DNA of 64,000 nt from a bacterium. GTDB lineage: Bacteria > Bacteroidota > Ignavibacteria > Kapaibacteriales > UBA2268. Both the position numbers and the translations under genes were made by a program. The stretch spans positions 1 to 64,000 of the forward strand of contig JANJTB010000007.1 of NCBI GenBank assembly GCA_024711295.1. The letters run 5' to 3'. Positions 1-64,000 of this stretch are shown one piece after another. Position 1 is the stretch's first letter. The number at the start of each line of letters is the position of its first letter. Under the pieces are notes generated by a model. It had not been told where the DNA came from. It did no database searches and saw only the letters and a list, made by a program, of their open reading frames with translations.

Positions 1-6
1 GTATTT

Positions 7-175
7 GATTCTAATAAACGATTCCAGAGCTTTAAAATCTGATGTTTGATGTTAATATCGGAAACCTGGCATTTGATTCTAATAAACGATTCCAGAGCTT
101 TAAAATCTGATGTTTGATGTTAATATCGGAATCTTACAATCTGATTCTAATAAACGATTCCAGAGCTTTAAAAAT
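7..175. repeat. 68-bp tandem direct repeat
   Basis: Units begin at 7, 75 and 143, an exact 68-bp period. Units 1 and 2 agree over about the first 57 bases. Unit 3 keeps only about the first 31 bases before diverging. The bases before position 7 resemble the end of unit 1, so the array may continue left of the window. Each unit contains the word GATTCCAGAGC, which recurs through the element. It could be a set of iterons, an end repeat or a protein-binding array; the sequence does not decide. Confidence 0.9.
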
Positions 176-344
176 AACAACCAATAATTTTTTATTATTA
201 ATTCTTTTAAATAGCAAAAAAAAAAGCTCTGTAATCAGTAGTTACAAAGCTATTAATAATCATTTACACACAAAAAGCAAAAAGCAAAAAGTAAAAGGAA
301 AACAAGCAAAAGAAACGTTTATAAATTATTGTTTGTTCTGATAT

Positions 345-551
345 TTACAACGGTTTATTATCTTTTTTATTATTCCTTTTAAGGTTAAGATTTCTTAGTT
401 CGTTTTCAATCTGGTTTATTTGTGACGTGGTTAAGTCTAAAAGCATTATTAATTCATTTTTTTTCTGATTATAACTGTTTAATAGTGCGAGTTTTGAATC
501 ATAATCAATTGAATCATTAAATTGTTTTGTTGTTTCAAATTCATTTAACAT
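345..551 (-). CDS. Small coiled-coil protein of the element, unknown function
   Basis: This 68-aa protein is rich in Asn, Leu, Lys and Glu, with a heptad-like helical stretch from about residue 20 to 58 and a basic C-terminus. It is not a recognised family. An AAGGAAT box lies a short distance upstream of the ATG, the same kind of leader seen before other genes of this element, which supports it as a real gene. It is the last gene of the minus-strand series before the 68-bp repeats. Confidence 0.6.
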   Translation of the reverse strand: MLNEFETTKQFNDSIDYDSKLALLNSYNQKKNELIMLLDLTTSQINQIENELRNLNLKRNNKKDNKPL

Positions 552-564
552 TTTTTTTTATTCC

Positions 565-1320
565 TTATAATTCTGATTCCAGATTGTTTGTTTGCTCTGG
601 TTTTTCTAATTCCAAAATTTTAATACTAGACGTGTCAAATTCGCTTGAATATTCCAACAAATTAATCTTAGCATTGTAAACAGATGTATTTATAAAAGTA
701 TCTATAATTCTTTTTAAATCGTTTGCATTAAAAGAAAATTCATAACTAAGATAATTCGATTGTTTCTTTTTTAAATATATCTTTTTTGATTTCTGTAAAT
801 AATCGTCTAAAAAGTCTATATATTCCAGAGCTGTATTTTTTAGAGAAATTATTTCATTTATCTTTGTAACGATTTCTTTTAATTCATTTAGTTTGCTGTT
901 TTTATAGAAAATAGTCAATAAATTTTCGTGCTTAGTTTTTATATTATTAATTATCAATTCCACTTTTATAGTAGATTCATTTAATTCTTTATATTGTTTG
1001 TCTAATTGTTTGGTATTTATTAAAAGTTTGGAATCAGTTATTAAGCTGTTTTTTTCGTGTATTTCTTTGTATTTATCAGTTAGAATCTGTAATTTGCCGT
1101 TTAATTCGTTTAGCTCTTTTGTGCTTTTTTCTAGATTAATTTCTAAAAATTTCAATTCGTCTGGTATTAAATTTGGATTGTTGTAATACCTTTCATAGTA
1201 AGCATTATTTTTTATGCCGTAATTTTTAGGAATCGGTTGTAATTCTGATTCCAGATAGTTTGTTTGCTCTGGTTTTTTAATTTCAGAATTAATTTGTTTT
1301 CTTAAATTTGCAATATTCAT
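565..1320 (-). CDS. Coiled-coil protein with the same short motif at both ends
   Basis: This 251-aa, strongly helical, Lys/Asn/Leu-rich protein has a long coiled-coil region at about residues 50-180. The motif KPEQTN-x-LESEL occurs near residue 17 and again as the last residues of the protein, and the DNA encoding it is a 38-bp direct repeat with one mismatch. A leader of the form AAAAGGTTTAAAA precedes the ATG. It lies downstream of the ATPase gene, with a possible micro-gene between them. The family is not recognised. A structural or DNA-binding accessory role is possible but unsupported. Confidence 0.65.
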   Translation of the reverse strand: MNIANLRKQINSEIKKPEQTNYLESELQPIPKNYGIKNNAYYERYYNNPNLIPDELKFLEINLEKSTKELNELNGKLQILTDKYKEIHEKNSLITDSKLLINTKQLDKQYKELNESTIKVELIINNIKTKHENLLTIFYKNSKLNELKEIVTKINEIISLKNTALEYIDFLDDYLQKSKKIYLKKKQSNYLSYEFSFNANDLKRIIDTFINTSVYNAKINLLEYSSEFDTSSIKILELEKPEQTNNLESEL

Positions 1321-1435
1321 TTTTAAACCTTTTGAATAATTTTAATAATATAAGGAATCGGAATTAATATCGTATTTCAATTGTATTTTGCTCTGGTTAT
1401 TTGATACGTTTTTTTCAGATTTAAGAATTAAATCA

Positions 1436-1522
1436 TTATTTAACGTCAATAACCGTCAAACCACCTTTTAATAATATCGGAATATCATTTATAATTATAT
1501 CGGTTAATTCTGGTTTTATCAT
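1436..1522 (-). CDS. Possible 28-aa micro-gene
   Basis: A 28-codon frame begins with ATG at 1522 and ends with TAA at 1436-1438. It is preceded by AAAAGGAATAAAG at ribosome-binding distance, matching the leaders of the neighbouring genes. It falls in the gap between the ATPase gene and the coiled-coil gene. The peptide begins MIKPELTDI and contains the hydrophobic stretch IPILLKGG. The support is the conserved leader only; no family is recognised. Confidence 0.35.
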   Translation of the reverse strand: MIKPELTDIIINDIPILLKGGLTVIDVK

Positions 1523-1537
1523 TTTTCTTTATTCCTT

Positions 1538-2761
1538 TTAAAAATTTAATTCATTATTTAATTCTGATTCCAATAATAAACGATAAAAATATATATTGCC
1601 GTGACCGTTTAACTTGCTTTTATAAAGATAATAATTTGTTTCTTTTATCGGAATCGGAATCTTTTCATTTAATATATGATTTAACCTTTGCTTTACAATC
1701 GAATTGCTTTTAATACCAATTCTTAATGATATGAATTTTTCTAAATCGGTTGCTTTTATTGTTGTTGCAATTGTGAAATCTTTATTATCATTTTCAAAAC
1801 AAATAAAATTTTCTTTTATTAATTCAATAATTTCATTTATGGAATCGTTAAAAATTGTAATAACGTCGTTTTCGTTTGTCAATTCCAGAGTTTCAAAAGA
1901 TTCATTATATTTAAAATGTAATGATTCCGATTTTTTATAATACCTTTGATGTAAATTTTGAAACTCTAAAAAGCCGTTTTTAGCAATACACGAAAATGAC
2001 GTTACAGACTTATTAAGTGCTTCACTACCAAAATGTCCACGTGCTTTTTTTTCTTTTCCTGTCTGGTTTTCGTGTATCACAATAATAAAAGTGTATTCAT
2101 ATAAATTTATCAAACGGTTAAAGAATTGCATTAAATTAACAGAATCATTTGATTTATTAAAGTCAATACCTAAATCAGTTGCAACGTCAATAATACAAAT
2201 TATATGCTTGTTGTTTGTCTGGTTTAAATAGTCTAAAAAGTCAATAATATATGTTTGTCTTAAATCGGTTTCGATTTCCGCCAGACTAGTATAAATAAAA
2301 TTTTCTGTTTTTGGTATGGAATCGGAATTAAAAGAATCAATTATTTTAGCATTATAAAGTATTTTTTTTATAGCATACGGGAAACCGTTTTTTAAATCTC
2401 TTTCCGTATCAATATAAACTAAAATTGTTTCTTTTGAATCAATTGTATCTAGATGTAAATTGCCGTTTACTGATTCCAGATTTTTGTTTTTACATATTAC
2501 GATACTTGCAATCATACCAACAATCATACTTTTAAAACTTCCTTTTTGTCCCTGTATCAATGTAATTGCATAAGGAAAAACAATCGGAATATCGTTTATC
2601 GTTACAATCGGTTTAGGTTTTATTAGTTTCTTTTGTAAATTGTTGTAAATTTTATCTGATATTTGCAATAATTTACTTACTGATTCTGGTTTTTGTGATT
2701 CCAGAATTAAACTATTCAAACCGTTTGCCGTTAATTCTTTATATTCTGGAATATTAATCAT
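1538..2761 (-). CDS. RepA-like AAA/RecA-fold ATPase (replication helicase)
   Basis: This 407-aa protein probably unwinds DNA for replication of the element. The Walker A motif GQKGSFKS is at residues 71-78. The Walker B motif IICIID is at about 187-192. A later HENQ...GHFGSEALNKS segment matches the sensor region of RepA/AAA_25 helicases found in plasmids and mobilizable elements. The C-terminal part (about 300-407) has no domain I recognise and may be a DNA-binding region. Its ATG overlaps the end of the primase-like gene by 8 bp, so the two are probably translationally coupled. The ATPase fold is clear; the replicative role is inferred from the neighbour. Confidence 0.8.
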   Translation of the reverse strand: MINIPEYKELTANGLNSLILESQKPESVSKLLQISDKIYNNLQKKLIKPKPIVTINDIPIVFPYAITLIQGQKGSFKSMIVGMIASIVICKNKNLESVNGNLHLDTIDSKETILVYIDTERDLKNGFPYAIKKILYNAKIIDSFNSDSIPKTENFIYTSLAEIETDLRQTYIIDFLDYLNQTNNKHIICIIDVATDLGIDFNKSNDSVNLMQFFNRLINLYEYTFIIVIHENQTGKEKKARGHFGSEALNKSVTSFSCIAKNGFLEFQNLHQRYYKKSESLHFKYNESFETLELTNENDVITIFNDSINEIIELIKENFICFENDNKDFTIATTIKATDLEKFISLRIGIKSNSIVKQRLNHILNEKIPIPIKETNYYLYKSKLNGHGNIYFYRLLLESELNNELNF

Positions 2762-3755
2762 AAATTAAACCGTTTTCAATATCAATAATCTTTGCATTTT
2801 CATTTCCAAACCACAATCTTACAACGTCATTGCATTGTTTATCAGCATTGTAATAAGCAATAAATTTATTTAGAATATTAATGTAATCGTTTTCATTTTC
2901 TATTAAAAAAGGTAATTTAAACAATATTCTATACCTGTTTTTTTGCTCTGTATGGTTAAAACTAGTATAAATTAGACTTGCCGTTTGTGTCAATTCCATA
3001 TTTAAACCGTTTTCAAGTGGTAAATTGCCGTCTATATCAATACAAAAACAATCAGAGCCAAACCAATTATTTTTTACTCTGGAATCAGAATCATTTTTCA
3101 AATTGCAAGTTATAAAAGCAAACCCAGACTTTATAATATTTATTAACTCTGGAATATCATATAAAACATTTTTAAAGTTTTTTGAGTAATGATTCTTATT
3201 GCCGTCTGGAATTTCTTTATTTTTAAAATTTTCGTTTATTGCTAGTCTTAAAAGTCTTGTTTTTGATTGCAAATTTAAATCGTTTGCATAAGTCATTAAA
3301 TCAATTATATCATACCCAGAGCTTATAAATTCGTTAATTGTGGTTTGTATTGCTGTATCGGAAAATCTATAAATCAATTTATCACGTTTTGGAATATTGA
3401 TTCCTAGATATGTTTTTCTTGCCGTTTGTTGAATCTGGTTAAATTTGTAAGTTGATGTATTTTTAAATTTATCGGTTAATTCTGATTTATTACGGCTGTA
3501 ATACTCTTTAAAATCAAAGTTATACAATTTTGCATAATAAAGTAAAGTTGCAATTGAAATACTTTTTAACCTTTTTTCAATTTTATTTTGTATTTCGTTT
3601 GGTTTTTCATTTTGCATTGAATCTAAAATATACAAAGATTCGTTTAAATTAAAGGAATTTGCAACACTTGATATAACCTTTAACCAATCATTATACGGCA
3701 AACGTGGAAAACTTTTGACAATCTCACGTGCTAAGTTTACAGATATATTGTTCAT
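2754..3755 (-). CDS. Archaeo-eukaryotic primase-like (PrimPol) protein
   Basis: This 333-aa protein has an N-terminal helical segment with YNDWLKV near residue 21, resembling the PriCT-type domain of mobile-element primases. After a linker comes a probable primase-polymerase core: a CIDID motif with Asp240 and Asp242, then SFNH (His268) and RYRILFKLP, matching the metal-binding and nucleotide-binding order of AEP primases. The N-terminal placement of the PriCT-like part is less usual. It begins 1 bp after the HTH gene and overlaps the helicase gene, forming a compact replication operon. The assignment rests on motifs only. Confidence 0.6.
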   Translation of the reverse strand: MNNISVNLAREIVKSFPRLPYNDWLKVISSVANSFNLNESLYILDSMQNEKPNEIQNKIEKRLKSISIATLLYYAKLYNFDFKEYYSRNKSELTDKFKNTSTYKFNQIQQTARKTYLGINIPKRDKLIYRFSDTAIQTTINEFISSGYDIIDLMTYANDLNLQSKTRLLRLAINENFKNKEIPDGNKNHYSKNFKNVLYDIPELINIIKSGFAFITCNLKNDSDSRVKNNWFGSDCFCIDIDGNLPLENGLNMELTQTASLIYTSFNHTEQKNRYRILFKLPFLIENENDYINILNKFIAYYNADKQCNDVVRLWFGNENAKIIDIENGLIYD

Positions 3756-3756
3756 T

Positions 3757-4020
3757 TTAATTATTTCTATCTTTGTTTAAAACTGATTCCAGATTTTTTT
3801 TTGAAAATCGCAATACTCCGTTTGTGTCTAAACCGTGTATTTTTCCAGATTTAAACCACCTGTAAACCGTTGAATTTGAAACTTTATATAATTCGGATAC
3901 GTCTTTAACCGTCAAAATTGAATCAGAATCAGAGTTAAAAACTCTGGAATCAAGCACGTCAATAATTTCATTTCTAATTACATTTTTTAATTCGTTTACG
4001 TCAAATTCTAACTTAATCAT
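3757..4020 (-). CDS. Excisionase-like helix-turn-helix DNA-binding protein
   Basis: This 87-aa protein has a MerR/excisionase-type winged HTH in its C-terminal half. LTVKDVSELYKVSNSTVYRW is followed by F-K-SGKIHG and a turn that leads into the wing. The family binds DNA as recombination directionality factors or transcription regulators. It is the first gene of the replication operon and lies next to the recombinase module, so it may control both excision and replication. The leader AAGGTTAAAA precedes the ATG. Confidence 0.75.
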   Translation of the reverse strand: MIKLEFDVNELKNVIRNEIIDVLDSRVFNSDSDSILTVKDVSELYKVSNSTVYRWFKSGKIHGLDTNGVLRFSKKNLESVLNKDRNN

Positions 4021-4105
4021 TTTTAACCTTATTTTTTGTAAAACAATCTGTAAAACAAATATTATCTTAATTCAAATATTTTCCTTATTTTTGTATTAAT
4101 TATGA

Positions 4106-4186
4106 TTATTCGTAATTAAAAAAGGTTTTTTGATTCCAAAACTTTAAAAGCTCTGGAATTGCTTTTTTGAAATTACAAAAAATCAT
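4106..4186 (-). CDS. Possible 26-aa micro-gene
   Basis: ATG at 4186 opens a 26-codon frame ending in TAA at 4106-4108. It is preceded by TTTAAGGTTAAAA, the same leader as the HTH gene and the 213-aa and 157-aa genes. The peptide is aromatic and basic, starting MIFCNFKKAIPELLKF. A stable hairpin lies just upstream. A short regulatory or toxic peptide would fit the setting, but the only evidence is the matching leader. Confidence 0.35.
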   Translation of the reverse strand: MIFCNFKKAIPELLKFWNQKTFFNYE

Positions 4187-4201
4187 TTTTAACCTTAAAT
4201 T

Positions 4202-4245
4202 AACCGTGCTTAACCGTCTGGAAAATGATTTAGCACGGTTTTTTA
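4202..4245. terminator. Hairpin with T-tract on the plus strand, upstream of the replication operon
   Basis: The arms AACCGTGCT (4202-4210) and AGCACGGTT (4232-4240) pair perfectly and are followed on the plus strand by TTTTA. No plus-strand gene is nearby, so it could end a small plus-strand RNA running against the replication operon. Alternatively it could act as a leader structure for the 26-aa micro-gene on the minus strand. Confidence 0.5.
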
Positions 4246-4304
4246 TTACAAAAATACTATCTTATTTTATCATATATAATCAAAAAGTTTTCCATATAAT
4301 AAAA

Positions 4305-4946
4305 TTATGCAATTTTTTTGTCTTTTTTCTTTTCTAAAATATTTTGAATTTCTTCAACGTTCCGAACAAACTCAAAATTACTTTGCTTGTTGAAATCTTT
4401 ATGTAAATTCCTAATTTTACTTTGTTGCAACAAACTGTAAAATGATTTATGTAAATATTCTAGTCTAAATTTTAACTCTGATAAAAATAAATAATAGTCA
4501 ATTAAAAATTGTGTTTGCTCTCTATTCATTAAAGTGTCAATTTTGCTTAATTGCAATTGTATGTAATCATTTACAACGTCAAAGCACAAAACAACATCAT
4601 TATAATAGAAATTTTCGTCAATTGAATATAAATATTTTGAATCACAATCAATTGAAAAATTTGAAAAATAAGTATAATTATCAAATTCTAAATCGTAATT
4701 ACTTGACTTATCGGTATAATAGCATAAATAATTATCAATTGATTCAAACAAAAGATTAGATAATTTTTCAGTTCCAAAAATCTCTAAAATATTTGAGATA
4801 GGTTCGTAAAACTCTGTAAATCGTTTCATTTTTGCTAGTTCGTCTTGTATTTCTTTAATCTGTTTGCTATATATTGCCGTGCCTAGATAACTAGTATTAG
4901 AGCCCATAACGTTTGGTTTTTCTGTTTTTGATACTGTAATTTTCAT
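4305..4946 (-). CDS. Unknown helical protein of the element
   Basis: This 213-aa protein is rich in Tyr, Asp, Ser and Leu, with predicted helices at about residues 25-70 and 130-185 and a basic tail ending KKKDKKIA. No signal peptide, membrane segment or catalytic motif is seen. A TAAAAAGGTTAAAA leader precedes the ATG. It is similar in composition and helical build to the 157-aa protein encoded just upstream, but I cannot show homology. Function unknown. Confidence 0.6.
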   Translation of the reverse strand: MKITVSKTEKPNVMGSNTSYLGTAIYSKQIKEIQDELAKMKRFTEFYEPISNILEIFGTEKLSNLLFESIDNYLCYYTDKSSNYDLEFDNYTYFSNFSIDCDSKYLYSIDENFYYNDVVLCFDVVNDYIQLQLSKIDTLMNREQTQFLIDYYLFLSELKFRLEYLHKSFYSLLQQSKIRNLHKDFNKQSNFEFVRNVEEIQNILEKKKDKKIA

Positions 4947-4960
4947 TTTTAACCTTTTTA

Positions 4961-5434
4961 TTAATTGTTTGAAAAATAAATACTTTTTACTAATTGGTTT
5001 AATTCTATTAATTCTGATTCCAGAGTATTAAAATATTCGTTTAAGGAATCATTATTCAAGCTGTTTATTTCAATTTTTACTAGCTTGTAATAATCAGAAA
5101 TTTTACTGTAATATTGATTATAGTTCATTTGGAATCTGTTTTTTAAAACATCATTTTCAAAAACGTCACGAAAATAATAAATATCAAAAGATTCATAATC
5201 TTTGTAAACGTCTGGGATTGATTCCGAAATATTATCGGAATGATCATAAAAGTAATTTAAAAAAACAGTAACACTATTATTCAATAATTTCTTGTATATT
5301 TCAATATTTTCAAGTTTGAAATAATCTAAGAAATCAGATTCAATTGATTCATTATAAATCAATAAGTTTAAACGTTTTATTCTATCCAAAAAAGGAAAAA
5401 TAAAACTTGTTGAATAGATTTTTTGGTTTATCAT
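4961..5434 (-). CDS. Unknown helical Tyr/Asn/Ser-rich protein of the element
   Basis: This 157-aa acidic helical protein has many Tyr, Asn and Ser residues and no recognised domain. The AAGGTTAAAAA leader precedes the ATG. It stands 14 bp upstream of the 213-aa gene and probably shares its transcript. It was presumably the first gene after the integrase before the 303-bp insertion separated them. Function unknown. Confidence 0.55.
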   Translation of the reverse strand: MINQKIYSTSFIFPFLDRIKRLNLLIYNESIESDFLDYFKLENIEIYKKLLNNSVTVFLNYFYDHSDNISESIPDVYKDYESFDIYYFRDVFENDVLKNRFQMNYNQYYSKISDYYKLVKIEINSLNNDSLNEYFNTLESELIELNQLVKSIYFSNN

Positions 5435-5447
5435 TTTTTAACCTTAA

Positions 5448-5514
5448 AATTTATGAATAAAAAATATTTGAGTTATGCCAAACCTTTGCATAACTTTGTA
5501 ATTTCACTTGTTAA
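5448..5514. repeat. 67-bp direct repeat, left copy (duplicated integrase 3' end)
   Basis: This copy matches 5751-5817 at 66 of 67 positions, with an exact 303-bp offset. Read on the minus strand it encodes the last 13 residues of the integrase and its stop codon; the single difference is synonymous. Inside it, AGTTATGC (5471-5478) and GCATAACT (5488-5495) form a perfect inverted repeat around the 9-bp spacer CAAACCTTT. This is the layout of a tyrosine-recombinase core site. Confidence 0.85.
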
Positions 5515-5517
5515 CGG

Positions 5518-5742
5518 TCAATGCCACCTGACACGCATTTCAGCAGATTCTTTTATCTTAGACAAATCAGTTGAACCTTGCCCGTAATGTAAAGCATCTA
5601 TCCACCAATCATCATCAACATCAGACGGGTGCTTACCATATCTTCTAACGTATTCATCTTCGGCTATTTTTCTATACCCAAAAGATTCTCGCAACAGTTT
5701 TACTGACTTGTCTATTGCTTTTTGCCATTGTTTATCTGTCAT
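5518..5742 (-). CDS. 74-aa protein carried by the repeat-flanked insert
   Basis: This small soluble charged protein starts MTDKQWQKAID and contains RRYGKHPSDVDDDWWIDAL. It has many charged and aromatic residues and no membrane segment. The family is not recognised. Its DNA is visibly richer in GC than the rest of the element, and its leader lacks the AAGGTTAAAA box common to the neighbours. It sits exactly between the two 67-bp repeats, in the same direction as the integrase, and so looks like a separately acquired cassette. Confidence 0.65.
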   Translation of the reverse strand: MTDKQWQKAIDKSVKLLRESFGYRKIAEDEYVRRYGKHPSDVDDDWWIDALHYGQGSTDLSKIKESAEMRVRWH

Positions 5743-5750
5743 TTTATTTC

Positions 5751-5817
5751 AATTTATGAATAAAAAATATTTGAGTTATGCTAAACCTTTGCATAACTTT
5801 GTAATTTCACTTGTTAA
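5751..5817. repeat. 67-bp direct repeat, right copy (integrase 3' end, putative att core)
   Basis: This copy spans the last 13 codons and stop of the integrase gene plus 25 bp beyond. The inverted arms AGTTATGC (5774-5781) and GCATAACT (5791-5798) flank the 9-bp spacer TAAACCTTT. The only mismatch to the left copy is the first spacer base. Recombination between the copies would release a 303-bp circle with the 74-aa gene and leave the integrase intact. Confidence 0.85.
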
Positions 5818-6987
5818 ATTTTCACGATTTAAATTTACGTATTTATCAAAACTAGTGTCATTTTTGTGTCCTGTAATCATTTTTACATATTTTGTATTTA
5901 TTCCAGATTCCAGAGCCAAATTGATAAAAGTTCGTCTTGCCGTATGTGATGTAATTAATTCGTATTTTGGTTTAGTTACATAATTACGGTTGATTCCAAT
6001 ATAGTTTGATATACTGATTAATTCTGTAATATCAGAATATTTGCAAACTAATTGGATTTTTCTATTATAGAGTTTTAACAACAATTTTGAATCAAATAAA
6101 TATTTATTTGTTTTATCGGAATATTCATTAATTATTGGTTTTATTAGCTCTGGAATCGGAATCATTATCGTGGAATCGGTTTTTTGAGTGCTTAAAACTA
6201 TAAAATCTTTTTGAATTTGTGTTTTTTTCAATAATACCAAATCGGAAAATCTAAGCCCTGTAAATATTTGCACTAAAAACATATCTTTATATAGTTTTAA
6301 ATTTTCTGATTCCAGAGCAAAAATTTTTTGAATATCGGTTTTATTTAAAATTACAAATTCTTTTTTAGTTTTTAGATTTTTAAGATTTTTAAAATTCAAA
6401 TCTAAATCATAACCAAATGAATCAGTAATTACGTTAATTGTAGATTTAAAAATTGAAATCATTAAATTGATATAAGTTGCTGTATATTCTTTTTTAATCA
6501 TATAATTAACAAACTGATTAACTGTAATTTGATTTAAATTATTAATATCTGGAATAATGCCAGAATCAGAGCAAAAAGAATCAAACAAACTTTTAAAAGT
6601 TTTGTAAGTTACTTTTGATTGTTGCTTAATATTTTTTGAGTTAAAAACTCTATCAATTAAATTTAAAAAATTATCATTTTTTGAATCTGGTTTTATAATT
6701 TCGTTTACATACCTTTTTAACTCTGGAATTGAAATCTTTTTTTGCAATCTTTTAGAATTAAAGATATAATCTGTAATTTGAATTTCAATACTTTGCAAAA
6801 ATGAATTATACGTAATATGATTTTTACAGTTCTTTTTTACTTTTTGCTTTTCAATGTCCCAAAATTCCGATTCTATTTTAATTCCAGAATCAAACGTAAA
6901 ACGTTTTTTGTTATAAGTCAAAATAACTTTAATAGCAAATTTTTTGCTTTTTGTGTCATTCCTTTTATGTAAATTAAACCGTATCAT
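5776..6987 (-). CDS. Tyrosine recombinase (integrase)
   Basis: This 403-aa protein catalyses site-specific DNA strand exchange for integration and excision. The first catalytic Arg is in TGLRFSDL. His348 and Arg351 are in HTARR, His374 is in GHK, and the probable nucleophile Tyr383 is in DKYVN. The N-terminal part has the arm-binding and SAM-like build of Bacteroidota integrases. The last 13 residues, after the nucleophile, are encoded inside the 67-bp repeat, so exchange at that site regenerates the reading frame. The leader has AAGGAATC before the ATG. A region of palindromes lies upstream. Confidence 0.93.
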   Translation of the reverse strand: MIRFNLHKRNDTKSKKFAIKVILTYNKKRFTFDSGIKIESEFWDIEKQKVKKNCKNHITYNSFLQSIEIQITDYIFNSKRLQKKISIPELKRYVNEIIKPDSKNDNFLNLIDRVFNSKNIKQQSKVTYKTFKSLFDSFCSDSGIIPDINNLNQITVNQFVNYMIKKEYTATYINLMISIFKSTINVITDSFGYDLDLNFKNLKNLKTKKEFVILNKTDIQKIFALESENLKLYKDMFLVQIFTGLRFSDLVLLKKTQIQKDFIVLSTQKTDSTIMIPIPELIKPIINEYSDKTNKYLFDSKLLLKLYNRKIQLVCKYSDITELISISNYIGINRNYVTKPKYELITSHTARRTFINLALESGINTKYVKMITGHKNDTSFDKYVNLNRENLTSEITKLCKGLA

Positions 6988-7349
6988 TTTTTTTTGATTC
7001 CTTAAATATTCCAGAAAAACAAGTTTTTAAAAATTCATAATTCAATTTTCTAATTTTTGAATATTGGTTAATATTAACCAATTGACTACTAACTAATAGT
7101 AAATTACTATATTCTTTTGCTTGTTGTTATTAGTAGTCTGGTATTTTTTATTCATTTTCAATTAATCTTTTTTTCATTTTTCAATTTGCCGTCTGGAATC
7201 TTTAAAAAAAATTGATAAATATTACACTACAAATATAAACGTATGTAATGACGTATGCAAATAAATAATTAAATATGACAAATTTATTTTTCTTTTATTC
7301 TTAAATAAACCAATATCAGAGCTAAGAAACAAACATCTATATTCTTTAA
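6988..7349. promoter_or_regulatory. Integrase upstream region with palindromes
   Basis: This 362-bp AT-rich gap holds a perfect 20-bp palindrome, ATTGGTTAATATTAACCAAT, at 7063-7082. It also holds an inverted repeat with arms GACTACTAA (7084-7092) and TTAGTAGTC (7130-7138), and a doubled CGTATG near 7231-7247. The position upstream of the integrase fits operators or recombinase arm sites. No gene is seen. Confidence 0.5.
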
Positions 7350-8051
7350 TTGTTATTATTAATTATATGGAATAATAATACATATATTAAGTTTAATTTG
7401 GAAGAAGACTTTGACTTTTTATCCGGTATATACGAGCTAATGATAGATGTACCAATAAATAACAAATCAAGCTTAACCTTTCTACTGCCATATTCAACAT
7501 ATTCACTCAATGGCCAAAACATGAGTGGAATAGGAAATCTAACCGTCGGCATTAAGCATATATCCGAATCACCAAACCCTTTGCATGTTAAAGCTGCTGT
7601 ATCATTACCTACTATCAGCGATAGGGATTTGGTTGTATCGTACCTGAGCATTGCAGATTTCTGGAATTTTAATTATCATCTTTGGGGCGGAATGACTTTA
7701 GACATTGATTTAGAAAAAAGATATAACACAGGAAATGGTATGTTTTATGGATTCGGTATTGGTAATTTTATTGCCATCCCAACAGAATCCGAAGGCGAGA
7801 CAGAAGATTTTGTGAAGTTTGTGATTAAGGGTGGTTATGAAAAAAACAATTCGATTGGCTTTGACGTTGCTTTCAGAGGTATCTTTATGCTTACACAAAA
7901 TAATGAATTTGTCAATATGTTGAATTTGGGAATTAGTTACAAAACTGATTTAATTAATCCCAGATTATTTGTTGTATTGCCTGTAGGTGACAATTATTCA
8001 GAATTAATTAAAAATCTTTTAGGTTTTAGTATAAAATTTAATTTAAAGTAG
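7350..8051 (+). pseudogene. Outer-membrane beta-barrel protein, N-terminus lost at the element boundary
   Basis: From about codon 10 the frame encodes alternating beta-strand sequence of a barrel protein of roughly 220 residues ending in F-x-IKFNLK, a typical outer-membrane terminus with a penultimate aromatic pattern. There is no signal peptide. The first codons, rich in Leu, Ile and Asn, read from element-like AT-rich DNA. The simplest reading is that the element inserted into the gene and removed or displaced its 5' part. The original function is unknown; transport of hydrophobic compounds is common for such barrels. Confidence 0.65.
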
Positions 8052-8077
8052 ATTCTTTATAAAAATAAGAAAAAATC

Positions 8078-8124
8078 TTTAGGGCATACTTCCTGCATTA
8101 ATGTAAGAAGCTGCCCTAAAAATT
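8078..8124 (+). terminator. Hairpin after the barrel gene
   Basis: The arms TTTAGGGCA (8078-8086) and TGCCCTAAA (8112-8120) pair perfectly and are followed by AATTT. It lies between the truncated barrel gene and trmB and probably ends the former transcript. Confidence 0.6.
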
Positions 8125-8162
8125 TAATGAGTATTAATTTTCTAAATGGCAATTGTATTTTG

Positions 8163-8170
8163 TATATTTG
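8163..8170 (+). promoter_or_regulatory. TAnnTTTG-type promoter box
   Basis: TATATTTG matches the Bacteroidota -7 consensus and stands about 40 bp before trmB. A clear -33 box was not found. Confidence 0.4.
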
Positions 8171-8211
8171 CAATTCAGAATGTTGCATTATCCTGCATAG
8201 TTAATTAATAC

Positions 8212-8895
8212 ATGCTCAAAATGATACCGATAAATTATAAGAAATATCCTTTTATAGCTAAAATCCGGCACCACGTGTCGAGCAATAATTATTTACCAGT
8301 AACAGAACTTTCTATTTTGCCCGAAAACTACCCTCCTCCAGTAAAGTCATTAAATTGGAGTGAAGTATTTATTAATCATAAAGCTGCAAATGTTTTGGAT
8401 ATTGGTTGTGGTAAGGGAGTTTTTCTGATATCCTATGCATTATCAAATGAGAGTGATAATATTCTTGGCTTAGAGATAAGGTCTGAAGCTGTGGAATGGA
8501 TTAATTCCGTTGTTGACGGCGAGAGGATCCCGAATTGCAGAGCATTGTACTATAGTGTTGCGAATGACTTGCCTTTTATCGAAAGTGATACTATAGACCG
8601 AATATTTTACTTGTTTCCTGACCCCTGGCCTAAGAGAAGGCATTATAGGCGAAGAGCATTCAACCTTAAGTTTATCGAAAACTGCTACAGAGTGCTAAAG
8701 CCGGGCGCTTGTCTTTATTTGGCTACTGATGTTGACTATGTTGACGAATACCAGACTAAACTTCTCGAAGAATTCAGTAAGTTCGAGCTAATCCGACTCA
8801 ATGACAGAGATGAATGGAATTTCCCTACAACCAACAAAGAGAATTTTTGCATTAAACACAATATTGATGTATTCAGACTAATTTGCAAAAAATAA
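8212..8895 (+). CDS. trmB: tRNA (guanine-N7-)-methyltransferase
   Basis: This enzyme methylates G46 in the variable loop of tRNA using S-adenosylmethionine. The 227-aa protein has the SAM-binding motif DIGCGKG at residues 63-69 and the family signature FPDPWPKRRH at about 135-144. A second ATG three codons in (8221) could be the true start. It is the first gene of a plus-strand run that continues directly into an MscS channel gene. Length and motifs match the family. Confidence 0.93.
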   Translation: MLKMIPINYKKYPFIAKIRHHVSSNNYLPVTELSILPENYPPPVKSLNWSEVFINHKAANVLDIGCGKGVFLISYALSNESDNILGLEIRSEAVEWINSVVDGERIPNCRALYYSVANDLPFIESDTIDRIFYLFPDPWPKRRHYRRRAFNLKFIENCYRVLKPGACLYLATDVDYVDEYQTKLLEEFSKFELIRLNDRDEWNFPTTNKENFCIKHNIDVFRLICKK

Positions 8896-9825
8896 ATGAA
8901 CGAAACTATACAATCAATGGACATTTTAGTACGCATACTTGAGTATCAGTTTATACCAAAATTGATGGTATCAGCTGCAATAATAGTAGTGCTAGGATTA
9001 GTACGCTGGATTATACTTCGTACCGTTAATAATTATTCCAAAGAAGCCCGAATCAGATATAACTGGCGGAAATGGACTACACATGTAGGATTTTTGCTCA
9101 GTGCTGTACTTATTATCAGTGTTTGGTTTCGTGAATTTAGCTCAGTCCTTACGTTTTTGGGATTACTTTCGGCAGGTATAGCTATTGCTCTGCGTGAGCC
9201 GGTGGTAAACTTTTTCGGATGGATGTTTTTGCTTTGGCGTAAGCCTTTTTCGGTAGGTGACAGAATTAAAATCGGTGATGATATTGGTGATGTAATAGAT
9301 ATCAGAATATTTCAGTTTAGTGTTATGGAAGTCGGTGCATGGGTCAATAGCGATCAATATACCGGCAGAATAATTGACATTCCCAATGGTAAGGTATTTA
9401 CTCATCAACAGTATAATTACACAAAACAGTTCCCGCTGATATGGAATGAGCTAAGTTTTAGAGTCACTTTCGAAAGTAATACCGAGAAGGTAAAGCAATT
9501 AATATTGGAAGCTCTCGGAAACGAAAAATTGAATGTTAGTAATGAGTATATTGAACAGTTGAAAAATGTTGTTGAGGATTATGTAGTTTACAGTCCATCA
9601 GTCGAGCCATCTGTATTCTTCAAGGTGGTCGAAAATGGTATTCAGTTTACTTTTCGGTATTTATGCAAATTTAACGAAAGAAGAATTACTGAGCAAGTAA
9701 TCTGGGAGCATATCATTGCCTCAGTAAAATCAGAAAAGGAAGTGAAGTTTGCTTATCCAACGCAAAGATTTGTTGCGGGTATTGACTCAACAAGTCATCA
9801 GTCTAACTTTATGAGCTCTATCTAA
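8896..9825 (+). CDS. MscS-family mechanosensitive channel
   Basis: This 309-aa protein releases solutes when the inner membrane is stretched. Membrane helices lie near residues 20-40, 60-80 and 85-105, followed by the MscS-like pore and beta domain with ALREPVVNFFGW and FSVGDRIKIGDDIGDV. The C-terminal alpha/beta domain is present. The ATG follows the trmB stop directly with no gap, so the genes are probably co-transcribed. The exact subfamily cannot be given. Confidence 0.88.
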   Translation: MNETIQSMDILVRILEYQFIPKLMVSAAIIVVLGLVRWIILRTVNNYSKEARIRYNWRKWTTHVGFLLSAVLIISVWFREFSSVLTFLGLLSAGIAIALREPVVNFFGWMFLLWRKPFSVGDRIKIGDDIGDVIDIRIFQFSVMEVGAWVNSDQYTGRIIDIPNGKVFTHQQYNYTKQFPLIWNELSFRVTFESNTEKVKQLILEALGNEKLNVSNEYIEQLKNVVEDYVVYSPSVEPSVFFKVVENGIQFTFRYLCKFNERRITEQVIWEHIIASVKSEKEVKFAYPTQRFVAGIDSTSHQSNFMSSI

Positions 9826-9845
9826 TAACAAATGGAGATAATTAC

Positions 9846-11249
9846 ATGAGGCATTCTTTAAGATTTGTTTGGCAGGATATAAAGAACTATCTGTCACCAC
9901 GTATTTACAGCATTGTGAATATGGGTGACGGTGTAGATTACGAGGGTACAATAACTGCAATCAAAACCGGTGCGGGCCTCAAGGGAGCAGAGTTTTGGCT
10001 GTTGGTATGCTCCACTGTAATTGTAGCCATAGGAATGGACCTAAACTCTCCTGCGGTGATTATAGCCGGCATACTGATTACACCAATTCTTAAGCCAATA
10101 ATTGGTGTAGGGCTCGGATTTGGCATCAGCGACAAAGACATGATTTTCTCTTCATTAAAGAATTTTGCATTTATTGCGTTTGTAATTTTTACAACAGCAG
10201 TCTTTTATTTTATTATTACTCCATTGGGACAGCCCACTGCTGAGCTTAACGCCAGGGCAAAACCCATATTGCTTGACGTTTTGGTTGCAATATTCGGTGG
10301 TATTGCAATAATCATTAATTACTCACGCCAGCAGCGTTCGATAGCTTTCCCAAGAGTTATTATCGGTTACGCATTAATTCCACCGCTGTGTACATCAGGT
10401 TATGGATTTATACATGCTGATGCCAGGTTCTATTTCGGTTCGATTTATCTGTTTCTGCTAAATTCATTTTTTATCTCTTTGGCAATTTATACAGTTGTAC
10501 GATATCTTAATTTCCCCTTTCACAGAATTTTGGATACTGCAATGAGAAAGAAGATGCAGAAATCTATAGCTCTTTTGGCAGTGTTTTTAATTTTACCTTC
10601 GAGTTATATTTTGTATGATGTGGTGATACAGGCTAAGCATGACCGCAAAGCACAGACTTTTGTGAATAAGTATATATCAGGTTCAAATTTTGAAGCTATA
10701 CGTTGGGATTTCGATGATCAGGATTCTGTCAAATTCCTGAAAGTATTTGTTGCCGGCGAACTAATTCCGGAAGAAAAGGTTTCTCAATACCGTAAAGACT
10801 TCCGTAAGTACTTCCTTGATGATTATCATCTGAAGATTATTCAGATGCAGGTACCCGAAGCATCCAAAAGCCAGATTAAGCAAGAATTGGCAAATGAAGT
10901 AGCATTGAGTGTAATTAATCAGTTGCAGAAAGCTCAGGAAGAAAAGCAAATTAAGCAGGGCAAGATTGACAGCTTACAGCGGGTAATGCGAGAGCTGTAT
11001 CTTGATAAAGAGTATCTGCAAGACTTGAAAGCCGAAGTAGAAATTGCATTCCCTGAGGTTAATAATGTTAGGTTCGGATTGTTGGGTGCTGATATTCTTG
11101 ATACTGCATCAGGGAACTTAATGCCTGTTGCTCATGTATTCTTTGACAAAAAAGTGAACAGAAGAGTAAAAACTGTTATTTCCGATAGAATTAGCAATTT
11201 TCTGAGTGTCAAATTCAAAAGGGACTCTATAAAAGTAATATTTGAATAA
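9846..11249 (+). CDS. DUF389 / TIGR00341-type membrane protein
   Basis: This 467-aa protein has a hydrophobic core of several membrane helices between about residues 45 and 265. It includes GMDLNSPAVIIAGILITPIL followed by a glycine-rich GVGLGFG segment, characteristic of DUF389. The C-terminal 200 residues are soluble, with a coiled coil (residues about 340-390) and an alpha/beta tail. The function of the family is unknown. It follows the MscS gene by 20 bp, and both may respond to envelope or osmotic stress. Confidence 0.8.
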   Translation: MRHSLRFVWQDIKNYLSPRIYSIVNMGDGVDYEGTITAIKTGAGLKGAEFWLLVCSTVIVAIGMDLNSPAVIIAGILITPILKPIIGVGLGFGISDKDMIFSSLKNFAFIAFVIFTTAVFYFIITPLGQPTAELNARAKPILLDVLVAIFGGIAIIINYSRQQRSIAFPRVIIGYALIPPLCTSGYGFIHADARFYFGSIYLFLLNSFFISLAIYTVVRYLNFPFHRILDTAMRKKMQKSIALLAVFLILPSSYILYDVVIQAKHDRKAQTFVNKYISGSNFEAIRWDFDDQDSVKFLKVFVAGELIPEEKVSQYRKDFRKYFLDDYHLKIIQMQVPEASKSQIKQELANEVALSVINQLQKAQEEKQIKQGKIDSLQRVMRELYLDKEYLQDLKAEVEIAFPEVNNVRFGLLGADILDTASGNLMPVAHVFFDKKVNRRVKTVISDRISNFLSVKFKRDSIKVIFE

Positions 11250-11269
11250 TGGCTTTTTTATAACAAAAA

Positions 11270-13297
11270 TTAACTAGGGAATAATAATGAGAATTTTGTA
11301 CCAACTCCTTCAGTACTGATAACTTTAATTTTACCTCCGTGACGCTCGATGAATTCCTTACACAGTAGTAAACCAAGTCCTGTACCCTGCTCGCCGAGGG
11401 TTCCTTTTGTACTTATTTCGACATCTAACCTAAACAGTTCGTCAAGTTTATCCTTGCTCATTCCAATGCCATTATCTGATACGTATAGTTCAACGAAATT
11501 ATCTGTTCGTTCAGATTCAGTGCTGTCATCAATTCCGATTTTAACCTCTCCGCCGGGTTTTGTGAACTTTATGGCATTAGATATCAGATTTCTGACTATA
11601 GTATTTACCATGTTAATATCTGCATTTATAGTAGCGAACTCCGGAATAAGACTTTTAATGATTATGCCTTTTTGCCCTGCAATTTGTGAAACTAATTTAA
11701 TATTATTATTCACAATGTTTGATATGCGAATTAGTTCAGGAGTAAATTCGATTTTTCCTGTTTGCATTCTGGACCATTCAAGCAGGTTCTCTAATAATTT
11801 ATAAAAATTCTTAGCAGATTCATTCATATTCGTGCTTATTTGTCTCAGCTCATCTTTACCGAATAAATCAATGTTTTCTGCCATCAGTTGAGTAAGTCCC
11901 ATGAATCCTGAGAATGGTGCTTTGAGATCGTGGGCAATTATTGAGAAAAACTTGTCTTTAGCTTTATTTAAATCTTCAAGTTGCTTGTTATGCTGTTTTA
12001 TGATTTCTTCGGCTGTTTTTTGCTCGGTTGAATCAATCATAAAACCTTCAAACCCAATTATTTTACCGGATTTGTAAGCAGGATGAGCAGAGAATTTATG
12101 GTGTTTTATCGACCCGTCCTTGCATAATCTTGTGTATTCACCTGCAGGTATTGACTTGCCGTTTATAAGAGAGTTTGCAATGGCAATACCGTTTATGTCA
12201 TTAGGATCCACCTGTGTGATTGAATATGATTTTCCAAGAAGTTCTTCAGGGTTATCATATCCATGCATTTTAATAAATGCATCATTGATTTTTTGATAAG
12301 TACCTCCGGTATCAATGAAAAAGTATCCTGCATTTGTCTTATCAATAATATCATTCAGTCTGTGCTCGCTTTCCTTCAGCGCTTCTTCAGCAGCTTTTCT
12401 TCTGCTGATATCTCTTACAATTGCCCACCTTCCGGTAGGTAAATTATCATTATCAACTATTAAATACGACCTTAGCTCAACCGGAAATTTAGTTTTGTCA
12501 TTGCGGATATACTCTATTTCGTAAGCACTCGAAACGCCTTCGCTCAAGGCTTCTTCTGTAAGAATTTTACTTTCGTATTCTAACCAGTTCTGTGGAATTA
12601 TTTGATTCAGGCTCATCTCGAGCAGTTCACTTTCTTTATATCCGGTCATATCACAAAATGCACGGTTTACTTCAATTATTCTGCCTTCATTATTTACTTG
12701 AAGGTAGCTGTCGGTAATGCTTTCGTGAAGTCTTCTGTATTTCTCTTCACTTTGTTTTATAATTTCGAGTAATTGTTTATGTTTTTCAACTTCAAGATTT
12801 AGCTCTGTAGTTCTAACTTTAAGTATTTCTTCAAGATGTTCGGTATAATTTCTTACTTCAGTTTGTTGCTTTTCGTTTTCCATAATAATAACTAGAATAT
12901 TGATTATGTTGTTGACAGCACCTCTGAAAATGTTATATTCTTTTTTATCATTAATCCTTATAATAGCTACTCCAAATACATTCTTTGTAGTTTGCAGATT
13001 ATAAAGTAGTATTTCTTTTCCATCATCAAGAGTGATATGATTTTTTGCGGGGTTATTAATAAAATCCCTAAGAAATATCATTAAATCCTTATTTTGGTTA
13101 ACGTCGTCGCCAAAGCTTCTATCATATTCCATTGAATAAAATGAACATAGCTCTATAGCAGGCACTTGTTTTAGAGTACCTGCTATGAACTCTAATCTTT
13201 TTACATTGCTGGGCATAACATAAAGCATATTCTGAGCAGCTATCAACTGATTCAGTATTGTAATTTCGTCTCTTTTTATGACCGATTCATTTTCCAT
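11270..13297 (-). CDS. PAS-domain sensor histidine kinase (675 aa)
   Basis: This kinase autophosphorylates on His and would pass the phosphate to a response regulator. By eye the order is a GAF-like N-terminal region (to about 150), a coiled coil, two PAS domains (about 190-300 and 310-430), a HisKA dimerization domain with FFSIIAHDLKAPF, and a HATPase domain with NLISNAIKF, DNGIGM and GTGLGL. No membrane segment or signal peptide is seen, so it is cytoplasmic. It is the last gene of the four-gene operon, 13 bp after the MEDS gene. No response regulator is nearby. Confidence 0.9.
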   Translation of the reverse strand: MENESVIKRDEITILNQLIAAQNMLYVMPSNVKRLEFIAGTLKQVPAIELCSFYSMEYDRSFGDDVNQNKDLMIFLRDFINNPAKNHITLDDGKEILLYNLQTTKNVFGVAIIRINDKKEYNIFRGAVNNIINILVIIMENEKQQTEVRNYTEHLEEILKVRTTELNLEVEKHKQLLEIIKQSEEKYRRLHESITDSYLQVNNEGRIIEVNRAFCDMTGYKESELLEMSLNQIIPQNWLEYESKILTEEALSEGVSSAYEIEYIRNDKTKFPVELRSYLIVDNDNLPTGRWAIVRDISRRKAAEEALKESEHRLNDIIDKTNAGYFFIDTGGTYQKINDAFIKMHGYDNPEELLGKSYSITQVDPNDINGIAIANSLINGKSIPAGEYTRLCKDGSIKHHKFSAHPAYKSGKIIGFEGFMIDSTEQKTAEEIIKQHNKQLEDLNKAKDKFFSIIAHDLKAPFSGFMGLTQLMAENIDLFGKDELRQISTNMNESAKNFYKLLENLLEWSRMQTGKIEFTPELIRISNIVNNNIKLVSQIAGQKGIIIKSLIPEFATINADINMVNTIVRNLISNAIKFTKPGGEVKIGIDDSTESERTDNFVELYVSDNGIGMSKDKLDELFRLDVEISTKGTLGEQGTGLGLLLCKEFIERHGGKIKVISTEGVGTKFSLLFPS

Positions 13298-13310
13298 TTT
13301 ACCGTACTTT

Positions 13311-13937
13311 TTAATTTATTAATTTTTCCCTCAGATATTCTTCCGGTCTTATATAGTAAGGATTGTTGACTACCTGCCCTTTGACAATCATGTAAGGGTG
13401 TACCTTCAAACATTCCAGTATTGTAGCGCCGTCAAACTTGTTAACATCATATTGGCAGAGTGCTGTAATAGGATAGTCTTTGACTATAAGATTGATTTTT
13501 GACTCATATTCCATTAGTCTTTCCGAACCCGGTATTCCTTTAACTGCCCATTCCATCTCTGCCGTGCCTCTGGCACCTGAATATTCTTCTTCGATAGAGC
13601 GTAAATAAAAGTTTTTGAGAGTATTTAGCATTTCTTCCGGAACAAAAGTACCGGAAGGATGATAAACCTGATTAGTATTTGCGAGAACAAAACTTCGTTT
13701 AACATCTCCTTGACTTATATCAACTCCCAACTCTTCCAACCAATCTCTGACAACTGTTTTATCAACATTATCTGCAAAATATGCGACTCTTTCGTTGCCG
13801 GCAAGTCCACGTTCAAGAAATCTTGAGATGATGTATTTTCTTTCTTCCTCACTACTGTAAATAAGACAGATGTGAGTACCCATCTCGAAATGTTCTCCGG
13901 TAAATCCCATTTCAATTTCATGCGTTGCAGTGCACAT
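13311..13937 (-). CDS. MEDS-domain sensory protein
   Basis: This 208-aa protein matches the MEDS (DcmR-like) sensory domain over its whole length, from GTHICLIYSSEEE through the NERVAYFADNVDK and EWAVKGIPGSERLMEYE regions to the end. MEDS domains are usually attached to PAS kinases or HTH regulators. Here the domain stands alone between two kinase genes and would have to act through a partner protein. Spacing is 18 bp from the upstream kinase and 13 bp to the downstream one. Ligand unknown. Confidence 0.8.
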   Translation of the reverse strand: MCTATHEIEMGFTGEHFEMGTHICLIYSSEEERKYIISRFLERGLAGNERVAYFADNVDKTVVRDWLEELGVDISQGDVKRSFVLANTNQVYHPSGTFVPEEMLNTLKNFYLRSIEEEYSGARGTAEMEWAVKGIPGSERLMEYESKINLIVKDYPITALCQYDVNKFDGATILECLKVHPYMIVKGQVVNNPYYIRPEEYLREKLIN

Positions 13938-13955
13938 AAATCCTCCAAAAAAAAA

Positions 13956-16712
13956 TTAATTTAAAGGTAAGGCTAAGTAAAAAGTGCTCCCTATTCCGGG
14001 TTGGCTTTCGGCATATACCCTGCCACCTATTAAATTAGCTAATCCTTTTGCTATCGAAAGCCCCAGACCTGAGCCCTCGTAGCCGCGCGCAAATGATGTA
14101 TCTCCCTGATAAAATCTGTCAAATATTTTATCGAGTTTATCATGAGATATTCCTGTGCCGCTATCTTTAACATAAAATACAATCTCTTCTTGTGTTAATT
14201 CATATCCTAATTCGACTGAGCCGTTGAGAGTAAATTTGTAAGCGTTACTCAGGAATGCATTCAATATTTGGAAAATACTTTTCTGGTCATTATATATGAT
14301 TGAATGGTGAGTTGTTTGTGAGTTAATTTCTAAAGAGATTGATTTTTCTCTAAAGCTGTCTTTATAGACCATCAAAAGATCACTTAATACTTCTATTGCT
14401 TTAAAATCATGCTTCCTGATTTCTACTTGTTCAGTATCAATGCGTGCAATATCGAGTATATCGTTGACAGTATTCATGAGTCTGTTGCAACTTTGGTTAA
14501 GTAACTTGGTATATTCTGTCTTCTCTTCGTGCGAAATACTATACTCTGTGATAATTTTCGAAAAGCCCATTATACCATTTAATGGAGTACGTATCTCATG
14601 CGAAATATTCTGTAGGAAGGCTGTTTTAAGTTTCTCGCTTTCCTGTGCCTTTATCTTTGTGTTTATAAGCTCATTTTCAACCTGCTTTCTCTTAGTAATG
14701 TCCCTGATAACATATACCATACCTGTAGGTATATTATGCTCATCTCGAATTACATCTCCATTTACTTCTACAAACAAAGTAAATGTGTCTAAGTAGTTTA
14801 ATTCATATTCTTGAAGTCCTAATGGAGATTCAATCATTAGTTTTGTATTATCAATAGCTCTTTGCAGATCTTTTTGAGCAATGAAAGAAAGAATATTTTT
14901 TCCTATCAGTTTTTCTTTTGGAACAAAATCAATAGAATCAAATGTGTAGTCATTAACAAAATTGATATTGCCCTCAAGGTCAGTTCTGATAATTAAATCA
15001 GGAACTGTTTGTAATAATCCCCGATGCAACTCCTCGCTGTGACGCAACTCAGACTCTACTCTTTTTCTTTCAGTAATATCTCTCTGAATTCCTAAGTATC
15101 CTAATATTTCGTTATGTTCGTCGAGAATTGGTTGTGCAGAACCCTCAATATCTATCAGACTACCGTCTTTTCTTCTGTTTACGTACTCTCCAAAAATACT
15201 TTGCTTGTTTGTTAATTGATGCCAAATGTACTCAATTTGTTCAGGTGAACTTAATCCGCTTTTTAATATTCTGGGTGTTGCCTTGCCTACTACTTCTTCG
15301 TTACTAAACCCATAAACATTAGTAAATTCGGGATTAATGAATGTTATAATCCCGTCTTTATCAGTTGTAAAAATGATATCATTTGAGTTGGAAATAGCAT
15401 TATTTAACTTTCTAAGTTCCTCTTCTTTTTTCTTTATATCTGATATATCAATCATCAAACCGTAAAGATACTTAACTTTATCATTCTCGATTTCTAATGA
15501 AACAGTATCATAAATCCAGATATAATTACCATTTTTGTGCATCATACGATAGGTCATCGAATGACTTTCTTTCATTTCGGTTCTGCTCAAACAGAAATTT
15601 ATTGTTCTATCTCTGTCAACAGGATGAATCTTATCAGCCCACCAATCAAAATCTAACCACTCTTCCGGAGGATAACCCAAAATCTTAATACACTGCTCAG
15701 AGACATACAGCCATTTGTTGAGTGAAGGGTCGTAGCGCCAAAAGATGGCATCTACGGTTTCGGCATATTCTCTGAATATTTTTTCGTTCTTTATCAGTTT
15801 GTCCTGATATTCTTTACGTTTGCTGATATCTCTTGTAATTCCCTGTATTCCGACAGGGTTGTTTTTCTCGTCTCTTATGAATGAAACATTAAGCTCGGTC
15901 CATACAGTTTCTCCGTTAGCTTTGTAATACTCAATTTCAATTTTTCTGCTTCGGTTATAATCAACATTAGCTGATTTCTCCATCTGCATTTCCTGGATAT
16001 AAATCTCATTGAGCAATTGCAGTGAACTTTCGGGATGACGCATAAAAATAGGTTTAGATAAGTGCTCATCGGGTGTTTCACCTATTAATCCGTAAATTGA
16101 AGGACTGATGTATTTAACATTCATTTGCAAGTCTGTTATCCAAACCACATCACTGATATTATCAGCTAATGTGCGGTATTTTTCTTCGCTTTCTTCCAAC
16201 TTGAGTAGAATATTCTTGCGATCAGTAATGTTGCGGGCAAAGAATGAAGCTCCTACAATTTTATCATCTTTGTATATTGGATTAAATGATATTTCAATAT
16301 AAATATTTCCCAAAATAGTTGGTACTGCATCTTCAATCTGGTAACTTTCACCCGCGAAAGTCCTGTCGTATCTTGACTTCCAAATTTCCTTAATCTCAGT
16401 TGGAAGCGATTGTAATATATTAGAGCCATTTTTCAGTTCAACCCCAAATCCTGCCTTAAATTCATTACGAAATATTGTGTTAATATATATGATATCGTAG
16501 TTTGTGTTTATAGCCCAAACACTATCTTTGGTATTTTCGAGTATTGATTCCAGATTTGACTCAAGTAGTCTAAGAATCTCCTTCGTATCACGCAATTCCC
16601 CTGACTCATTAACATAAGAATTGCTTAAAAGTTCGTTTTCTGCGCGTAGTTTTGTAATTTCTTCTTTAAGTTGTTTTATGTATTCGTCTGTATTTATCAC
16701 TAAAACCTCCAA
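13956..16712 (-). CDS. Multi-PAS sensor histidine kinase (918 aa)
   Basis: A short N-terminal coiled coil is followed by about five PAS/PAC repeats (roughly residues 50-680). Next come HisKA with FLQNISHEIRTPLNG and a HATPase domain with DSGTGI and GSGLGLSIAKGL. No membrane segment is visible, so it should sense a cytoplasmic signal. It lies 15 bp after the 1083-aa kinase gene. Its dimerization motif (SHEIRTPLNG) differs from the AHDL type of its two operon neighbours, so the three are not simple recent copies. Signal and target unknown. Confidence 0.9.
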   Translation of the reverse strand: MEVLVINTDEYIKQLKEEITKLRAENELLSNSYVNESGELRDTKEILRLLESNLESILENTKDSVWAINTNYDIIYINTIFRNEFKAGFGVELKNGSNILQSLPTEIKEIWKSRYDRTFAGESYQIEDAVPTILGNIYIEISFNPIYKDDKIVGASFFARNITDRKNILLKLEESEEKYRTLADNISDVVWITDLQMNVKYISPSIYGLIGETPDEHLSKPIFMRHPESSLQLLNEIYIQEMQMEKSANVDYNRSRKIEIEYYKANGETVWTELNVSFIRDEKNNPVGIQGITRDISKRKEYQDKLIKNEKIFREYAETVDAIFWRYDPSLNKWLYVSEQCIKILGYPPEEWLDFDWWADKIHPVDRDRTINFCLSRTEMKESHSMTYRMMHKNGNYIWIYDTVSLEIENDKVKYLYGLMIDISDIKKKEEELRKLNNAISNSNDIIFTTDKDGIITFINPEFTNVYGFSNEEVVGKATPRILKSGLSSPEQIEYIWHQLTNKQSIFGEYVNRRKDGSLIDIEGSAQPILDEHNEILGYLGIQRDITERKRVESELRHSEELHRGLLQTVPDLIIRTDLEGNINFVNDYTFDSIDFVPKEKLIGKNILSFIAQKDLQRAIDNTKLMIESPLGLQEYELNYLDTFTLFVEVNGDVIRDEHNIPTGMVYVIRDITKRKQVENELINTKIKAQESEKLKTAFLQNISHEIRTPLNGIMGFSKIITEYSISHEEKTEYTKLLNQSCNRLMNTVNDILDIARIDTEQVEIRKHDFKAIEVLSDLLMVYKDSFREKSISLEINSQTTHHSIIYNDQKSIFQILNAFLSNAYKFTLNGSVELGYELTQEEIVFYVKDSGTGISHDKLDKIFDRFYQGDTSFARGYEGSGLGLSIAKGLANLIGGRVYAESQPGIGSTFYLALPLN

Positions 16713-16727
16713 AGGTTTATTTTTTTG

Positions 16728-19700
16728 TCATTTATTAACAGGTAAAGTAAAATAGAAAGTTGTCCCTGAGTCAGGTAAACTCTCAACACGTAAAATTCCA
16801 CCACATTTTTCAACAAATTCCCTGCAAAGTACAAGCCCAAGTCCTGAACCTTTTTCCCCTGAAGTGCCTTCAGTAGATATGTTATCATCAATGCTGAAAA
16901 TTCTGTTTAATCTATTTTGACTGATGCCTATTCCATTATCTCTGACAAATATTTCCGCTGTTTTGCCATCAGGCAATAGATTCGCTCCTACTTCAATCAT
17001 TCCACCGACATTAGTAAATTTTACTGCGTTAGATATTAAATTTCGCAGAATTGTGTTGAGCATGGTGATATCAGCATATACTTCGAATAATTTCGGAACT
17101 GATTTAACAAATGTAATTTGTTTTGCGTCTGCAATGTTTTGATGTAGATTTAGTATCGAGACAATAGTATTATACAAAAATATATCTGTAGGATTGTATT
17201 TAATTACACCACGCTGTGAGCGTGACCATTCCAAAAGATTTTCAAGAAATCCATAGAGTCTGTCTGCGGAGTCTTTGATAGTTGCAATTACGCTTCTCCG
17301 CTCGTCTTCGGTAAATTCTTCTGGACTTTCATGCAACAATGTGATAATATTTCGAAATCCACCCAAAGGTGACCTAAGATCGTGAGCAATTATTGAAAAG
17401 AACTTATCTTTTTCTTTGATTGATGATTCCAAAGCAATTTTAGCGTTCTCAAGCTGACTGATTAATTCATTCTTTTGGGCTAAATTTGATTCAATTAACT
17501 CTTTAGATTCAGTCAACTGATTATTAATAAGTTCGAGCTCTATTGAATAACTTCTAAGCTTTTCCTCGTCAATTTTCTTTGAAGTGATATCTACAAGCAT
17601 GTTCAGTACATTTTCGAAGTTCCCTTTATCGTCGAGAATAACAGCACTCGAAACATCAGTCCACAATATAGAACCGTCCTTCTTGACGTATCTTCTTTCA
17701 AGACGCGCAGTAAGAATTTCTTTTTTTACAAATTGAGAATAAATTTGCTCTGCATCTTTTAGATCTTCGATATAAGTAAGTTCGAAAAATGTTTTGTTGT
17801 CTAATTCCTCGGGCTTGTATTGTAAGGAATTACTCCAAAAATCATTGAAATAAATATAGTTGCCGTTTTTGTCAAGAATAGTTATACCGATATTTGCAAC
17901 ATTAAATACAGCTCTAAGTTTTGCCTCACTTTCTTTGAGGGATTTCTCAGCGAATTTTCTTTCGGTAATATCCTGCCCTTGAGCAATGGTTGCAATAGGA
18001 TTATCGTTTTCGTAAATTGTAGCGGAATTCCACAATACTGTCCGGATTGATCCATCCATATTTTGTATCTCAATCTCTACAGACTCCCACCTTTCGCCTG
18101 ACTGTGCTTGCTTGATCAGCTCCATTGATTGCAAAACTTTGCTTTCGGGAAAGAGTATTTTAAGGGACTTACCAAGTACATCCTTTTCGCTAAGACCTGT
18201 AAGATGCTCGAATGCGGTGTTAAATCTTGTTATCCTAAAATAATTATCCCAAACAATTATGGGTGCGTTGGCATAGTTTAACAAATTCTGCAAATAAGCA
18301 TTGGTCTTTTCAAGTTCGTTCTTAGCTTTTTCTCTTTCAATTTCCAGATTCTTTCGTTCATCTATGGCTCTGCTCACTCCGATTACTTCAATCTCGCCGG
18401 CATCATTAAACCGGTATTTGGTAGATACCTCTACCCACACAATTCTTCCGTCTGCATGAGGTTGCTGAATCTCATTCATATAATAGCTGTCGGTGGCAGG
18501 GTTAGCCAAAAATTCCGGTAAATATTGTTCAATAGCATTTTTGACAGCTATTTGAGATTCAGGTGTCAAAGCATCTTGGAGTGATTCGGATAATGCTTGT
18601 TCGGGTGTGATTCCTCTTAATCTGTAAATTGCAGGGCTGACATATGTAAATTTTTGCTGATTTAGGTTAAGAACCCAAATTACATCCGAAGCGAGCTCTG
18701 TAAGAAGTCTGTACTTTGTTTCGCTGTCCCTAAGAGCTTTTTCCGTTTCTTTCAGACGTGTAATATCTGTATCGTTTCCTTTGTATCCTTTTAGATTGCC
18801 TGAATCATCAAATATTGGGACACCTGATGTCATAACCCAAATTTCTTCACCATTTTTCTTTTTAATTACATTTTCAAAACTATAGATTGGTTTACCTGAT
18901 CTGATCAGGTCAAAACCTACTTCTTTCAATGTTTCTCTGTCTATATCAGTTGTTATATCATAGAAGTAAAGTTTATTCACCAATTCATCAGGGCTGTAGC
19001 CCCAAATATCTTTTACATTGTCTCCAACGCTGGTGTAAAGACCGTTAATATCAATTTCCCAATAAACAGTCTTACTCTGCATTGCAAGCTCGTCGTACAG
19101 TTTCTTCGAATCCTGTAGAGCTGTTTCGATACTTTTCCTTTCTGTTATATCCTGACCTTGAGCTATAGTCATTACTGAGTGATCATCTTTGTAAATACTT
19201 GCTGAATTCCAAAGAACCGTACGTAAATTGCCATCTTTACATTTGACTGTGATCTCGACGGAGTCCCAATTTTCTCCCTGATTAGCAAGTTTGATGAGTT
19301 CTATTGTAGAATCACTGCTTTGTGTAGGGAAGAGGGAATGAATATTTTTTCCGAGCATCTCTTCTTCCGAATATCCGGTCAGGTGACAAAATGAGTTATT
19401 AAATCTGGTTATTTTAAACTCGTTATCCCACACAATAATCGGTGCATTGGCATAGTTTATAAGTTTCTCAAGGAATTCGTTAGTATTTTTCAGTTCATTT
19501 TCGAAGTTTATTCTGTCTGTCAAATCAACAAATGCAGCCATCAAACAAATAGACACTCCGTCGTCAGACTTGATTAAAGTAGAGTTTACATAAAAGTCCC
19601 GATTAATATTGTTTGAAACAAGAGCGGTTAACATACCTGACCATCGGCCTTTGGTAAGCAAGGTGTATTTGACAACTTCTGCACTTTCGCGCAACTCCCA

Positions 19701-19979
19701 AAATTCAACAGCATCTCTTCCTAATACCTGCTCTGAATTATTATATCCCCATAATTCCAAAAATGCAGGGTTTATGTAAGTTAATTTACCTGTGAGATCA
19801 GATATTGCTATTGCATTGATTGAGGTATCAAGTGCCTTATTTTTAATATAGTTTTGCTGCTCTATTGCCTTTAATTTTTCAATTTCACCTTTGTAATGCT
19901 TATGCAGTTCTTCATTTTCGAGTCTTAGAGATTCGATTTCTGAGAGTAATTCTTCGAAATTTTTTTCATTTTCTGACAT
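16728..19979 (-). CDS. Multi-PAS sensor histidine kinase (1083 aa)
   Basis: This is the first gene of the sensor operon. After an N-terminal coiled coil come about six PAS/PAC repeats (roughly residues 40-810). PAS 2 and PAS 5 are similar to each other (both contain NAPIIVWDN), suggesting internal duplication. A coiled coil leads to HisKA with FFSIIAHDLRSPLGG and a HATPase domain with NLISNAVKF, DNGIGI and GSGLGL. It has no membrane segment. The long sensor array suggests integration of several inputs. Cognate regulator not found in the window. Confidence 0.9.
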   Translation of the reverse strand: MSENEKNFEELLSEIESLRLENEELHKHYKGEIEKLKAIEQQNYIKNKALDTSINAIAISDLTGKLTYINPAFLELWGYNNSEQVLGRDAVEFWELRESAEVVKYTLLTKGRWSGMLTALVSNNINRDFYVNSTLIKSDDGVSICLMAAFVDLTDRINFENELKNTNEFLEKLINYANAPIIVWDNEFKITRFNNSFCHLTGYSEEEMLGKNIHSLFPTQSSDSTIELIKLANQGENWDSVEITVKCKDGNLRTVLWNSASIYKDDHSVMTIAQGQDITERKSIETALQDSKKLYDELAMQSKTVYWEIDINGLYTSVGDNVKDIWGYSPDELVNKLYFYDITTDIDRETLKEVGFDLIRSGKPIYSFENVIKKKNGEEIWVMTSGVPIFDDSGNLKGYKGNDTDITRLKETEKALRDSETKYRLLTELASDVIWVLNLNQQKFTYVSPAIYRLRGITPEQALSESLQDALTPESQIAVKNAIEQYLPEFLANPATDSYYMNEIQQPHADGRIVWVEVSTKYRFNDAGEIEVIGVSRAIDERKNLEIEREKAKNELEKTNAYLQNLLNYANAPIIVWDNYFRITRFNTAFEHLTGLSEKDVLGKSLKILFPESKVLQSMELIKQAQSGERWESVEIEIQNMDGSIRTVLWNSATIYENDNPIATIAQGQDITERKFAEKSLKESEAKLRAVFNVANIGITILDKNGNYIYFNDFWSNSLQYKPEELDNKTFFELTYIEDLKDAEQIYSQFVKKEILTARLERRYVKKDGSILWTDVSSAVILDDKGNFENVLNMLVDITSKKIDEEKLRSYSIELELINNQLTESKELIESNLAQKNELISQLENAKIALESSIKEKDKFFSIIAHDLRSPLGGFRNIITLLHESPEEFTEDERRSVIATIKDSADRLYGFLENLLEWSRSQRGVIKYNPTDIFLYNTIVSILNLHQNIADAKQITFVKSVPKLFEVYADITMLNTILRNLISNAVKFTNVGGMIEVGANLLPDGKTAEIFVRDNGIGISQNRLNRIFSIDDNISTEGTSGEKGSGLGLVLCREFVEKCGGILRVESLPDSGTTFYFTLPVNK

Positions 19980-20195
19980 TGTTGTTTTCAGCAGCTACTA
20001 TGACTAAAATTATTTTGTACATTCAAAAATAAGTTATGATAAATTCATTACCTATTTCACCAAAATAAACATTTTTTTTTTTAATAGCAACTTTATTTTT
20101 AAAATAATTAAGAATATTTGTCAGAAATAAAAATTATTATTTATTTAGATTAAAACAGAGAAAACTTCCTTTTTTTTTACGGTTAATACAAACCG

Positions 20196-21332
20196 TTATT
20201 GAGTAAAATATTCAATTATTTTTGAACAAATAAGTTCAATTTCTTCATCTTTGAGGTAAGGATGCATTGGAAGACTGAAAATTCTGGAAGCTAGATTTTC
20301 AGAAACAGGAAAGTCACCTGTTGAATAGTTCAAATCCTTGAAAGCTTCCTGGAGGTGTAAAGGTTTGGGGTAATATATTGCAGTTGGAATTTTATTGTCC
20401 GCAAGGTATTTTTGAACATTTGCTCTTTGTTGTTCGTCATCAGCCAATACTGAATATTGTGCCCATACACTTTGACATGAGTTTGGTATTTGAGGCACCG
20501 TCAGATATTCACCTAACTGTAAGTTATATTTATTTGCAGCTTTGTTCCTTAGCACAATTTCATTATCGAAAAGCTTCATTTTTGCAAGTAAAACAGCAGC
20601 CTGTATTGTGTCTAATCTTCCATTTATACCGACTCTGACATTATTATATTTGTCGTGTCCCTGTCCATGTACTCTAATAGATTGCATTATGTCGAATAAT
20701 TCATCATTATTTGTAAATACTGCTCCACCATCACCATAGCATCCCAAAGGTTTAGCAGGATAGAATGAGGTTGCTGCTGCATCGCCGAAGGAACATGATT
20801 TTTTGCCTTTATAATCGGCACCAAAACTTTGAGCTGCATCCTCTAGCACTAATAATCCAAACTCTTTAGCAATTTTTTCAATCTCGTTATAATCAGCGGT
20901 TAATCCGAATAAATCAACAGGAATAATTGCTTTAGGGTTTAGTTTCCCTTCTTTTTTAACTTCAATAATTTTCTCTCTCAGTTTGCCAGGAGATATGTTG
21001 AAAGTATCGGGTTCAATATCAACGAATACAGGTGTAGCACCGAGAATACGAACTACTTCGGATGTTGCTATAAATGTGAACGGACTCGAAAACACCGCAT
21101 CACCACTTGTAATACCCCATGCCATAAGTGGAATAAGCAGGGCATCAGTACCGCTGGAGCAAGTCAGACAATGTTTAACACCGGAATATTGTGCAAGTAA
21201 TTTCTCTAGTTGAGCTACCTCTGAGCCCATTATGTATGTACCGCTGTCGAGAATCTTCTTTATTCCGGAATTTATTTCACTTTCTATTAATTTGTACTGG
21301 GTTTGTAAATCAATGAAATTCATAACATTCAA
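20196..21332 (-). CDS. DegT/DnrJ/EryC1/StrS-family sugar aminotransferase
   Basis: This PLP enzyme transfers an amino group to a keto-sugar nucleotide for cell-surface polysaccharide. The 378-aa protein has SSGTDAL for cofactor phosphate binding, EDAAQSFGA (Asp165) and the PLP lysine Lys194 in FYPAKPLGCYGDGGA. The N-terminus MNFIDLQTQYKLIE resembles WbpE-type UDP-sugar aminotransferases, so an amino-uronic acid pathway is a reasonable guess. ATG at 21332 or the one three codons later (MNFIDL) may be the start. It stands alone here, with no sugar dehydrogenase or acetyltransferase beside it. Confidence 0.88.
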   Translation of the reverse strand: MNVMNFIDLQTQYKLIESEINSGIKKILDSGTYIMGSEVAQLEKLLAQYSGVKHCLTCSSGTDALLIPLMAWGITSGDAVFSSPFTFIATSEVVRILGATPVFVDIEPDTFNISPGKLREKIIEVKKEGKLNPKAIIPVDLFGLTADYNEIEKIAKEFGLLVLEDAAQSFGADYKGKKSCSFGDAAATSFYPAKPLGCYGDGGAVFTNNDELFDIMQSIRVHGQGHDKYNNVRVGINGRLDTIQAAVLLAKMKLFDNEIVLRNKAANKYNLQLGEYLTVPQIPNSCQSVWAQYSVLADDEQQRANVQKYLADNKIPTAIYYPKPLHLQEAFKDLNYSTGDFPVSENLASRIFSLPMHPYLKDEEIELICSKIIEYFTQ

Positions 21333-21556
21333 GTATTATTGTAATTAAAAAATCAAAAGTATTAGAAAGTATAGAATAAAAAAAATTTAATTAAAAAATT
21401 TGTATAAACATTAATTTATTTGTAAGTTTTTATGTTACATTTCAAATGAATAATTGGCATAAAATTAACATAAATTTTTATTTTACAATAAAACCATGCA
21501 CTTTTGTAACTTAGAAAAGTACATAATTCGTAATTTATTAATTAAATATAGCTAAG

Positions 21557-23110
21557 GTGATAAAAATGTCTTTAGCAAGCAGACTTATAGATTTCTTCTC
21601 AAAAAAGAAGACTGTGGCTGACGAAACTGATGCACAATCAAAAGTTAAGCAACAGAAATTAGGCAAAATGACAGCTCGTGAAAGAATTGAGTCAATTCTC
21701 GATGAAAATTCTTTTCACGAATATGATTTATTTATCGAGCATAAAGCCGAAGATTTTGGCATGGATAAGAAATTTTTGCCAAGAGATGGCGTAATGACAG
21801 GTACAGGTGATATCGTTGGTCACCCTGTTTGTATTTATGCTCAGGATTTTACAATTGCAGGTGGTTCTCTCGGGCTGGCTCATGCAAGAAAAATAACTAA
21901 AATAATGGACCATGCCGTTAAGCTGGGTATCCCTCTTATAGGGATTAATGATTCGGGTGGTGCACGAATTCAGGAAGGTGTAAACTCTCTTGCCGGTTAT
22001 GGTGAAATATTTTACAGAAATACTATAGCTTCGGGGGTAATACCTCAGATCTCGGTTATACTCGGACCTTGTGCCGGTGGTGCAGTTTACTCGCCTGCAT
22101 TGACAGACTTTGTATTTGTGGTAGATAAAATCTCAAAAATGTTTATTACAGGTCCTGAAGTAATAAAAACAGTACTGGGAGAAGAGATTAGCATGGAAGA
22201 GCTTGGTGGCGCAAGAGTGCATTCAGAAATATCAGGCAATGCTCATTTCTTTGCTGAGAGTGAGCAGGAGTGTTTCGAACAAATCAAAAAGCTGGTTTCT
22301 TTTATACCATGGAATAATAGTAAAAAAGCTGAGAAATTTCCTGTTAAGCAGCCAAAATCAAATTATGTTATTTCGAATGTTATTCCAAAAGAATCAACAG
22401 TACCTTACGATGTCAGAGATATTATCAAATGTCTGGCTGACGATTCAGACTTTTTGGAAGTTCAGGAGCATTTCGCTGCAAATATTGTAATTGGATTCGC
22501 AAGATTTAACGGCGAAACAATTGGTATTGTAGGTAATCAACCAATGGTTCTGGCAGGTGTACTGGATGTTGATTCATCTGATAAGGCCGGACGATTCATT
22601 CGATTTTGCAACGCTTTTAGCATACCTCTGCTTACATTGGTGGATTTACCGGGCTACTTACCAGGAATTGATCAGGAGCATGCGGGTGTAATTCGCCATG
22701 GTGCAAAAATTCTTTATGCTTACAGCGAGGCTACTGTTCCTAAAATAACAGTTGTGTTGCGCAAAGCTTATGGCGGTGGTTATATCGCTATGTGTTCGAA
22801 GCATCTTGGTGCTGATTTTGTTTTTGCTTTGCCAAGTGCCGAAATTGCTGTTATGGGTCCTGAAGGCGCTGCTAATATAATATTCAAGAAAGAAATCACT
22901 GAAGCACTTGACCCTGATGCTATGCGTAAACAAAAAGTTGAAGAATACACACAAAAGTTTGCCAATCCTTACAAAGCTGCAGCTGCCGGCTATATTGATG
23001 CAGTGGTGGCACCGGAAGAATTGAGAGGTCATATTTTACATTCACTACATATATCAGCCAACAAAGTCGAAAACAGACCTGCAAAAAAACATGGTATTCC
23101 ACCATTCTAA
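21557..23110 (+). CDS. Acyl-CoA carboxyltransferase (propionyl/methylmalonyl-CoA type)
   Basis: This subunit moves a carboxyl group between biotin and an acyl-CoA. The 517-aa protein has both crotonase-like halves: GGARIQEGVNSLAGYGEIF in the first and GGGYIAMCSK and MGPEGAANIIF in the second. This matches PccB or the alpha subunit of methylmalonyl-CoA decarboxylase. It follows an AAGGTG box. Next come a biotin carrier gene 12 bp on and an NDP-forming acyl-CoA synthetase gene. No biotin carboxylase gene is in the cluster. The exact substrate cannot be fixed from sequence. Confidence 0.9.
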   Translation: MIKMSLASRLIDFFSKKKTVADETDAQSKVKQQKLGKMTARERIESILDENSFHEYDLFIEHKAEDFGMDKKFLPRDGVMTGTGDIVGHPVCIYAQDFTIAGGSLGLAHARKITKIMDHAVKLGIPLIGINDSGGARIQEGVNSLAGYGEIFYRNTIASGVIPQISVILGPCAGGAVYSPALTDFVFVVDKISKMFITGPEVIKTVLGEEISMEELGGARVHSEISGNAHFFAESEQECFEQIKKLVSFIPWNNSKKAEKFPVKQPKSNYVISNVIPKESTVPYDVRDIIKCLADDSDFLEVQEHFAANIVIGFARFNGETIGIVGNQPMVLAGVLDVDSSDKAGRFIRFCNAFSIPLLTLVDLPGYLPGIDQEHAGVIRHGAKILYAYSEATVPKITVVLRKAYGGGYIAMCSKHLGADFVFALPSAEIAVMGPEGAANIIFKKEITEALDPDAMRKQKVEEYTQKFANPYKAAAAGYIDAVVAPEELRGHILHSLHISANKVENRPAKKHGIPPF

Positions 23111-23122
23111 GGAGTAAAGATA

Positions 23123-23434
23123 ATGAATGAACAATTTACAGATTTTGTTATAGATGATACTGTTTATAAAACAAAAACTACAACAAAATATAATAAAAGG
23201 AAAAAGTTTAACGGTTTTGACAAAGGTAGGGTTAGTGCTTTTATACCAGGAGCTATTCGCAATGTATTTGTACAACCGGGTAAGCAAGTAAAACAGGGTG
23301 AAGTATTGCTCGAACTTGAAGCAATGAAAATGAAAAACCGAGTTACTGCAGGTATGAGTGGAGTAGTAAAGAGCATTTTTGTAAAAACCGGTGATAATGT
23401 GTCGAAAGACCAACTACTTATGGTTATTGAATAA
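23123..23434 (+). CDS. Biotin carboxyl carrier protein
   Basis: This 103-aa protein has a lipoyl/biotinyl fold from about residue 35 with the biotinylation motif EAMKMKN. The two halves of the fold are visible as IPGAIRNVFVQPGKQVKQGE and GVVKSIFVKTGDNVSKDQ. It carries biotin between a carboxylase or decarboxylase and the carboxyltransferase encoded just upstream. A strong AAGGAG ribosome-binding site precedes the ATG. The basic N-terminal 30 residues are short for the family and lack an Ala/Pro-rich linker. Confidence 0.92.
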   Translation: MNEQFTDFVIDDTVYKTKTTTKYNKRKKFNGFDKGRVSAFIPGAIRNVFVQPGKQVKQGEVLLELEAMKMKNRVTAGMSGVVKSIFVKTGDNVSKDQLLMVIE

Positions 23435-23451
23435 TTTGTTAAATTTAGAGG

Positions 23452-25515
23452 TTGCAAATGATTGTTAATGAATTACTTAACCCGGGCAGTATTGTTATAG
23501 TGGGTGGGTCGAACGATATAGAAAAGCCCGGGGGCAAAATTCTTAAAAATATTATTGATGGCGGTTATAAAGGTAAATTGTCTGTAGTTAATCCTAAAGA
23601 GACAATAGTACAGGGCGTCAAGTGTTTTGCAGATGTTTCAGAAATTGATAATACCGAACTTGCTATCATTGCCATTCCTGCAAAAATGACATTGAACACT
23701 GTCGAAATTCTTGCTAAGCATAAGGGTACAAAAGCTTTTATAATACTTTCAGCAGGATTTAGTGAATTTGGTGAGCATGGAAAGATTTTAGAGAAGAAAA
23801 TAGTTGAAGTAGTTGAAAGTGTTGGTGGCTCGTTGATAGGACCCAATTGTATTGGTGTACTGACGCACAGTTACAAAGGTGTATTTGCAGGACTTATACC
23901 ACAGTTGAGCAATAAGGGTTGCGACCTTGTTTCTGGCTCCGGTGCTACAATATGCTTCATTCTGGAAATGGCTGTACCGAGAGGTCTAACTTTCAATAGC
24001 ATTTTTTCTGTAGGAAATAGTGCTCAGATTGGTGTTGAAGAAGTATTGGAATACTGGGATGAAACTTTCGACCCTAAGACATCATCAAAAGTCAAGTTAT
24101 TTTATATTGAACAAATTCATAAACCTGAAAAACTACTCAAGCATTGTCGCTCTTTGATTAACAAAGGGTGTAGAATTGCCGCAATAAAAGCAGGAACCAC
24201 CGAAGCTGGTTCTAGAGCTGTAAGCTCACATACCGGAGCTTTAGCCGGTTCGGACACTGCAGTAGAAGCCCTTTTCCGTAAAGCCGGGATAATCAGGTGT
24301 TATTCTCGTCAGGAATTAATTTATGTAGGTGGTGTTTTGCTTCATAAAGCACTTACAGGCAAAAATATTGCTGTAATAACACATGCCGGTGGCTCAGGTG
24401 TTATGCTTACAGATACTCTTGCAAAAGGTGGACTGAATATTCCTAAAATTGAAGGACCTGCTGCAGATGAGTTATTATCTCAGCTGTATCACGGCTCTTC
24501 GGTATCAAATCCAATAGATTTTCTTGCAACTGGCAACGCTGACCAATTAGGTACAATTCTGGAATATGTTGACAGAGAATTTCATAATATTGATGCGTCT
24601 GTTGTAATTTTTGGTACAACAGGTATGTTTGATGTAACAGGTGTATATGATGTTTTACACGAAAAAATGAAGTGGTGCAGAAAGCCTATTTATCCATGTT
24701 TGCCATCTGTAGTGCAAGCAGAAAAAGCCGTTAAGCATTTCCTTTCTTTGGGTAGAATAGATTTCACTGATGAGGTTGCTCTTGGTGCAGCATTATCAAA
24801 AGTTTATCATACAGCACCACCTGCACAAGAGTTTGAGTTACCACTAATTGATGTTGAGAAAATTCGCTGGGTGGTTGACAACTCCGAAAATGGGTACCTT
24901 AGCCCCGATAAAATTCAAATCTTGCTTGATGCTGCCGGAATTCCAAGAGTCAAAGAAGTATTGGCATTTACAAAAGAAGAAGCTCTTAGCAAAGCTGCTG
25001 AGATTGGTTTCCCACTGGTTATGAAAGTTGTTGGACCGATTCACAAAACAGATGTTGGTGGAGTAGTGTTGAACGTCAGACATCCTGATATAGTTGCTTC
25101 AGAGTTTGAAAGAATGATGGATATTCCTGATGCAAAAGGTGTTTTGATGCAACAAATGCTCAATGGTACCGAACTTTTTGTCGGTGCTAAACACGAAGAA
25201 GATTTCGGACATATTGTACTTCTTGGACTTGGCGGCATATTTATTGAAGTGCTAAAAGATGTTTCATCTGCATTGGCTCCTGTGTCGAAAGACGAAGCAT
25301 TGAAAATGATGAGTGAGCTGAAATCTTATAAATTGCTCGAAGGAGTCAGAAAAAGAGAGGGCGTTGATCAAGAAAAATTTGCTGATGTAGTTCTAAGGTT
25401 ATCGGCATTGCTTCAGGCAGCTCCTGAAATTATGGAGCTCGACCTTAATCCGTTGTTGGGCAAAGCTGATTCAATTATTGCTGTAGATGGCAGAATTCTT
25501 ATCCAAAAGAACTGA
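23452..25515 (+). CDS. NDP-forming acyl-CoA synthetase (fused alpha-beta)
   Basis: This enzyme interconverts acyl-CoA + ADP + Pi and acid + ATP + CoA. The 687-aa protein contains a CoA-binding Rossmann domain (NPGSIVIVGGSNDIEKPGG near the start), a ligase domain with the phosphohistidine loop SHTGALAGSD, and a C-terminal ATP-grasp domain with FPLVMKVVGP and GGVVLNV. The alternative start at 23458 (MIVNELL) is as likely. Downstream of the carboxyltransferase and biotin carrier, it could harvest ATP from propionyl-CoA or succinyl-CoA. That pathway role is inferred. Confidence 0.87.
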   Translation: MQMIVNELLNPGSIVIVGGSNDIEKPGGKILKNIIDGGYKGKLSVVNPKETIVQGVKCFADVSEIDNTELAIIAIPAKMTLNTVEILAKHKGTKAFIILSAGFSEFGEHGKILEKKIVEVVESVGGSLIGPNCIGVLTHSYKGVFAGLIPQLSNKGCDLVSGSGATICFILEMAVPRGLTFNSIFSVGNSAQIGVEEVLEYWDETFDPKTSSKVKLFYIEQIHKPEKLLKHCRSLINKGCRIAAIKAGTTEAGSRAVSSHTGALAGSDTAVEALFRKAGIIRCYSRQELIYVGGVLLHKALTGKNIAVITHAGGSGVMLTDTLAKGGLNIPKIEGPAADELLSQLYHGSSVSNPIDFLATGNADQLGTILEYVDREFHNIDASVVIFGTTGMFDVTGVYDVLHEKMKWCRKPIYPCLPSVVQAEKAVKHFLSLGRIDFTDEVALGAALSKVYHTAPPAQEFELPLIDVEKIRWVVDNSENGYLSPDKIQILLDAAGIPRVKEVLAFTKEEALSKAAEIGFPLVMKVVGPIHKTDVGGVVLNVRHPDIVASEFERMMDIPDAKGVLMQQMLNGTELFVGAKHEEDFGHIVLLGLGGIFIEVLKDVSSALAPVSKDEALKMMSELKSYKLLEGVRKREGVDQEKFADVVLRLSALLQAAPEIMELDLNPLLGKADSIIAVDGRILIQKN

Positions 25516-25561
25516 TTGATTTGTTTTTAAAAATCAGATTCATAAGTGACAAAAAAACAAT

Positions 25562-25595
25562 AAAGCCGATGTAAAATCATACATCGGCTTTTTGA
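25562..25595. terminator. Bidirectional terminator between convergent genes
   Basis: The arms AAAGCCGATGT (25562-25572) and ACATCGGCTTT (25581-25591) pair perfectly and are T-rich on both outer sides. It serves the acyl-CoA synthetase operon and nrfHA. Confidence 0.85.
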
Positions 25596-25624
25596 TTATC
25601 AAAGTGTGTAATTACATCATATTA

Positions 25625-27100
25625 TTAGTATTTTTGTAAAGTACCTTGTCTGGTTTTAGCTTTTTCATCCCATGATTTTACTACTGTTTCAAGTAATTTC
25701 AACTTATCGGATTTAGCTTTTGCCATATCTATACCAATATATTGTTGTGCTTTTTCTTTTGTAGAAATATCAGGTAATTGCACAGGTATAGGTTTGCCGA
25801 GTTTTGTTAGAATAACATTGATGAGGCCTCTTGCTTTTTCAGCTCTTTCGATAGAAGTACCAAGAACTCTGAGAGCTTCGACCGGTGAATGGAATCCAAC
25901 ACCGTTAGCTGCAGCAACCCAATCCCATCTCCACTGGGCATGTCTGATAAGTTTTAATACGGGTTTCATATCTTCTTCTGTTGCTCCGGCATCCCATGCA
26001 GCTTTTGCTTCGATGTGGGCAGCGGCAAGAGATTTTTCTGCTATTCTGCGAATTTCCAATACTCTGTCCTGACGTGATACCACGTCACTCAATAATTGAG
26101 CTTCGCTCTCTCTGTGACAAGTCTGACAAGCATTGGCAATATTCTGCAATGGAGAAGAAATATGATGGTCTGTGAATTTTACTCCTCCCTCAATTTTATA
26201 TGGCATGTGACAATCCGAGCATGATACATTTCTGGCAGAGTGAACGCCTGTTTTGTAAAGCTCATAGTCAGGATGCTGAGCCTTGAGCATAGGAGTACGA
26301 CTTAATTTATGTGTCCAGTCATAGAATTCTATGTTATCATAGTATGCTTCCATACTGTCTGCCGAGAATCCTTTATCCCAAGGGAATACCAGATACTTGT
26401 TTTCTTTTTTGAAATAATATTCAACATGACATTGAGCACAAACTAATGAACGCATATCCTGACGTGAGAATTCTTTCATGTTTTTGCCTTGACGCTCGAA
26501 AGCTTCTACCAAAGCAGGACGAGTAATTCTCAGATTCATAGTTTTGGGGTCATGACAGTCCTGGCAGCCAATTGGGTTAATAATTTCCTCACCTAACTCA
26601 ATCCATTTACGATTATAAAATTGCTCAATACCATCTCTATTCATTACTCTTGGTACATCTGTTGATTTACATGACCAGCAGGTTGATGGAAGAGGGCTGT
26701 TTTCAACACCGCCTGTACGCAAAGTCTGGCGGACATCTCTAACAGCATGGGCATGGCCTCGACCCTGGTTGTAGTCTATTGAGAAAGGATATCCAGCCCA
26801 TAATATTACAAGCTCTGGGAACTCGGCCAAATAGTCAATAGTGTGACTACCCCCATGAGGACTTACAAAATTTGTATCGAGAGTTTTCATATAGGTTTCC
26901 CATTCTTTTGGGAAATTTTCGCCCCATACTTCGTTTCTTGGCTCCCATTCGGGAATTTCTTTAACGATTTGCATACGAGCAGCTTTTTCGGCTCTGCGCT
27001 CCATTATCGAAGCGGTAAATATACCGGCAGCGAATACTACAATAACTGTTCCAATAAACAGTAACCAGTTTACAATGGGTTTTCTTTTTTGATTTTCCAT
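25625..27100 (-). CDS. nrfA: Cytochrome c nitrite reductase, catalytic subunit
   Basis: NrfA reduces nitrite to ammonium with six electrons on the outside of the cytoplasmic membrane. From the ATG at 27100 the protein has 491 residues. A single N-terminal membrane anchor lies at about 11-32. The active-site heme motif is CWSCK (141-145), followed by four CxxCH motifs: CQDCH (179), CAQCH (221), CSDCH (294) and CQTCH (325). Tyr228 and QHPD match known active-site positions. A longer frame upstream lacks a good start and overlaps nrfH, so I prefer 27100. NrfH is encoded just upstream. Confidence 0.95.
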   Translation of the reverse strand: MENQKRKPIVNWLLFIGTVIVVFAAGIFTASIMERRAEKAARMQIVKEIPEWEPRNEVWGENFPKEWETYMKTLDTNFVSPHGGSHTIDYLAEFPELVILWAGYPFSIDYNQGRGHAHAVRDVRQTLRTGGVENSPLPSTCWSCKSTDVPRVMNRDGIEQFYNRKWIELGEEIINPIGCQDCHDPKTMNLRITRPALVEAFERQGKNMKEFSRQDMRSLVCAQCHVEYYFKKENKYLVFPWDKGFSADSMEAYYDNIEFYDWTHKLSRTPMLKAQHPDYELYKTGVHSARNVSCSDCHMPYKIEGGVKFTDHHISSPLQNIANACQTCHRESEAQLLSDVVSRQDRVLEIRRIAEKSLAAAHIEAKAAWDAGATEEDMKPVLKLIRHAQWRWDWVAAANGVGFHSPVEALRVLGTSIERAEKARGLINVILTKLGKPIPVQLPDISTKEKAQQYIGIDMAKAKSDKLKLLETVVKSWDEKAKTRQGTLQKY

Positions 27101-27110
27101 AATTTGACCT

Positions 27111-27713
27111 CTATTTTTTAGTGTTAATAATCTCGTTAATCCAGTCCGGAACAGCTTTGGTTTGATCCGGTACCTGAGCATAAGGCGTGGATGTCTGGCT
27201 ATTTCCTATCCCGTGTGGAACATGGCGATGACAATCCCAACAAAGCCTGCCTTCGCCATGTGAGAAAGCCCTACCATCCTGCTCTATAAGTGAGGACTCA
27301 CCTAATTGTTTCTCGTGACAGCGTATGCAATTATCCTGAACCACACGCACACCGGCCGGCTTGATTTGAATAATGTCGGGCTCTGTATGCAACGTAAATA
27401 CTGTTGCATGTCGCATTCCATCACTGGCTTTGAACATGTACTTGTTGAAAAAATTGTCGTGGGGTACATGGCAGTCTCCACATGTTACACTTCGGCCATG
27501 GCTACTATACTGCCAGGTTGCAAAATGAGGTGTCATAAGGTGACAATTAATACATGTTCGTGGCTCATCAGACAAGTATGAACTTGCATTTGACAGGTGA
27601 AAAGCCGTAATTCCTGCGCCAACTAATATGCCTGTAAGAATTATTACCGGCATCTGAAATCTTGCTGGTGGAATAATCCATTCAATAAATTTTTTAAATT
27701 TGTTCATATTCAT
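27111..27713 (-). CDS. nrfH: Tetraheme quinol dehydrogenase subunit NrfH
   Basis: NrfH oxidises menaquinol and feeds electrons to NrfA. The 200-aa protein has one N-terminal membrane helix (about residues 20-40) and four CxxCH heme motifs: CINCH, CGDCH, CIRCH and CWDCH. This is the NapC/NirT family. It begins the operon and is separated from the nrfA ATG by 10 bp. A perfect inverted repeat lies just upstream of its start. ATG 27713 or 27707 may be used. Confidence 0.95.
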   Translation of the reverse strand: MNMNKFKKFIEWIIPPARFQMPVIILTGILVGAGITAFHLSNASSYLSDEPRTCINCHLMTPHFATWQYSSHGRSVTCGDCHVPHDNFFNKYMFKASDGMRHATVFTLHTEPDIIQIKPAGVRVVQDNCIRCHEKQLGESSLIEQDGRAFSHGEGRLCWDCHRHVPHGIGNSQTSTPYAQVPDQTKAVPDWINEIINTKK

Positions 27714-27721
27714 TCTCTTTT

Positions 27722-27751
27722 TTTAAATCAGAATAAACTATCTGATTTAAA
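27722..27751. promoter_or_regulatory. Inverted repeat upstream of nrfH, possible operator
   Basis: The arms TTTAAATCAGA (27722-27732) and TCTGATTTAAA (27741-27751) are perfect and separated by 8 bp. They lie 9 bp before the nrfH start codon. The symmetry fits a dimeric regulator or a 5' leader hairpin. Confidence 0.5.
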
Positions 27752-27847
27752 AGTAACAATTTTTTTAATTTCAAAAAAATATAAATAGAATATTTGAAAT
27801 ATTACCTGATATTTTTTAATAAATAAATTAAATTTTTACTTATATGT

Positions 27848-28381
27848 TTAGTAGTGCTTGATTATTTCAATCAAATCAGTATAGATATAGTTACGAACTT
27901 TACGAGTAGAGTTATCACCGACAAAACTAAATGTTTTGTCACCTGATTTCAGAATTATTGATAGCTTATCGCAACCAAAAAATTGTTCGACAAGGGTATG
28001 GTTAAGTTTCATTGTGTTTCGAATGATGTAATCAGAGCCTTTTTTCTCAAAAAACATTCTTGAAGGGTGAATCATTATTGATTGTTTATCATCAAAGAAG
28101 AAACAAACAGAATCAATCTTTGGGACTAAATACTCACTTATTAAAGTGAAGTTAGCAGTACTTGCGCTATCTTTAAATTCAAAATCTCTGATTGTAAAAT
28201 CAATTTTTAGCTCAGTATCATCGTTCTCAAATTCAAGTGCTTTTACAAAGAATTGGTTTTTGCCTTCACCTAAATAAAAGGATTCGTGGTATTTTCCGGC
28301 TTTGCCTGTTGCACCACTCTTGATACCACCGCATGATACAAGAGGAATTAATAGAATTAATATGAGTAAAAATTTTATCAA
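27848..28381 (-). CDS. Lipoprotein of unknown function
   Basis: This 177-aa protein has an N-terminal hydrophobic segment with the lipobox LVSC at about residues 14-17, followed by GGIKSG. The rest looks beta-rich and resembles no family I recognise. It follows a second lipoprotein gene by 8 bp and is probably co-transcribed with it, in which case the two may act together at the cell envelope. Confidence 0.7.
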   Translation of the reverse strand: MIKFLLILILLIPLVSCGGIKSGATGKAGKYHESFYLGEGKNQFFVKALEFENDDTELKIDFTIRDFEFKDSASTANFTLISEYLVPKIDSVCFFFDDKQSIMIHPSRMFFEKKGSDYIIRNTMKLNHTLVEQFFGCDKLSIILKSGDKTFSFVGDNSTRKVRNYIYTDLIEIIKHY

Positions 28382-28389
28382 AAATACTC

Positions 28390-28866
28390 CTATTTGATGA
28401 AAGTAATTTTTGCAATGGCAATATTTTCGTTAAAACTACGGATGATTAAATCCGATTTATTGGATACCATCATAAAAAGGTACATCCTCGAAGAACTTTG
28501 ATTGAAAACCGGAGCCAAATAAACATTCAAATCTTCGTACTTAGACATCACTTTTAAATCACTACCAGGTGTACCGTTTTCAAAAATTGCCCTGATTGAA
28601 TCGAATGTACTATTAAGCGGCAACCCAATATATATGGTATAATCTTTTGTTTTAACTGCTTTGTGAAGAGGTATATTTTCGAGCTTGTTGATATTTAGTA
28701 TTGACTCGTACTCTTTGAGCATATTTTTGTCAATCTCAACAACTTTTTCAATATCTGACTGAAGGATTAACTTATCTTTTCCACCCAATAATAGAGTGTT
28801 CTCAGAATTTTGCGTACTGCATGCACAGGTAAATAAAATAAAGAGTAATAGAAAAACATTTTTCAT
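28390..28866 (-). CDS. Lipoprotein of unknown function
   Basis: This 158-aa protein has a signal segment FLLLFILFTCAC with lipobox-like TCAC followed by STQ. No domain is recognised. It starts the two-gene lipoprotein unit, and the terminator of the TRL-like gene lies upstream of it. Confidence 0.7.
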   Translation of the reverse strand: MKNVFLLLFILFTCACSTQNSENTLLLGGKDKLILQSDIEKVVEIDKNMLKEYESILNINKLENIPLHKAVKTKDYTIYIGLPLNSTFDSIRAIFENGTPGSDLKVMSKYEDLNVYLAPVFNQSSSRMYLFMMVSNKSDLIIRSFNENIAIAKITFIK

Positions 28867-28878
28867 AATGGCTCCCGA

Positions 28879-28928
28879 TAAAAAAGCAAACTGCCAAAAG
28901 TACCACTAATAATTAGTACTTTCGGCAG
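28879..28928 (-). terminator. Terminator of the TRL-like gene
   Basis: The arms CTGCCAAAAGTAC (28891-28903) and GTACTTTCGGCAG (28916-28928) pair with one mismatch, and a T-tract follows on the minus strand. Confidence 0.8.
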
Positions 28929-28942
28929 CAGAACTATTAATA

Positions 28943-29227
28943 TTATTCTCCGGTTACGATAGTCTCGTAGCTGACGATAAGACCAAGAATGTTGGAGTAT
29001 TTAACATCTACAGTCGAGATTTTTGTAATACCGCCATTCTTTGCTGCAGATTGAATACTTGCATCTGCGTCAAAGAACAATACACCAAGAAATCCGGTAG
29101 CTTTAGCTGTTCCGACTTTCGATCCTACAGGATTTGATGTTGCAGCTACAGGCATTGTAAGTGAGCATGATGACAACAATGCGATTGCTGAAATTACTAC
29201 TGCTGCCAAAAATAATTTGAACTTCAT
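28943..29227 (-). CDS. TRL-like family lipoprotein
   Basis: This 94-aa protein has a signal peptide with lipobox LLSSC at about residues 17-21. The mature part contains NPVGSKVGTAKATGFLGVLF, then GDA-like DADASIQSAAKNGGITKI, the pattern of the small TRL-like proteins of Gram-negative bacteria. Their function is unknown. It is a single-gene unit with its own terminator. Confidence 0.75.
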   Translation of the reverse strand: MKFKLFLAAVVISAIALLSSCSLTMPVAATSNPVGSKVGTAKATGFLGVLFFDADASIQSAAKNGGITKISTVDVKYSNILGLIVSYETIVTGE

Positions 29228-29463
29228 TAATAAACTCCTAATCTTTTTTTGCCTACTCTGTCGAAGGTTTTTCGGCGTTCACCTAATATCAATAACAAAA
29301 CTAATCATAATTTTGCTAAAAAAAAAGTGTTTTTAAGCTAAATTTTAATTTTGTTCTGTTTTTTTAATAAAAAACTTAATTATTACAATTAAATCATTTA
29401 TCTAATAATATTATTCATTTCAAAACGATTATACATATTTTTATTTAAATTGAAGATTTGAGT

Positions 29464-30462
29464 ATGAATACTGTAAAAATTGGTGTAATAGGCACCGGTG
29501 AAATATCGCAAAATTTTCATTTACCGATTCACTATAGAATTCCAAATGTAGAGTTATTTGCTATTTACGACCGTAATAGAACAAAAGCTCAGTTGATTGC
29601 CGAAAAATACGAAATTCCGCATGTGTGCAGCTCTGTTGAAGAGATGCTAAAGATTGAGGAATTAAATGCTGTCGATATATGCACTTCAACAGATACTCAC
29701 GTAGATTTTGCGGTTGCCGCCATCGAAGCCGGAAAGCATACTCTTATCGAAAAGCCCATAGCACGTAACTATGCAGAAGCACTTAAGATATATGAAGCTG
29801 AGCAAAAAGCTGATGTTAAGGTTATGGTAGCTACTAACCAGAGATTTCGCTATGACGCAAAAATGCTGAAGAGTTTTGTGCAAAATGGTGATATCGGTGA
29901 TATTTTCTATGTGCAGGGAAGTTGGCTTCAGCAAAAAAGGTCTGCTGAATGGCGACAACAAATCGAAAGGTCGGGTGGCGGTGTACTGGTTGACCTTGGT
30001 ATTTCGCTGATAGATTCACTTATGTGGATTTGTGACTTCCCTGATGTGCAGTCTGTTTCTGCGAACACTTTCAAACATCTTACCGGTAAAGTTGAAGACG
30101 TGGCTATTGCTAACATTAAGTTCAGGAACGGCTCTATAGCAACATTGGAGATGAGCTGGTCACTTTTTAGTTCGAGAAATACTTTCGGTTTTAATGTTTA
30201 TGGTAGCAAAGGTAGTGCAAAAATAAATCCCGTGCAGCTCTACAAGGTCAATGGAGATATTTATCAACCTGTAACCAATACAGACCTACATACTAATATG
30301 GAAATATTCAGAAAATCATTCGAAAGCGAAATCAAACACTTTATAAACTCCATTTTGGGTTATACACCGATTGTATCGACTGTCGAAGAAGCAGTGACTA
30401 TTATGAAACTTATTGATGCAATGTACACTTCTGCAGCTGAAGGCAAGGAAATTTACATTTAG
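29464..30462 (+). CDS. Gfo/Idh/MocA-family oxidoreductase
   Basis: This NAD(P)-dependent sugar or cyclitol dehydrogenase has 332 residues. The N-terminal Rossmann fold has GVIGTGEISQNFHLP. EKPIARNY carries the conserved Lys-Pro of the family, and the C-terminal alpha/beta domain begins near residue 125. A TTG two codons upstream could also open the frame, but ATG at 29464 fits the family start. It is alone between two unrelated genes. A role in sugar-nucleotide or inositol metabolism cannot be chosen from sequence. Confidence 0.85.
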   Translation: MNTVKIGVIGTGEISQNFHLPIHYRIPNVELFAIYDRNRTKAQLIAEKYEIPHVCSSVEEMLKIEELNAVDICTSTDTHVDFAVAAIEAGKHTLIEKPIARNYAEALKIYEAEQKADVKVMVATNQRFRYDAKMLKSFVQNGDIGDIFYVQGSWLQQKRSAEWRQQIERSGGGVLVDLGISLIDSLMWICDFPDVQSVSANTFKHLTGKVEDVAIANIKFRNGSIATLEMSWSLFSSRNTFGFNVYGSKGSAKINPVQLYKVNGDIYQPVTNTDLHTNMEIFRKSFESEIKHFINSILGYTPIVSTVEEAVTIMKLIDAMYTSAAEGKEIYI

Positions 30463-30530
30463 CTTGTTAATTGCGAGGTAAATCGCTAACTTAATAAATT
30501 TTCATTTTTTTATAATCATAGATATGAATG

Positions 30531-30566
30531 TTCCCCGGGTAAAAAATTGCTCGGGGATTTTTTTTG
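30531..30566 (+). terminator. Terminator after the oxidoreductase gene
   Basis: The stem TCCCCG/CGGGGA (30532-30537 and 30552-30557) is followed by a run of T. Confidence 0.85.
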
Positions 30567-30815
30567 TTTAGTAGTTTATTTATATATTTTGTAATATCAG
30601 CTAAATATTTATATTATCAAGCAATTAAAATTGAAATTATTATCGAATAAAATTAATTTGCAATAAATTAAAAATTTTCGTATTTTATATATGGCACATA
30701 TACTAAATGAAATATTTTGTGAAATTTTGCCAGCGTAACTTACGGTTTTTGTTTATGGAAAAATAAACTTTTTATATTTTGAAACATTTTTTATGATATG
30801 ATAAAATGGTGCATT
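30567..30815. other. AT-rich intergenic region without a visible gene
   Basis: About 250 bp of AT-rich DNA lies between the terminator and the propeller protein gene. No credible frame or RNA was seen. It presumably holds the promoter of the downstream gene, but no convincing consensus match was found. Confidence 0.6.
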
Positions 30816-32822
30816 ATGAAATCAGTTCTCGTTATTATTTTCGTTGTTACTTCTTCGTTTTCATTTGCCAAATGGGAGCCATGCAACAACAGCTATTTTG
30901 ATTCAAACATTAGATTCTTTGAATCCAATGGAAAAGTGATATTAGCTGTATTGAATAATAGTATTTATATATCTACGGATAATGCCGAAAGCTGGATTGA
31001 TAAAACTATCGGAGAATATACTTATCCTACTTCATCTGTATTTGTTGGCGATAACATTTTTGTTGGTACATCATTTGGTGTGTATTTTTCATCAAATAAT
31101 GGTTCAAATTGGGTTACCAGAAGCAATGGTATTACTAGTATGCGGATTTTATCAATGACTGTTAGTGGAATTAACATTTTTATTGCTACAGAGGATGGGA
31201 TCTTTGTATCTTCAGATAATGGTAATAACTGGGTTCTCAGAAGTAAAGGGTCGATAAATGGTGAGGTAAAATCACTAAAAGCTCTTGGTAGTAACCTTTA
31301 TGCCATTACTCAAAATAGTTTTTATCATTCATCAGATAACGGGAACACCTGGGTTATAAAGAATAATGGACTAAACATAAAATCATTAAGAGAAATTTCA
31401 TTAATAAAAAGTGAAATTTTTGTTTCTACAATCGAAGGCTTGTATTTTTCCAATGACCATGGTAATAATTGGAAAGAAATTTATCCCAAAAGTGATATTT
31501 ATGGTTTGTCTGTAAGCAACGAACTTGTAGTTTTTTTTGATGGATCAACTGTCTTTATATCTTCAGACAGAGGCAAAAACTGGGTTACGAAAAAAAAGGC
31601 CGTATTTGATCATGTGAATCTTGCTAGTTACAATAAAGATAATTTGATCATTGTGGGCAATTATCTTGGAAAAATTTTTAAGTCATCTGACCAGGGTGAT
31701 AATTGGATACTTACAAACAATAATTTAATAAAGTCAAAAGTCTCAGAACTCGCAAAAGCGGGGCAAAGATTAATTGCAGCTACAAGCAATGGGATTTTTA
31801 CATCGAGTAATAATGGAGATGTATGGCACCCCAAAAATGCAGGGATTTATAAATCTTCAATTCTGGCACTTGCTGTAAAAGATGATTTGTTATTTTCTGT
31901 AACTGGAACCGGCATATTTAAATCTAATACCGGTTCTTATTGGAATCAAATGTTTTATTACTCTTCAATAAATAATGACCATTTTAAAGCATTGACAACT
32001 GATGGAAAAAACTTAATTTCAGCTACTTTGAAAGGGAAGTTATATAAATCTACTAATAATGGAATTAACTGGGATAGATGCCAAAATGTGTTTGATGAAA
32101 ATGTATTATCACTATGTTACGATAATGACTTCCTATACGCAGGTACAACTGATGGTTTTTTTATCTCAACTAACCATGGGGAGAGCTTTTCAGATTATAG
32201 CAATGGTCTTACATCAAAAATTATTAACAGCATTCATGTAGCTAACGGTATTATATTTGCAGGTACCGGTGGAGGTGGTGTTTTTTCGTCGTCTGATGGC
32301 GGGAATACCTGGATATCAAAACAAAATGGCTTAAAAAGTCAGTATATTAGGGGATTTTGTTCTTACGGAAATTTTATATTCGCTGCTTCGATTGATGGTG
32401 TATTCATGTCATCGGATAAAGGTGAAAACTGGATTGAAATAAATGATAACCTGACCAATAAGAATGTATATTCAGTTATTGTAAGTGGTGATTATCTTTT
32501 TGCTGGTACTTCAGACGATGGTATTTTTAGAACAAAACTTAGCGATTACGGAATCTCAGGATTGAATGATTTCTCACAGAAAACGTTATCAATCTCTCCC
32601 AACCCCGCAAGCGATTTTATTACAATACAATTCAGCAACAAAGAGCTTAAGCCCTTTGTTACTAATTATAAAATACAGATATTTGATATGCTTGGTGTAG
32701 AAGTCATAAGCACTCCTGCCCCTACAAATGAAGAGAAATTAAGAATTGATGTATCGCATCTGCCTGCAGGAGTTTATGTCATCAGAATTGGCGATAAAGT
32801 TGAGAAATTTGTGAAGATGTGA
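30816..32822 (+). CDS. Secreted BNR/YCF48-like beta-propeller protein with T9SS sorting domain
   Basis: The protein from ATG 30816 has 668 residues. A signal peptide lies at about 1-18. It has a dozen or more repeats of the form SSDNGNNWV with a following GI-F/Y-S segment, typical of BNR/sialidase-like or YCF48-like propellers. The C-terminal 80 residues start SISPNPASDFITI and end GDKVEKFVKM, a type-A T9SS sorting domain. It should be exported through the T9SS and attached to the surface or released. An upstream ATG at 30798 is less likely because it would precede the signal peptide. Ligand unknown. Confidence 0.85.
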   Translation: MKSVLVIIFVVTSSFSFAKWEPCNNSYFDSNIRFFESNGKVILAVLNNSIYISTDNAESWIDKTIGEYTYPTSSVFVGDNIFVGTSFGVYFSSNNGSNWVTRSNGITSMRILSMTVSGINIFIATEDGIFVSSDNGNNWVLRSKGSINGEVKSLKALGSNLYAITQNSFYHSSDNGNTWVIKNNGLNIKSLREISLIKSEIFVSTIEGLYFSNDHGNNWKEIYPKSDIYGLSVSNELVVFFDGSTVFISSDRGKNWVTKKKAVFDHVNLASYNKDNLIIVGNYLGKIFKSSDQGDNWILTNNNLIKSKVSELAKAGQRLIAATSNGIFTSSNNGDVWHPKNAGIYKSSILALAVKDDLLFSVTGTGIFKSNTGSYWNQMFYYSSINNDHFKALTTDGKNLISATLKGKLYKSTNNGINWDRCQNVFDENVLSLCYDNDFLYAGTTDGFFISTNHGESFSDYSNGLTSKIINSIHVANGIIFAGTGGGGVFSSSDGGNTWISKQNGLKSQYIRGFCSYGNFIFAASIDGVFMSSDKGENWIEINDNLTNKNVYSVIVSGDYLFAGTSDDGIFRTKLSDYGISGLNDFSQKTLSISPNPASDFITIQFSNKELKPFVTNYKIQIFDMLGVEVISTPAPTNEEKLRIDVSHLPAGVYVIRIGDKVEKFVKM

Positions 32823-32829
32823 AAAGAAT

Positions 32830-32870
32830 AAAACCACCAGAATGTTGTTTCACATTTTGATGGTTTTAAT
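32830..32870. terminator. Hairpin between convergent genes
   Basis: AAAACCACCAGAATGT and ACATTTTGATGGTTTT pair with a mismatch around a short loop. It sits between the propeller gene and pyrI. Confidence 0.65.
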
Positions 32871-32906
32871 TTAATTTGAACATTAAAAAAAAAGAAATGA
32901 CTTTTT

Positions 32907-33359
32907 TTATTTAAAAGAAATATTCTTTTTGACAGTATTTTTTTCGCAATAATGACACTGGAGAATAACTTCATCTTTTGACACAACTTTAAATTTGGTT
33001 GCAACATTTTCTACATTAGTTATGCAGTTAGGGTTAAAACATCTTACAATTCCGTCAATGGTATCAGGTACTTCGACTCTTCTTTTTTCGACAACCTGAA
33101 AGTCTTTGATTACAATCAATGTAGCTTTGGGTGCAACAAGTGAAATCCTGTTGATATCATCATCAGCAAAATATTTATTTCTTACTTTAATAATACCTTT
33201 TGTGCCATATTTTTTACTTTCTAAATTTGTTCCAAAAAGGATTTGATTATCAAAATTCTCTAAGTCAAGAATTTTAATTACCTGGAAAACATTTTTTGAT
33301 GGGATATGGTCAATAACAGTCCCATTTTCGATAGCTGATACTTTTAATTCAGTAACCAT
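32907..33359 (-). CDS. pyrI: Aspartate carbamoyltransferase regulatory subunit
   Basis: This 150-aa protein binds nucleotides and zinc and controls PyrB allosterically. The N-terminal allosteric domain ends near residue 95. The zinc domain has Cys107, Cys112, Cys135 and Cys138 in the CxxxxC...CxxC pattern. The start overlaps the pyrB stop by one base (TAATG), so translation is coupled. Order and length match the family. Confidence 0.95.
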   Translation of the reverse strand: MVTELKVSAIENGTVIDHIPSKNVFQVIKILDLENFDNQILFGTNLESKKYGTKGIIKVRNKYFADDDINRISLVAPKATLIVIKDFQVVEKRRVEVPDTIDGIVRCFNPNCITNVENVATKFKVVSKDEVILQCHYCEKNTVKKNISFK

Positions 33360-34267
33360 TACTTTATTCCCAATATTGATGTTATTAAAGCTTGTCTGAC
33401 AAAAACTCCATTAAGAGCCTGCTGAAAATAGTATGCCTGTGGTGTATCATCTACATCTTCGGATATCTCATTGACTCTTGGCAGCGGGTGTAAGATTTTC
33501 ATATTTTCCTTGATATCGGTCAACATATCTCTCTTGAGTATATAGGCATCTTTTACTCTTTCGTATTCCAAAGGATCCGAAAATCTCTCTCTTTGCACCC
33601 TTGTCATATAAAGAATATCAATATTACTCATCACTTCTGCCATATCTGTCAGTTGATAGTACTTGAGGTTACTGTTCTTGATATTCATCTTGATGTAACT
33701 TGGAAGTTTAAGCTCGTTGGGTGAAATGAAATAGAAGGTAGTATTATAATTGCATAATGCCTGAACTAATGAATGTACGGTACGTCCGTACTTAAGGTCG
33801 CCAACAAATGCCACATGCAAGTTATCCAGAGTTTTTTGGGTTTGTCTGATTGTATATAGGTCTAGAAGAGTTTGTGTGGGATGTTGGTTAGAGCCGTCTC
33901 CTGCGTTGATAACAGGTACTTTTGAAACTTCGCTTGCATATCTTGCACTGCCCTCTACAGGATTTCGCATTACTATAAGGTCGGAATAATTGCTTACGGT
34001 AAGAATAGTATCCTTGAGCGATTCACCTTTTTTTACGCTTGATGATGATGAGTCCGAGAATCCTATTACTTTGCCTCCGAGCCTATTTACAGCACTTTCG
34101 AAACTTAGTCTTGTACGTGTGGATGGTTCAAAAAAAAGTGTCGCAACTACATATCCGTCAAGGATTTTCTGTATAGGATTTTGCTCGAAATGAGCAGCAA
34201 GCTCGAGTATCGAAATTTGCTCTTCTTTGCTGTAATCATTTATCGAGATTAAGCTTTTGCCTTTCAT
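33359..34267 (-). CDS. pyrB: Aspartate carbamoyltransferase catalytic subunit
   Basis: PyrB makes carbamoyl-aspartate from carbamoyl phosphate and aspartate, the committed step of pyrimidine synthesis. The 302-aa protein has the carbamoyl-phosphate loop [15 protein letters not shown] and HPLPRV. pyrI follows with a one-base overlap. Upstream is a tandem 11-bp repeat that might be an operator. Confidence 0.96.
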
Positions 34268-34313
34268 TAATATCTCGTTTTAATTAGATAAAAGTGTATT
34301 TTATATTTTGACA

Positions 34314-34335
34314 ATTAACGAATTATTAACGAATT
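34314..34335. promoter_or_regulatory. Tandem 11-bp repeat upstream of pyrB
   Basis: ATTAACGAATT occurs twice in direct succession (34314-34324 and 34325-34335), one helical turn apart. It is about 47 bp before the pyrB start. It might bind a regulator on one face of the helix. Confidence 0.4.
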
Positions 34336-34404
34336 ATTTTTTATTATTTTTGGTGGACATATTAACCGGTATGATGTTTTTATTGAAAATTCTTATAAAA
34401 ATTA

Positions 34405-34424
34405 TATAGATATATCTATATTTG
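34405..34424 (+). promoter_or_regulatory. Palindrome overlapping a TAnnTTTG promoter box
   Basis: TATAGATATATCTATA (34405-34420) is a perfect palindrome whose last bases overlap TATATTTG (34417-34424), a Bacteroidota -7 match. It lies about 45 bp before the DUF2490 gene. Confidence 0.45.
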
Positions 34425-34469
34425 TAAATTGAAAGCTATGATTTTTTTTAACAAAAATTTGTAACAGAC

Positions 34470-35144
34470 ATGTTAGGTAAATCAATTTTAACTCTTTTTG
34501 TAATATTTATCTCTTCTGTATCATTATTGGCGCAGAAAGATGATATAGGGAACTGGTTTATATATTTTGGAAATCAGGGGCTCAGCAAAAAGTGGAATTG
34601 GCACAATGAGATACAATACCGTAATTACAATTTTATAGGTGATATGCAGCAATTGCTGATACGTACAGGTATTGGATACAATTTATCGGATAACAATAAT
34701 AATCTCTTATTTGGATATGGATTTATAAATACTCAGAATTACATTGCTGATACCGATGAAAAAAGGGGATTTGATGAGCATAGATTTTTTCAACAGTTTA
34801 TTACTCGTCAGCACTTCGAAAGAGTTTATCTACAGCACAGATACAGGATTGAAGAGCGAATATTCGATAACGATTTACAATTGAGGTTAAGATATTTTTT
34901 AGCTGTCAATGTGCCGATTACCACTAAAGAAATGTTGGAAAGTACTATTTATGCATCAGCATATAACGAAGTATTTATTAATGCACAAAATAACATCTTT
35001 GACAGAAATCGTCTATATGGGGCAATTGGTTATGTAATAGATTCAAATTTCAAAGTGGAATTAGGATTTATGGCTCAGACATTAGAAAATACTAATCGAA
35101 ATCAATTCCAAATTGTAATTTTTAATAATTTGCCGCTTTATTGA
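34470..35144 (+). CDS. DUF2490-type outer-membrane protein
   Basis: This 224-aa protein has a signal peptide ending near SLLAQ (residue 22). The body is alternating strands with many aromatic residues (NWFIYFGNQGLSKKWNWHNE, QHRYRIEERIF), matching DUF2490 beta-barrel proteins. The function of the family is unknown. It has its own promoter-like box. Confidence 0.8.
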   Translation: MLGKSILTLFVIFISSVSLLAQKDDIGNWFIYFGNQGLSKKWNWHNEIQYRNYNFIGDMQQLLIRTGIGYNLSDNNNNLLFGYGFINTQNYIADTDEKRGFDEHRFFQQFITRQHFERVYLQHRYRIEERIFDNDLQLRLRYFLAVNVPITTKEMLESTIYASAYNEVFINAQNNIFDRNRLYGAIGYVIDSNFKVELGFMAQTLENTNRNQFQIVIFNNLPLY

Positions 35145-35225
35145 GTTTTTAAAAAAACTGATTGAATTGAGTAGAAATCTTATTACTTTTGTTAATTCGA
35201 AATTAGCAATTAGGCAGTGGTTAAA

Positions 35226-36062
35226 ATGAAAAATACCATAGTAGTTAAGTCCACAGGTGATAAAGAGTTTTTTGACCCGGAAAAACTTGTAAGTTCTCTT
35301 AAAAAATCAGGTGCTGAGCCAAATGTAATTAACCAGATATTACAGGATATTGAGTCATGGCTCTTTACCGGAATCAGTACAAAAGAAATTTATAAAAAGG
35401 CATTCTCACTATTAAAAAAAAGTAAATATAGCAGTGCTGCAAGATATAGTCTCAAAAAAGCAATCATGGAATTAGGACCTTCAGGTTTCCCATTCGAACA
35501 ATTTATAGGAGCCTTACTAAGATATCAGGGTTTTGATGTAAAAGTGGGGCAAACAGTCGAAGGGCAGTGCATCACACATGAAGTAGATGTGATTGCAACT
35601 TCAAATAACAAGCAGTACTTGGTTGAGTGTAAGTTCTATAATACTCAGGGGAAGTTTGCCAATGTTCATGTGCCTCTTTATATTCATTCAAGAGTTAACG
35701 ACATAATAAGAAAACGTTCCGGTCTTCCAGAATTCAAAGATCTGAATTTTTACGGATGGATAGTTACAAATACCAGATTTACGAGTGATGCAGAAGCTTA
35801 CGGTAAATGCGCAGGTTTACAGCTTATGAGTTGGGATTTTCCTGCAGGTCACAGTCTGAAGAATATGGTCGAAAAGAATGGATTTTATCCGATTACGGCG
35901 TTATCATCACTTGAAAAGTTTCATAAGCAACTTCTGATTAGCCGTGAAATAGTTCTGTGCAGGCAAATTGTCGAGAGCCCCAAGGTATTAGATATTACCG
36001 GTATGAAACCAAATAAGATTAAAAAGGTTTTAGAGGAAGCTACCGAGCTTTGCGAAATTTAG
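35226..36062 (+). CDS. ATP-cone domain fused to an Mrr-like nuclease domain
   Basis: From ATG 35226 the protein has 278 residues. The first 85 form an ATP-cone-like nucleotide-binding domain (VVKSTGDKEFFDPEKLVSSL). The middle part is an Mrr/PD-(D/E)xK nuclease fold: FEQFIGALLRYQGFDV, then Asp121 in HEVDV and Glu134-Cys-Lys136 in LVECKFY. The C-terminal 50 residues contain a helix-hairpin-like end. Such fusions are annotated as restriction endonucleases, and a nucleotide-controlled DNA-cleavage role is inferred. No methylase is nearby. A GTG three codons upstream is an alternative start. Confidence 0.8.
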   Translation: MKNTIVVKSTGDKEFFDPEKLVSSLKKSGAEPNVINQILQDIESWLFTGISTKEIYKKAFSLLKKSKYSSAARYSLKKAIMELGPSGFPFEQFIGALLRYQGFDVKVGQTVEGQCITHEVDVIATSNNKQYLVECKFYNTQGKFANVHVPLYIHSRVNDIIRKRSGLPEFKDLNFYGWIVTNTRFTSDAEAYGKCAGLQLMSWDFPAGHSLKNMVEKNGFYPITALSSLEKFHKQLLISREIVLCRQIVESPKVLDITGMKPNKIKKVLEEATELCEI

Positions 36063-36069
36063 AGATTAT

Positions 36070-37236
36070 CTAACCTTTAATTACTGCAAGTGGGCTTAAC
36101 TCGGTAATGATTTCCACTAGGTCTTGTTGGTAATTCATAACCTGATGAATGTCTTTGTAGGCAGAGGGTGCCTCGTCGAGGTCTTTTTGAGTTCGTATTG
36201 AGTGAATAACCCCAAGTTTATCTAATTTCCCAGATTCTTCATCAACAGACAGTCTTTTCTGGGCATCATTTCTTCCAAGTTTTCTTCCTGCACCGTGCGA
36301 GCATGATCTGAAGCTGTCCGGATTACCTTTGCCACTTACAATATAAGACTTGCTGCCCTGCGAACCGGGTATGATCCCTGTTTCATTGATTTCGGCACGT
36401 GTGGCACCTTTGCGGTGTACCCAAACTTCAGTATTAAAATGATTCTCAAATGATGCGTAGTTATGAGGAATGTTAATCAGTTCACCAAAATCGTCCTTTC
36501 CGGTTACATCTGTAAATGCTTCCTTTACCCGCTCCATCATAAGCTTTCTGTTTGAGAGAGCAAATTCGACACAATAATTCATCTCTAGAATATATTTATT
36601 TCCGGTTTCGGAATCAATGTACAAATAATCAAGCATCCATGATTTTGGTATATCATTCTGCTGCTCTCTTATTAATCCGGCTTGTCTGTTATAGTAATCT
36701 GCAACTTGCTTACCGATATTTCTGCTGCCGGAGTGAATCATTAAGTAAATAAATCCGTCATCACCTCTTTGAATTTCGATGAAATGGTTGCCACCGCCAA
36801 GAGTTCCAACTTGCTTTAGTGCAGATTCATATTCTCTGGCTGCAATGCTGTCTATCCCAAGAACTCCGTTATCGACAGGCATATACTTTTCATCTTGCTT
36901 TGTTTGGTGATGATTGAAACCGACAGGTACCATTTTTCGAATTAATCCAAGGATTTTCTTTAGATTTTCTTTTGATACAAAGTTTTCTTCTGTACGAACT
37001 GCACACATTCCGCAGCCAATGTCAACACCAACTGCATTGGGTATGATGACATCCTTTGTAGCCAGAACTCCTCCAATCGGCATTCCAAACCCTACATGTG
37101 CGTCTGGCATTAGGGCTACATGGCTAAAGGCAAATGGTAATTCAGATAAGTTAACAACTTGCTTTAGTGTTCCTTCATCAATTTCATCAAGCCACAACTT
37201 AGCAGGGATTTTGCCATATTTTACCTGTTTTACCAT
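36070..37236 (-). CDS. rtcB: RNA 3'-terminal phosphate ligase RtcB
   Basis: RtcB joins 2',3'-cyclic phosphate or 3'-phosphate RNA ends to 5'-OH ends using GTP and Mn2+. The 388-aa protein has DAHVGFGMPIGGV, VDIGCGMCAVRT (Asp72, Cys75), GGGNHFIE, HSGSRNIG and the guanylylated-His region SHGAGRKLGR. It is a shorter RtcB form. It is the third gene of an operon after two UmuD-like genes, 10 bp downstream of the second, an unusual setting. No archease gene is seen. Confidence 0.93.
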   Translation of the reverse strand: MVKQVKYGKIPAKLWLDEIDEGTLKQVVNLSELPFAFSHVALMPDAHVGFGMPIGGVLATKDVIIPNAVGVDIGCGMCAVRTEENFVSKENLKKILGLIRKMVPVGFNHHQTKQDEKYMPVDNGVLGIDSIAAREYESALKQVGTLGGGNHFIEIQRGDDGFIYLMIHSGSRNIGKQVADYYNRQAGLIREQQNDIPKSWMLDYLYIDSETGNKYILEMNYCVEFALSNRKLMMERVKEAFTDVTGKDDFGELINIPHNYASFENHFNTEVWVHRKGATRAEINETGIIPGSQGSKSYIVSGKGNPDSFRSCSHGAGRKLGRNDAQKRLSVDEESGKLDKLGVIHSIRTQKDLDEAPSAYKDIHQVMNYQQDLVEIITELSPLAVIKG

Positions 37237-37246
37237 CTTAAATCAA

Positions 37247-37648
37247 TTATACCATGTGTATAACATGTTTGACAACACCTTGTATCTCAAATTGCCAAAA
37301 AGGCATAATCTCTATTGGCAAAAACTTCTCATTAGCCGAAAAAAGATAAACCTTACCTTCAATTATTCTGTATGTTTTTACAGCCATTTCACCATTTAAA
37401 GCTGCAATGACAACTTTTCCGTCTTTGGGTGTTTCATTTCTATTTACTACAAGAATATCACCATTGAAAATACCTTCGTTAATCATACTTTCACCAGTAA
37501 CTCTTACCAAATATATGTCATCAGGGTTAGGTGCAAGAGTACTGTTCAGGTCGAGCATTTGAGTATCGCTCGTTTTTACGTTTGCCGCTAACAATGGTGC
37601 CTCGAAGCTGAAAATAGACTTCAGCTCGACTACTTTTTTTACTTTCAT
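37247..37648 (-). CDS. UmuD-like S24 protein with intact Ser-Lys dyad but no usual cleavage site
   Basis: This 133-aa protein is a LexA/UmuD-type peptidase domain without a DNA-binding domain. Ser54 is in VRVTGESMINEGI and Lys91 in EMAVKTYRI, the 37-residue spacing of UmuD. The segment that should hold the Ala-Gly or Cys-Gly scissile bond, 15 residues before DLN, reads PL (residues 18-19), and no Gly is nearby. So the protein should be a protease that cannot cut itself at the usual place. It lies 13 bp after a paralogue with the opposite defect and 10 bp before rtcB. Confidence 0.85.
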   Translation of the reverse strand: MKVKKVVELKSIFSFEAPLLAANVKTSDTQMLDLNSTLAPNPDDIYLVRVTGESMINEGIFNGDILVVNRNETPKDGKVVIAALNGEMAVKTYRIIEGKVYLFSANEKFLPIEIMPFWQFEIQGVVKHVIHMV

Positions 37649-37661
37649 TGCTTGGTCTTGG

Positions 37662-38090
37662 TTATAGTGAATGTATAATTTTTGTTACAGTGCCAATTAT
37701 TTCGAACTCAAGCTCACCAATTTGTGTTGGTAAAAACTGATGATTATGTGATTCGAGAAATACTTCGCCATTGGCTGTACGAATTACCTTAACTGTAAGA
37801 ATATCACCTAACTTTGCAAGTACTATTCGTCCGTCAACCGGCTCGATTGATGAATCTACCACTAATATATCACCATCTCGGATGCCAACATGAACCATAT
37901 TGACGCCGGTAACTCTCGCAAAAAAAGTTGTTGCCGGATGATCAACCAAAAATTCATTTAGGTCAACCTCATGCTCCAGGCCTGACTCAACCGGTATGGG
38001 TATTCCTGCTGCAACGGATACCTCAAACATTACCATTTTGGTGGCACTGCTGTCGCTTGGTTTAAACGACATTAATTCAATAATTTCCAT
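37662..38090 (-). CDS. UmuD-like S24 protein with cleavage site but Ser replaced by Asn
   Basis: This 142-aa UmuD homologue has VAAGIPIP with the scissile Ala28-Gly29, the UmuD-like DLNEFLVDHPATTFF, and Lys101 in LTVKVIRT. The catalytic serine position is Asn64 in VTGVNMVHVGI, exactly 37 residues before Lys101. It should therefore be unable to cleave itself but able to serve as a substrate. It begins the operon that continues with the active paralogue and rtcB. No umuC is in the window. A sequencing error is unlikely to give this alone, because GESM and GVNM differ at more than one residue. Confidence 0.85.
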   Translation of the reverse strand: MEIIELMSFKPSDSSATKMVMFEVSVAAGIPIPVESGLEHEVDLNEFLVDHPATTFFARVTGVNMVHVGIRDGDILVVDSSIEPVDGRIVLAKLGDILTVKVIRTANGEVFLESHNHQFLPTQIGELEFEIIGTVTKIIHSL

Positions 38091-38339
38091 CTTTTTGCTG
38101 CCTATTGTAATAAAATCCTCTTTATCAAATGCAATATAATTAACTTATTTTTAATAGCAAAATTAATTTATAATAATATTTGTAATATCAATAAGAATAC
38201 CAATAACTAATTAAAAGAAATTGTTTTAGGCATTATTTAAATTAGAATTATTATTAAAGTTTTTCCTCAAATAACAGTTAAACGATTATGATTTATTATT
38301 TTTACATTTCAGTAAAATGCTCAATCAAAATTTTTTAAC

Positions 38340-40292
38340 ATGATAACATTAAATAATCTTTCGGTACATTTTGGCGGACGTCATCTGTTTGATGATATTT
38401 CGATGATGATAGGCACAAAGGATAAGATTGGATTGATAGGCCGCAATGGTACCGGTAAGTCAACACTACTTAAAATCATCGCTCGTATTGATGAGCCGTC
38501 ATCAGGCTCGATAAACACACCAAATGATTTCAAAATTGGATATTTACCTCAGGAAATTGAGGTAAATTCTGAGTTGACTGTTTTTGAAGAAACCGAAACA
38601 GCTCTAACAGAGATTCAATACCTGGAAAAGGAACTTGATAGTCTCAACAACTACATTTCGGAATCTACTGATTATGATTCAAATGAGTACTTGCGTGCAA
38701 TTGAGAAATTAACTCATTACACTGAAAGATTGAAGATTTTGGGTGCGGAATCCAAAGATGGTGACATCGAGAAGGTTCTATTAGGTTTAGGCTTTTTGCG
38801 TTCAGATTTTACAAGAAAAGTAAGGGAATTCAGCGGTGGTTGGCAAATGCGAATAGAATTGGCAAAAATTCTATTGAGTCAGCCAAATTGTATTCTTCTC
38901 GACGAGCCGACAAATCACCTTGATATAGAGTCAGTTAGATGGCTCGAAAATTTCCTGAAGAATTATTATGGGATAATTATACTTGTTTCGCACGATAGAA
39001 GATTTTTGGACAATGTCACTAACCGAACTTTGGAAATTTCGCTAGGCAAAATTTACGATATGAATTGCAACTATTCAGAGTTTATTAAGAAAAGAGCAGA
39101 GCAAAGAGAGTTGCAGACTGCCGCGTACAAAAATCAACAAAAGCAAATCGAACAAACAGAAAAATTCATCGAAAGATTTCGATCTAAAGCTACACTTGCG
39201 TCGAGAGTTCAATCAAGAGTAAAGCAGTTAGAAAAAATTGAACGCATCGAGCTCGAAGACGTTGACAGCTCATCAATCAATCTGAAGTTCCCCGAGCCAC
39301 CCAGAAGTGCCAGATTGCAAGTTGAAATGGACAAACTAAGTAAAAGTTACGGGAGCTTGATGGTACTTGACAGCATTAACTTTGCACTCGAAAGAGGCGA
39401 GAAAATTGCTTTTGTAGGAAGAAATGGAGAGGGCAAGTCCACTCTTAGCAGAATAATTGCGGGATTAGAGTCTTATGATGGTGAGATGAAAATTGCCGAT
39501 ACTTTGATAATTGGGTATTATGCGCAGCATCAGTCCACTCTCTTTAATCCGGATTTGAGTGTTTTTGATGTCATTGATAGCGAAGCAAGCGGGGAAGTGC
39601 GTCCATATATAAGGAGTATACTGGGTGCTTTTATGTTCAGCGGTGACTCGGTTTACAAGAAAATTAAAGTGCTATCGGGTGGGGAAAAATCAAGACTTTC
39701 TCTGGCAAGACTAATGCTCAGACCTGCTAATTTGTTGATTTTAGATGAGCCGACAAATCATTTGGATATGGCTGCAAAAGATGTACTTAAAAAAGCACTT
39801 ATGGAGTTTACAGGTAGCTTGATTGTTGTATCCCATGATAGAGAATTCCTCGAAGGACTAACCAATAAGACGCTTGAATTTAAAAACAATAAGATAAAAG
39901 AATTTTTGGGTGATATTGATTACTATCTCGAAAAAACTCAAATCGAAAATTTGCAGGAGCTCGAGATCAAGGATAGGCATAATACTAACGAGTCAAGCGA
40001 CAAGAGCTCAAAATCCCAAAATGATAGAGATTTAAGAAAATCATTACAAAGGGAATTAAATAAATCTGAGAAGGAACATTCTAAGATAGAAATGGAAATT
40101 GAGTTAATGGAGGCTGAGATTTCCAGGTTAGATGAATTGTTCTCAGATAGTGATTTTTATAAAAACGCTTTGGAACTATCTCAAAAACAGGAGAGATATA
40201 AATTACTGAAGGATGAACTGGAAGTAAAATATCAATTATGGGATGACTTGAGTAACAAAATTCTTGACCTGAAAGAAGAGCTTCGTGCTTAG
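38340..40292 (+). CDS. ABC-F family ATPase
   Basis: This 650-aa soluble protein has two ABC domains and no membrane segment. Walker A motifs are GRNGTGKST and GRNGEGKST. Signature motifs are FSGGWQMR and LSGGEKSR. Each domain has the ABC-F sequence DEPTNHLD. The linker between domains is present, and a C-terminal coiled coil (about residues 555-650) follows. Members act on the ribosome in translation or antibiotic protection. The coiled-coil tail recalls Uup/ABCF3-like types. It is a single-gene unit divergent from the UmuD-like operon. Confidence 0.92.
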   Translation: MITLNNLSVHFGGRHLFDDISMMIGTKDKIGLIGRNGTGKSTLLKIIARIDEPSSGSINTPNDFKIGYLPQEIEVNSELTVFEETETALTEIQYLEKELDSLNNYISESTDYDSNEYLRAIEKLTHYTERLKILGAESKDGDIEKVLLGLGFLRSDFTRKVREFSGGWQMRIELAKILLSQPNCILLDEPTNHLDIESVRWLENFLKNYYGIIILVSHDRRFLDNVTNRTLEISLGKIYDMNCNYSEFIKKRAEQRELQTAAYKNQQKQIEQTEKFIERFRSKATLASRVQSRVKQLEKIERIELEDVDSSSINLKFPEPPRSARLQVEMDKLSKSYGSLMVLDSINFALERGEKIAFVGRNGEGKSTLSRIIAGLESYDGEMKIADTLIIGYYAQHQSTLFNPDLSVFDVIDSEASGEVRPYIRSILGAFMFSGDSVYKKIKVLSGGEKSRLSLARLMLRPANLLILDEPTNHLDMAAKDVLKKALMEFTGSLIVVSHDREFLEGLTNKTLEFKNNKIKEFLGDIDYYLEKTQIENLQELEIKDRHNTNESSDKSSKSQNDRDLRKSLQRELNKSEKEHSKIEMEIELMEAEISRLDELFSDSDFYKNALELSQKQERYKLLKDELEVKYQLWDDLSNKILDLKEELRA

Positions 40293-40450
40293 AAACCTAT
40301 TTATCAGGTATTTAAATTATATTAATCATTGAAGTTAATGTTAATTATTTAAATCAACAAGTGAAAATTAAATTGTTAATTTAATGAATATTTTTAAATA
40401 ATAATGCGTTAATTTTAAAGAAGATTACTAAAGTATAGCAAAAAATATGT

Positions 40451-40458
40451 ATTTTTGA
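40451..40458 (+). promoter_or_regulatory. TAnnTTTG-type promoter box for ppdK
   Basis: TATTTTTG matches the -7 consensus and lies about 65 bp before the ppdK ATG. Confidence 0.35.
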
Positions 40459-40522
40459 AATCTGTATTATGCTAAAAAATAAAAAGTTAAGTTTGTTATA
40501 AATATTATAGGAATCGTATCGA

Positions 40523-43405
40523 ATGGGACACGATAAAAAAGAAAAGAAGTCTAAAAAAGACAGCTCGAAAGTAAAATATGTTTATTACTTTGGCGGCAAA
40601 AAGGCAGACGGTGAAGCTGAGATGAAATCACTACTCGGTGGAAAAGGTGCCAATCTTGCCGAGATGGTTAATATGGGCTTGCCTGTTCCTCCGGGTTTTA
40701 CAATTACCACAGAAGTTTGTACTTATTACTACGAAAACAACCGCACTTATCCAAAATCACTTGAAACAGAAATCAAAGAAGCAATCCGTAAAATTGAAAA
40801 GGAAATGGGTGCTGAGTTCGGAAGCAATACTAATCCACTGTTGCTTTCAGTTCGCTCCGGTGCAAGAGCTTCTATGCCCGGTATGATGGACACAATCCTT
40901 AACCTGGGCCTGAACGATGCCGCTGTCGAAGGTTTGATTGCAAAGTCAGGTAACGAAAGATTTGCTTATGATTCATACCGTAGATTCGTAGCTATGTATG
41001 GCGATGTTGTTCTTGGATTAAAACCTCAATCAAAAGATGATATTGACCCATTCGAAGAAATACTTGAAGCGAAGAAACATGCTCGTGGAATTACACTAGA
41101 TGTTGACTTTACTGCTCAGGACTTGAAAGAATTGGTAGCTGAGTTTAAAGCAGCTATCAAAAAAATTACCGGCAGTGACTTCCCTGAAGATCCCTGGGAG
41201 CAACTCTGGGGTTCAGTAGGTGCAGTATTCAACTCTTGGATGAATGAAAGAGCTATTGTTTATCGTAAACTTAACAATATCCCTGAAGAATGGGGTACTG
41301 CTGTTAACATCCAATCAATGGTGTTTGGTAATTTAGGTGAAACATCTGGAACAGGTGTTGCGTTTACACGTGATGCTGCCAGTGGTGAAAACTACTTTTA
41401 TGGCGAATTTTTGATGAATGCCCAAGGTGAAGATGTTGTTGCCGGTACTCGTACTCCTTATCCTATTATAGAATTAAAGGGTAAAGATGAAAAATCTTAT
41501 GAAGGATTGATGGAAATCCGTGAGATCCTCGAACAGCACTATCGCGATATGTTAGATGTTGAGTTTACAATACAGGAAGGTAAATTATACATGCTTCAAT
41601 GCCGCGTAGGTAAACGCACAGCATTTGCAGCTATCAAGATTGCAGTGGATATGGTAAATGAAGGATTGATTAAGCCTCAGGAAGCATTGATGCGTATCGA
41701 CCCTGATCAGTTAAATCAGCTCTTACGCCCTGTATTTGACCTTAAAGCAAAAAATGAATCACTCAAGAATGGATCCTTATTGGCTAAAGGATTGAATGCA
41801 GGACCGGGTGCTGCTAGCGGTAAAGTTGTTTTCAATGCAGAAGATGCAGTTGAATGGAAATCCAAAGGCGAAGATGTTATTTTGGTCCGTATCGAAACAT
41901 CTCCTGAAGATATCGCAGGTATGAACGCTGCAGAAGGTATCCTTACTGCTCGTGGCGGTATGACTTCGCATGCTGCTCTTGTAGCTCGCCAAATGGGTAA
42001 AGTGTGCGTAGCAGGTTGCGGTTCATTGATCGTTGATTATAAATCACGCTCTTTCAAGGTTGAAGGCAAAGATTTTGTCATTAAAGAAGGTGATTATATC
42101 TCTCTCGACGGCTCAACAGGCGAAGTTATCAATGGTAATATTCCTACTAAGCCAAGCGAAGTGATTGAAGTTCTTATTACTAAAACACTCGATGCTAAGG
42201 ATGCACCTGTTTACCAAATGTACAAACAAATTATGGATTGGGCAGACCAATTCCGCACTTTGAAGGTTCGTACAAATGCAGACCAACCCGACCAAAGTGC
42301 AAATGCAATTTCATTTGGCGCCGAAGGTATCGGACTTTGCCGTACTGAGCACATGTTCTTTGGTGAAGGTAAAATTCAACCTATGCGCGAAATGATTCTT
42401 GCCGATTCAGTCGAAGCTCGCAAAATCGCTCTTGCTAAATTATTGCCTTTGCAAAGAGAAGATTTTGAAGGTATTTTCAGAGTTATGGACGGCAAACCTG
42501 TAACTATCAGAACTATTGACCCTCCTCTTCATGAATTCTTACCTCATGATGAAGCAGGTCAGAAAGAAGTAGCCAAAGAACTCGGAGTAACTGCCAAAGC
42601 AGTAAAAGAAAGAGTAGAAGCACTACACGAATTCAACCCAATGCTTGGCTTCCGTGGTTGCCGTCTTGGCTTGATTTTCCCTGAAATAACAGAAATGCAG
42701 GCTCGTGCAATTTTCGAAGCTACAGTAAATGTTAAGAAAGAAGGTAAATCAGTATTGCCTGAAGTTATGATTCCACTCGTTGGTCATGTAAAAGAACTTA
42801 AGCATCAGGAGCAAATCGTAAGAGCTACTGCAACTGCAGTAATGAACGAAACCGGCGTTAAATTTGATTATCTTGTTGGAACAATGATTGAAATACCACG
42901 TGGTGCTATCACAGCAGGCGAAATTGCTAACGTTGCAGAATTCTTCTCATTTGGTACTAACGACTTAACTCAGACTACATTAGGCTTGAGTCGTGATGAT
43001 GCCGGAAAATTCCTTCCTGAATATGTATCAAGAGAAATCTATAATGTTGATCCATTCGTCTCGATAGATAGAACTGGTGTCGGCTATTTAATGCACCATG
43101 CAGTAAAAGAAGGTCAGGATACTCGTCCTGGTATCAAACTTGGTATTTGCGGTGAGCATGGTGGAGATCCGGCTTCAGTGGAATTCTGTCACTCACTAGG
43201 TTTGAACTATGTATCATGCTCACCTTTCAGAGTACCGATTGCTCGTCTTGCAGCAGCTCGTGCAGCAATAAAAGATATTATGGCAGGGGGCAAAGCAAAG
43301 AAATCTGCTAAAAAGGATGCAAAAAAATCAGATAAGAAAGCAAAAGCTGAAAAGAAAAATAAGAAAAAATCTGATAAGAAATCAGATAAAAAGAAGAAAA
43401 AATAA
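40523..43405 (+). CDS. ppdK: Pyruvate, phosphate dikinase with lysine-rich ends
   Basis: PPDK interconverts pyruvate + ATP + Pi and phosphoenolpyruvate + AMP + PPi. The order is a nucleotide-binding domain ([28 protein letters not shown]), the phosphohistidine domain ([15 protein letters not shown]) and the PEP/pyruvate barrel ([37 protein letters not shown]). The 960 residues exceed the usual length. About 17 extra residues precede KYVYYFGG, and about 40 follow the catalytic core. Both additions are mainly Lys with some Ser, Asp and Ala. The role is central carbon flux. The GCT/CGT-rich codon use suggests strong expression. Confidence 0.95.
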
Positions 43406-43457
43406 ATCGTGAATGATTTAGCTATATTTCAGAATATTTTACTGAAATAAATCAATT

Positions 43458-43493
43458 AATCCGCTCTGAATATATATCCAGAGCGGATTTTTT
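43458..43493 (+). terminator. Terminator of ppdK
   Basis: The arms AATCCGCTCTG and CAGAGCGGATT pair around a short AT loop, followed by TTTTT. Confidence 0.88.
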
Positions 43494-43585
43494 ATTATTC
43501 ATTAACTGAATAATTAATTATTTTTGTAACCTTTTCTTTCTTGAATACACTTCCAATTGTAAACAAAATTAATTTTAGATTTAAT

Positions 43586-44077
43586 ATGCAAAATGAACGA
43601 TTTGAATCATTATTCGAACCCTGCAGGTTGCCTTTACGAAAATTTGCTTACTCAATTGCTTCAAATTCGGCACAAGCTGAAGATATTATTGCTGATACTA
43701 TTTTTTACAGTTATCATAATATTAAAAATCTGAAAAGTGATAAGGCGTTTTTGAGCTTTCTGTTTACTATTGCAAGACGTGTAAAAAATCAATTAAAAAT
43801 CAACGAATCAAAATATAATCGAGATATCGAACCGGATGGTTTAATCTCAGATGATCTAAGCCCCGAAGAGCAATTTGATGTAAAATTACTACATAAAGCA
43901 ATCACGAAGCTCAAGGAGAAGGAAAAAGAGGCAATAGTTTTGTTCAGTTTCTCAGGGTTAAGTATCAAAGAAATCGCTATAATACAGGATACAACTACCT
44001 ACAATGTTAAAATCAGAATTTTTAGAGCAAAAAAATCTTTAAAGAAATTACTTTCTATAAATGGAGATTCATTATGA
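43586..44077 (+). CDS. ECF-type RNA polymerase sigma factor
   Basis: This 163-aa protein (ATG at 43586) has region 2 (FAYSIASNSAQAEDIIADTI and SFLFTIARRVKNQ) and region 4 (KLKEKEKEAIVLFSFSGLSIKEIA followed by the recognition helix). A TTG 45 bp upstream extends the frame but adds residues not typical of the family. Its last 4 bases overlap the next gene, which encodes a one-pass membrane protein, so the pair behaves as a sigma and anti-sigma unit. Target promoters unknown. Confidence 0.88.
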   Translation: MQNERFESLFEPCRLPLRKFAYSIASNSAQAEDIIADTIFYSYHNIKNLKSDKAFLSFLFTIARRVKNQLKINESKYNRDIEPDGLISDDLSPEEQFDVKLLHKAITKLKEKEKEAIVLFSFSGLSIKEIAIIQDTTTYNVKIRIFRAKKSLKKLLSINGDSL

Positions 44078-45423
44078 AAAAGCTTGAAGAATATTTTAGT
44101 ACATATAATAAGAATTTGGATAATATTGCAAATTTAGATAATGCTTCTTCATTACCTACAAGCAATTATAAACCAAGAATCGGAATTGAAGCAAAGAATA
44201 TTATGCCAAAGATTGGTAAAATTGCGATGATTTCTTTATCAGTATTTGTTTTAACAGGAATCTCATTTTATATGCTTTATCAGAATAAATCAGAGGAATT
44301 TGAAGCTATAGTTTATAATATTTTGAAGAATATGAATATCGTAAATGATTACAGCAAGATCGAAAGTGGCATTTTTTCAGATATTAGTTATGTTGAATTA
44401 AACTATGATGAGCTTGCTGCAATTGGCATAATAAAAAAGGGAGATACAATTTCGATAATTACTGAGGATATACTAATGCCTTCAGACATTGATTTGAATT
44501 ATCAGAAAATAAAAGATTCATTATATAATTTGCCGGAAAACAAAAAAAAGGGTGTCAAAATTGAAGTAGATACATACAAGAAGTATTCAAAGCTTGGATA
44601 TGAAACAACAATGCCGCAACTAATAAAATCAAAATATAACATTTCGTTTTATACATTTAATTCGTATATTATGCAATATCAGGGTTGGGATCATAATAAA
44701 TACAGTTCGTTCTCTCCTGTTTCGATTCAAAGCTTTTGTAAGTCAAAAGTAGGTTATTCAGTTAGTTATATTGCATATCTAAATCCAACAAATATGCCGG
44801 ATGAATACAGATCTGGGCTTGATTCGCTTTCAAAACAATTTATTAACAGAGTGGACCGTAAAAGCATTAATTCTATGGGAGCATTATCCAAACTAATTCC
44901 GGTCAAAATTAAACTATATAACAAAAGTGGTTACAAACCGGATAATAAGAAATATACAATTGTCGAAACTGATATTATACTATGGTACATACCAACTGAT
45001 GAATTTATTAACGCTTTACCGGAAAGGTATTCCAAAAGACTAAAGAAAGAACTGGTGATAATTGATAAAATTGAAAATGGAATAATAGACAAAAAAGAAG
45101 CTTGCATAGAATTAAATGAAAGTGAGTCAATCCTGGGTTTATGTCCAATATTTCATAATAATATTGAAATAAAAGCAATATATCCCAGTCCGGGTATGGA
45201 GGATACACACATTAAATTCGATAATGGAAAGGAACAGAAACTTAGTGTTTTTCTTTATGATATGACAGGAAAGGAAGTAAGATGTGTCAAGAATAATAAA
45301 TTGTTTCCTCCAGGTGAGCATAATTTATGGATTGATTTAAGTAATCTGAAACAGGGAATTTATATCGCTGTTATAATTGATGAAGGTGGTAATTCAATAA
45401 GTGCTAAATTTATTAAAGAGTAA
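44074..45423 (+). CDS. Membrane protein coupled to the sigma gene, with T9SS-like C-terminal domain
   Basis: This 449-aa protein has a polar cytoplasmic N-terminus (1-48), one membrane helix (about 49-69) and a long extracytoplasmic part. The position and ATGA overlap with the sigma gene suggest an anti-sigma factor. No ZAS zinc motif is seen. The C-terminal 80 residues (YPSPGMEDTHIKF, VFLYDMTGKEV, GIYIAVI) resemble a T9SS type-A sorting domain, which is normally found on proteins with cleavable signal peptides. The function is inferred from context, and the combination is unusual. Confidence 0.6.
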   Translation: MKKLEEYFSTYNKNLDNIANLDNASSLPTSNYKPRIGIEAKNIMPKIGKIAMISLSVFVLTGISFYMLYQNKSEEFEAIVYNILKNMNIVNDYSKIESGIFSDISYVELNYDELAAIGIIKKGDTISIITEDILMPSDIDLNYQKIKDSLYNLPENKKKGVKIEVDTYKKYSKLGYETTMPQLIKSKYNISFYTFNSYIMQYQGWDHNKYSSFSPVSIQSFCKSKVGYSVSYIAYLNPTNMPDEYRSGLDSLSKQFINRVDRKSINSMGALSKLIPVKIKLYNKSGYKPDNKKYTIVETDIILWYIPTDEFINALPERYSKRLKKELVIIDKIENGIIDKKEACIELNESESILGLCPIFHNNIEIKAIYPSPGMEDTHIKFDNGKEQKLSVFLYDMTGKEVRCVKNNKLFPPGEHNLWIDLSNLKQGIYIAVIIDEGGNSISAKFIKE

Positions 45424-45804
45424 ATATACTTATTATTTCATAACAATTTAAAGTTGAAGATTAAATTTATATTTTTAGAAAATTTATCGAAGCTTGCAAT
45501 TATTATAAAATCAAATTTGTTAAACTTTTCATTTGCAAGATTTGACTCTTTTTAGGTTGAACAAAAATATAAACGAAATCTGTTGAAAAATATTTTGATT
45601 TGTTAATTATTTGTAAATTGTATAATTTATACATTGTTAATTCAGCATTATCAATATGAATGGAAATAAATATTTAGAAAAATATTTAATATTTTGATTA
45701 ATTTAAAAAATATTTGTATATATTAGTATAATTATTGATACAAAAATCAATTAATTGTTGATATGGGAATAGAGGTTCTTGTGATAAATATAAGGAATAT
45801 CAAA
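45424..45804. other. Intergenic region without a visible gene
   Basis: About 380 bp of very AT-rich DNA has several ATATTT words and no credible frame, RNA fold or repeat. It should contain the promoter of the following gene. A frame extending from 45763 is not supported because the signal peptide starts at 45805. Confidence 0.6.
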
Positions 45805-48036
45805 ATGAAATTATTAAAAATCTTTAGCTTGTTGCTTTTATTTACTATTGATATGTTTTCCTCAGAGCTTACTGAGAAATGGAATTATATACCCGCATAT
45901 TCTTCAATTTCAAAACTAAAGATAAGTCATGATGGTAAATATATCTTAGGATATAATGGATTAGCACAAATATTTGACGTTGAAAGAAAAAGATTTATTA
46001 ATGAATTTAATATTGGTTATTCAAATCTTATGGAAATATCCAATAATTTTGAATATGCTTATTTTCGAATTGCTCAATGTATTTTAAGGATAAATTTAAA
46101 AACTGGTGATACTGTAAATAGCAGATTAGTAACCGGTGATACAGATATAAAGAGTATGTCTTCAAGTAAAGATGGCAATAAATTTGTAGCTGTATATCTA
46201 AATGTAAAGCAGGTTGGAAATATTAAGTATCCAACTACAGTTTATGACTGGGGTATAATTTTTGGTGATTTCAACAGAAATCAATGGAAAGTTCTTGACA
46301 CAGGAACATCCAACTGGGGCACATCAGTTGCTCAAAATAGTTCTGTGGCAATTTCTGACAATGCAATGTATGCAGCAATTTCAAACGACAGTAGTTACAT
46401 AAATATTTATGATATTCAAGCAACAGAATCCCCGATTTTAATTGATCAGATTGAAACTAAAGGTACAGGACAAATAATTTCATTAGCATATTCTAATGAT
46501 GGAAGTAGGATTATATCAAGTCATAATGATGGCGGATTACGTGTGTGGGATATTCAGTCAAAGCAATTGCTGTTTGAATCGCTTAATTCTTTCAAAAAAG
46601 TATATATTCTTAATCAATATTCTAATGATAATGTAATTTCTGTCAAATTCCAGGACGAAAAATCTAAAATGGATTCGTTGTTTTTATTTGACATAATGAA
46701 TAAGGAATTAACTTTTGTAAGGACTGCTGACAGGACAATTTATAATAATTATTTGATAAATGATTCTCTTAATATAATTACATATATAAGCAGTAATTCA
46801 AAATGGATGATTGATTTCACTGATATGAAAATGGAGTATAATATAAGTAATAATCATATTCCAAGAGCTATAAATTATGCAAGTAAGAATGACAAATTTA
46901 TTTTTTTAGGTAATAATGATTCTTTGATTTATGTTCATAATATTATTAATGGTGAACAGGAAAAGGTTCTAAATACAGTATATTCGCCTATTAAGAAGTT
47001 AGTAGTATCAAAAGATGGGAGTAAAATGCTTGTTGTTGCAGGAGATTATTTCCAAATATGGAATTTAGAAACTTTGGAAAAGAAGTGTGAAAGAAAAATA
47101 TTAAAGTATTATGAAAAAGGCAAAACAGTAGCAGCTACAATTCATCCTGATAACAGTTCCTTTTTTGTTGCAGTAGATACATCAATTATCAGAGAGTTTG
47201 ATTGTTATTTTTGCAGCTTTAAGGATGAAACAAAAATCATTATGGATTACACCCGTGAAATAATAGATTTGGTTTTTAATAGCCATGGGTCAGTGCTGGC
47301 TTTTGGTAATCATTATGATGAAACAAATGCAGTAAGATATGAGTATAATTTTCTTAATTTCCCTTCAAAACTTATCACAAAAAGATTCAAAACAACTAAT
47401 GGAAATAATAATTCACAAATGTTTGCTGAATTTATTGATGATAGCACATTATTTACTTCATTTACAGGTTATTCAATTCAATCAAAAACTGGAGAGTATT
47501 TAATTTGGGATGTAAATAATTCAAATAAATTAAGGAACTATAAATTACCTGATAAATACAAACCTGATGGTTTTGAAGACAGATTTGTAATTTTTAGACA
47601 ACATAATTTAATTATTCTATATAACAATGTCGGGCATCTTGTTCTTTACAATTATGAAAGCAACAATCATAATAAGATTATCAACACTTCAATGTATCTG
47701 GTTAAAATTTTCATTGATGAAGAAAATAAACTACTATATACAACTTCAACCAAAGGTTCTGTTAAATGCTTTGATATAAGTAATTTGTTAGATCCTGTAT
47801 CAGTAAAAGATGATACAGACTATAACAATTTACAATATATTTATCCCAATCCTGTATCTGATGTCCTGTATTTAAAGAATATTGATAATTATACAAATGT
47901 TGATATATTTAATTCACTTGGGGTAAAAATAATGAGTTTTGATAAAGTTGAACAAATAAATGTATCAAACCTGGGTGCTGGCTTATACTTTATCAAAATG
48001 GGAAAATATACTCAGAAGTTTGTGGTTTTAAGATAG
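45805..48036 (+). CDS. Secreted WD40-like protein with T9SS sorting domain
   Basis: From ATG 45805 the protein has 743 residues. A signal peptide lies at about 1-20 (LLKIFSLLLLFTIDMFS). Repeating motifs such as ISLAYSNDGSRIISSHNDGG followed by RVWDI indicate a WD40-type propeller. The C-terminal 75 residues start YIYPNPVSDVLYL and end TQKFVVLR, a T9SS sorting domain. It is expected at the cell surface. No catalytic motif was seen. Confidence 0.78.
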   Translation: MKLLKIFSLLLLFTIDMFSSELTEKWNYIPAYSSISKLKISHDGKYILGYNGLAQIFDVERKRFINEFNIGYSNLMEISNNFEYAYFRIAQCILRINLKTGDTVNSRLVTGDTDIKSMSSSKDGNKFVAVYLNVKQVGNIKYPTTVYDWGIIFGDFNRNQWKVLDTGTSNWGTSVAQNSSVAISDNAMYAAISNDSSYINIYDIQATESPILIDQIETKGTGQIISLAYSNDGSRIISSHNDGGLRVWDIQSKQLLFESLNSFKKVYILNQYSNDNVISVKFQDEKSKMDSLFLFDIMNKELTFVRTADRTIYNNYLINDSLNIITYISSNSKWMIDFTDMKMEYNISNNHIPRAINYASKNDKFIFLGNNDSLIYVHNIINGEQEKVLNTVYSPIKKLVVSKDGSKMLVVAGDYFQIWNLETLEKKCERKILKYYEKGKTVAATIHPDNSSFFVAVDTSIIREFDCYFCSFKDETKIIMDYTREIIDLVFNSHGSVLAFGNHYDETNAVRYEYNFLNFPSKLITKRFKTTNGNNNSQMFAEFIDDSTLFTSFTGYSIQSKTGEYLIWDVNNSNKLRNYKLPDKYKPDGFEDRFVIFRQHNLIILYNNVGHLVLYNYESNNHNKIINTSMYLVKIFIDEENKLLYTTSTKGSVKCFDISNLLDPVSVKDDTDYNNLQYIYPNPVSDVLYLKNIDNYTNVDIFNSLGVKIMSFDKVEQINVSNLGAGLYFIKMGKYTQKFVVLR

Positions 48037-48228
48037 TTTATTCATATTATTGTGTATTGAACGACTGGTACATTTTGCTGATGTAGCAATTGAAGGTATC
48101 GCATTGATACAATCGTTATCATTCGTTTTTTTAATATAAATCTGATTGATAGTTCGTTCTCCTAAAAATGTGATAATAAATATTTCTTTACTTTATTCTA
48201 AAAAATATTTTATCAATCTAGTAAAATA

Positions 48229-48267
48229 ATAAAAAAAGGGTCAAAATATAATGAATATTAAGACCCT
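48229..48267 (-). terminator. Terminator downstream of the sigma-factor remnant
   Basis: The arms AGGGTC (48237-48242) and GACCCT (48262-48267) are followed on the minus strand by TTTTTTTATT. It sits just beyond the stop of the minus-strand sigma fragment. Confidence 0.6.
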
Positions 48268-48302
48268 ACTATGAAACACAAAAAAAATTTATAATAGAAA
48301 AA

Positions 48303-48464
48303 TTAATTATCGTTGATTGACCTGTATAAGTCTTTTAACTTTTTCCTTAAATGTAAAACAGCATACCTCTTGCGGGCAAGAAGTGTATTGATGTTTACGC
48401 CATTATCTTCACTCATCTCACGGAATGATATACCTTCAAATTCATTTTTAACAAACACTCAATT
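48303..48464 (-). pseudogene. C-terminal fragment of an ECF sigma factor
   Basis: Read on the minus strand, this segment encodes a region-4 helix-turn-helix: NEFEGISFREMSEDNGVNI, then NTLLARKRYAVLHLRKKLKDLY, ending in TAA. This is the standard C-terminus of a Bacteroidota ECF sigma factor. An in-frame TGA stands just before it, and the DNA further upstream is AT-rich and unrelated, so regions 2 and 3 are missing. It is a gene remnant. Its sequence differs from the intact sigma factor at 43586-44077. Confidence 0.75.
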
Positions 48465-48617
48465 TAAAATCAATTATTATTTTCTCGCAAAATTCTCTTT
48501 TTTAATTTGCTTAAAAATTATTAGTTTTGTTAAATATTTGGATTTGTTATTAAAAACAAAAATTTTAGACTATGAAAGTGATTATTTAAAATTGCAGTAG
48601 AAAAAAAGGTGATTAAT

Positions 48618-49154
48618 TTGAGCAAAGTAATTTTATATATTGCAGCATCTATTGATGGGTATATAGCAGGTATAAATGATGATTTGGAATGGCTGGATAA
48701 TCACAGCAATCCTGAGAGCTTAGACTATGGTTACAACGAGTTTTACAAATCTGTGGGTACAGCTATAATGGGCAGAAAAACCTATGAAAAGGTGCTCCAA
48801 TTGAGTTCAGATTGGCCATATAAGGATATCAGCTCGTATATTGCCACTCAAATAACTGATTACAAAACGGATCCATCCGATACTTTTATCGTTAATGACA
48901 TATCTCCGGAATTTATAAATAGTTTGAAATCAAAATCCGATAAAGATATTTGGTTAGTTGGTGGTGGCAAACTTACAGGAGAGTTTTTGGAGAAAAAATT
49001 GCTCGACAAAATGATAATTACATATATACCGATAATTCTGGGTGCTGGTATTAAGCTTTTCGAAGACAAAATTATACAGTCAAGCTGGTCACTTGATGGA
49101 TTAATTAAATATCCCAATGGAGTTTATACAGTAAGTTACGAAGTTATTAGATAA
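48618..49154 (+). CDS. Dihydrofolate reductase-like (RibD C-terminal domain) protein
   Basis: This protein of about 178 residues starts SKVILYIAASIDGYIAG, has MGRKTYE and ends with the IWLVGGGKL and LGAGIKLFE segments typical of the RibD_C/DHFR-like reductase family. Members reduce pterin- or flavin-related compounds with NADPH; the substrate here is unknown. An AAAGGTGA box favours a TTG start at 48618. A GTG at 48609 is the alternative. It is a single-gene unit. Confidence 0.85.
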   Translation: MSKVILYIAASIDGYIAGINDDLEWLDNHSNPESLDYGYNEFYKSVGTAIMGRKTYEKVLQLSSDWPYKDISSYIATQITDYKTDPSDTFIVNDISPEFINSLKSKSDKDIWLVGGGKLTGEFLEKKLLDKMIITYIPIILGAGIKLFEDKIIQSSWSLDGLIKYPNGVYTVSYEVIR

Positions 49155-49215
49155 TAATAGTTTCGAAAGATAATGTTGTCATGACGGCTAAACATTTACT
49201 ACAGGATTGAATAAG

Positions 49216-49560
49216 TTATTTCTTTGAGCTGAACTTATCATCTTCGTGATAAAAAAGGAAATTAAATGATGTAAGTGAGCCATAGCATTTAGTTATATAA
49301 CCCTGAAATTTTAGTTTTTCGCCTTCGGAAAGAGAATCGTTGGAGTTAATTTGCTGTTCCAAGACTCTGAGATTATCCCTAAGCATTACAATTTTGTGAA
49401 AAAGCTTGTCAATAGGCAATTCATGCTCCTTCAACTCAGAATTTTTGGGCATAAAGAAAATTGAACTTCCTTCCCATTTTGGAGCTAATTCTGCTGAGTG
49501 CATATCGTCCATTTCTTCAACAATTGCACGTGCTAATTCTCTTATTTCATATTTTTCCAT
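49216..49560 (-). CDS. Unknown 114-aa protein linked to a PIN gene
   Basis: This acidic helical protein starts MEKYEIRELARAIVEEMDD, with the central stretch FFMPKNSELKEHELPIDKLF and further helices to the end. No membrane segment, HTH or toxin motif. It lies 9 bp after the PIN-domain gene in a three-gene operon with an enoyl-CoA hydratase gene. It does not look like a classical antitoxin, because it follows the PIN gene and has no DNA-binding domain. Function unknown. Confidence 0.65.
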   Translation of the reverse strand: MEKYEIRELARAIVEEMDDMHSAELAPKWEGSSIFFMPKNSELKEHELPIDKLFHKIVMLRDNLRVLEQQINSNDSLSEGEKLKFQGYITKCYGSLTSFNFLFYHEDDKFSSKK

Positions 49561-49569
49561 TTTATTCTC

Positions 49570-49992
49570 TTAATTTGTTGATAAATGAGTTCCCAAAATT
49601 TTGATAAAGTCTTCTGCTGAAACAGTTTTGGCATAAGTAAGATGAGCAGAGTTTGCAAGTAGTTGTTTATCGTCAGTCACTATATAATCGCAACCCTCAT
49701 TATTTGCAATTTCTATAAGCTTACTGTCTTGTCTGTCAGGATTAAATTTAACTTGATCTACTTTAATAATTGATTTACATATACTGCTATTTATAAACTC
49801 TTTTACAGATTTTACTTTGTCCGGTTCAAGTTTTAGCTTATCGCGTGATAATATCAAACCATACTCATGTAATAACCTTTCGTCTGCAAATACACGAATA
49901 TTTTGCCCGGGTATGATTTGAAGTATCTTTTGAGCATATTCATTCTTCAGACAAAAAGATACTAGTATATTTGTATCAATAACAATTTTCAA
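49570..49992 (-). CDS. PIN-domain ribonuclease-like protein
   Basis: This 140-aa protein starts MKIVIDTNILVS with the first acidic residue of the PIN active site. Further acidic residues are in DERLLHEY, PDRQDSKLIE and DYIVTDDKQLL. This pattern matches the PIN_3/COG1569 group, whose members cleave RNA and often act as toxins. The ATG lies 4 bp after the enoyl-CoA hydratase stop. No antitoxin of a known type is adjacent, so a housekeeping role is also possible. Confidence 0.82.
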   Translation of the reverse strand: MKIVIDTNILVSFCLKNEYAQKILQIIPGQNIRVFADERLLHEYGLILSRDKLKLEPDKVKSVKEFINSSICKSIIKVDQVKFNPDRQDSKLIEIANNEGCDYIVTDDKQLLANSAHLTYAKTVSAEDFIKILGTHLSTN

Positions 49993-49996
49993 TGTA

Positions 49997-50755
49997 CTAC
50001 TTGGATTTAAACTGGCTTATATAATTCTTTGTAAAATCTGATAAAACAAGACGACCGCTTATTTCTGCCCGTGATTCCAGCAACTCATCCCAGTTTTCAG
50101 TTCCTTCCCAGAATACTCTTTTCAGCTCTTTAGTTGCATCAGGGCTCAACTCTGCAAGCCTTGAAGAAAGCTCGGTTACTGCCATATTCAAATCATCAAT
50201 GGTATAATATACGTTTGCGTAAAGTCCGTTGTTTACAGCCCATGTAGAGTTGTACCATTCTGTATCAATCGACATTTGAGTAAAAGCTGCTTTGCCAATT
50301 TTTCGCTCAACTGCAGGACCAACAACAAATGGACCAATTCCTAATGCAAATTCACTCAGTTTAGCAAGAGCATCTTTGTATGCCAGGGTATAGTCAGCTG
50401 CAGCAGCTAATCCTACACCACCACCAACAGCTCTTCCCTGAACCCTCGCAATCACAAATTTATCAGATTTACGGATTGCATTTATTACATTAGCAAATCC
50501 TATGAAAAAATTCTTACCGGTTTCGAAATCGTTGATGCTAATAAGCTCATCAAATGATGCACCAGCGCAGAATGCTTTCTCGCCGTCACTTTTTAATACA
50601 ATAACTCTGATGCCGTCATTAGAGTCGGCTTGTTTGATAGTCTCAGCAAGTTGAGATAGTATCTCTCCAGGCAAAGAATTACTCTTAGGGTGGAAAAATG
50701 TAATAATTCCTACATTATTAGTAATTTCAAGATTAACATATCCGTTGTTTTCCAT
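49997..50755 (-). CDS. Enoyl-CoA hydratase/isomerase family protein
   Basis: This 252-aa crotonase-fold protein has the oxyanion-hole segments AFCAGASFDELI and GRAVGGGVGLAAAADYTLA. The N-terminus GYVNLEITNNVGIITF and length fit the family. The usual catalytic Glu positions are not easily assigned (FALGIGPFVVGP region), so the reaction cannot be named. It begins an operon with PIN and the 114-aa gene. Confidence 0.85.
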   Translation of the reverse strand: MENNGYVNLEITNNVGIITFFHPKSNSLPGEILSQLAETIKQADSNDGIRVIVLKSDGEKAFCAGASFDELISINDFETGKNFFIGFANVINAIRKSDKFVIARVQGRAVGGGVGLAAAADYTLAYKDALAKLSEFALGIGPFVVGPAVERKIGKAAFTQMSIDTEWYNSTWAVNNGLYANVYYTIDDLNMAVTELSSRLAELSPDATKELKRVFWEGTENWDELLESRAEISGRLVLSDFTKNYISQFKSK

Positions 50756-50868
50756 TTTCGAAATCTTATAATATCTTTAAAAAAAGATTTTATACGCTTA
50801 AAACATTATTATATTGAAAATTATCATTTAAATGTTAAGCATTATTTTAGGAATTAAATAAATATATT

Positions 50869-50876
50869 TACTTTTG
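50869..50876 (+). promoter_or_regulatory. TAnnTTTG-type promoter box
   Basis: TACTTTTG matches the -7 consensus, about 35 bp before the glycosyltransferase start. Confidence 0.4.
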
Positions 50877-50910
50877 CAGATAATATATTAATACAAACAT
50901 TTAATTAAGA

Positions 50911-52107
50911 TTGAAGCAAAAAAAGATATTATTTCTGGCATCAAGATATCCTTATCCTCTAATTGGCGGCGATAAGATAAAGTCGTATCATTTACTGCGC
51001 CACCTTGCTAAGTACAACGATGTTACCTTAGTTGCTTTTAGTTTTGGAACTCTACCCGAAAAAAAAGATATTGAGGCTGTTGAGGCTCTTGGAGTCAGGG
51101 TATTTCCTGTTGCGTTGAATCCACTTAAATCAGGATTTCTGACTGGGCTGAGGTTACAAAAAGAATACCCTCTCGAAATATCTTTCTATCTTAACAGTGA
51201 GTTTAAAAACATCGTAGATAATTTGCTCACAACAGAAAAATTCGACTTAGGAATTGCCTTTTTCATGCGTACTGCTGAATACTTGAAAGAGAAAAATATA
51301 CCCAAAATTCTTATTTCCGAAGACTGCAGAGTTCTGTATCAAAGCCGTTCGTACAATCGCAGTAATAATTTACTGCAGAAGGCTGTTCGTTGGTGGGAAG
51401 TGATGAAACTAAAACCTTATGAACCTAAAATTACATCTCAGTACGATTTTGTAACACTTGTTACAAAAGAAGATATCGAGGAAATGAAAAAGGGTAATAG
51501 TAAGCTCAAATACAGGCTCGTTACTAACGGAGTGGATATTGATAGGTATTCACCTCCTGAAAATTTTTCAGAAAGAGGTTTGAATATAATTTTTACCGGA
51601 AAGCTGAGTGTTTGGGCAAATACTATGATGGCGATTAAGGTTGCAAAAGAACTATTCCCTAAAATACAATCTGAAGTTCCAGAAGCCAATTTAATGATTG
51701 TTGGTGCAAATCCTCCGAAATCTGTGCGTGAATTGGAAAGTAGTAATATTCATATTTATGCTGACGTTCCGGACCTGGCGATTTACTACCGCAAAGCCAG
51801 AGTATTTTTGCATCCGCATGATGGAGCATCAGGCATACAGAATAAGTTGCTTGAAGCAATGTCTGCAGGGTGTGCGGTTGTAACTACTCCAACAGGCAAT
51901 CAGGGTATTTACGCACGTCACATGGAGCATGCTATGCTTTCTGATTCAGACGACGAGATGGCCGAATACACAATAAAATTACTTAAAGATGATAATCTTG
52001 CACAGCAAATTTCTGAATCTGCTCGGGAATGGATCATACAAACTCACACCTGGGATGTGGTTTTTAGTCAGATTGATGGTGTAATTAATGAGTTATTTAA
52101 TGAATAA
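50911..52107 (+). CDS. Glycosyltransferase, GT4-like
   Basis: This 398-aa protein has an N-terminal Rossmann half with FLASRYPYPLIGGDKIKS, which binds the acceptor. The C-terminal donor-binding half has ITNGVD-like VTNGVDIDRY, FTGKLSVWAN and the E-x7-E-like region HDGASGIQNKLLEAMSAGCAV. It resembles the PEP-CTERM/TIGR03087-type sugar transferases. Start codon TTG at 50911; no ATG fits. It overlaps the HAD phosphatase gene at its end. Role: cell-surface glycan assembly. Sugar unknown. Confidence 0.86.
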   Translation: MKQKKILFLASRYPYPLIGGDKIKSYHLLRHLAKYNDVTLVAFSFGTLPEKKDIEAVEALGVRVFPVALNPLKSGFLTGLRLQKEYPLEISFYLNSEFKNIVDNLLTTEKFDLGIAFFMRTAEYLKEKNIPKILISEDCRVLYQSRSYNRSNNLLQKAVRWWEVMKLKPYEPKITSQYDFVTLVTKEDIEEMKKGNSKLKYRLVTNGVDIDRYSPPENFSERGLNIIFTGKLSVWANTMMAIKVAKELFPKIQSEVPEANLMIVGANPPKSVRELESSNIHIYADVPDLAIYYRKARVFLHPHDGASGIQNKLLEAMSAGCAVVTTPTGNQGIYARHMEHAMLSDSDDEMAEYTIKLLKDDNLAQQISESAREWIIQTHTWDVVFSQIDGVINELFNE

Positions 52108-52636
52108 AGCTTTCTTTTTTGACAGAGATGGCGTAATAAACGTTAGAAAAATGGATGATTATGTGATGTCTGTTCAGGAGATGCAACTTTTCCCAGAAAT
52201 ACCTGTTATTCTAAAGATATTGAAAGAAAATAATTTTCTGACATTTGTGGTTACTAACCAGCAAGGTGTGGGCAAAGGTCTGATGTCGGAAAATGAATTA
52301 CTGGATATTCACAATTTCATGCAAGATACACTTGAAGTTCAATGTGGGTTCAAATTTGATGATATTGAGTATTGTACAGATTTGAAAGAATCAGCAAGTT
52401 TCAGGCGAAAACCTAATCCCGGAATGATTCTCGAATTGGCAGAAAAGTGGAATATTGACTTAAAGAACTCTTACATCATCGGTGATACTGAGTCTGACAT
52501 AATTGCCGGGGAAAAAGCCGGATTGAAAACAATTTTGTTGTCTGTTGAAAAAATTAAAACTGTTCCGGATTTTTGCATCTCTAATCATGTAGAACTTATC
52601 AAAATAATCAATCACATAGTAGGGGCACAAATATAA
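52100..52636 (+). CDS. HAD-IIIA phosphatase (GmhB/HisB-N-like)
   Basis: This protein of 178 residues begins MNKAFFFDRDGVIN with the catalytic DxD. VVTNQQGVGKG and RRKPNPGM and the GDTESDI end motif are present. The zinc-binding cysteine loop of true GmhB is not seen between YCTDLKES and RRKP. The ATG at 52100 overlaps the end of the glycosyltransferase; an ATG at 52088 is also in frame. Probably a sugar-phosphate phosphatase for surface glycans. Confidence 0.83.
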   Translation: MNKAFFFDRDGVINVRKMDDYVMSVQEMQLFPEIPVILKILKENNFLTFVVTNQQGVGKGLMSENELLDIHNFMQDTLEVQCGFKFDDIEYCTDLKESASFRRKPNPGMILELAEKWNIDLKNSYIIGDTESDIIAGEKAGLKTILLSVEKIKTVPDFCISNHVELIKIINHIVGAQI

Positions 52637-53268
52637 TGCTGGAATCAATTATCGAATTCTTATCACAGGTGCCATGGATTTGGGTATTGGTGATTGCTTT
52701 TCTTACTACCTTTACTGAAAATGTCTTCCCTCCATCACCGGGTGATTCACTTTTGATTTTTATGGGTACTCTCATCGGAATCAAATCAGGAAGCTTTGTT
52801 GAAATACTTTTAGCTTCTACTCTTGGATCAACTGTCGGCTTTGGTGTGATGTATTATTTAGGCAAGGAATTCGACCATTTAGTAATGGATGAAGGTAAGT
52901 TTAGATTTATCTCAAGAGAAGCTATACGAAAAGTTGAAACTTGGTTTGCAAGGTTTGGATATTGGTTGATTATCGCTAATAGGTTTTTATCCGGTACAAG
53001 AGCTGTAATTTCATTCTTTGCAGGAATGTCAAGACTTAATTTTGCGGTTACAATAGTACTGTCTGTTTTAAGCTCTTTGGTTTGGAATACAATATTGCTT
53101 TATTTTGGTTATTCTTTCGGTGATAATTGGCAAGTCATTGATAGTTATTTATCAGCTTACGGCAAGATTATTTTTCCTATTGTATTGGCAGCTTTAGTTG
53201 TATGGGCTTTTTATCAATTCTATTACAAAAACAGGAAGAATGGCTCAAAAACTATTGATAACAAATAG
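52636..53268 (+). CDS. DedA-family membrane protein
   Basis: This 210-aa inner-membrane protein has PSPGDSLLIFMGTLIG at the re-entrant loop, FGYWLIIANRFLSGTRAVI and several membrane helices, as in DedA/SNARE-associated proteins that flip undecaprenyl phosphate or phospholipids. Its start overlaps the HAD gene stop (TAATG). Its last 24 bp overlap the convergent cdsA. Fits an envelope gene group. Confidence 0.88.
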   Translation: MLESIIEFLSQVPWIWVLVIAFLTTFTENVFPPSPGDSLLIFMGTLIGIKSGSFVEILLASTLGSTVGFGVMYYLGKEFDHLVMDEGKFRFISREAIRKVETWFARFGYWLIIANRFLSGTRAVISFFAGMSRLNFAVTIVLSVLSSLVWNTILLYFGYSFGDNWQVIDSYLSAYGKIIFPIVLAALVVWAFYQFYYKNRKNGSKTIDNK

Positions 53269-54147
53269 ATAAAGAAGCATCACCGGAAATACAAATAATG
53301 CGCTGTCGAATCTATCAAGTATTCCTCCGTGTCCCGGCAATAATGATGAGCTGTCTTTAATACCCGAGTCTCTTTTTAGCTGTGATTCAGCTAGGTCGCC
53401 CAATTGTCCGAAAATACCTGTCAATACTCCACCAACTATACTAAATAATATTGGTATTTGCGGAATGAAGAAATAATTCAGCAAAGTAAATGCAACAACA
53501 GCAGAGATAAATCCTGCTATTGCACCTTCCCATGACTTTTTGGGGCTAACTTCAGGATGAAGCTTATTTTTACCATAAGCTTTACCTACAAAATAAGCTG
53601 CTGAATCGCATATCCAAATGGTGGCAAAGATAAAAAATAAGAATAAAGCCCAAGTAAATGACTCTGCAAATACTTCGCCGTACAAAAATGAGTTACCGCT
53701 GAATACATTTCTCCAGTGAAGCAAATATAGGTGGAAATTTCGAATTATTATCAGAGATGAAAAACCTAAAGATACATAAATAATGACATTTATGGTAGAA
53801 GAAATTGTAGCTATTGCACCAACAACTCCGCGGAATATTTGAGATAGATAAATTCCGAGTGCTGTTGCAAACAGAATGACTATAAGTAGGAAAGCAATTT
53901 TATCAGGCTCAAAAAAGAGTGCAAATGCAGATATGACAGCAATTGTTGACAAATATGCGGTGACTGTTTGAACTTTTACCCCTTTTGCCTTAATCATATC
54001 AATATATTCACCTATGCCCAAATAAGCAAGAAACAGTATAGTCAGTGAAAAAATATAGTCTCCGGCATATATTGCTCCCATAGCAGCAGGTATTCCTACA
54101 GCAGCAACTAATATTCTTTTACTTAATTCGCTCAATTTTCTATCCAA
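53245..54147 (-). CDS. cdsA: Phosphatidate cytidylyltransferase
   Basis: CdsA makes CDP-diacylglycerol from phosphatidate and CTP. The 300-aa protein has about eight membrane helices and the C-terminal signature SPKKSWEGAIAGFISAV followed by GDLAESQLKRDSGIKD and LPGHGGILDRFDS, which contains the catalytic Asp residues. It is convergent with dedA and overlaps it by 24 bp. The final helix ends VINSF. Confidence 0.93.
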   Translation of the reverse strand: MDRKLSELSKRILVAAVGIPAAMGAIYAGDYIFSLTILFLAYLGIGEYIDMIKAKGVKVQTVTAYLSTIAVISAFALFFEPDKIAFLLIVILFATALGIYLSQIFRGVVGAIATISSTINVIIYVSLGFSSLIIIRNFHLYLLHWRNVFSGNSFLYGEVFAESFTWALFLFFIFATIWICDSAAYFVGKAYGKNKLHPEVSPKKSWEGAIAGFISAVVAFTLLNYFFIPQIPILFSIVGGVLTGIFGQLGDLAESQLKRDSGIKDSSSLLPGHGGILDRFDSALFVFPVMLLYLFVINSF

Positions 54148-54183
54148 TTAAATTTTTTAACTGAGTTTAACTTTTTTTATTTT

Positions 54184-54191
54184 TATTTTTG
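54184..54191 (+). promoter_or_regulatory. TAnnTTTG-type promoter box
   Basis: TATTTTTG matches the -7 consensus, 30 bp before the GTG start of the HAD gene. Confidence 0.4.
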
Positions 54192-54220
54192 TAAAAATAA
54201 TTAAAATAATTGATTAATTT

Positions 54221-54934
54221 GTGAATCACACAATAAAAATATTTTGCGATTTTGACGGTACAATAACGCAAAAAGATTTAGGCGACGAGATTTTCAAGGT
54301 TTTTGGTAAATTCGAACCATACCATTCAATGCTGATAAATAAGGAGATTAATATCAGACAGTATTGGCGACTTATCGTACCTACATTGGCTGATACGGAA
54401 GAGAGTGAAATCGAGAAACTAGCTTTGGAAACTCCACTTGATGCATATTTTATTAAATTTACCGAAATGTGCAACAAGTATAAATATGACATCTATGTAG
54501 TCAGCGACGGATTTTCTTCGTATATTAATCCCATTTTATCATTTTACGATATACCTGCGAAAAAAGTATTCTCAAACTCTATCAATTTTGATGGTGATAG
54601 CCCTAAGCCAGATTTTTACGGAGCTTCAGAATCGTGCAATTGCATGAGTAGTTCGTGCAAAAGAAACGTCATATTGAATAACACTGATGATGATGAAATA
54701 AGAGTTTTTATTGGCGATGGATACTCTGATTTTTGTGCTGCTGAGCATTGTGATGTAATTTTTGCTAAGAAAAATTTGGCAAAGTATTGCAGCGAAAATA
54801 GAATACCATTCTATAATTTCAAAACTTTCTTTGATATATTAAAAATTTTTGATAATTTACATTCGGGAAAAGTAAAATTCAGAAAAAGAAGACAAGCGGA
54901 GTTAAAATCCATGTCAGCATTCGAAACCGAATGA
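54221..54934 (+). CDS. HAD phosphatase (MtnX/SerB-like)
   Basis: This 237-aa protein with a GTG start at 54221 has FCDFDGTITQKD (catalytic DxD), VVSDGF, and FIGDGYSDFCAAEH as the last HAD motif. It resembles MtnX-like or phosphoserine-like phosphatases. An unusual Cys cluster, ESCNCMSSSCK, interrupts the region between the second and third HAD motifs. The gene overlaps the following histidine kinase gene by 4 bp (ATGA), and the two are probably translated together. Substrate unknown. Confidence 0.8.
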   Translation: MNHTIKIFCDFDGTITQKDLGDEIFKVFGKFEPYHSMLINKEINIRQYWRLIVPTLADTEESEIEKLALETPLDAYFIKFTEMCNKYKYDIYVVSDGFSSYINPILSFYDIPAKKVFSNSINFDGDSPKPDFYGASESCNCMSSSCKRNVILNNTDDDEIRVFIGDGYSDFCAAEHCDVIFAKKNLAKYCSENRIPFYNFKTFFDILKIFDNLHSGKVKFRKRRQAELKSMSAFETE

Positions 54935-57192
54935 GAAAAATATTTATTATTCTTGTTGTTGTCACTTCAGCTCTTTGTTCCCTTAGGGCTCAGGTAGCTG
55001 TTGAGTTTAATGAAAATCAGAAAGAAATATATAAAAAAATTGATAGCTTGAATAATCATGCGAAGGATGTACTTGATAATTCGATTTTTAGGTCTTTCCA
55101 AATAGCCAACAAATCGTTTGAGCTTTCAGTTAAGTCGTCGTACGACAAAGGAATGATAAACTCACTCTCGCAATTAATTACCACATCAAGCTTATTATAT
55201 GGTGATATCGTTTCAGAGGGGCTAGGTGACTTTGGTGAATATATTTTGAAAAATTATCCAAAATCAGATGTTAAGTGTAAGCTGATGTTAAGTATTGGTA
55301 CGCATTATATTTACAAAAGTAACTACGAAAAAGCAACCAAATTTTTCATAAATGCAACTGAACTTGCAGAAAGCAATGGCTACATAGAAATACTGCCTGA
55401 TATTTACCATAATTGGGGTTGGTTTTATCAATTAATCGGTGACAACGAAAACTCAGCTGATAATTACACAAAATCTGTTCAATACTACAAAAATATTAAT
55501 GATACATTAAATATGATAATATCAATGCATCTTGCAGCGCAGGGAAATATAGCAATTGGTAATTATCAGATAGCAGACAAAATTATACATGAGTTGTTTG
55601 AGTTCAAGGACTATGACAAAAATCCTGCAATTGCCGGATATTATTACAAGATTTTAGGACTTTTGGAGCTTAACTATAAAAAGAACTATGAAACTGCTTT
55701 AAAACACTTTTATACTTCTGCAGAATTCTTCGAAAAAACAAATTCCCGGCAGTTTCTTTCGGACGTTTCTACAATCATAGCCCACATGTATAGTCTGAAA
55801 TCTGACTATAAAATGAGTCTTGAGTATAATTTTAAAGCGATGAAGTTAAGAACTGATTTGCAATCAAAACATGGTCTCTACAGCTCTTTTAATAATATCG
55901 GTATTGACTATTTTCATTTAGGAAAGATTGATTCGGCATTATACTTCCTTCACCTTGCGAGAAGTAAGTCTAAAGCTGCAAAGATTCACAATTTTTATCT
56001 GAGAGCTTTAGACTGGCTTCACAAAATACACCTTAGTCAGAATAGACTTGACTCGGCAGTATATTATCTCAAACTTCATAAAACTCAGTCCGAAAGTTTT
56101 AATTATCTTGAAGTTGCAAGAAATTCAATAAAATATCAACTTAAAAATGAACTGAATCTCAAAGATGATGATTTACTCGAAATGAGTTTGCAATCCGAAA
56201 GAAGAAGAAACATTTATTTAGCTAGCTCATTATCAATGTTGATAATAATAATTATTATTCTGGTTATTAGAAACAGGCAAAGGAAAAAAGATAACCTGAT
56301 TCTTGAAGAGCAAAAATCAATGCTTGAAAAAGCCAATATCGAGATAAACATCAGTCACGATGAGTTGATCAAGCTGAATAAAGAGCTGGACTCGATTGTT
56401 CAGGAGCGAACAAATCATTTAACTTCAGAAATTGAACATCGTAAGATTGCTGAGGAGCAGCTTTTGCAAAGTAGAGAAAAAATCCTTGATTCATACAATA
56501 AGGAGAAAGATTTAAATGCTCTTAAATCCAGATTTATCAGTATGATTTCTCATGAATTTCGTACACCACTTACAGTTATCAGTACATCCTCTGATATAAT
56601 AAAATATCATAAGGACAAAAGTTCATTTGAGCAAATAAACCAACTGGCTGAAAGAATTAAAAATTCTGTTAATCAAATGACTTATTTGATTGATGATATT
56701 ATCTCGTTCAATAGCAATCAGGAACAAAGCTACTTGATAAATCTCGAATATTTTGATTTAAAAGAATTTGTTAAAGAAATAATAAACGAGCAAAAGGTAA
56801 CTTACAGAACCTCAAGAAATGTTGAATTTATTTTCGATAGTAGCAACTATTATATAAATTCTGATAAAAAATTGCTGAGACATATTCTGGGTAATTTAAT
56901 CGGAAACTCAATAAAATATACTGAGGAAACAAGGAGTATCTCAGTAACTATTAATAAGAAGAGTATTTTGCATGAGTTCATAATCAGTGATAATGGTATC
57001 GGAATACCTGAAAAAGATTTGAAAAATCTATTCGAACCATTTTTCAGAGGAACGAATATCGGTAACATTGCAGGAACAGGGTTTGGTTTGTACCTTGTAA
57101 AAGAATACCTGTCAAGATTGGGAGGTGAAATAATGGTTAGTAGTACAATCAATGAAGGAACATCAGTAAAGGTTCTAGTTCCTTCAAACTAA
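54931..57192 (+). CDS. TPR-containing membrane sensor histidine kinase
   Basis: This 753-aa protein has a signal peptide (about 1-20, ending SLRAQ), TPR repeats outside the membrane (about 90-400, e.g. YKSNYEKATKFFINATELA) and one membrane helix (about 429-448, with LIIIIIILVI). A coiled coil follows, then HisKA with FISMISHEFRTPLTV and HATPase with NLIGNSIKY, DNGIGI and GTGFGLYLVKEY. The build is common in Bacteroidota, where the TPR part senses a partner. It overlaps the convergent TPR gene by 4 bp. The cognate regulator is not in the window, except possibly PorX. Confidence 0.9.
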   Translation: MRKIFIILVVVTSALCSLRAQVAVEFNENQKEIYKKIDSLNNHAKDVLDNSIFRSFQIANKSFELSVKSSYDKGMINSLSQLITTSSLLYGDIVSEGLGDFGEYILKNYPKSDVKCKLMLSIGTHYIYKSNYEKATKFFINATELAESNGYIEILPDIYHNWGWFYQLIGDNENSADNYTKSVQYYKNINDTLNMIISMHLAAQGNIAIGNYQIADKIIHELFEFKDYDKNPAIAGYYYKILGLLELNYKKNYETALKHFYTSAEFFEKTNSRQFLSDVSTIIAHMYSLKSDYKMSLEYNFKAMKLRTDLQSKHGLYSSFNNIGIDYFHLGKIDSALYFLHLARSKSKAAKIHNFYLRALDWLHKIHLSQNRLDSAVYYLKLHKTQSESFNYLEVARNSIKYQLKNELNLKDDDLLEMSLQSERRRNIYLASSLSMLIIIIIILVIRNRQRKKDNLILEEQKSMLEKANIEINISHDELIKLNKELDSIVQERTNHLTSEIEHRKIAEEQLLQSREKILDSYNKEKDLNALKSRFISMISHEFRTPLTVISTSSDIIKYHKDKSSFEQINQLAERIKNSVNQMTYLIDDIISFNSNQEQSYLINLEYFDLKEFVKEIINEQKVTYRTSRNVEFIFDSSNYYINSDKKLLRHILGNLIGNSIKYTEETRSISVTINKKSILHEFIISDNGIGIPEKDLKNLFEPFFRGTNIGNIAGTGFGLYLVKEYLSRLGGEIMVSSTINEGTSVKVLVPSN

Positions 57193-58649
57193 AATCTTCC
57201 AAAGAATCCCTTGCCTGATTTTAGATTTTTTTGAACGATTTTATTAAGTTTAGAATAATTGTTTGTTAAAGCCGGAAATTCATTTTCGAAATCTTCAAAT
57301 TTAGAAGAGTCCAGACTGATAGCTTCAGACAAGCACTTTGCACTCTTTCGGGTATTGTCACGACGTGCGTAAATCTTGCCTAAAAGGTACCATGCATCAG
57401 CATAAGAATACGACAAATCAATCAGACGCTCTGCAAACATTTCCGCATTGTCGTAATCTCCCAGCTCATAATAAATAAATGCAACATCAAAAATTGAGTG
57501 TTCGTCGTTGGGGTCTATCTCAAGTGCCCGGATATAACACTCCAGTGCTGAGTGTACGTTACCAAAGTTGTATAGTAGATCTGCCTTTTGTTGAAGTATA
57601 TTTTTTGATTCGGGTGTAAATACCAATGCTGTATCGTAATCTCGCAAAGCTTTTTCAAAGTTGTCGAGAGCATCATAGCAAAATCCTCTTCCAAAGTATG
57701 CAGGGTGGTAAGTATTATCAATATTTAGTACTTTAGTATAATACTCTATGGCACTCAAATACTGCTTGTTATCTGCAAATGTACCGGCAAGATTGTTCAT
57801 AGTTTCAATATCACCAGGTGCAAAAGTCAGAAGCTCGAGGTATGTACTTATTGCCTCCACAAGTCTTGATGTAGCAGAATAAGCATTACCAAGATTAAAT
57901 AATGCAGGAGTAAAATCTTTCTTTAATGCCAAGGACATTTTGTAGCAATCAATGGATTTGTAGTTAGCACCTTTGTGTCCATACATTACTCCCATATTAT
58001 ACCAAATCAAATAATCGAATGGATTAATATCGAGTGACTTTTGGTAATACTCAGTACTCTTATTAAACTCATAAAGCATGTGATAGCAATGCGCAATTTC
58101 CTGATAAACTTCTTCGGGCTGATAATCTACGTTCTCGAGATATATTAAAATATCAAGTGCCTCTTCGGTCTTGAATGCAGATTGCAACAGCATAGCCTTG
58201 CGAAACAGTACATCTTCGTTTCCCGGTTCGTAAGCTAATATCTTATCAATGATGGCTAATCCATGATTTAGCTCACCGGTTTGCTCCAGAATCAAGGCCT
58301 TTGTAAGCAAAGCTTCGAGCATGCTCGGTTCAATATCCAAAGCTTTGTTTATGTGCTTCAAAGCGTCGCTTGAACGATTGAGCTGTGAATAAATAACTGC
58401 ACTTTTAAGATAAGCATCAGCTGATTCAGGATTATTAACCAACCAGATATTACAAAACTCAAGCCCATCCCGATATCGCTCAACCGATATGCAATAATCT
58501 ACGATAGACTCGATGACATTTTCGTCAGGTAGCTCCAGCCGGCTTCTATTCTTACTACGAAGAATCTTTTGATAATAGCGGATTTTCTCATCCATATTAT
58601 CAAAATTATCGTCATCAAAAAACGAATCGTGTCTGTCGTAAAAATTCAT
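57189..58649 (-). CDS. TPR-repeat protein
   Basis: This 486-aa soluble protein is made almost entirely of tetratricopeptide repeats from about residue 65 to 460. Repeats such as YNMGVMYGHKGANYKSIDCY and AYFGRGFCYDALDNFEKALR show the TPR pattern. The C-terminus is basic (NLKSGKGFFGRF). TPR proteins are scaffolds. It has no signal peptide. A probable promoter box lies 29 bp upstream. Confidence 0.88.
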   Translation of the reverse strand: MNFYDRHDSFFDDDNFDNMDEKIRYYQKILRSKNRSRLELPDENVIESIVDYCISVERYRDGLEFCNIWLVNNPESADAYLKSAVIYSQLNRSSDALKHINKALDIEPSMLEALLTKALILEQTGELNHGLAIIDKILAYEPGNEDVLFRKAMLLQSAFKTEEALDILIYLENVDYQPEEVYQEIAHCYHMLYEFNKSTEYYQKSLDINPFDYLIWYNMGVMYGHKGANYKSIDCYKMSLALKKDFTPALFNLGNAYSATSRLVEAISTYLELLTFAPGDIETMNNLAGTFADNKQYLSAIEYYTKVLNIDNTYHPAYFGRGFCYDALDNFEKALRDYDTALVFTPESKNILQQKADLLYNFGNVHSALECYIRALEIDPNDEHSIFDVAFIYYELGDYDNAEMFAERLIDLSYSYADAWYLLGKIYARRDNTRKSAKCLSEAISLDSSKFEDFENEFPALTNNYSKLNKIVQKNLKSGKGFFGRF

Positions 58650-58677
58650 TATTAAAATTTGTTTATTAAAACTTATA

Positions 58678-58685
58678 CAAAGATA
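58678..58685 (-). promoter_or_regulatory. TAnnTTTG-type promoter box for the TPR gene
   Basis: On the minus strand the sequence reads TATCTTTG, a -7 match, 29 bp before the ATG at 58649. Confidence 0.4.
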
Positions 58686-58798
58686 TAAAGAAATGAATAA
58701 TATCCTAAATATTTATTTGAAATTTTGATAATATTTTTTGATAGTAATTAAATATAATTCAAAGCGTCTATATTTAATAACACAAAATCCAATATATC

Positions 58799-60055
58799 AT
58801 GAAAACACTTATTCGTAATATTTCATCTTTAGTTACAGTTGATACAAAAGGTAAAAACTATAAATCCGGAAAGGACTTAAACAATATTTCCGAGATTAAA
58901 TCAGGAGCAATATTATTCGATTCAAAAATATTATGGATAGGCTCGGATAGTGAAGTTGAGAGTCTTAATGAGAAAGGTTTAACCTGGGATATTGTAGTTG
59001 ACGGAACCGGTAAGACTGTAATGCCGGGTTTTGTTGACAGTCATACTCATATTGTTTTTTCTGGTGACCGCTCAGATGAATTTGCTAAACGGCTGAGAGG
59101 TGCAACCTATCAGGAAATTGCTGAATCCGGTGGTGGTATTCAAAGTACTGTGAGAGCTACCCGAAGTGCAAGTGTAGAAGAACTTTATAATAATGGTCTT
59201 AGATTGGCCATAAATGCAATAGCACACGGTACAACCTCTTTTGAAATAAAAAGTGGATACAGTCTAAATCTCGAAGGTGAATTAAAGCAACTTCAAGCTA
59301 TTGCTTTAATGAAGAAAAATCTTAATGTAAACATTAAATCTACTTTTTTGGGTGCACATGATTTCCCTATAGAATATAAGAACAATCCTGACGATTACGT
59401 TGATTACTTGTGTGACGTTATGCTGCCCAAGGTTGCCGAATCAGGTCTTGCTGACTATTGCGATGCTTTTGTTGATAAGGGGTATTACACTGTAGAGCAA
59501 GGGAAGAAAATTCTCGAAACTGCTAAAAAATATGGAATGAGCGTCAGGTTGCATGCTGATGAATTAGCTGATGTTGGTGCCGGAAAGCTTGCTGCTGATA
59601 CAGGTTGCGTATCTGCAGACCATCTACTGTTTGTTTCTGACGATAGTCTTCTTGCAATGAAAAATTCCGGAACTGTTGCATGTCTTTTGCCCGGTACTGC
59701 TTATTTCATAAGAATGCCCTATGCCAATGCTAGAAAAATTATTGATATGGGATTAATAACTGCAATTGCAACAGATACTAATCCTGGATCGTGCTTTACC
59801 GAAAATATGCAGCTTATACTTTCGCTGGCTACAATTAATATGCGTATGACTGCAGAAGAAGCAATAGCCGCTGCAACTATTAATGGTGCCTACTCCCTGG
59901 GGATTTCTGACATTACTGGAAGTCTCGAACCTGGTAAAGATGCTGATATCGTAATTTATGAATGCAAAACTTATTCCGATATCATGTACCATTTTGGTAT
60001 CAATCATGTTTCGAGAGTTTATATTAAAGGACAGATATTTAACAATAATAATTGA
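58799..60055 (+). CDS. hutI: Imidazolonepropionase
   Basis: HutI hydrolyses 4-imidazolone-5-propanoate to N-formimino-glutamate in histidine breakdown. The 418-aa amidohydrolase-fold protein has the metal ligands in MPGFVDSHTHIVF, HAHGTT-like IAHGTTSFEIKSGY, RLHADELAD and SADHLLFVS, and TDTNPGS. No hutH, hutU or hutG is beside it. It is followed 9 bp later by a DUF3127 gene. Confidence 0.93.
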   Translation: MKTLIRNISSLVTVDTKGKNYKSGKDLNNISEIKSGAILFDSKILWIGSDSEVESLNEKGLTWDIVVDGTGKTVMPGFVDSHTHIVFSGDRSDEFAKRLRGATYQEIAESGGGIQSTVRATRSASVEELYNNGLRLAINAIAHGTTSFEIKSGYSLNLEGELKQLQAIALMKKNLNVNIKSTFLGAHDFPIEYKNNPDDYVDYLCDVMLPKVAESGLADYCDAFVDKGYYTVEQGKKILETAKKYGMSVRLHADELADVGAGKLAADTGCVSADHLLFVSDDSLLAMKNSGTVACLLPGTAYFIRMPYANARKIIDMGLITAIATDTNPGSCFTENMQLILSLATINMRMTAEEAIAAATINGAYSLGISDITGSLEPGKDADIVIYECKTYSDIMYHFGINHVSRVYIKGQIFNNNN

Positions 60056-60064
60056 GAGAATTTT

Positions 60065-60421
60065 ATGATTTTTGAGCTTACCGGTAAATTATTCGAAAAG
60101 TATGATACTCAACAAATGAACGACAATTTCAAAAAGAGAGATTTTGTAATTGAAGTTGTTACAAATCTAAACGGGAATCAGTTTACTGATTATATCAAAC
60201 TCCAGCTAACACAGGATAGATGTAATCTTATTGACATGATAAATATTAATGATTATATTAAAGTTAATTTTAATATCAAAGGTCGTAAATGGGAAAAAGA
60301 AGGAAACGTGAATTATTTCAATACTTTAGATGCTTGGAGAGTTGAGAAAGTTGACGATTATAATCTAAAACCTTTTGACGATAATCTGGTTATACCTGAT
60401 GAGAGTATCCCACCATTTTAA
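60065..60421 (+). CDS. DUF3127-family protein
   Basis: This 118-aa protein begins MIFELTGKLFEKYDTQQMND, then FKKRDFVIEVVTN and a WRVEKV segment near residue 90, the pattern of the DUF3127 family common in Bacteroidota. It probably has an OB-like fold and may bind nucleic acid, but function is not established. It sits 9 bp after hutI, probably by chance co-transcription. Confidence 0.8.
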   Translation: MIFELTGKLFEKYDTQQMNDNFKKRDFVIEVVTNLNGNQFTDYIKLQLTQDRCNLIDMININDYIKVNFNIKGRKWEKEGNVNYFNTLDAWRVEKVDDYNLKPFDDNLVIPDESIPPF

Positions 60422-60439
60422 TTATAAATGATAAAAAAT

Positions 60440-60466
60440 AAGCCCTGACAAAAAAATCAGGGCTAT
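60440..60466. terminator. Terminator between DUF3127 gene and porX
   Basis: The arms AGCCCTGA and TCAGGGCT pair perfectly around an A-rich loop. T-rich sequence follows mainly on the minus strand. Confidence 0.75.
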
Positions 60467-60491
60467 CTTAATTCATAATTATATTAAATTC

Positions 60492-62066
60492 TTATCTTGG
60501 ATTTAATTCAATAAAAGGTACTATCATTTCTTCCATCGAAACGCCACCATGTTGGAAACTGTCCCTGTATCTGTTGATATAATGATGAAAATCGGTTGGA
60601 TAAACAAAATAAAAATCTTCTTTGGCAATGATATTATTAACAGTAATGCCCTGCGAAGGTAGTCTGAAATCTTCAGGTCTTGATAATTGTATAGCATGCC
60701 TGTTTTCAGCTTTCACATTTTTACCGAATTTGTATCTCAAATTGGTTGAAGTATCTCTGTCTCCAAGAACTTTTACGCCTCGCATACATCTGATTGAACC
60801 ATGGTCAGTTGTAACTATAACTTTCAAATCTTTGAAGGAAGAGAGTGTTTTGAGCATTCCTAAAAAACTTGAATGTTGAAACCACGACTTGGTAAGCGAC
60901 CTGTATGCCGACTCGTCAGGAGCAATTTCTTTTAGAATTGCATAGTCAGACCTGGAATGAGCAATCATATCAACAGCGTTTATTACGATAGCAGTCAACT
61001 GGTTATTTTTAAATTGATGAATATCTCTTTCAATTTTTTGACCAAATTCAGTATCGAATATTTTTACGTATGCCGGTTTATTCTTTAATTTTATTCTTCT
61101 TCTTTCAACCCATGCTTCCATAAGCTCTTTTTCATAAGCATTTAGCTTATGGTCTTCGCTGTTTGTGTCACTACTCCACCACTGAGGATAATGCTTTTTG
61201 ATATCAGCAGGGAACAGTCCGGAAAAAATTGCATTTCTTGCAAACTGGGTAGCTGTTGGCAGAATTGCGCAATAGAAATTTGTTTTGAATGTATAAAAGG
61301 GTGAAATTATCTGTTGCATCATCAACCACTGGTCGTAGCGCATACAATCTACCACAAACATGACTACATTCTTGCCCTCGTTAAGCATCGGCTGAAGGTG
61401 TACGTCCAGAAGATGTGGTGATAATACCGGGTCAGCTTCGCTGTAACGTTTTTGTATCCAGTTAACATAATTATTCTCTACAAATTTCGAAAATTCGGCA
61501 TTTGCGTCCTTGAACTGATCCTCGAGTGTTTGCTTGAGTGCTGAATTAGGCATTCTATCCAGTTCTAGTGACCAGGAGACTAATTTAGTATAAATCTCTA
61601 CCCAGTCATTCCATTCCAGATTATCGAGCATTTTTCTGGATAATTCGGTAAAACCTGATAAGTAAACCTGAGTAAACTTTTCTTCTTCTAATCTTGATGA
61701 TTCGAGGAATTTTTTTGCTGCCAGCAGAATCTGAGCAGGATTAACAGGCTTTGTCAGATAATCATCAATCTTACTTCCCAAAGCATCTTCCATTAGGCTT
61801 TCGGCTTCGTTTTTGGTTACCATTACAACAGGGGTTGTCGGATCTATTGACTTAAGGACAGGAAGTGTTTCCAATCCTGTGATACCAACCATAGATTCGT
61901 CAAGGAATATTAGACTGTAGTGTTGTGATTTTACCATCTCAATGGCATCTTCGCCATTTGTAGCGGTATCAACTTCATAGCCGCGTTGCTTTAGTAAAAT
62001 TACGTGAGGACGTAACATTTCAATTTCATCATCAATCCAGAGTATTTTCCCTTTTTGATTATCCAT
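60492..62066 (-). CDS. porX: PorX-type response regulator with PglZ domain
   Basis: PorX controls type IX secretion genes in Bacteroidota. The 524-aa protein has an N-terminal receiver domain (ILWIDDE, phospho-acceptor Asp56 in LIFLDES, VMVTK). A helical linker follows, then a PglZ-type alkaline-phosphatase fold with VVMFVVDCMRYDQW and IVTTDHGSIRC. Length and domain order match PorX. The T9SS-sorted proteins in this window fit its presence. The partner kinase PorY is not identified here. Confidence 0.92.
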   Translation of the reverse strand: MDNQKGKILWIDDEIEMLRPHVILLKQRGYEVDTATNGEDAIEMVKSQHYSLIFLDESMVGITGLETLPVLKSIDPTTPVVMVTKNEAESLMEDALGSKIDDYLTKPVNPAQILLAAKKFLESSRLEEEKFTQVYLSGFTELSRKMLDNLEWNDWVEIYTKLVSWSLELDRMPNSALKQTLEDQFKDANAEFSKFVENNYVNWIQKRYSEADPVLSPHLLDVHLQPMLNEGKNVVMFVVDCMRYDQWLMMQQIISPFYTFKTNFYCAILPTATQFARNAIFSGLFPADIKKHYPQWWSSDTNSEDHKLNAYEKELMEAWVERRRIKLKNKPAYVKIFDTEFGQKIERDIHQFKNNQLTAIVINAVDMIAHSRSDYAILKEIAPDESAYRSLTKSWFQHSSFLGMLKTLSSFKDLKVIVTTDHGSIRCMRGVKVLGDRDTSTNLRYKFGKNVKAENRHAIQLSRPEDFRLPSQGITVNNIIAKEDFYFVYPTDFHHYINRYRDSFQHGGVSMEEMIVPFIELNPR

Positions 62067-62220
62067 GCCGATATAATCCTTTAATTAATTAAGAATGTAT
62101 AAATAAAAAAGTAAAAAAGCATGAATAGTATTACCCTGTAATGAAAATGAAACAATTATAATTATTATCGTTTGAGAGTGCTATTTATTGTTAATTGGCA
62201 AATCACCAAATGCTCATGAT

Positions 62221-63033
62221 TTATAAATATTCGCTCCTGAATTCATTCACAAGCTCTTGAGTAAGTTTCTCTCTTTTTCTTAGCTCTGCGAACTTATTTA
62301 ATAAGTCGTCTGTGGTAAGCCTCTTTTTTTCTTTAATACCTATTTCGTCAATAATTTCACCTTTGTACATCATGATAGTTCTATTGCCAAGACTCAGCGC
62401 CTGTTGCATACTATGAGTAACCATTACGGTTGTCAGGTTATCTCTCGATACAAATAGCTCTGTCAGTTTGATTATTTGTGCAGCAGATTTAGGGTCGAGT
62501 GCAGCTGTATGCTCATCAAGGAGCAAGACTTTTGGTTTTTTGATAACAGCCATAAGCAGAGTTATTGCCTGCCTTTGACCACCTGATAAGGAACCAATTT
62601 TATTCTCCAATCTGGTTTCCAATTGCATTTCCAATTCAGAAACAACTGCGGATAGATCCTTGTTCTTGCCGGAATTCAGATTCAGTAATGGTAGCCTGCG
62701 ACTCCCTCTAAGGGTAGCAAGATGCAGATTCTCTGCTATGGTCATATTTGGTGCGGTTCCTGAAAATGGATTCTGAAATACTCTAGATAAGTATTTTGCT
62801 CTTTGATGTTCAATTCGTTGAGTAACATTCTCACCATTGACGTAAATTTCGCCTTCATCACCAATAAATGAACCTGAAATAGCATTTAACAAGGTAGATT
62901 TTCCCGAGCCATTAGTTCCTATAATGGTTAAAAAATCACCTTCTTGAATTTCTAAATTAATATTTTTAAGAGCTTTAACTTCGTTAATGCTGCCCGGGTT
63001 GAAAGTTTTAGAAAAATTTTCTATCCTGATCAT
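62221..63033 (-). CDS. ABC transporter ATP-binding protein (COG1101-like)
   Basis: This 270-aa protein has Walker A GTNGSGKST, signature LSGGQRQ, Walker B VLLLDEHTAALD and the switch His in VMVTHSM. It matches the ATPase of the TrpXYZ-like importers (partners COG2984 and COG4120). Its start overlaps the stop of the upstream substrate-binding gene by one base. Substrate unknown; amino acid or related compounds are typical. Confidence 0.88.
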   Translation of the reverse strand: MIRIENFSKTFNPGSINEVKALKNINLEIQEGDFLTIIGTNGSGKSTLLNAISGSFIGDEGEIYVNGENVTQRIEHQRAKYLSRVFQNPFSGTAPNMTIAENLHLATLRGSRRLPLLNLNSGKNKDLSAVVSELEMQLETRLENKIGSLSGGQRQAITLLMAVIKKPKVLLLDEHTAALDPKSAAQIIKLTELFVSRDNLTTVMVTHSMQQALSLGNRTIMMYKGEIIDEIGIKEKKRLTTDDLLNKFAELRKREKLTQELVNEFRSEYL

Positions 63034-64000
63034 TATATTTTCACCTCTAATTTATCCTGAACCGATTTAGGTAATTTTATTTTATAGAGTTTAAGAAGCT
63101 CTTTGTTAATTTCCAATTTTTCAGGGATAAAGTCAATAATTGGGATTTCTTTGATATTATTTCCTGAAAAAACTTTCTCAGACTGCTTGCCTACTTCCGT
63201 ACCGACTTGGTGATAGTCAGCTCCAAGTGAGGCAAAAGCACCATTTTTAACATCTCCGAAAGTATTTGTAAAATATGGGATTTTATTTGACTTAAGTACA
63301 TTTGCAATTTGGGGTGAAGCTAATACTACGGTGTTATCGCCTGATGTAAAAAACAAATCAATCTTCTTTTCGAGTAATGATTTTAATCCATCTTGGATAT
63401 CGCTGATTGAAGTAACATTTTGCTCAATGAGTTCAAAATTATACTTCTTTGATGCAGCTCTGGCTTTTTCAGTACAAATTTGTGAGCATGCCTCTGATGA
63501 ATTCCAAAGAATACCTATTCTTTTTGCAGCAGGGAATATGTCTCGCATTAGTTTAATGCTTGACTCTACAGGCTGCAAAGTAGCTACACCTGTTATGTTT
63601 GCCCTATGATTAGTTGGAGATTCTGCAATGCCTAATACATAAGGACTTGTAACTGCTCCGAAAATATGAGGTATTTTATCATTAAAGCCTGCTACTGTTT
63701 GCAATGCAGGTGTAGAAGCTGTTATGATATAATCATATTGCTTTCTGATTATGTCTTTGGTGATTATCTGAGCATTCGAAAAGTCACCCTGTGCATTGTA
63801 ATAGTCTAATTTGAGATTGTATTTACTCAGGATATTATTTTCTTTGAAGTAGTTCAAAATCCCATCTTTTGTTTCGATAAGTAAGACATTCTCGTTAAAC
63901 AGCAGAATGGCAACAGTTTTTTGCTTTTCAACAGGTTTGGGCTTATCAGCACTATTACTATCAAGTCGTATAACTTTGTCGGCTTTGTTTAGTAGATTAT
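63033..64000 (-). CDS. ABC transporter substrate-binding domain (COG2984-like), cut by the window edge
   Basis: The frame stays open to the right edge, so this is a partial gene. The residues after TVAILLFNEN match the periplasmic-binding-protein fold of COG2984 proteins: STPALQTVAGF, GVATLQPVESSIKLMRDIFP, GILWNSSEACSQ and ASLGADYHQVG. The sequence before this domain lacks a signal peptide and runs through a polar linker with KPKPVEKQK, so the domain may be fused to an upstream membrane domain. A TTG at 63857 is inside the fold and is not the true start. Confidence 0.75.
   Translation of the reverse strand, partial: NLLNKADKVIRLDSNSADKPKPVEKQKTVAILLFNENVLLIETKDGILNYFKENNILSKYNLKLDYYNAQGDFSNAQIITKDIIRKQYDYIITASTPALQTVAGFNDKIPHIFGAVTSPYVLGIAESPTNHRANITGVATLQPVESSIKLMRDIFPAAKRIGILWNSSEACSQICTEKARAASKKYNFELIEQNVTSISDIQDGLKSLLEKKIDLFFTSGDNTVVLASPQIANVLKSNKIPYFTNTFGDVKNGAFASLGADYHQVGTEVGKQSEKVFSGNNIKEIPIIDFIPEKLEINKELLKLYKIKLPKSVQDKLEVKI

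What the first reader, a model, noticed from the sequence alone, without database searches (positions are those of the whole stretch)
37247..38090. Two UmuD-like proteins with complementary defects: a dedicated protease and its substrate
The first protein (37662-38090) keeps the scissile Ala28-Gly29 and Lys101 but has Asn64 at the catalytic Ser position. The second (37247-37648) keeps Ser54 and Lys91 but has Pro-Leu where the Ala/Cys-Gly bond should be. The spacings are the same in both (37 residues from Ser/Asn to Lys, 19 from the DLN Asn to Ser/Asn). It is known that E. coli UmuD can cleave in trans. Here the two roles seem to be split into two genes of one operon. This would be a heterodimeric switch, perhaps tuning when the cut occurs. 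The absence of umuC is notable.
Basis: partly seen in the sequence, partly recalled or inferred. Interest (0 to 1): 0.85.

Follow-up and report, generated by a model that had tools for sequence, protein, structure and literature searches.

The report
Split UmuD pair: cutter and target
In an uncultivated family of bacteria (Kapabacteria), the DNA-damage protein UmuD, which normally cuts itself, seems to have been divided into two neighbouring genes, one keeping the cut site and the other keeping the cutting machinery, and this division is conserved across dozens of species.

Summary
The window comes from a Kapabacteria-like MAG. P1 (37662-38090, -) keeps the scissile Ala28-Gly29 but has Asn64 for the catalytic Ser. 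P2 (37247-37648, -) keeps Ser54 and Lys91 but has no Ala/Cys-Gly site; a conserved FEAP motif sits there instead. In 123 genomes of the order, P1 (38 genomes) and P2 (37) co-occur as single copies, nearly always adjacent. Each is its own clade, apart from canonical UmuD. Among distinct sequences, P1 keeps Ala-Gly in 38/38 but Ser in only 8/38. P2 keeps Ser and Lys in 35/35 and never has the V-x-A-G-x-P site. In two assemblies (G019, G035) P1 is dead and no S24 protein found has both site and dyad. Best explanation: P2 cuts P1 in trans, probably in a RecA-stimulated heterodimer, a natural version of the engineered UmuD S60A/UmuD18 pair. Cleavage, heterodimer and RecA dependence are inferred. 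The strict claim that both defects always co-occur is wrong: 8 P1 proteins, including the outgroup's, keep Ser. umuC exists elsewhere in the genome. The output is unknown; some pair-bearing genomes show no Y-family polymerase.

The parts
37662..38090 (-). P1, 142 aa: UmuD-like, substrate-type (keeps the cleavage site, lacks the catalytic Ser)
   Evidence: ORF and translation; Peptidase_S24 84 bits; orthologues in 38 genomes of the order; clade 100/99
38004..38009 (-). scissile Ala28-Gly29 of P1
   Evidence: A-G in 38/38 distinct P1 sequences; site-rate ranks 4 and 20 of 142
37899..37901 (-). Asn64 of P1, at the catalytic Ser position
   Evidence: Ser in 8/38, otherwise N, A, M, D, E or F; rate rank 112 of 142, among the faster sites
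37788..37790 (-). Lys101 of P1, general-base Lys (kept here; Arg in 12/38 orthologues, all of which have lost Ser)
37649..37661 (-). 13-bp spacer between the P1 stop and the P2 start (operon-like)
   Evidence: sequence
37247..37648 (-). P2, 133 aa: UmuD-like, protease-type (keeps the Ser-Lys dyad, lacks the cleavage site)
   Evidence: ORF and translation; Peptidase_S24 81 bits; orthologues in 37 genomes; clade 100/99
37487..37489 (-). catalytic Ser54 of P2
   Evidence: 35/35 distinct P2 sequences; rate rank 2 of 133
37376..37378 (-). catalytic Lys91 of P2
   Evidence: 35/35 distinct P2 sequences; rate rank 13 of 133
37595..37606 (-). Phe15-Glu16-Ala17-Pro18 (FEAP) of P2, the conserved motif where other UmuD proteins carry V-x-A-G
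   Evidence: F30/Y5, E34, A32, P30 of 35

Best explanation
The operon encodes the two halves of a divided UmuD-type switch. P2 is a dedicated S24 peptidase: it has an intact Ser-Lys dyad but its own N-terminal arm has no scissile bond. P1 is its substrate: it keeps the whole canonical arm ([P]-[LF]-[FY]-x-x-S-V-x-A-G-x-P) but its own active site is free to decay. The likely sequence is: P1 and P2 pair through the UmuD dimer fold; on a RecA-ssDNA filament the P1 arm is fed into the P2 active site and cut between Ala28 and Gly29; P1' (residues 29-142) is released with new partner properties, while P2 cannot be consumed by self-cleavage. Shown here: pair conservation, the complementary residue pattern, its evolutionary polarity, and purifying selection on the catalytically dead P1. 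Inferred: heterodimer, cleavage, RecA dependence, and the identity of the downstream partner (UmuC where present, otherwise unknown).
For: Pair: order-wide survey of 123 genomes, P2 in 37 (36 of 54 in the family plus one of a sister family), P1 in 38, single copies, with a clear score gap to canonical UmuD (P2 at least 157 bits for full-length copies against 138 or less; P1 at least 178 against 155 or less). The mismatched genomes were G077 (contig end), G014 (76% complete, fragmentary P2) and G032 (ambiguous bases). Residues: P1 A-G 38/38, Ser 8/38; P2 Ser and Lys 35/35, no V-x-A-G-x-P site. Rates: in P1 the Ser site ranks 112 of 142 while A28 and G29 rank 4 and 20; in P2 Ser and Lys rank 2 and 13; in canonical UmuD all four rank 1-21. 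Branch length inside all-dead P1 clades is 6.9 substitutions per site with no change at A28 or G29. Dead P1 is not decaying: dN/dS 0.02-0.08 in five close pairs, four of them with both members Ser-less. In G019 and G035 P1 is dead (Ala at the Ser position), and no S24 protein found in those assemblies combines a cleavage site with a dyad. Precedent: UmuD S60A is cut in trans by UmuD18, whose own arm is uncleavable, in RecA:ssDNA-dependent heterodimers (PMC5342242). RecA is present in the window genome. AlphaFold2 on two natural in-frame pairs read through the stop gave pTM 0.68 and 0.72, more than I would expect if the two domains were not placed relative to each other.
Against: No direct evidence of cleavage or dimerisation. 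Eight P1 proteins keep Ser and could still self-cleave. In the window genome a canonical UmuD (C32) could also cut P1. In each AlphaFold job only the best of five models was reasonably confident, and neither PAE nor coordinates could be inspected. In genus g4 the two genes lie on different contigs, so an operon is not essential. Eight P2 proteins have an A-G dipeptide in the variable loop, without the V and P neighbours; it was judged not to be a site from sequence alone.
Confidence: 0.72

Rival explanations
1. P1 is cut in trans, but mainly by another S24 protein of the cell (canonical UmuD or a repressor); P2 is a regulatory partner, or a protease for something else.
For: The window genome and many relatives carry an intact canonical UmuD, and UmuD-like proteins can cut in trans (PMC5342242). 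In G049 a dead UmuD beside umuC coexists with an unlinked intact UmuD-like protein.
Against: The pair is retained in G019, G021 and G035, where no canonical UmuD was found. P2 is the constant companion of P1 and its dyad is invariant.
Confidence: 0.15
2. P1 is an uncleaved pseudo-UmuD: Ala-Gly is kept for structure or binding, and the pair forms a non-proteolytic heterodimer that manages polymerase traffic.
For: Pseudoproteases commonly act as regulators (general knowledge). P1 keeps the whole arm, not only A-G, including the position of the E. coli UmuD clamp-binding motif (from memory).
Against: The S24 fold tolerates loss of A-G (all P2 proteins), and catalytically dead Chitinophagaceae UmuD proteins have T-G, so A-G is not a structural need. 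Invariance of the P2 dyad would be unexplained.
Confidence: 0.1
3. Ordinary gene duplication with relaxed constraint; the complementary defects are coincidental.
For: P1 loses Ser in different ways in different lineages.
Against: dN/dS 0.02-0.08, near-perfect co-occurrence, and opposite rate profiles at exactly the functional residues.
Confidence: 0.03

Closest known systems
E. coli UmuD / UmuD' (S24 peptidase, Pol V subunit)
   Same: Fold, dimer-type S24 domain, arm with A/C-G site, Ser-Lys geometry, capacity for trans cleavage
   Different: There one protein carries site and dyad and sits with umuC; here site and dyad are in two genes, each a separate clade, without adjacent umuC
Engineered UmuD S60A / UmuD18 heterodimer (PMC5342242)
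   Same: One subunit lacks the catalytic Ser, the other lacks a cleavable arm; cleavage in trans is efficient with RecA:ssDNA
   Different: Laboratory construct; here it appears as a natural, family-wide arrangement
LexA and phage CI repressors
   Same: S24 domain, A-G cleavage stimulated by RecA
   Different: No DNA-binding domain in P1 or P2; most genomes of this family also lack a PF01726 LexA
UmuDAb of Acinetobacter and Bacteroidetes non-canonical LexA (PMC4807011, PMC8565304)
   Same: S24 proteins taking on DNA-damage roles in LexA-less bacteria
   Different: Self-cleaving single proteins with DNA-binding domains
HumD (phage UmuD' homologue)
   Same: UmuD-like protein outside umuDC
   Different: NCBIfam HumD cut-off not met (49 and 41 bits against 120)

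Membership tests
UmuD (translesion polymerase V autoproteolytic subunit) | S24 peptidase fold / Pfam PF00717 | tested here: met
   84 and 81 bits against 23.3; best PDB matches UmuD' and UmuD
UmuD (translesion polymerase V autoproteolytic subunit) | NCBIfam NF007621 curated cut-off | tested here: not met
   P1 104 bits, P2 97.9 bits against 110
UmuD (translesion polymerase V autoproteolytic subunit) | Self-cleavage: site plus Ser-Lys dyad in one chain | tested here: not met
   P1: site, no Ser. P2: dyad, no site
UmuD (translesion polymerase V autoproteolytic subunit) | Falls within the canonical UmuD clade | tested here: not met
   P1 and P2 each form a clade (100/99) apart from the canonical UmuD sequences sampled
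UmuD (translesion polymerase V autoproteolytic subunit) | Operon with umuC | tested here: not met
   No conserved neighbour in 21 context loci; umuC on another contig; G019, G021 and G035 have the pair but no PF00817 match
UmuD (translesion polymerase V autoproteolytic subunit) | RecA-stimulated cleavage and dimer formation | not testable with these tools
   Needs protein; AlphaFold2 pTM 0.68 and 0.72 only suggests pairing
LexA | N-terminal winged-helix DNA-binding domain (PF01726) | tested here: not met
   P1 and P2 match PF00717 only; no PF01726 match in G000
HumD | NCBIfam NF051876 curated cut-off | tested here: not met
   48.7 and 40.9 bits against 120

The most novel reading that the evidence does not exclude
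A naturally divided RecA-controlled proteolytic switch: an obligate UmuD-like heterodimer in which a dedicated, non-self-consuming S24 protease cuts a dedicated substrate, and which in some lineages works without any Y-family polymerase, making it a DNA-damage signalling device separate from Pol V.
Probability: 0.4. Interest if true: 0.85.

Novelty: new variant of a known kind. Interest (0 to 1): 0.72.

Why it matters
S24 switches such as LexA, CI and UmuD are textbook self-cleavers. A conserved natural split into cutter and target would show how a self-cleaving switch can become a protease-substrate pair. It would also give a clean system to test cis versus trans cleavage by UmuD, and reveal a damage-response module in bacteria that mostly lack a classical LexA. 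The intact outgroup form and the repeated Ser losses give a readable series of evolutionary steps.

Tried and rejected
(1) Artefact or chance: rejected by 38 and 35 distinct orthologues. (2) 'umuC absent': rejected, it is at G000:C2. (3) 'Both defects always together': rejected, 8 of 38 P1 keep Ser. (4) Conserved gene neighbourhood as a clue to function: none; the most frequent neighbour, an RNase HI-like gene, is at only 5 of 21 loci. (5) A poly-G element upstream of P1 as a regulon marker: elsewhere in eight genomes it lies mostly inside genes, so no regulon was found. (8) Papers: no description of such a pair in the open library searched; subscription papers are mostly not covered.

Full report
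OBSERVATION. P1 (37662-38090) reads ...VSVAAGIPIPVESG...VDLNEF...VTGVNMVH...LTVKVIR...; P2 (37247-37648) reads ...FSFEAPLLAANVK...LDLNST...VTGESMIN...MAVKTYR.... Each quoted residue and spacing checks out. Both are Peptidase_S24 proteins (84 and 81 bits, cut-off 23.3), closest among solved structures to E. coli UmuD and UmuD'. NCBIfam's UmuD model is their best hit but neither reaches its cut-off (104 and 98 against 110).

ORGANISM AND CONTEXT. The window is contig C5 of a 3.4-Mb assembly. Named relatives carrying the pair are mostly Ignavibacteriae, Kapabacteria or Kapaibacterium MAGs (Kapaibacterium is placed in Bacteroidota). The same genome holds a third, canonical UmuD with A-G, Ser and Lys (C32, 157 aa), one umuC not next to any umuD (C2), a RecA (C10) and no PF01726 LexA. 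So 'no umuC' is true of the operon, not of the genome. In 21 context loci there is no conserved neighbour; the pair stands alone, and in genus g4 (G005, G029) the two genes are even on different contigs.

PAIR CONSERVATION. Profiles of P2 (A1) and P1 (A2) were searched in 123 genomes of the order. P2 orthologues occur in 37 genomes (36 of 54 in the family plus G044 of a sister family) and P1 orthologues in 38, one copy each, separated by a clear score gap from canonical UmuD. The mismatches are explained by a contig end (G077), a 76% complete assembly with a fragmentary P2 (G014) and ambiguous bases (G032). In a tree of 160 sequences P1 and P2 are each one clade with 100/99 support, both apart from canonical UmuD.

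COMPLEMENTARY STATES. After removing duplicates, 38 P1 sequences have Ala-Gly in 38 of 38. The Ser position is S8, N8, A10, M4, D3, E3, F2; the Lys position is K26, R12, and Arg occurs only where Ser is gone. All 35 P2 sequences have Ser and Lys; none has the V-x-A-G-x-P site, and nearly all have [FY]-E-A-P-[LVI]-x-x-A in that region. The missing site in P2 is universal, but Ser loss in P1 is frequent, not universal: at least 5 changes by parsimony, and up to 11 losses if Ser is never regained on a tree rooted with the outgroup (approximate because some splits are weak). The outgroup family (G044) still has a fully intact P1 beside a site-less P2 (L017/L046), which suggests the order of events: duplication, P2 loses its site, then P1 may lose its catalysis.

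SITE RATES. Per-site rates give the same picture. In P1 the former Ser site ranks 112 of 142 (fast), whereas V26, A28, G29 and P31 rank 1, 4, 20 and 24. In P2 Ser and Lys rank 2 and 13 of 133. In canonical UmuD A, G, S and K rank 1, 21, 3 and 9 of 150. Within all-dead P1 clades there are 6.9 substitutions per site of branch length without one change at A28 or G29. Catalytically dead P1 genes remain under strong purifying selection (dN/dS 0.02-0.08 in close pairs). The contrast matters: P2 shows that the fold does not need A-G, and catalytically dead Chitinophagaceae UmuD proteins, one of them (L111) next to umuC, carry T-G.

GENOME-WIDE CHECK. All S24 proteins of selected genomes were read. 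In G019 (99% complete) and G035 (92%) P1 is dead (Ala at the Ser position), and no S24 protein found combines a cleavage site with a Ser-Lys dyad; the others, P2 included, have no A-G site of the canonical kind. G021 is the same except that its P1 keeps Ser. These three genomes also have no match to the Y-family polymerase model PF00817. If P1's invariant bond is cut in G019 and G035, it must be in trans, and P2 is its constant companion. It also means that Pol V cannot be the only output. G029 also lacks a PF00817 match, but its assembly lacks RecA too, so it is not used as evidence.

MECHANISM. E. coli UmuD can cut in trans, and the specific combination seen here has been built: UmuD S60A (no Ser) mixed with UmuD18 (arm too short to be cut, active site intact) is cleaved efficiently in RecA:ssDNA-dependent heterodimers (PMC5342242). 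I propose that P1-P2 is the natural form of this. P2 may gain from being non-consumable, so one P2 could process several P1 through subunit exchange; that is speculation. The FEAP motif, with Pro next to Ala, could be a non-cleavable arm occupying the P2 cleft until displaced; also speculation. AlphaFold2 on two natural in-frame pairs (L037, L049; stop read as a residue purely to obtain one chain) gave pTM 0.68 and 0.72 with the linker and P2 arm disordered. By my estimate two unrelated domains with that much disorder would stay near or below 0.5, so some relative placement is predicted. Foldseek places the fold with UmuD', UmuD-RecA and LexA.

WHAT IS NOT KNOWN. No cleavage, dimer or RecA experiment on this pair was found in the open literature searched. 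In the window genome canonical UmuD could also act on P1. The downstream partner of cleaved P1 is unknown.

VERDICT. It is a new variant of the UmuD/S24 switch.

Noticed in passing
L009-L030, L151-L201, upstream of P1 (for example L013:2106, L024:1996 and 1932, L159:796 and 992): A poly-G element T-Y-Y-GGGGGG-A (5-7 G) lies 9-220 bp before P1 on the same strand in most family genomes, sometimes twice; in genus g21 one copy sits in an inverted repeat TTCTGT-TCGGGGGG-ACAGAA. Absent from the window genome's operon. Close copies could be ribosome-binding sites, the distant ones are unexplained.
   Followed up: partly
L299, L300, L301, L304, L305, L313 and G000:C33 (L004): The family has several further S24 proteins with Ser and Lys but no visible Ala-Gly site, including a roughly 210-aa type with an N-terminal helical-looking region; they may be other dedicated S24 proteases or non-cleaving sensors.
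   Followed up: partly
G000:C25 (L005), G000:C39 (L006), G000:C33 (L004): In the window genome three small genes, at least one resembling a helix-turn-helix regulator, are each followed directly by a separate S24-domain gene, as if phage-type repressors were also split into two genes.
   Followed up: no
L278 and L277 (G049, same order): A UmuD beside umuC has A-G but Arg at both catalytic positions, while an unlinked intact UmuD-like protein exists in the same genome: a possible independent case of trans processing.
   Followed up: partly
L110, L111, L113 (Chitinophagaceae): UmuD-like proteins with Ser to Ala, Lys to Arg and a T-G in place of A-G; in L111 directly upstream of umuC. Apparently non-cleaving UmuD.
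   Followed up: no
family f1 genomes: Most genomes of this family, the window genome included, have no LexA with the PF01726 DNA-binding domain, so their SOS regulator is unknown.
   Followed up: partly
L038 (JAGXRP010000035.1): A contig labelled Desulfobulbaceae carries the Kapabacteria-type pair, 96% identical over the pair region to that of L037; probably a mislabelled or misbinned MAG.
   Followed up: no
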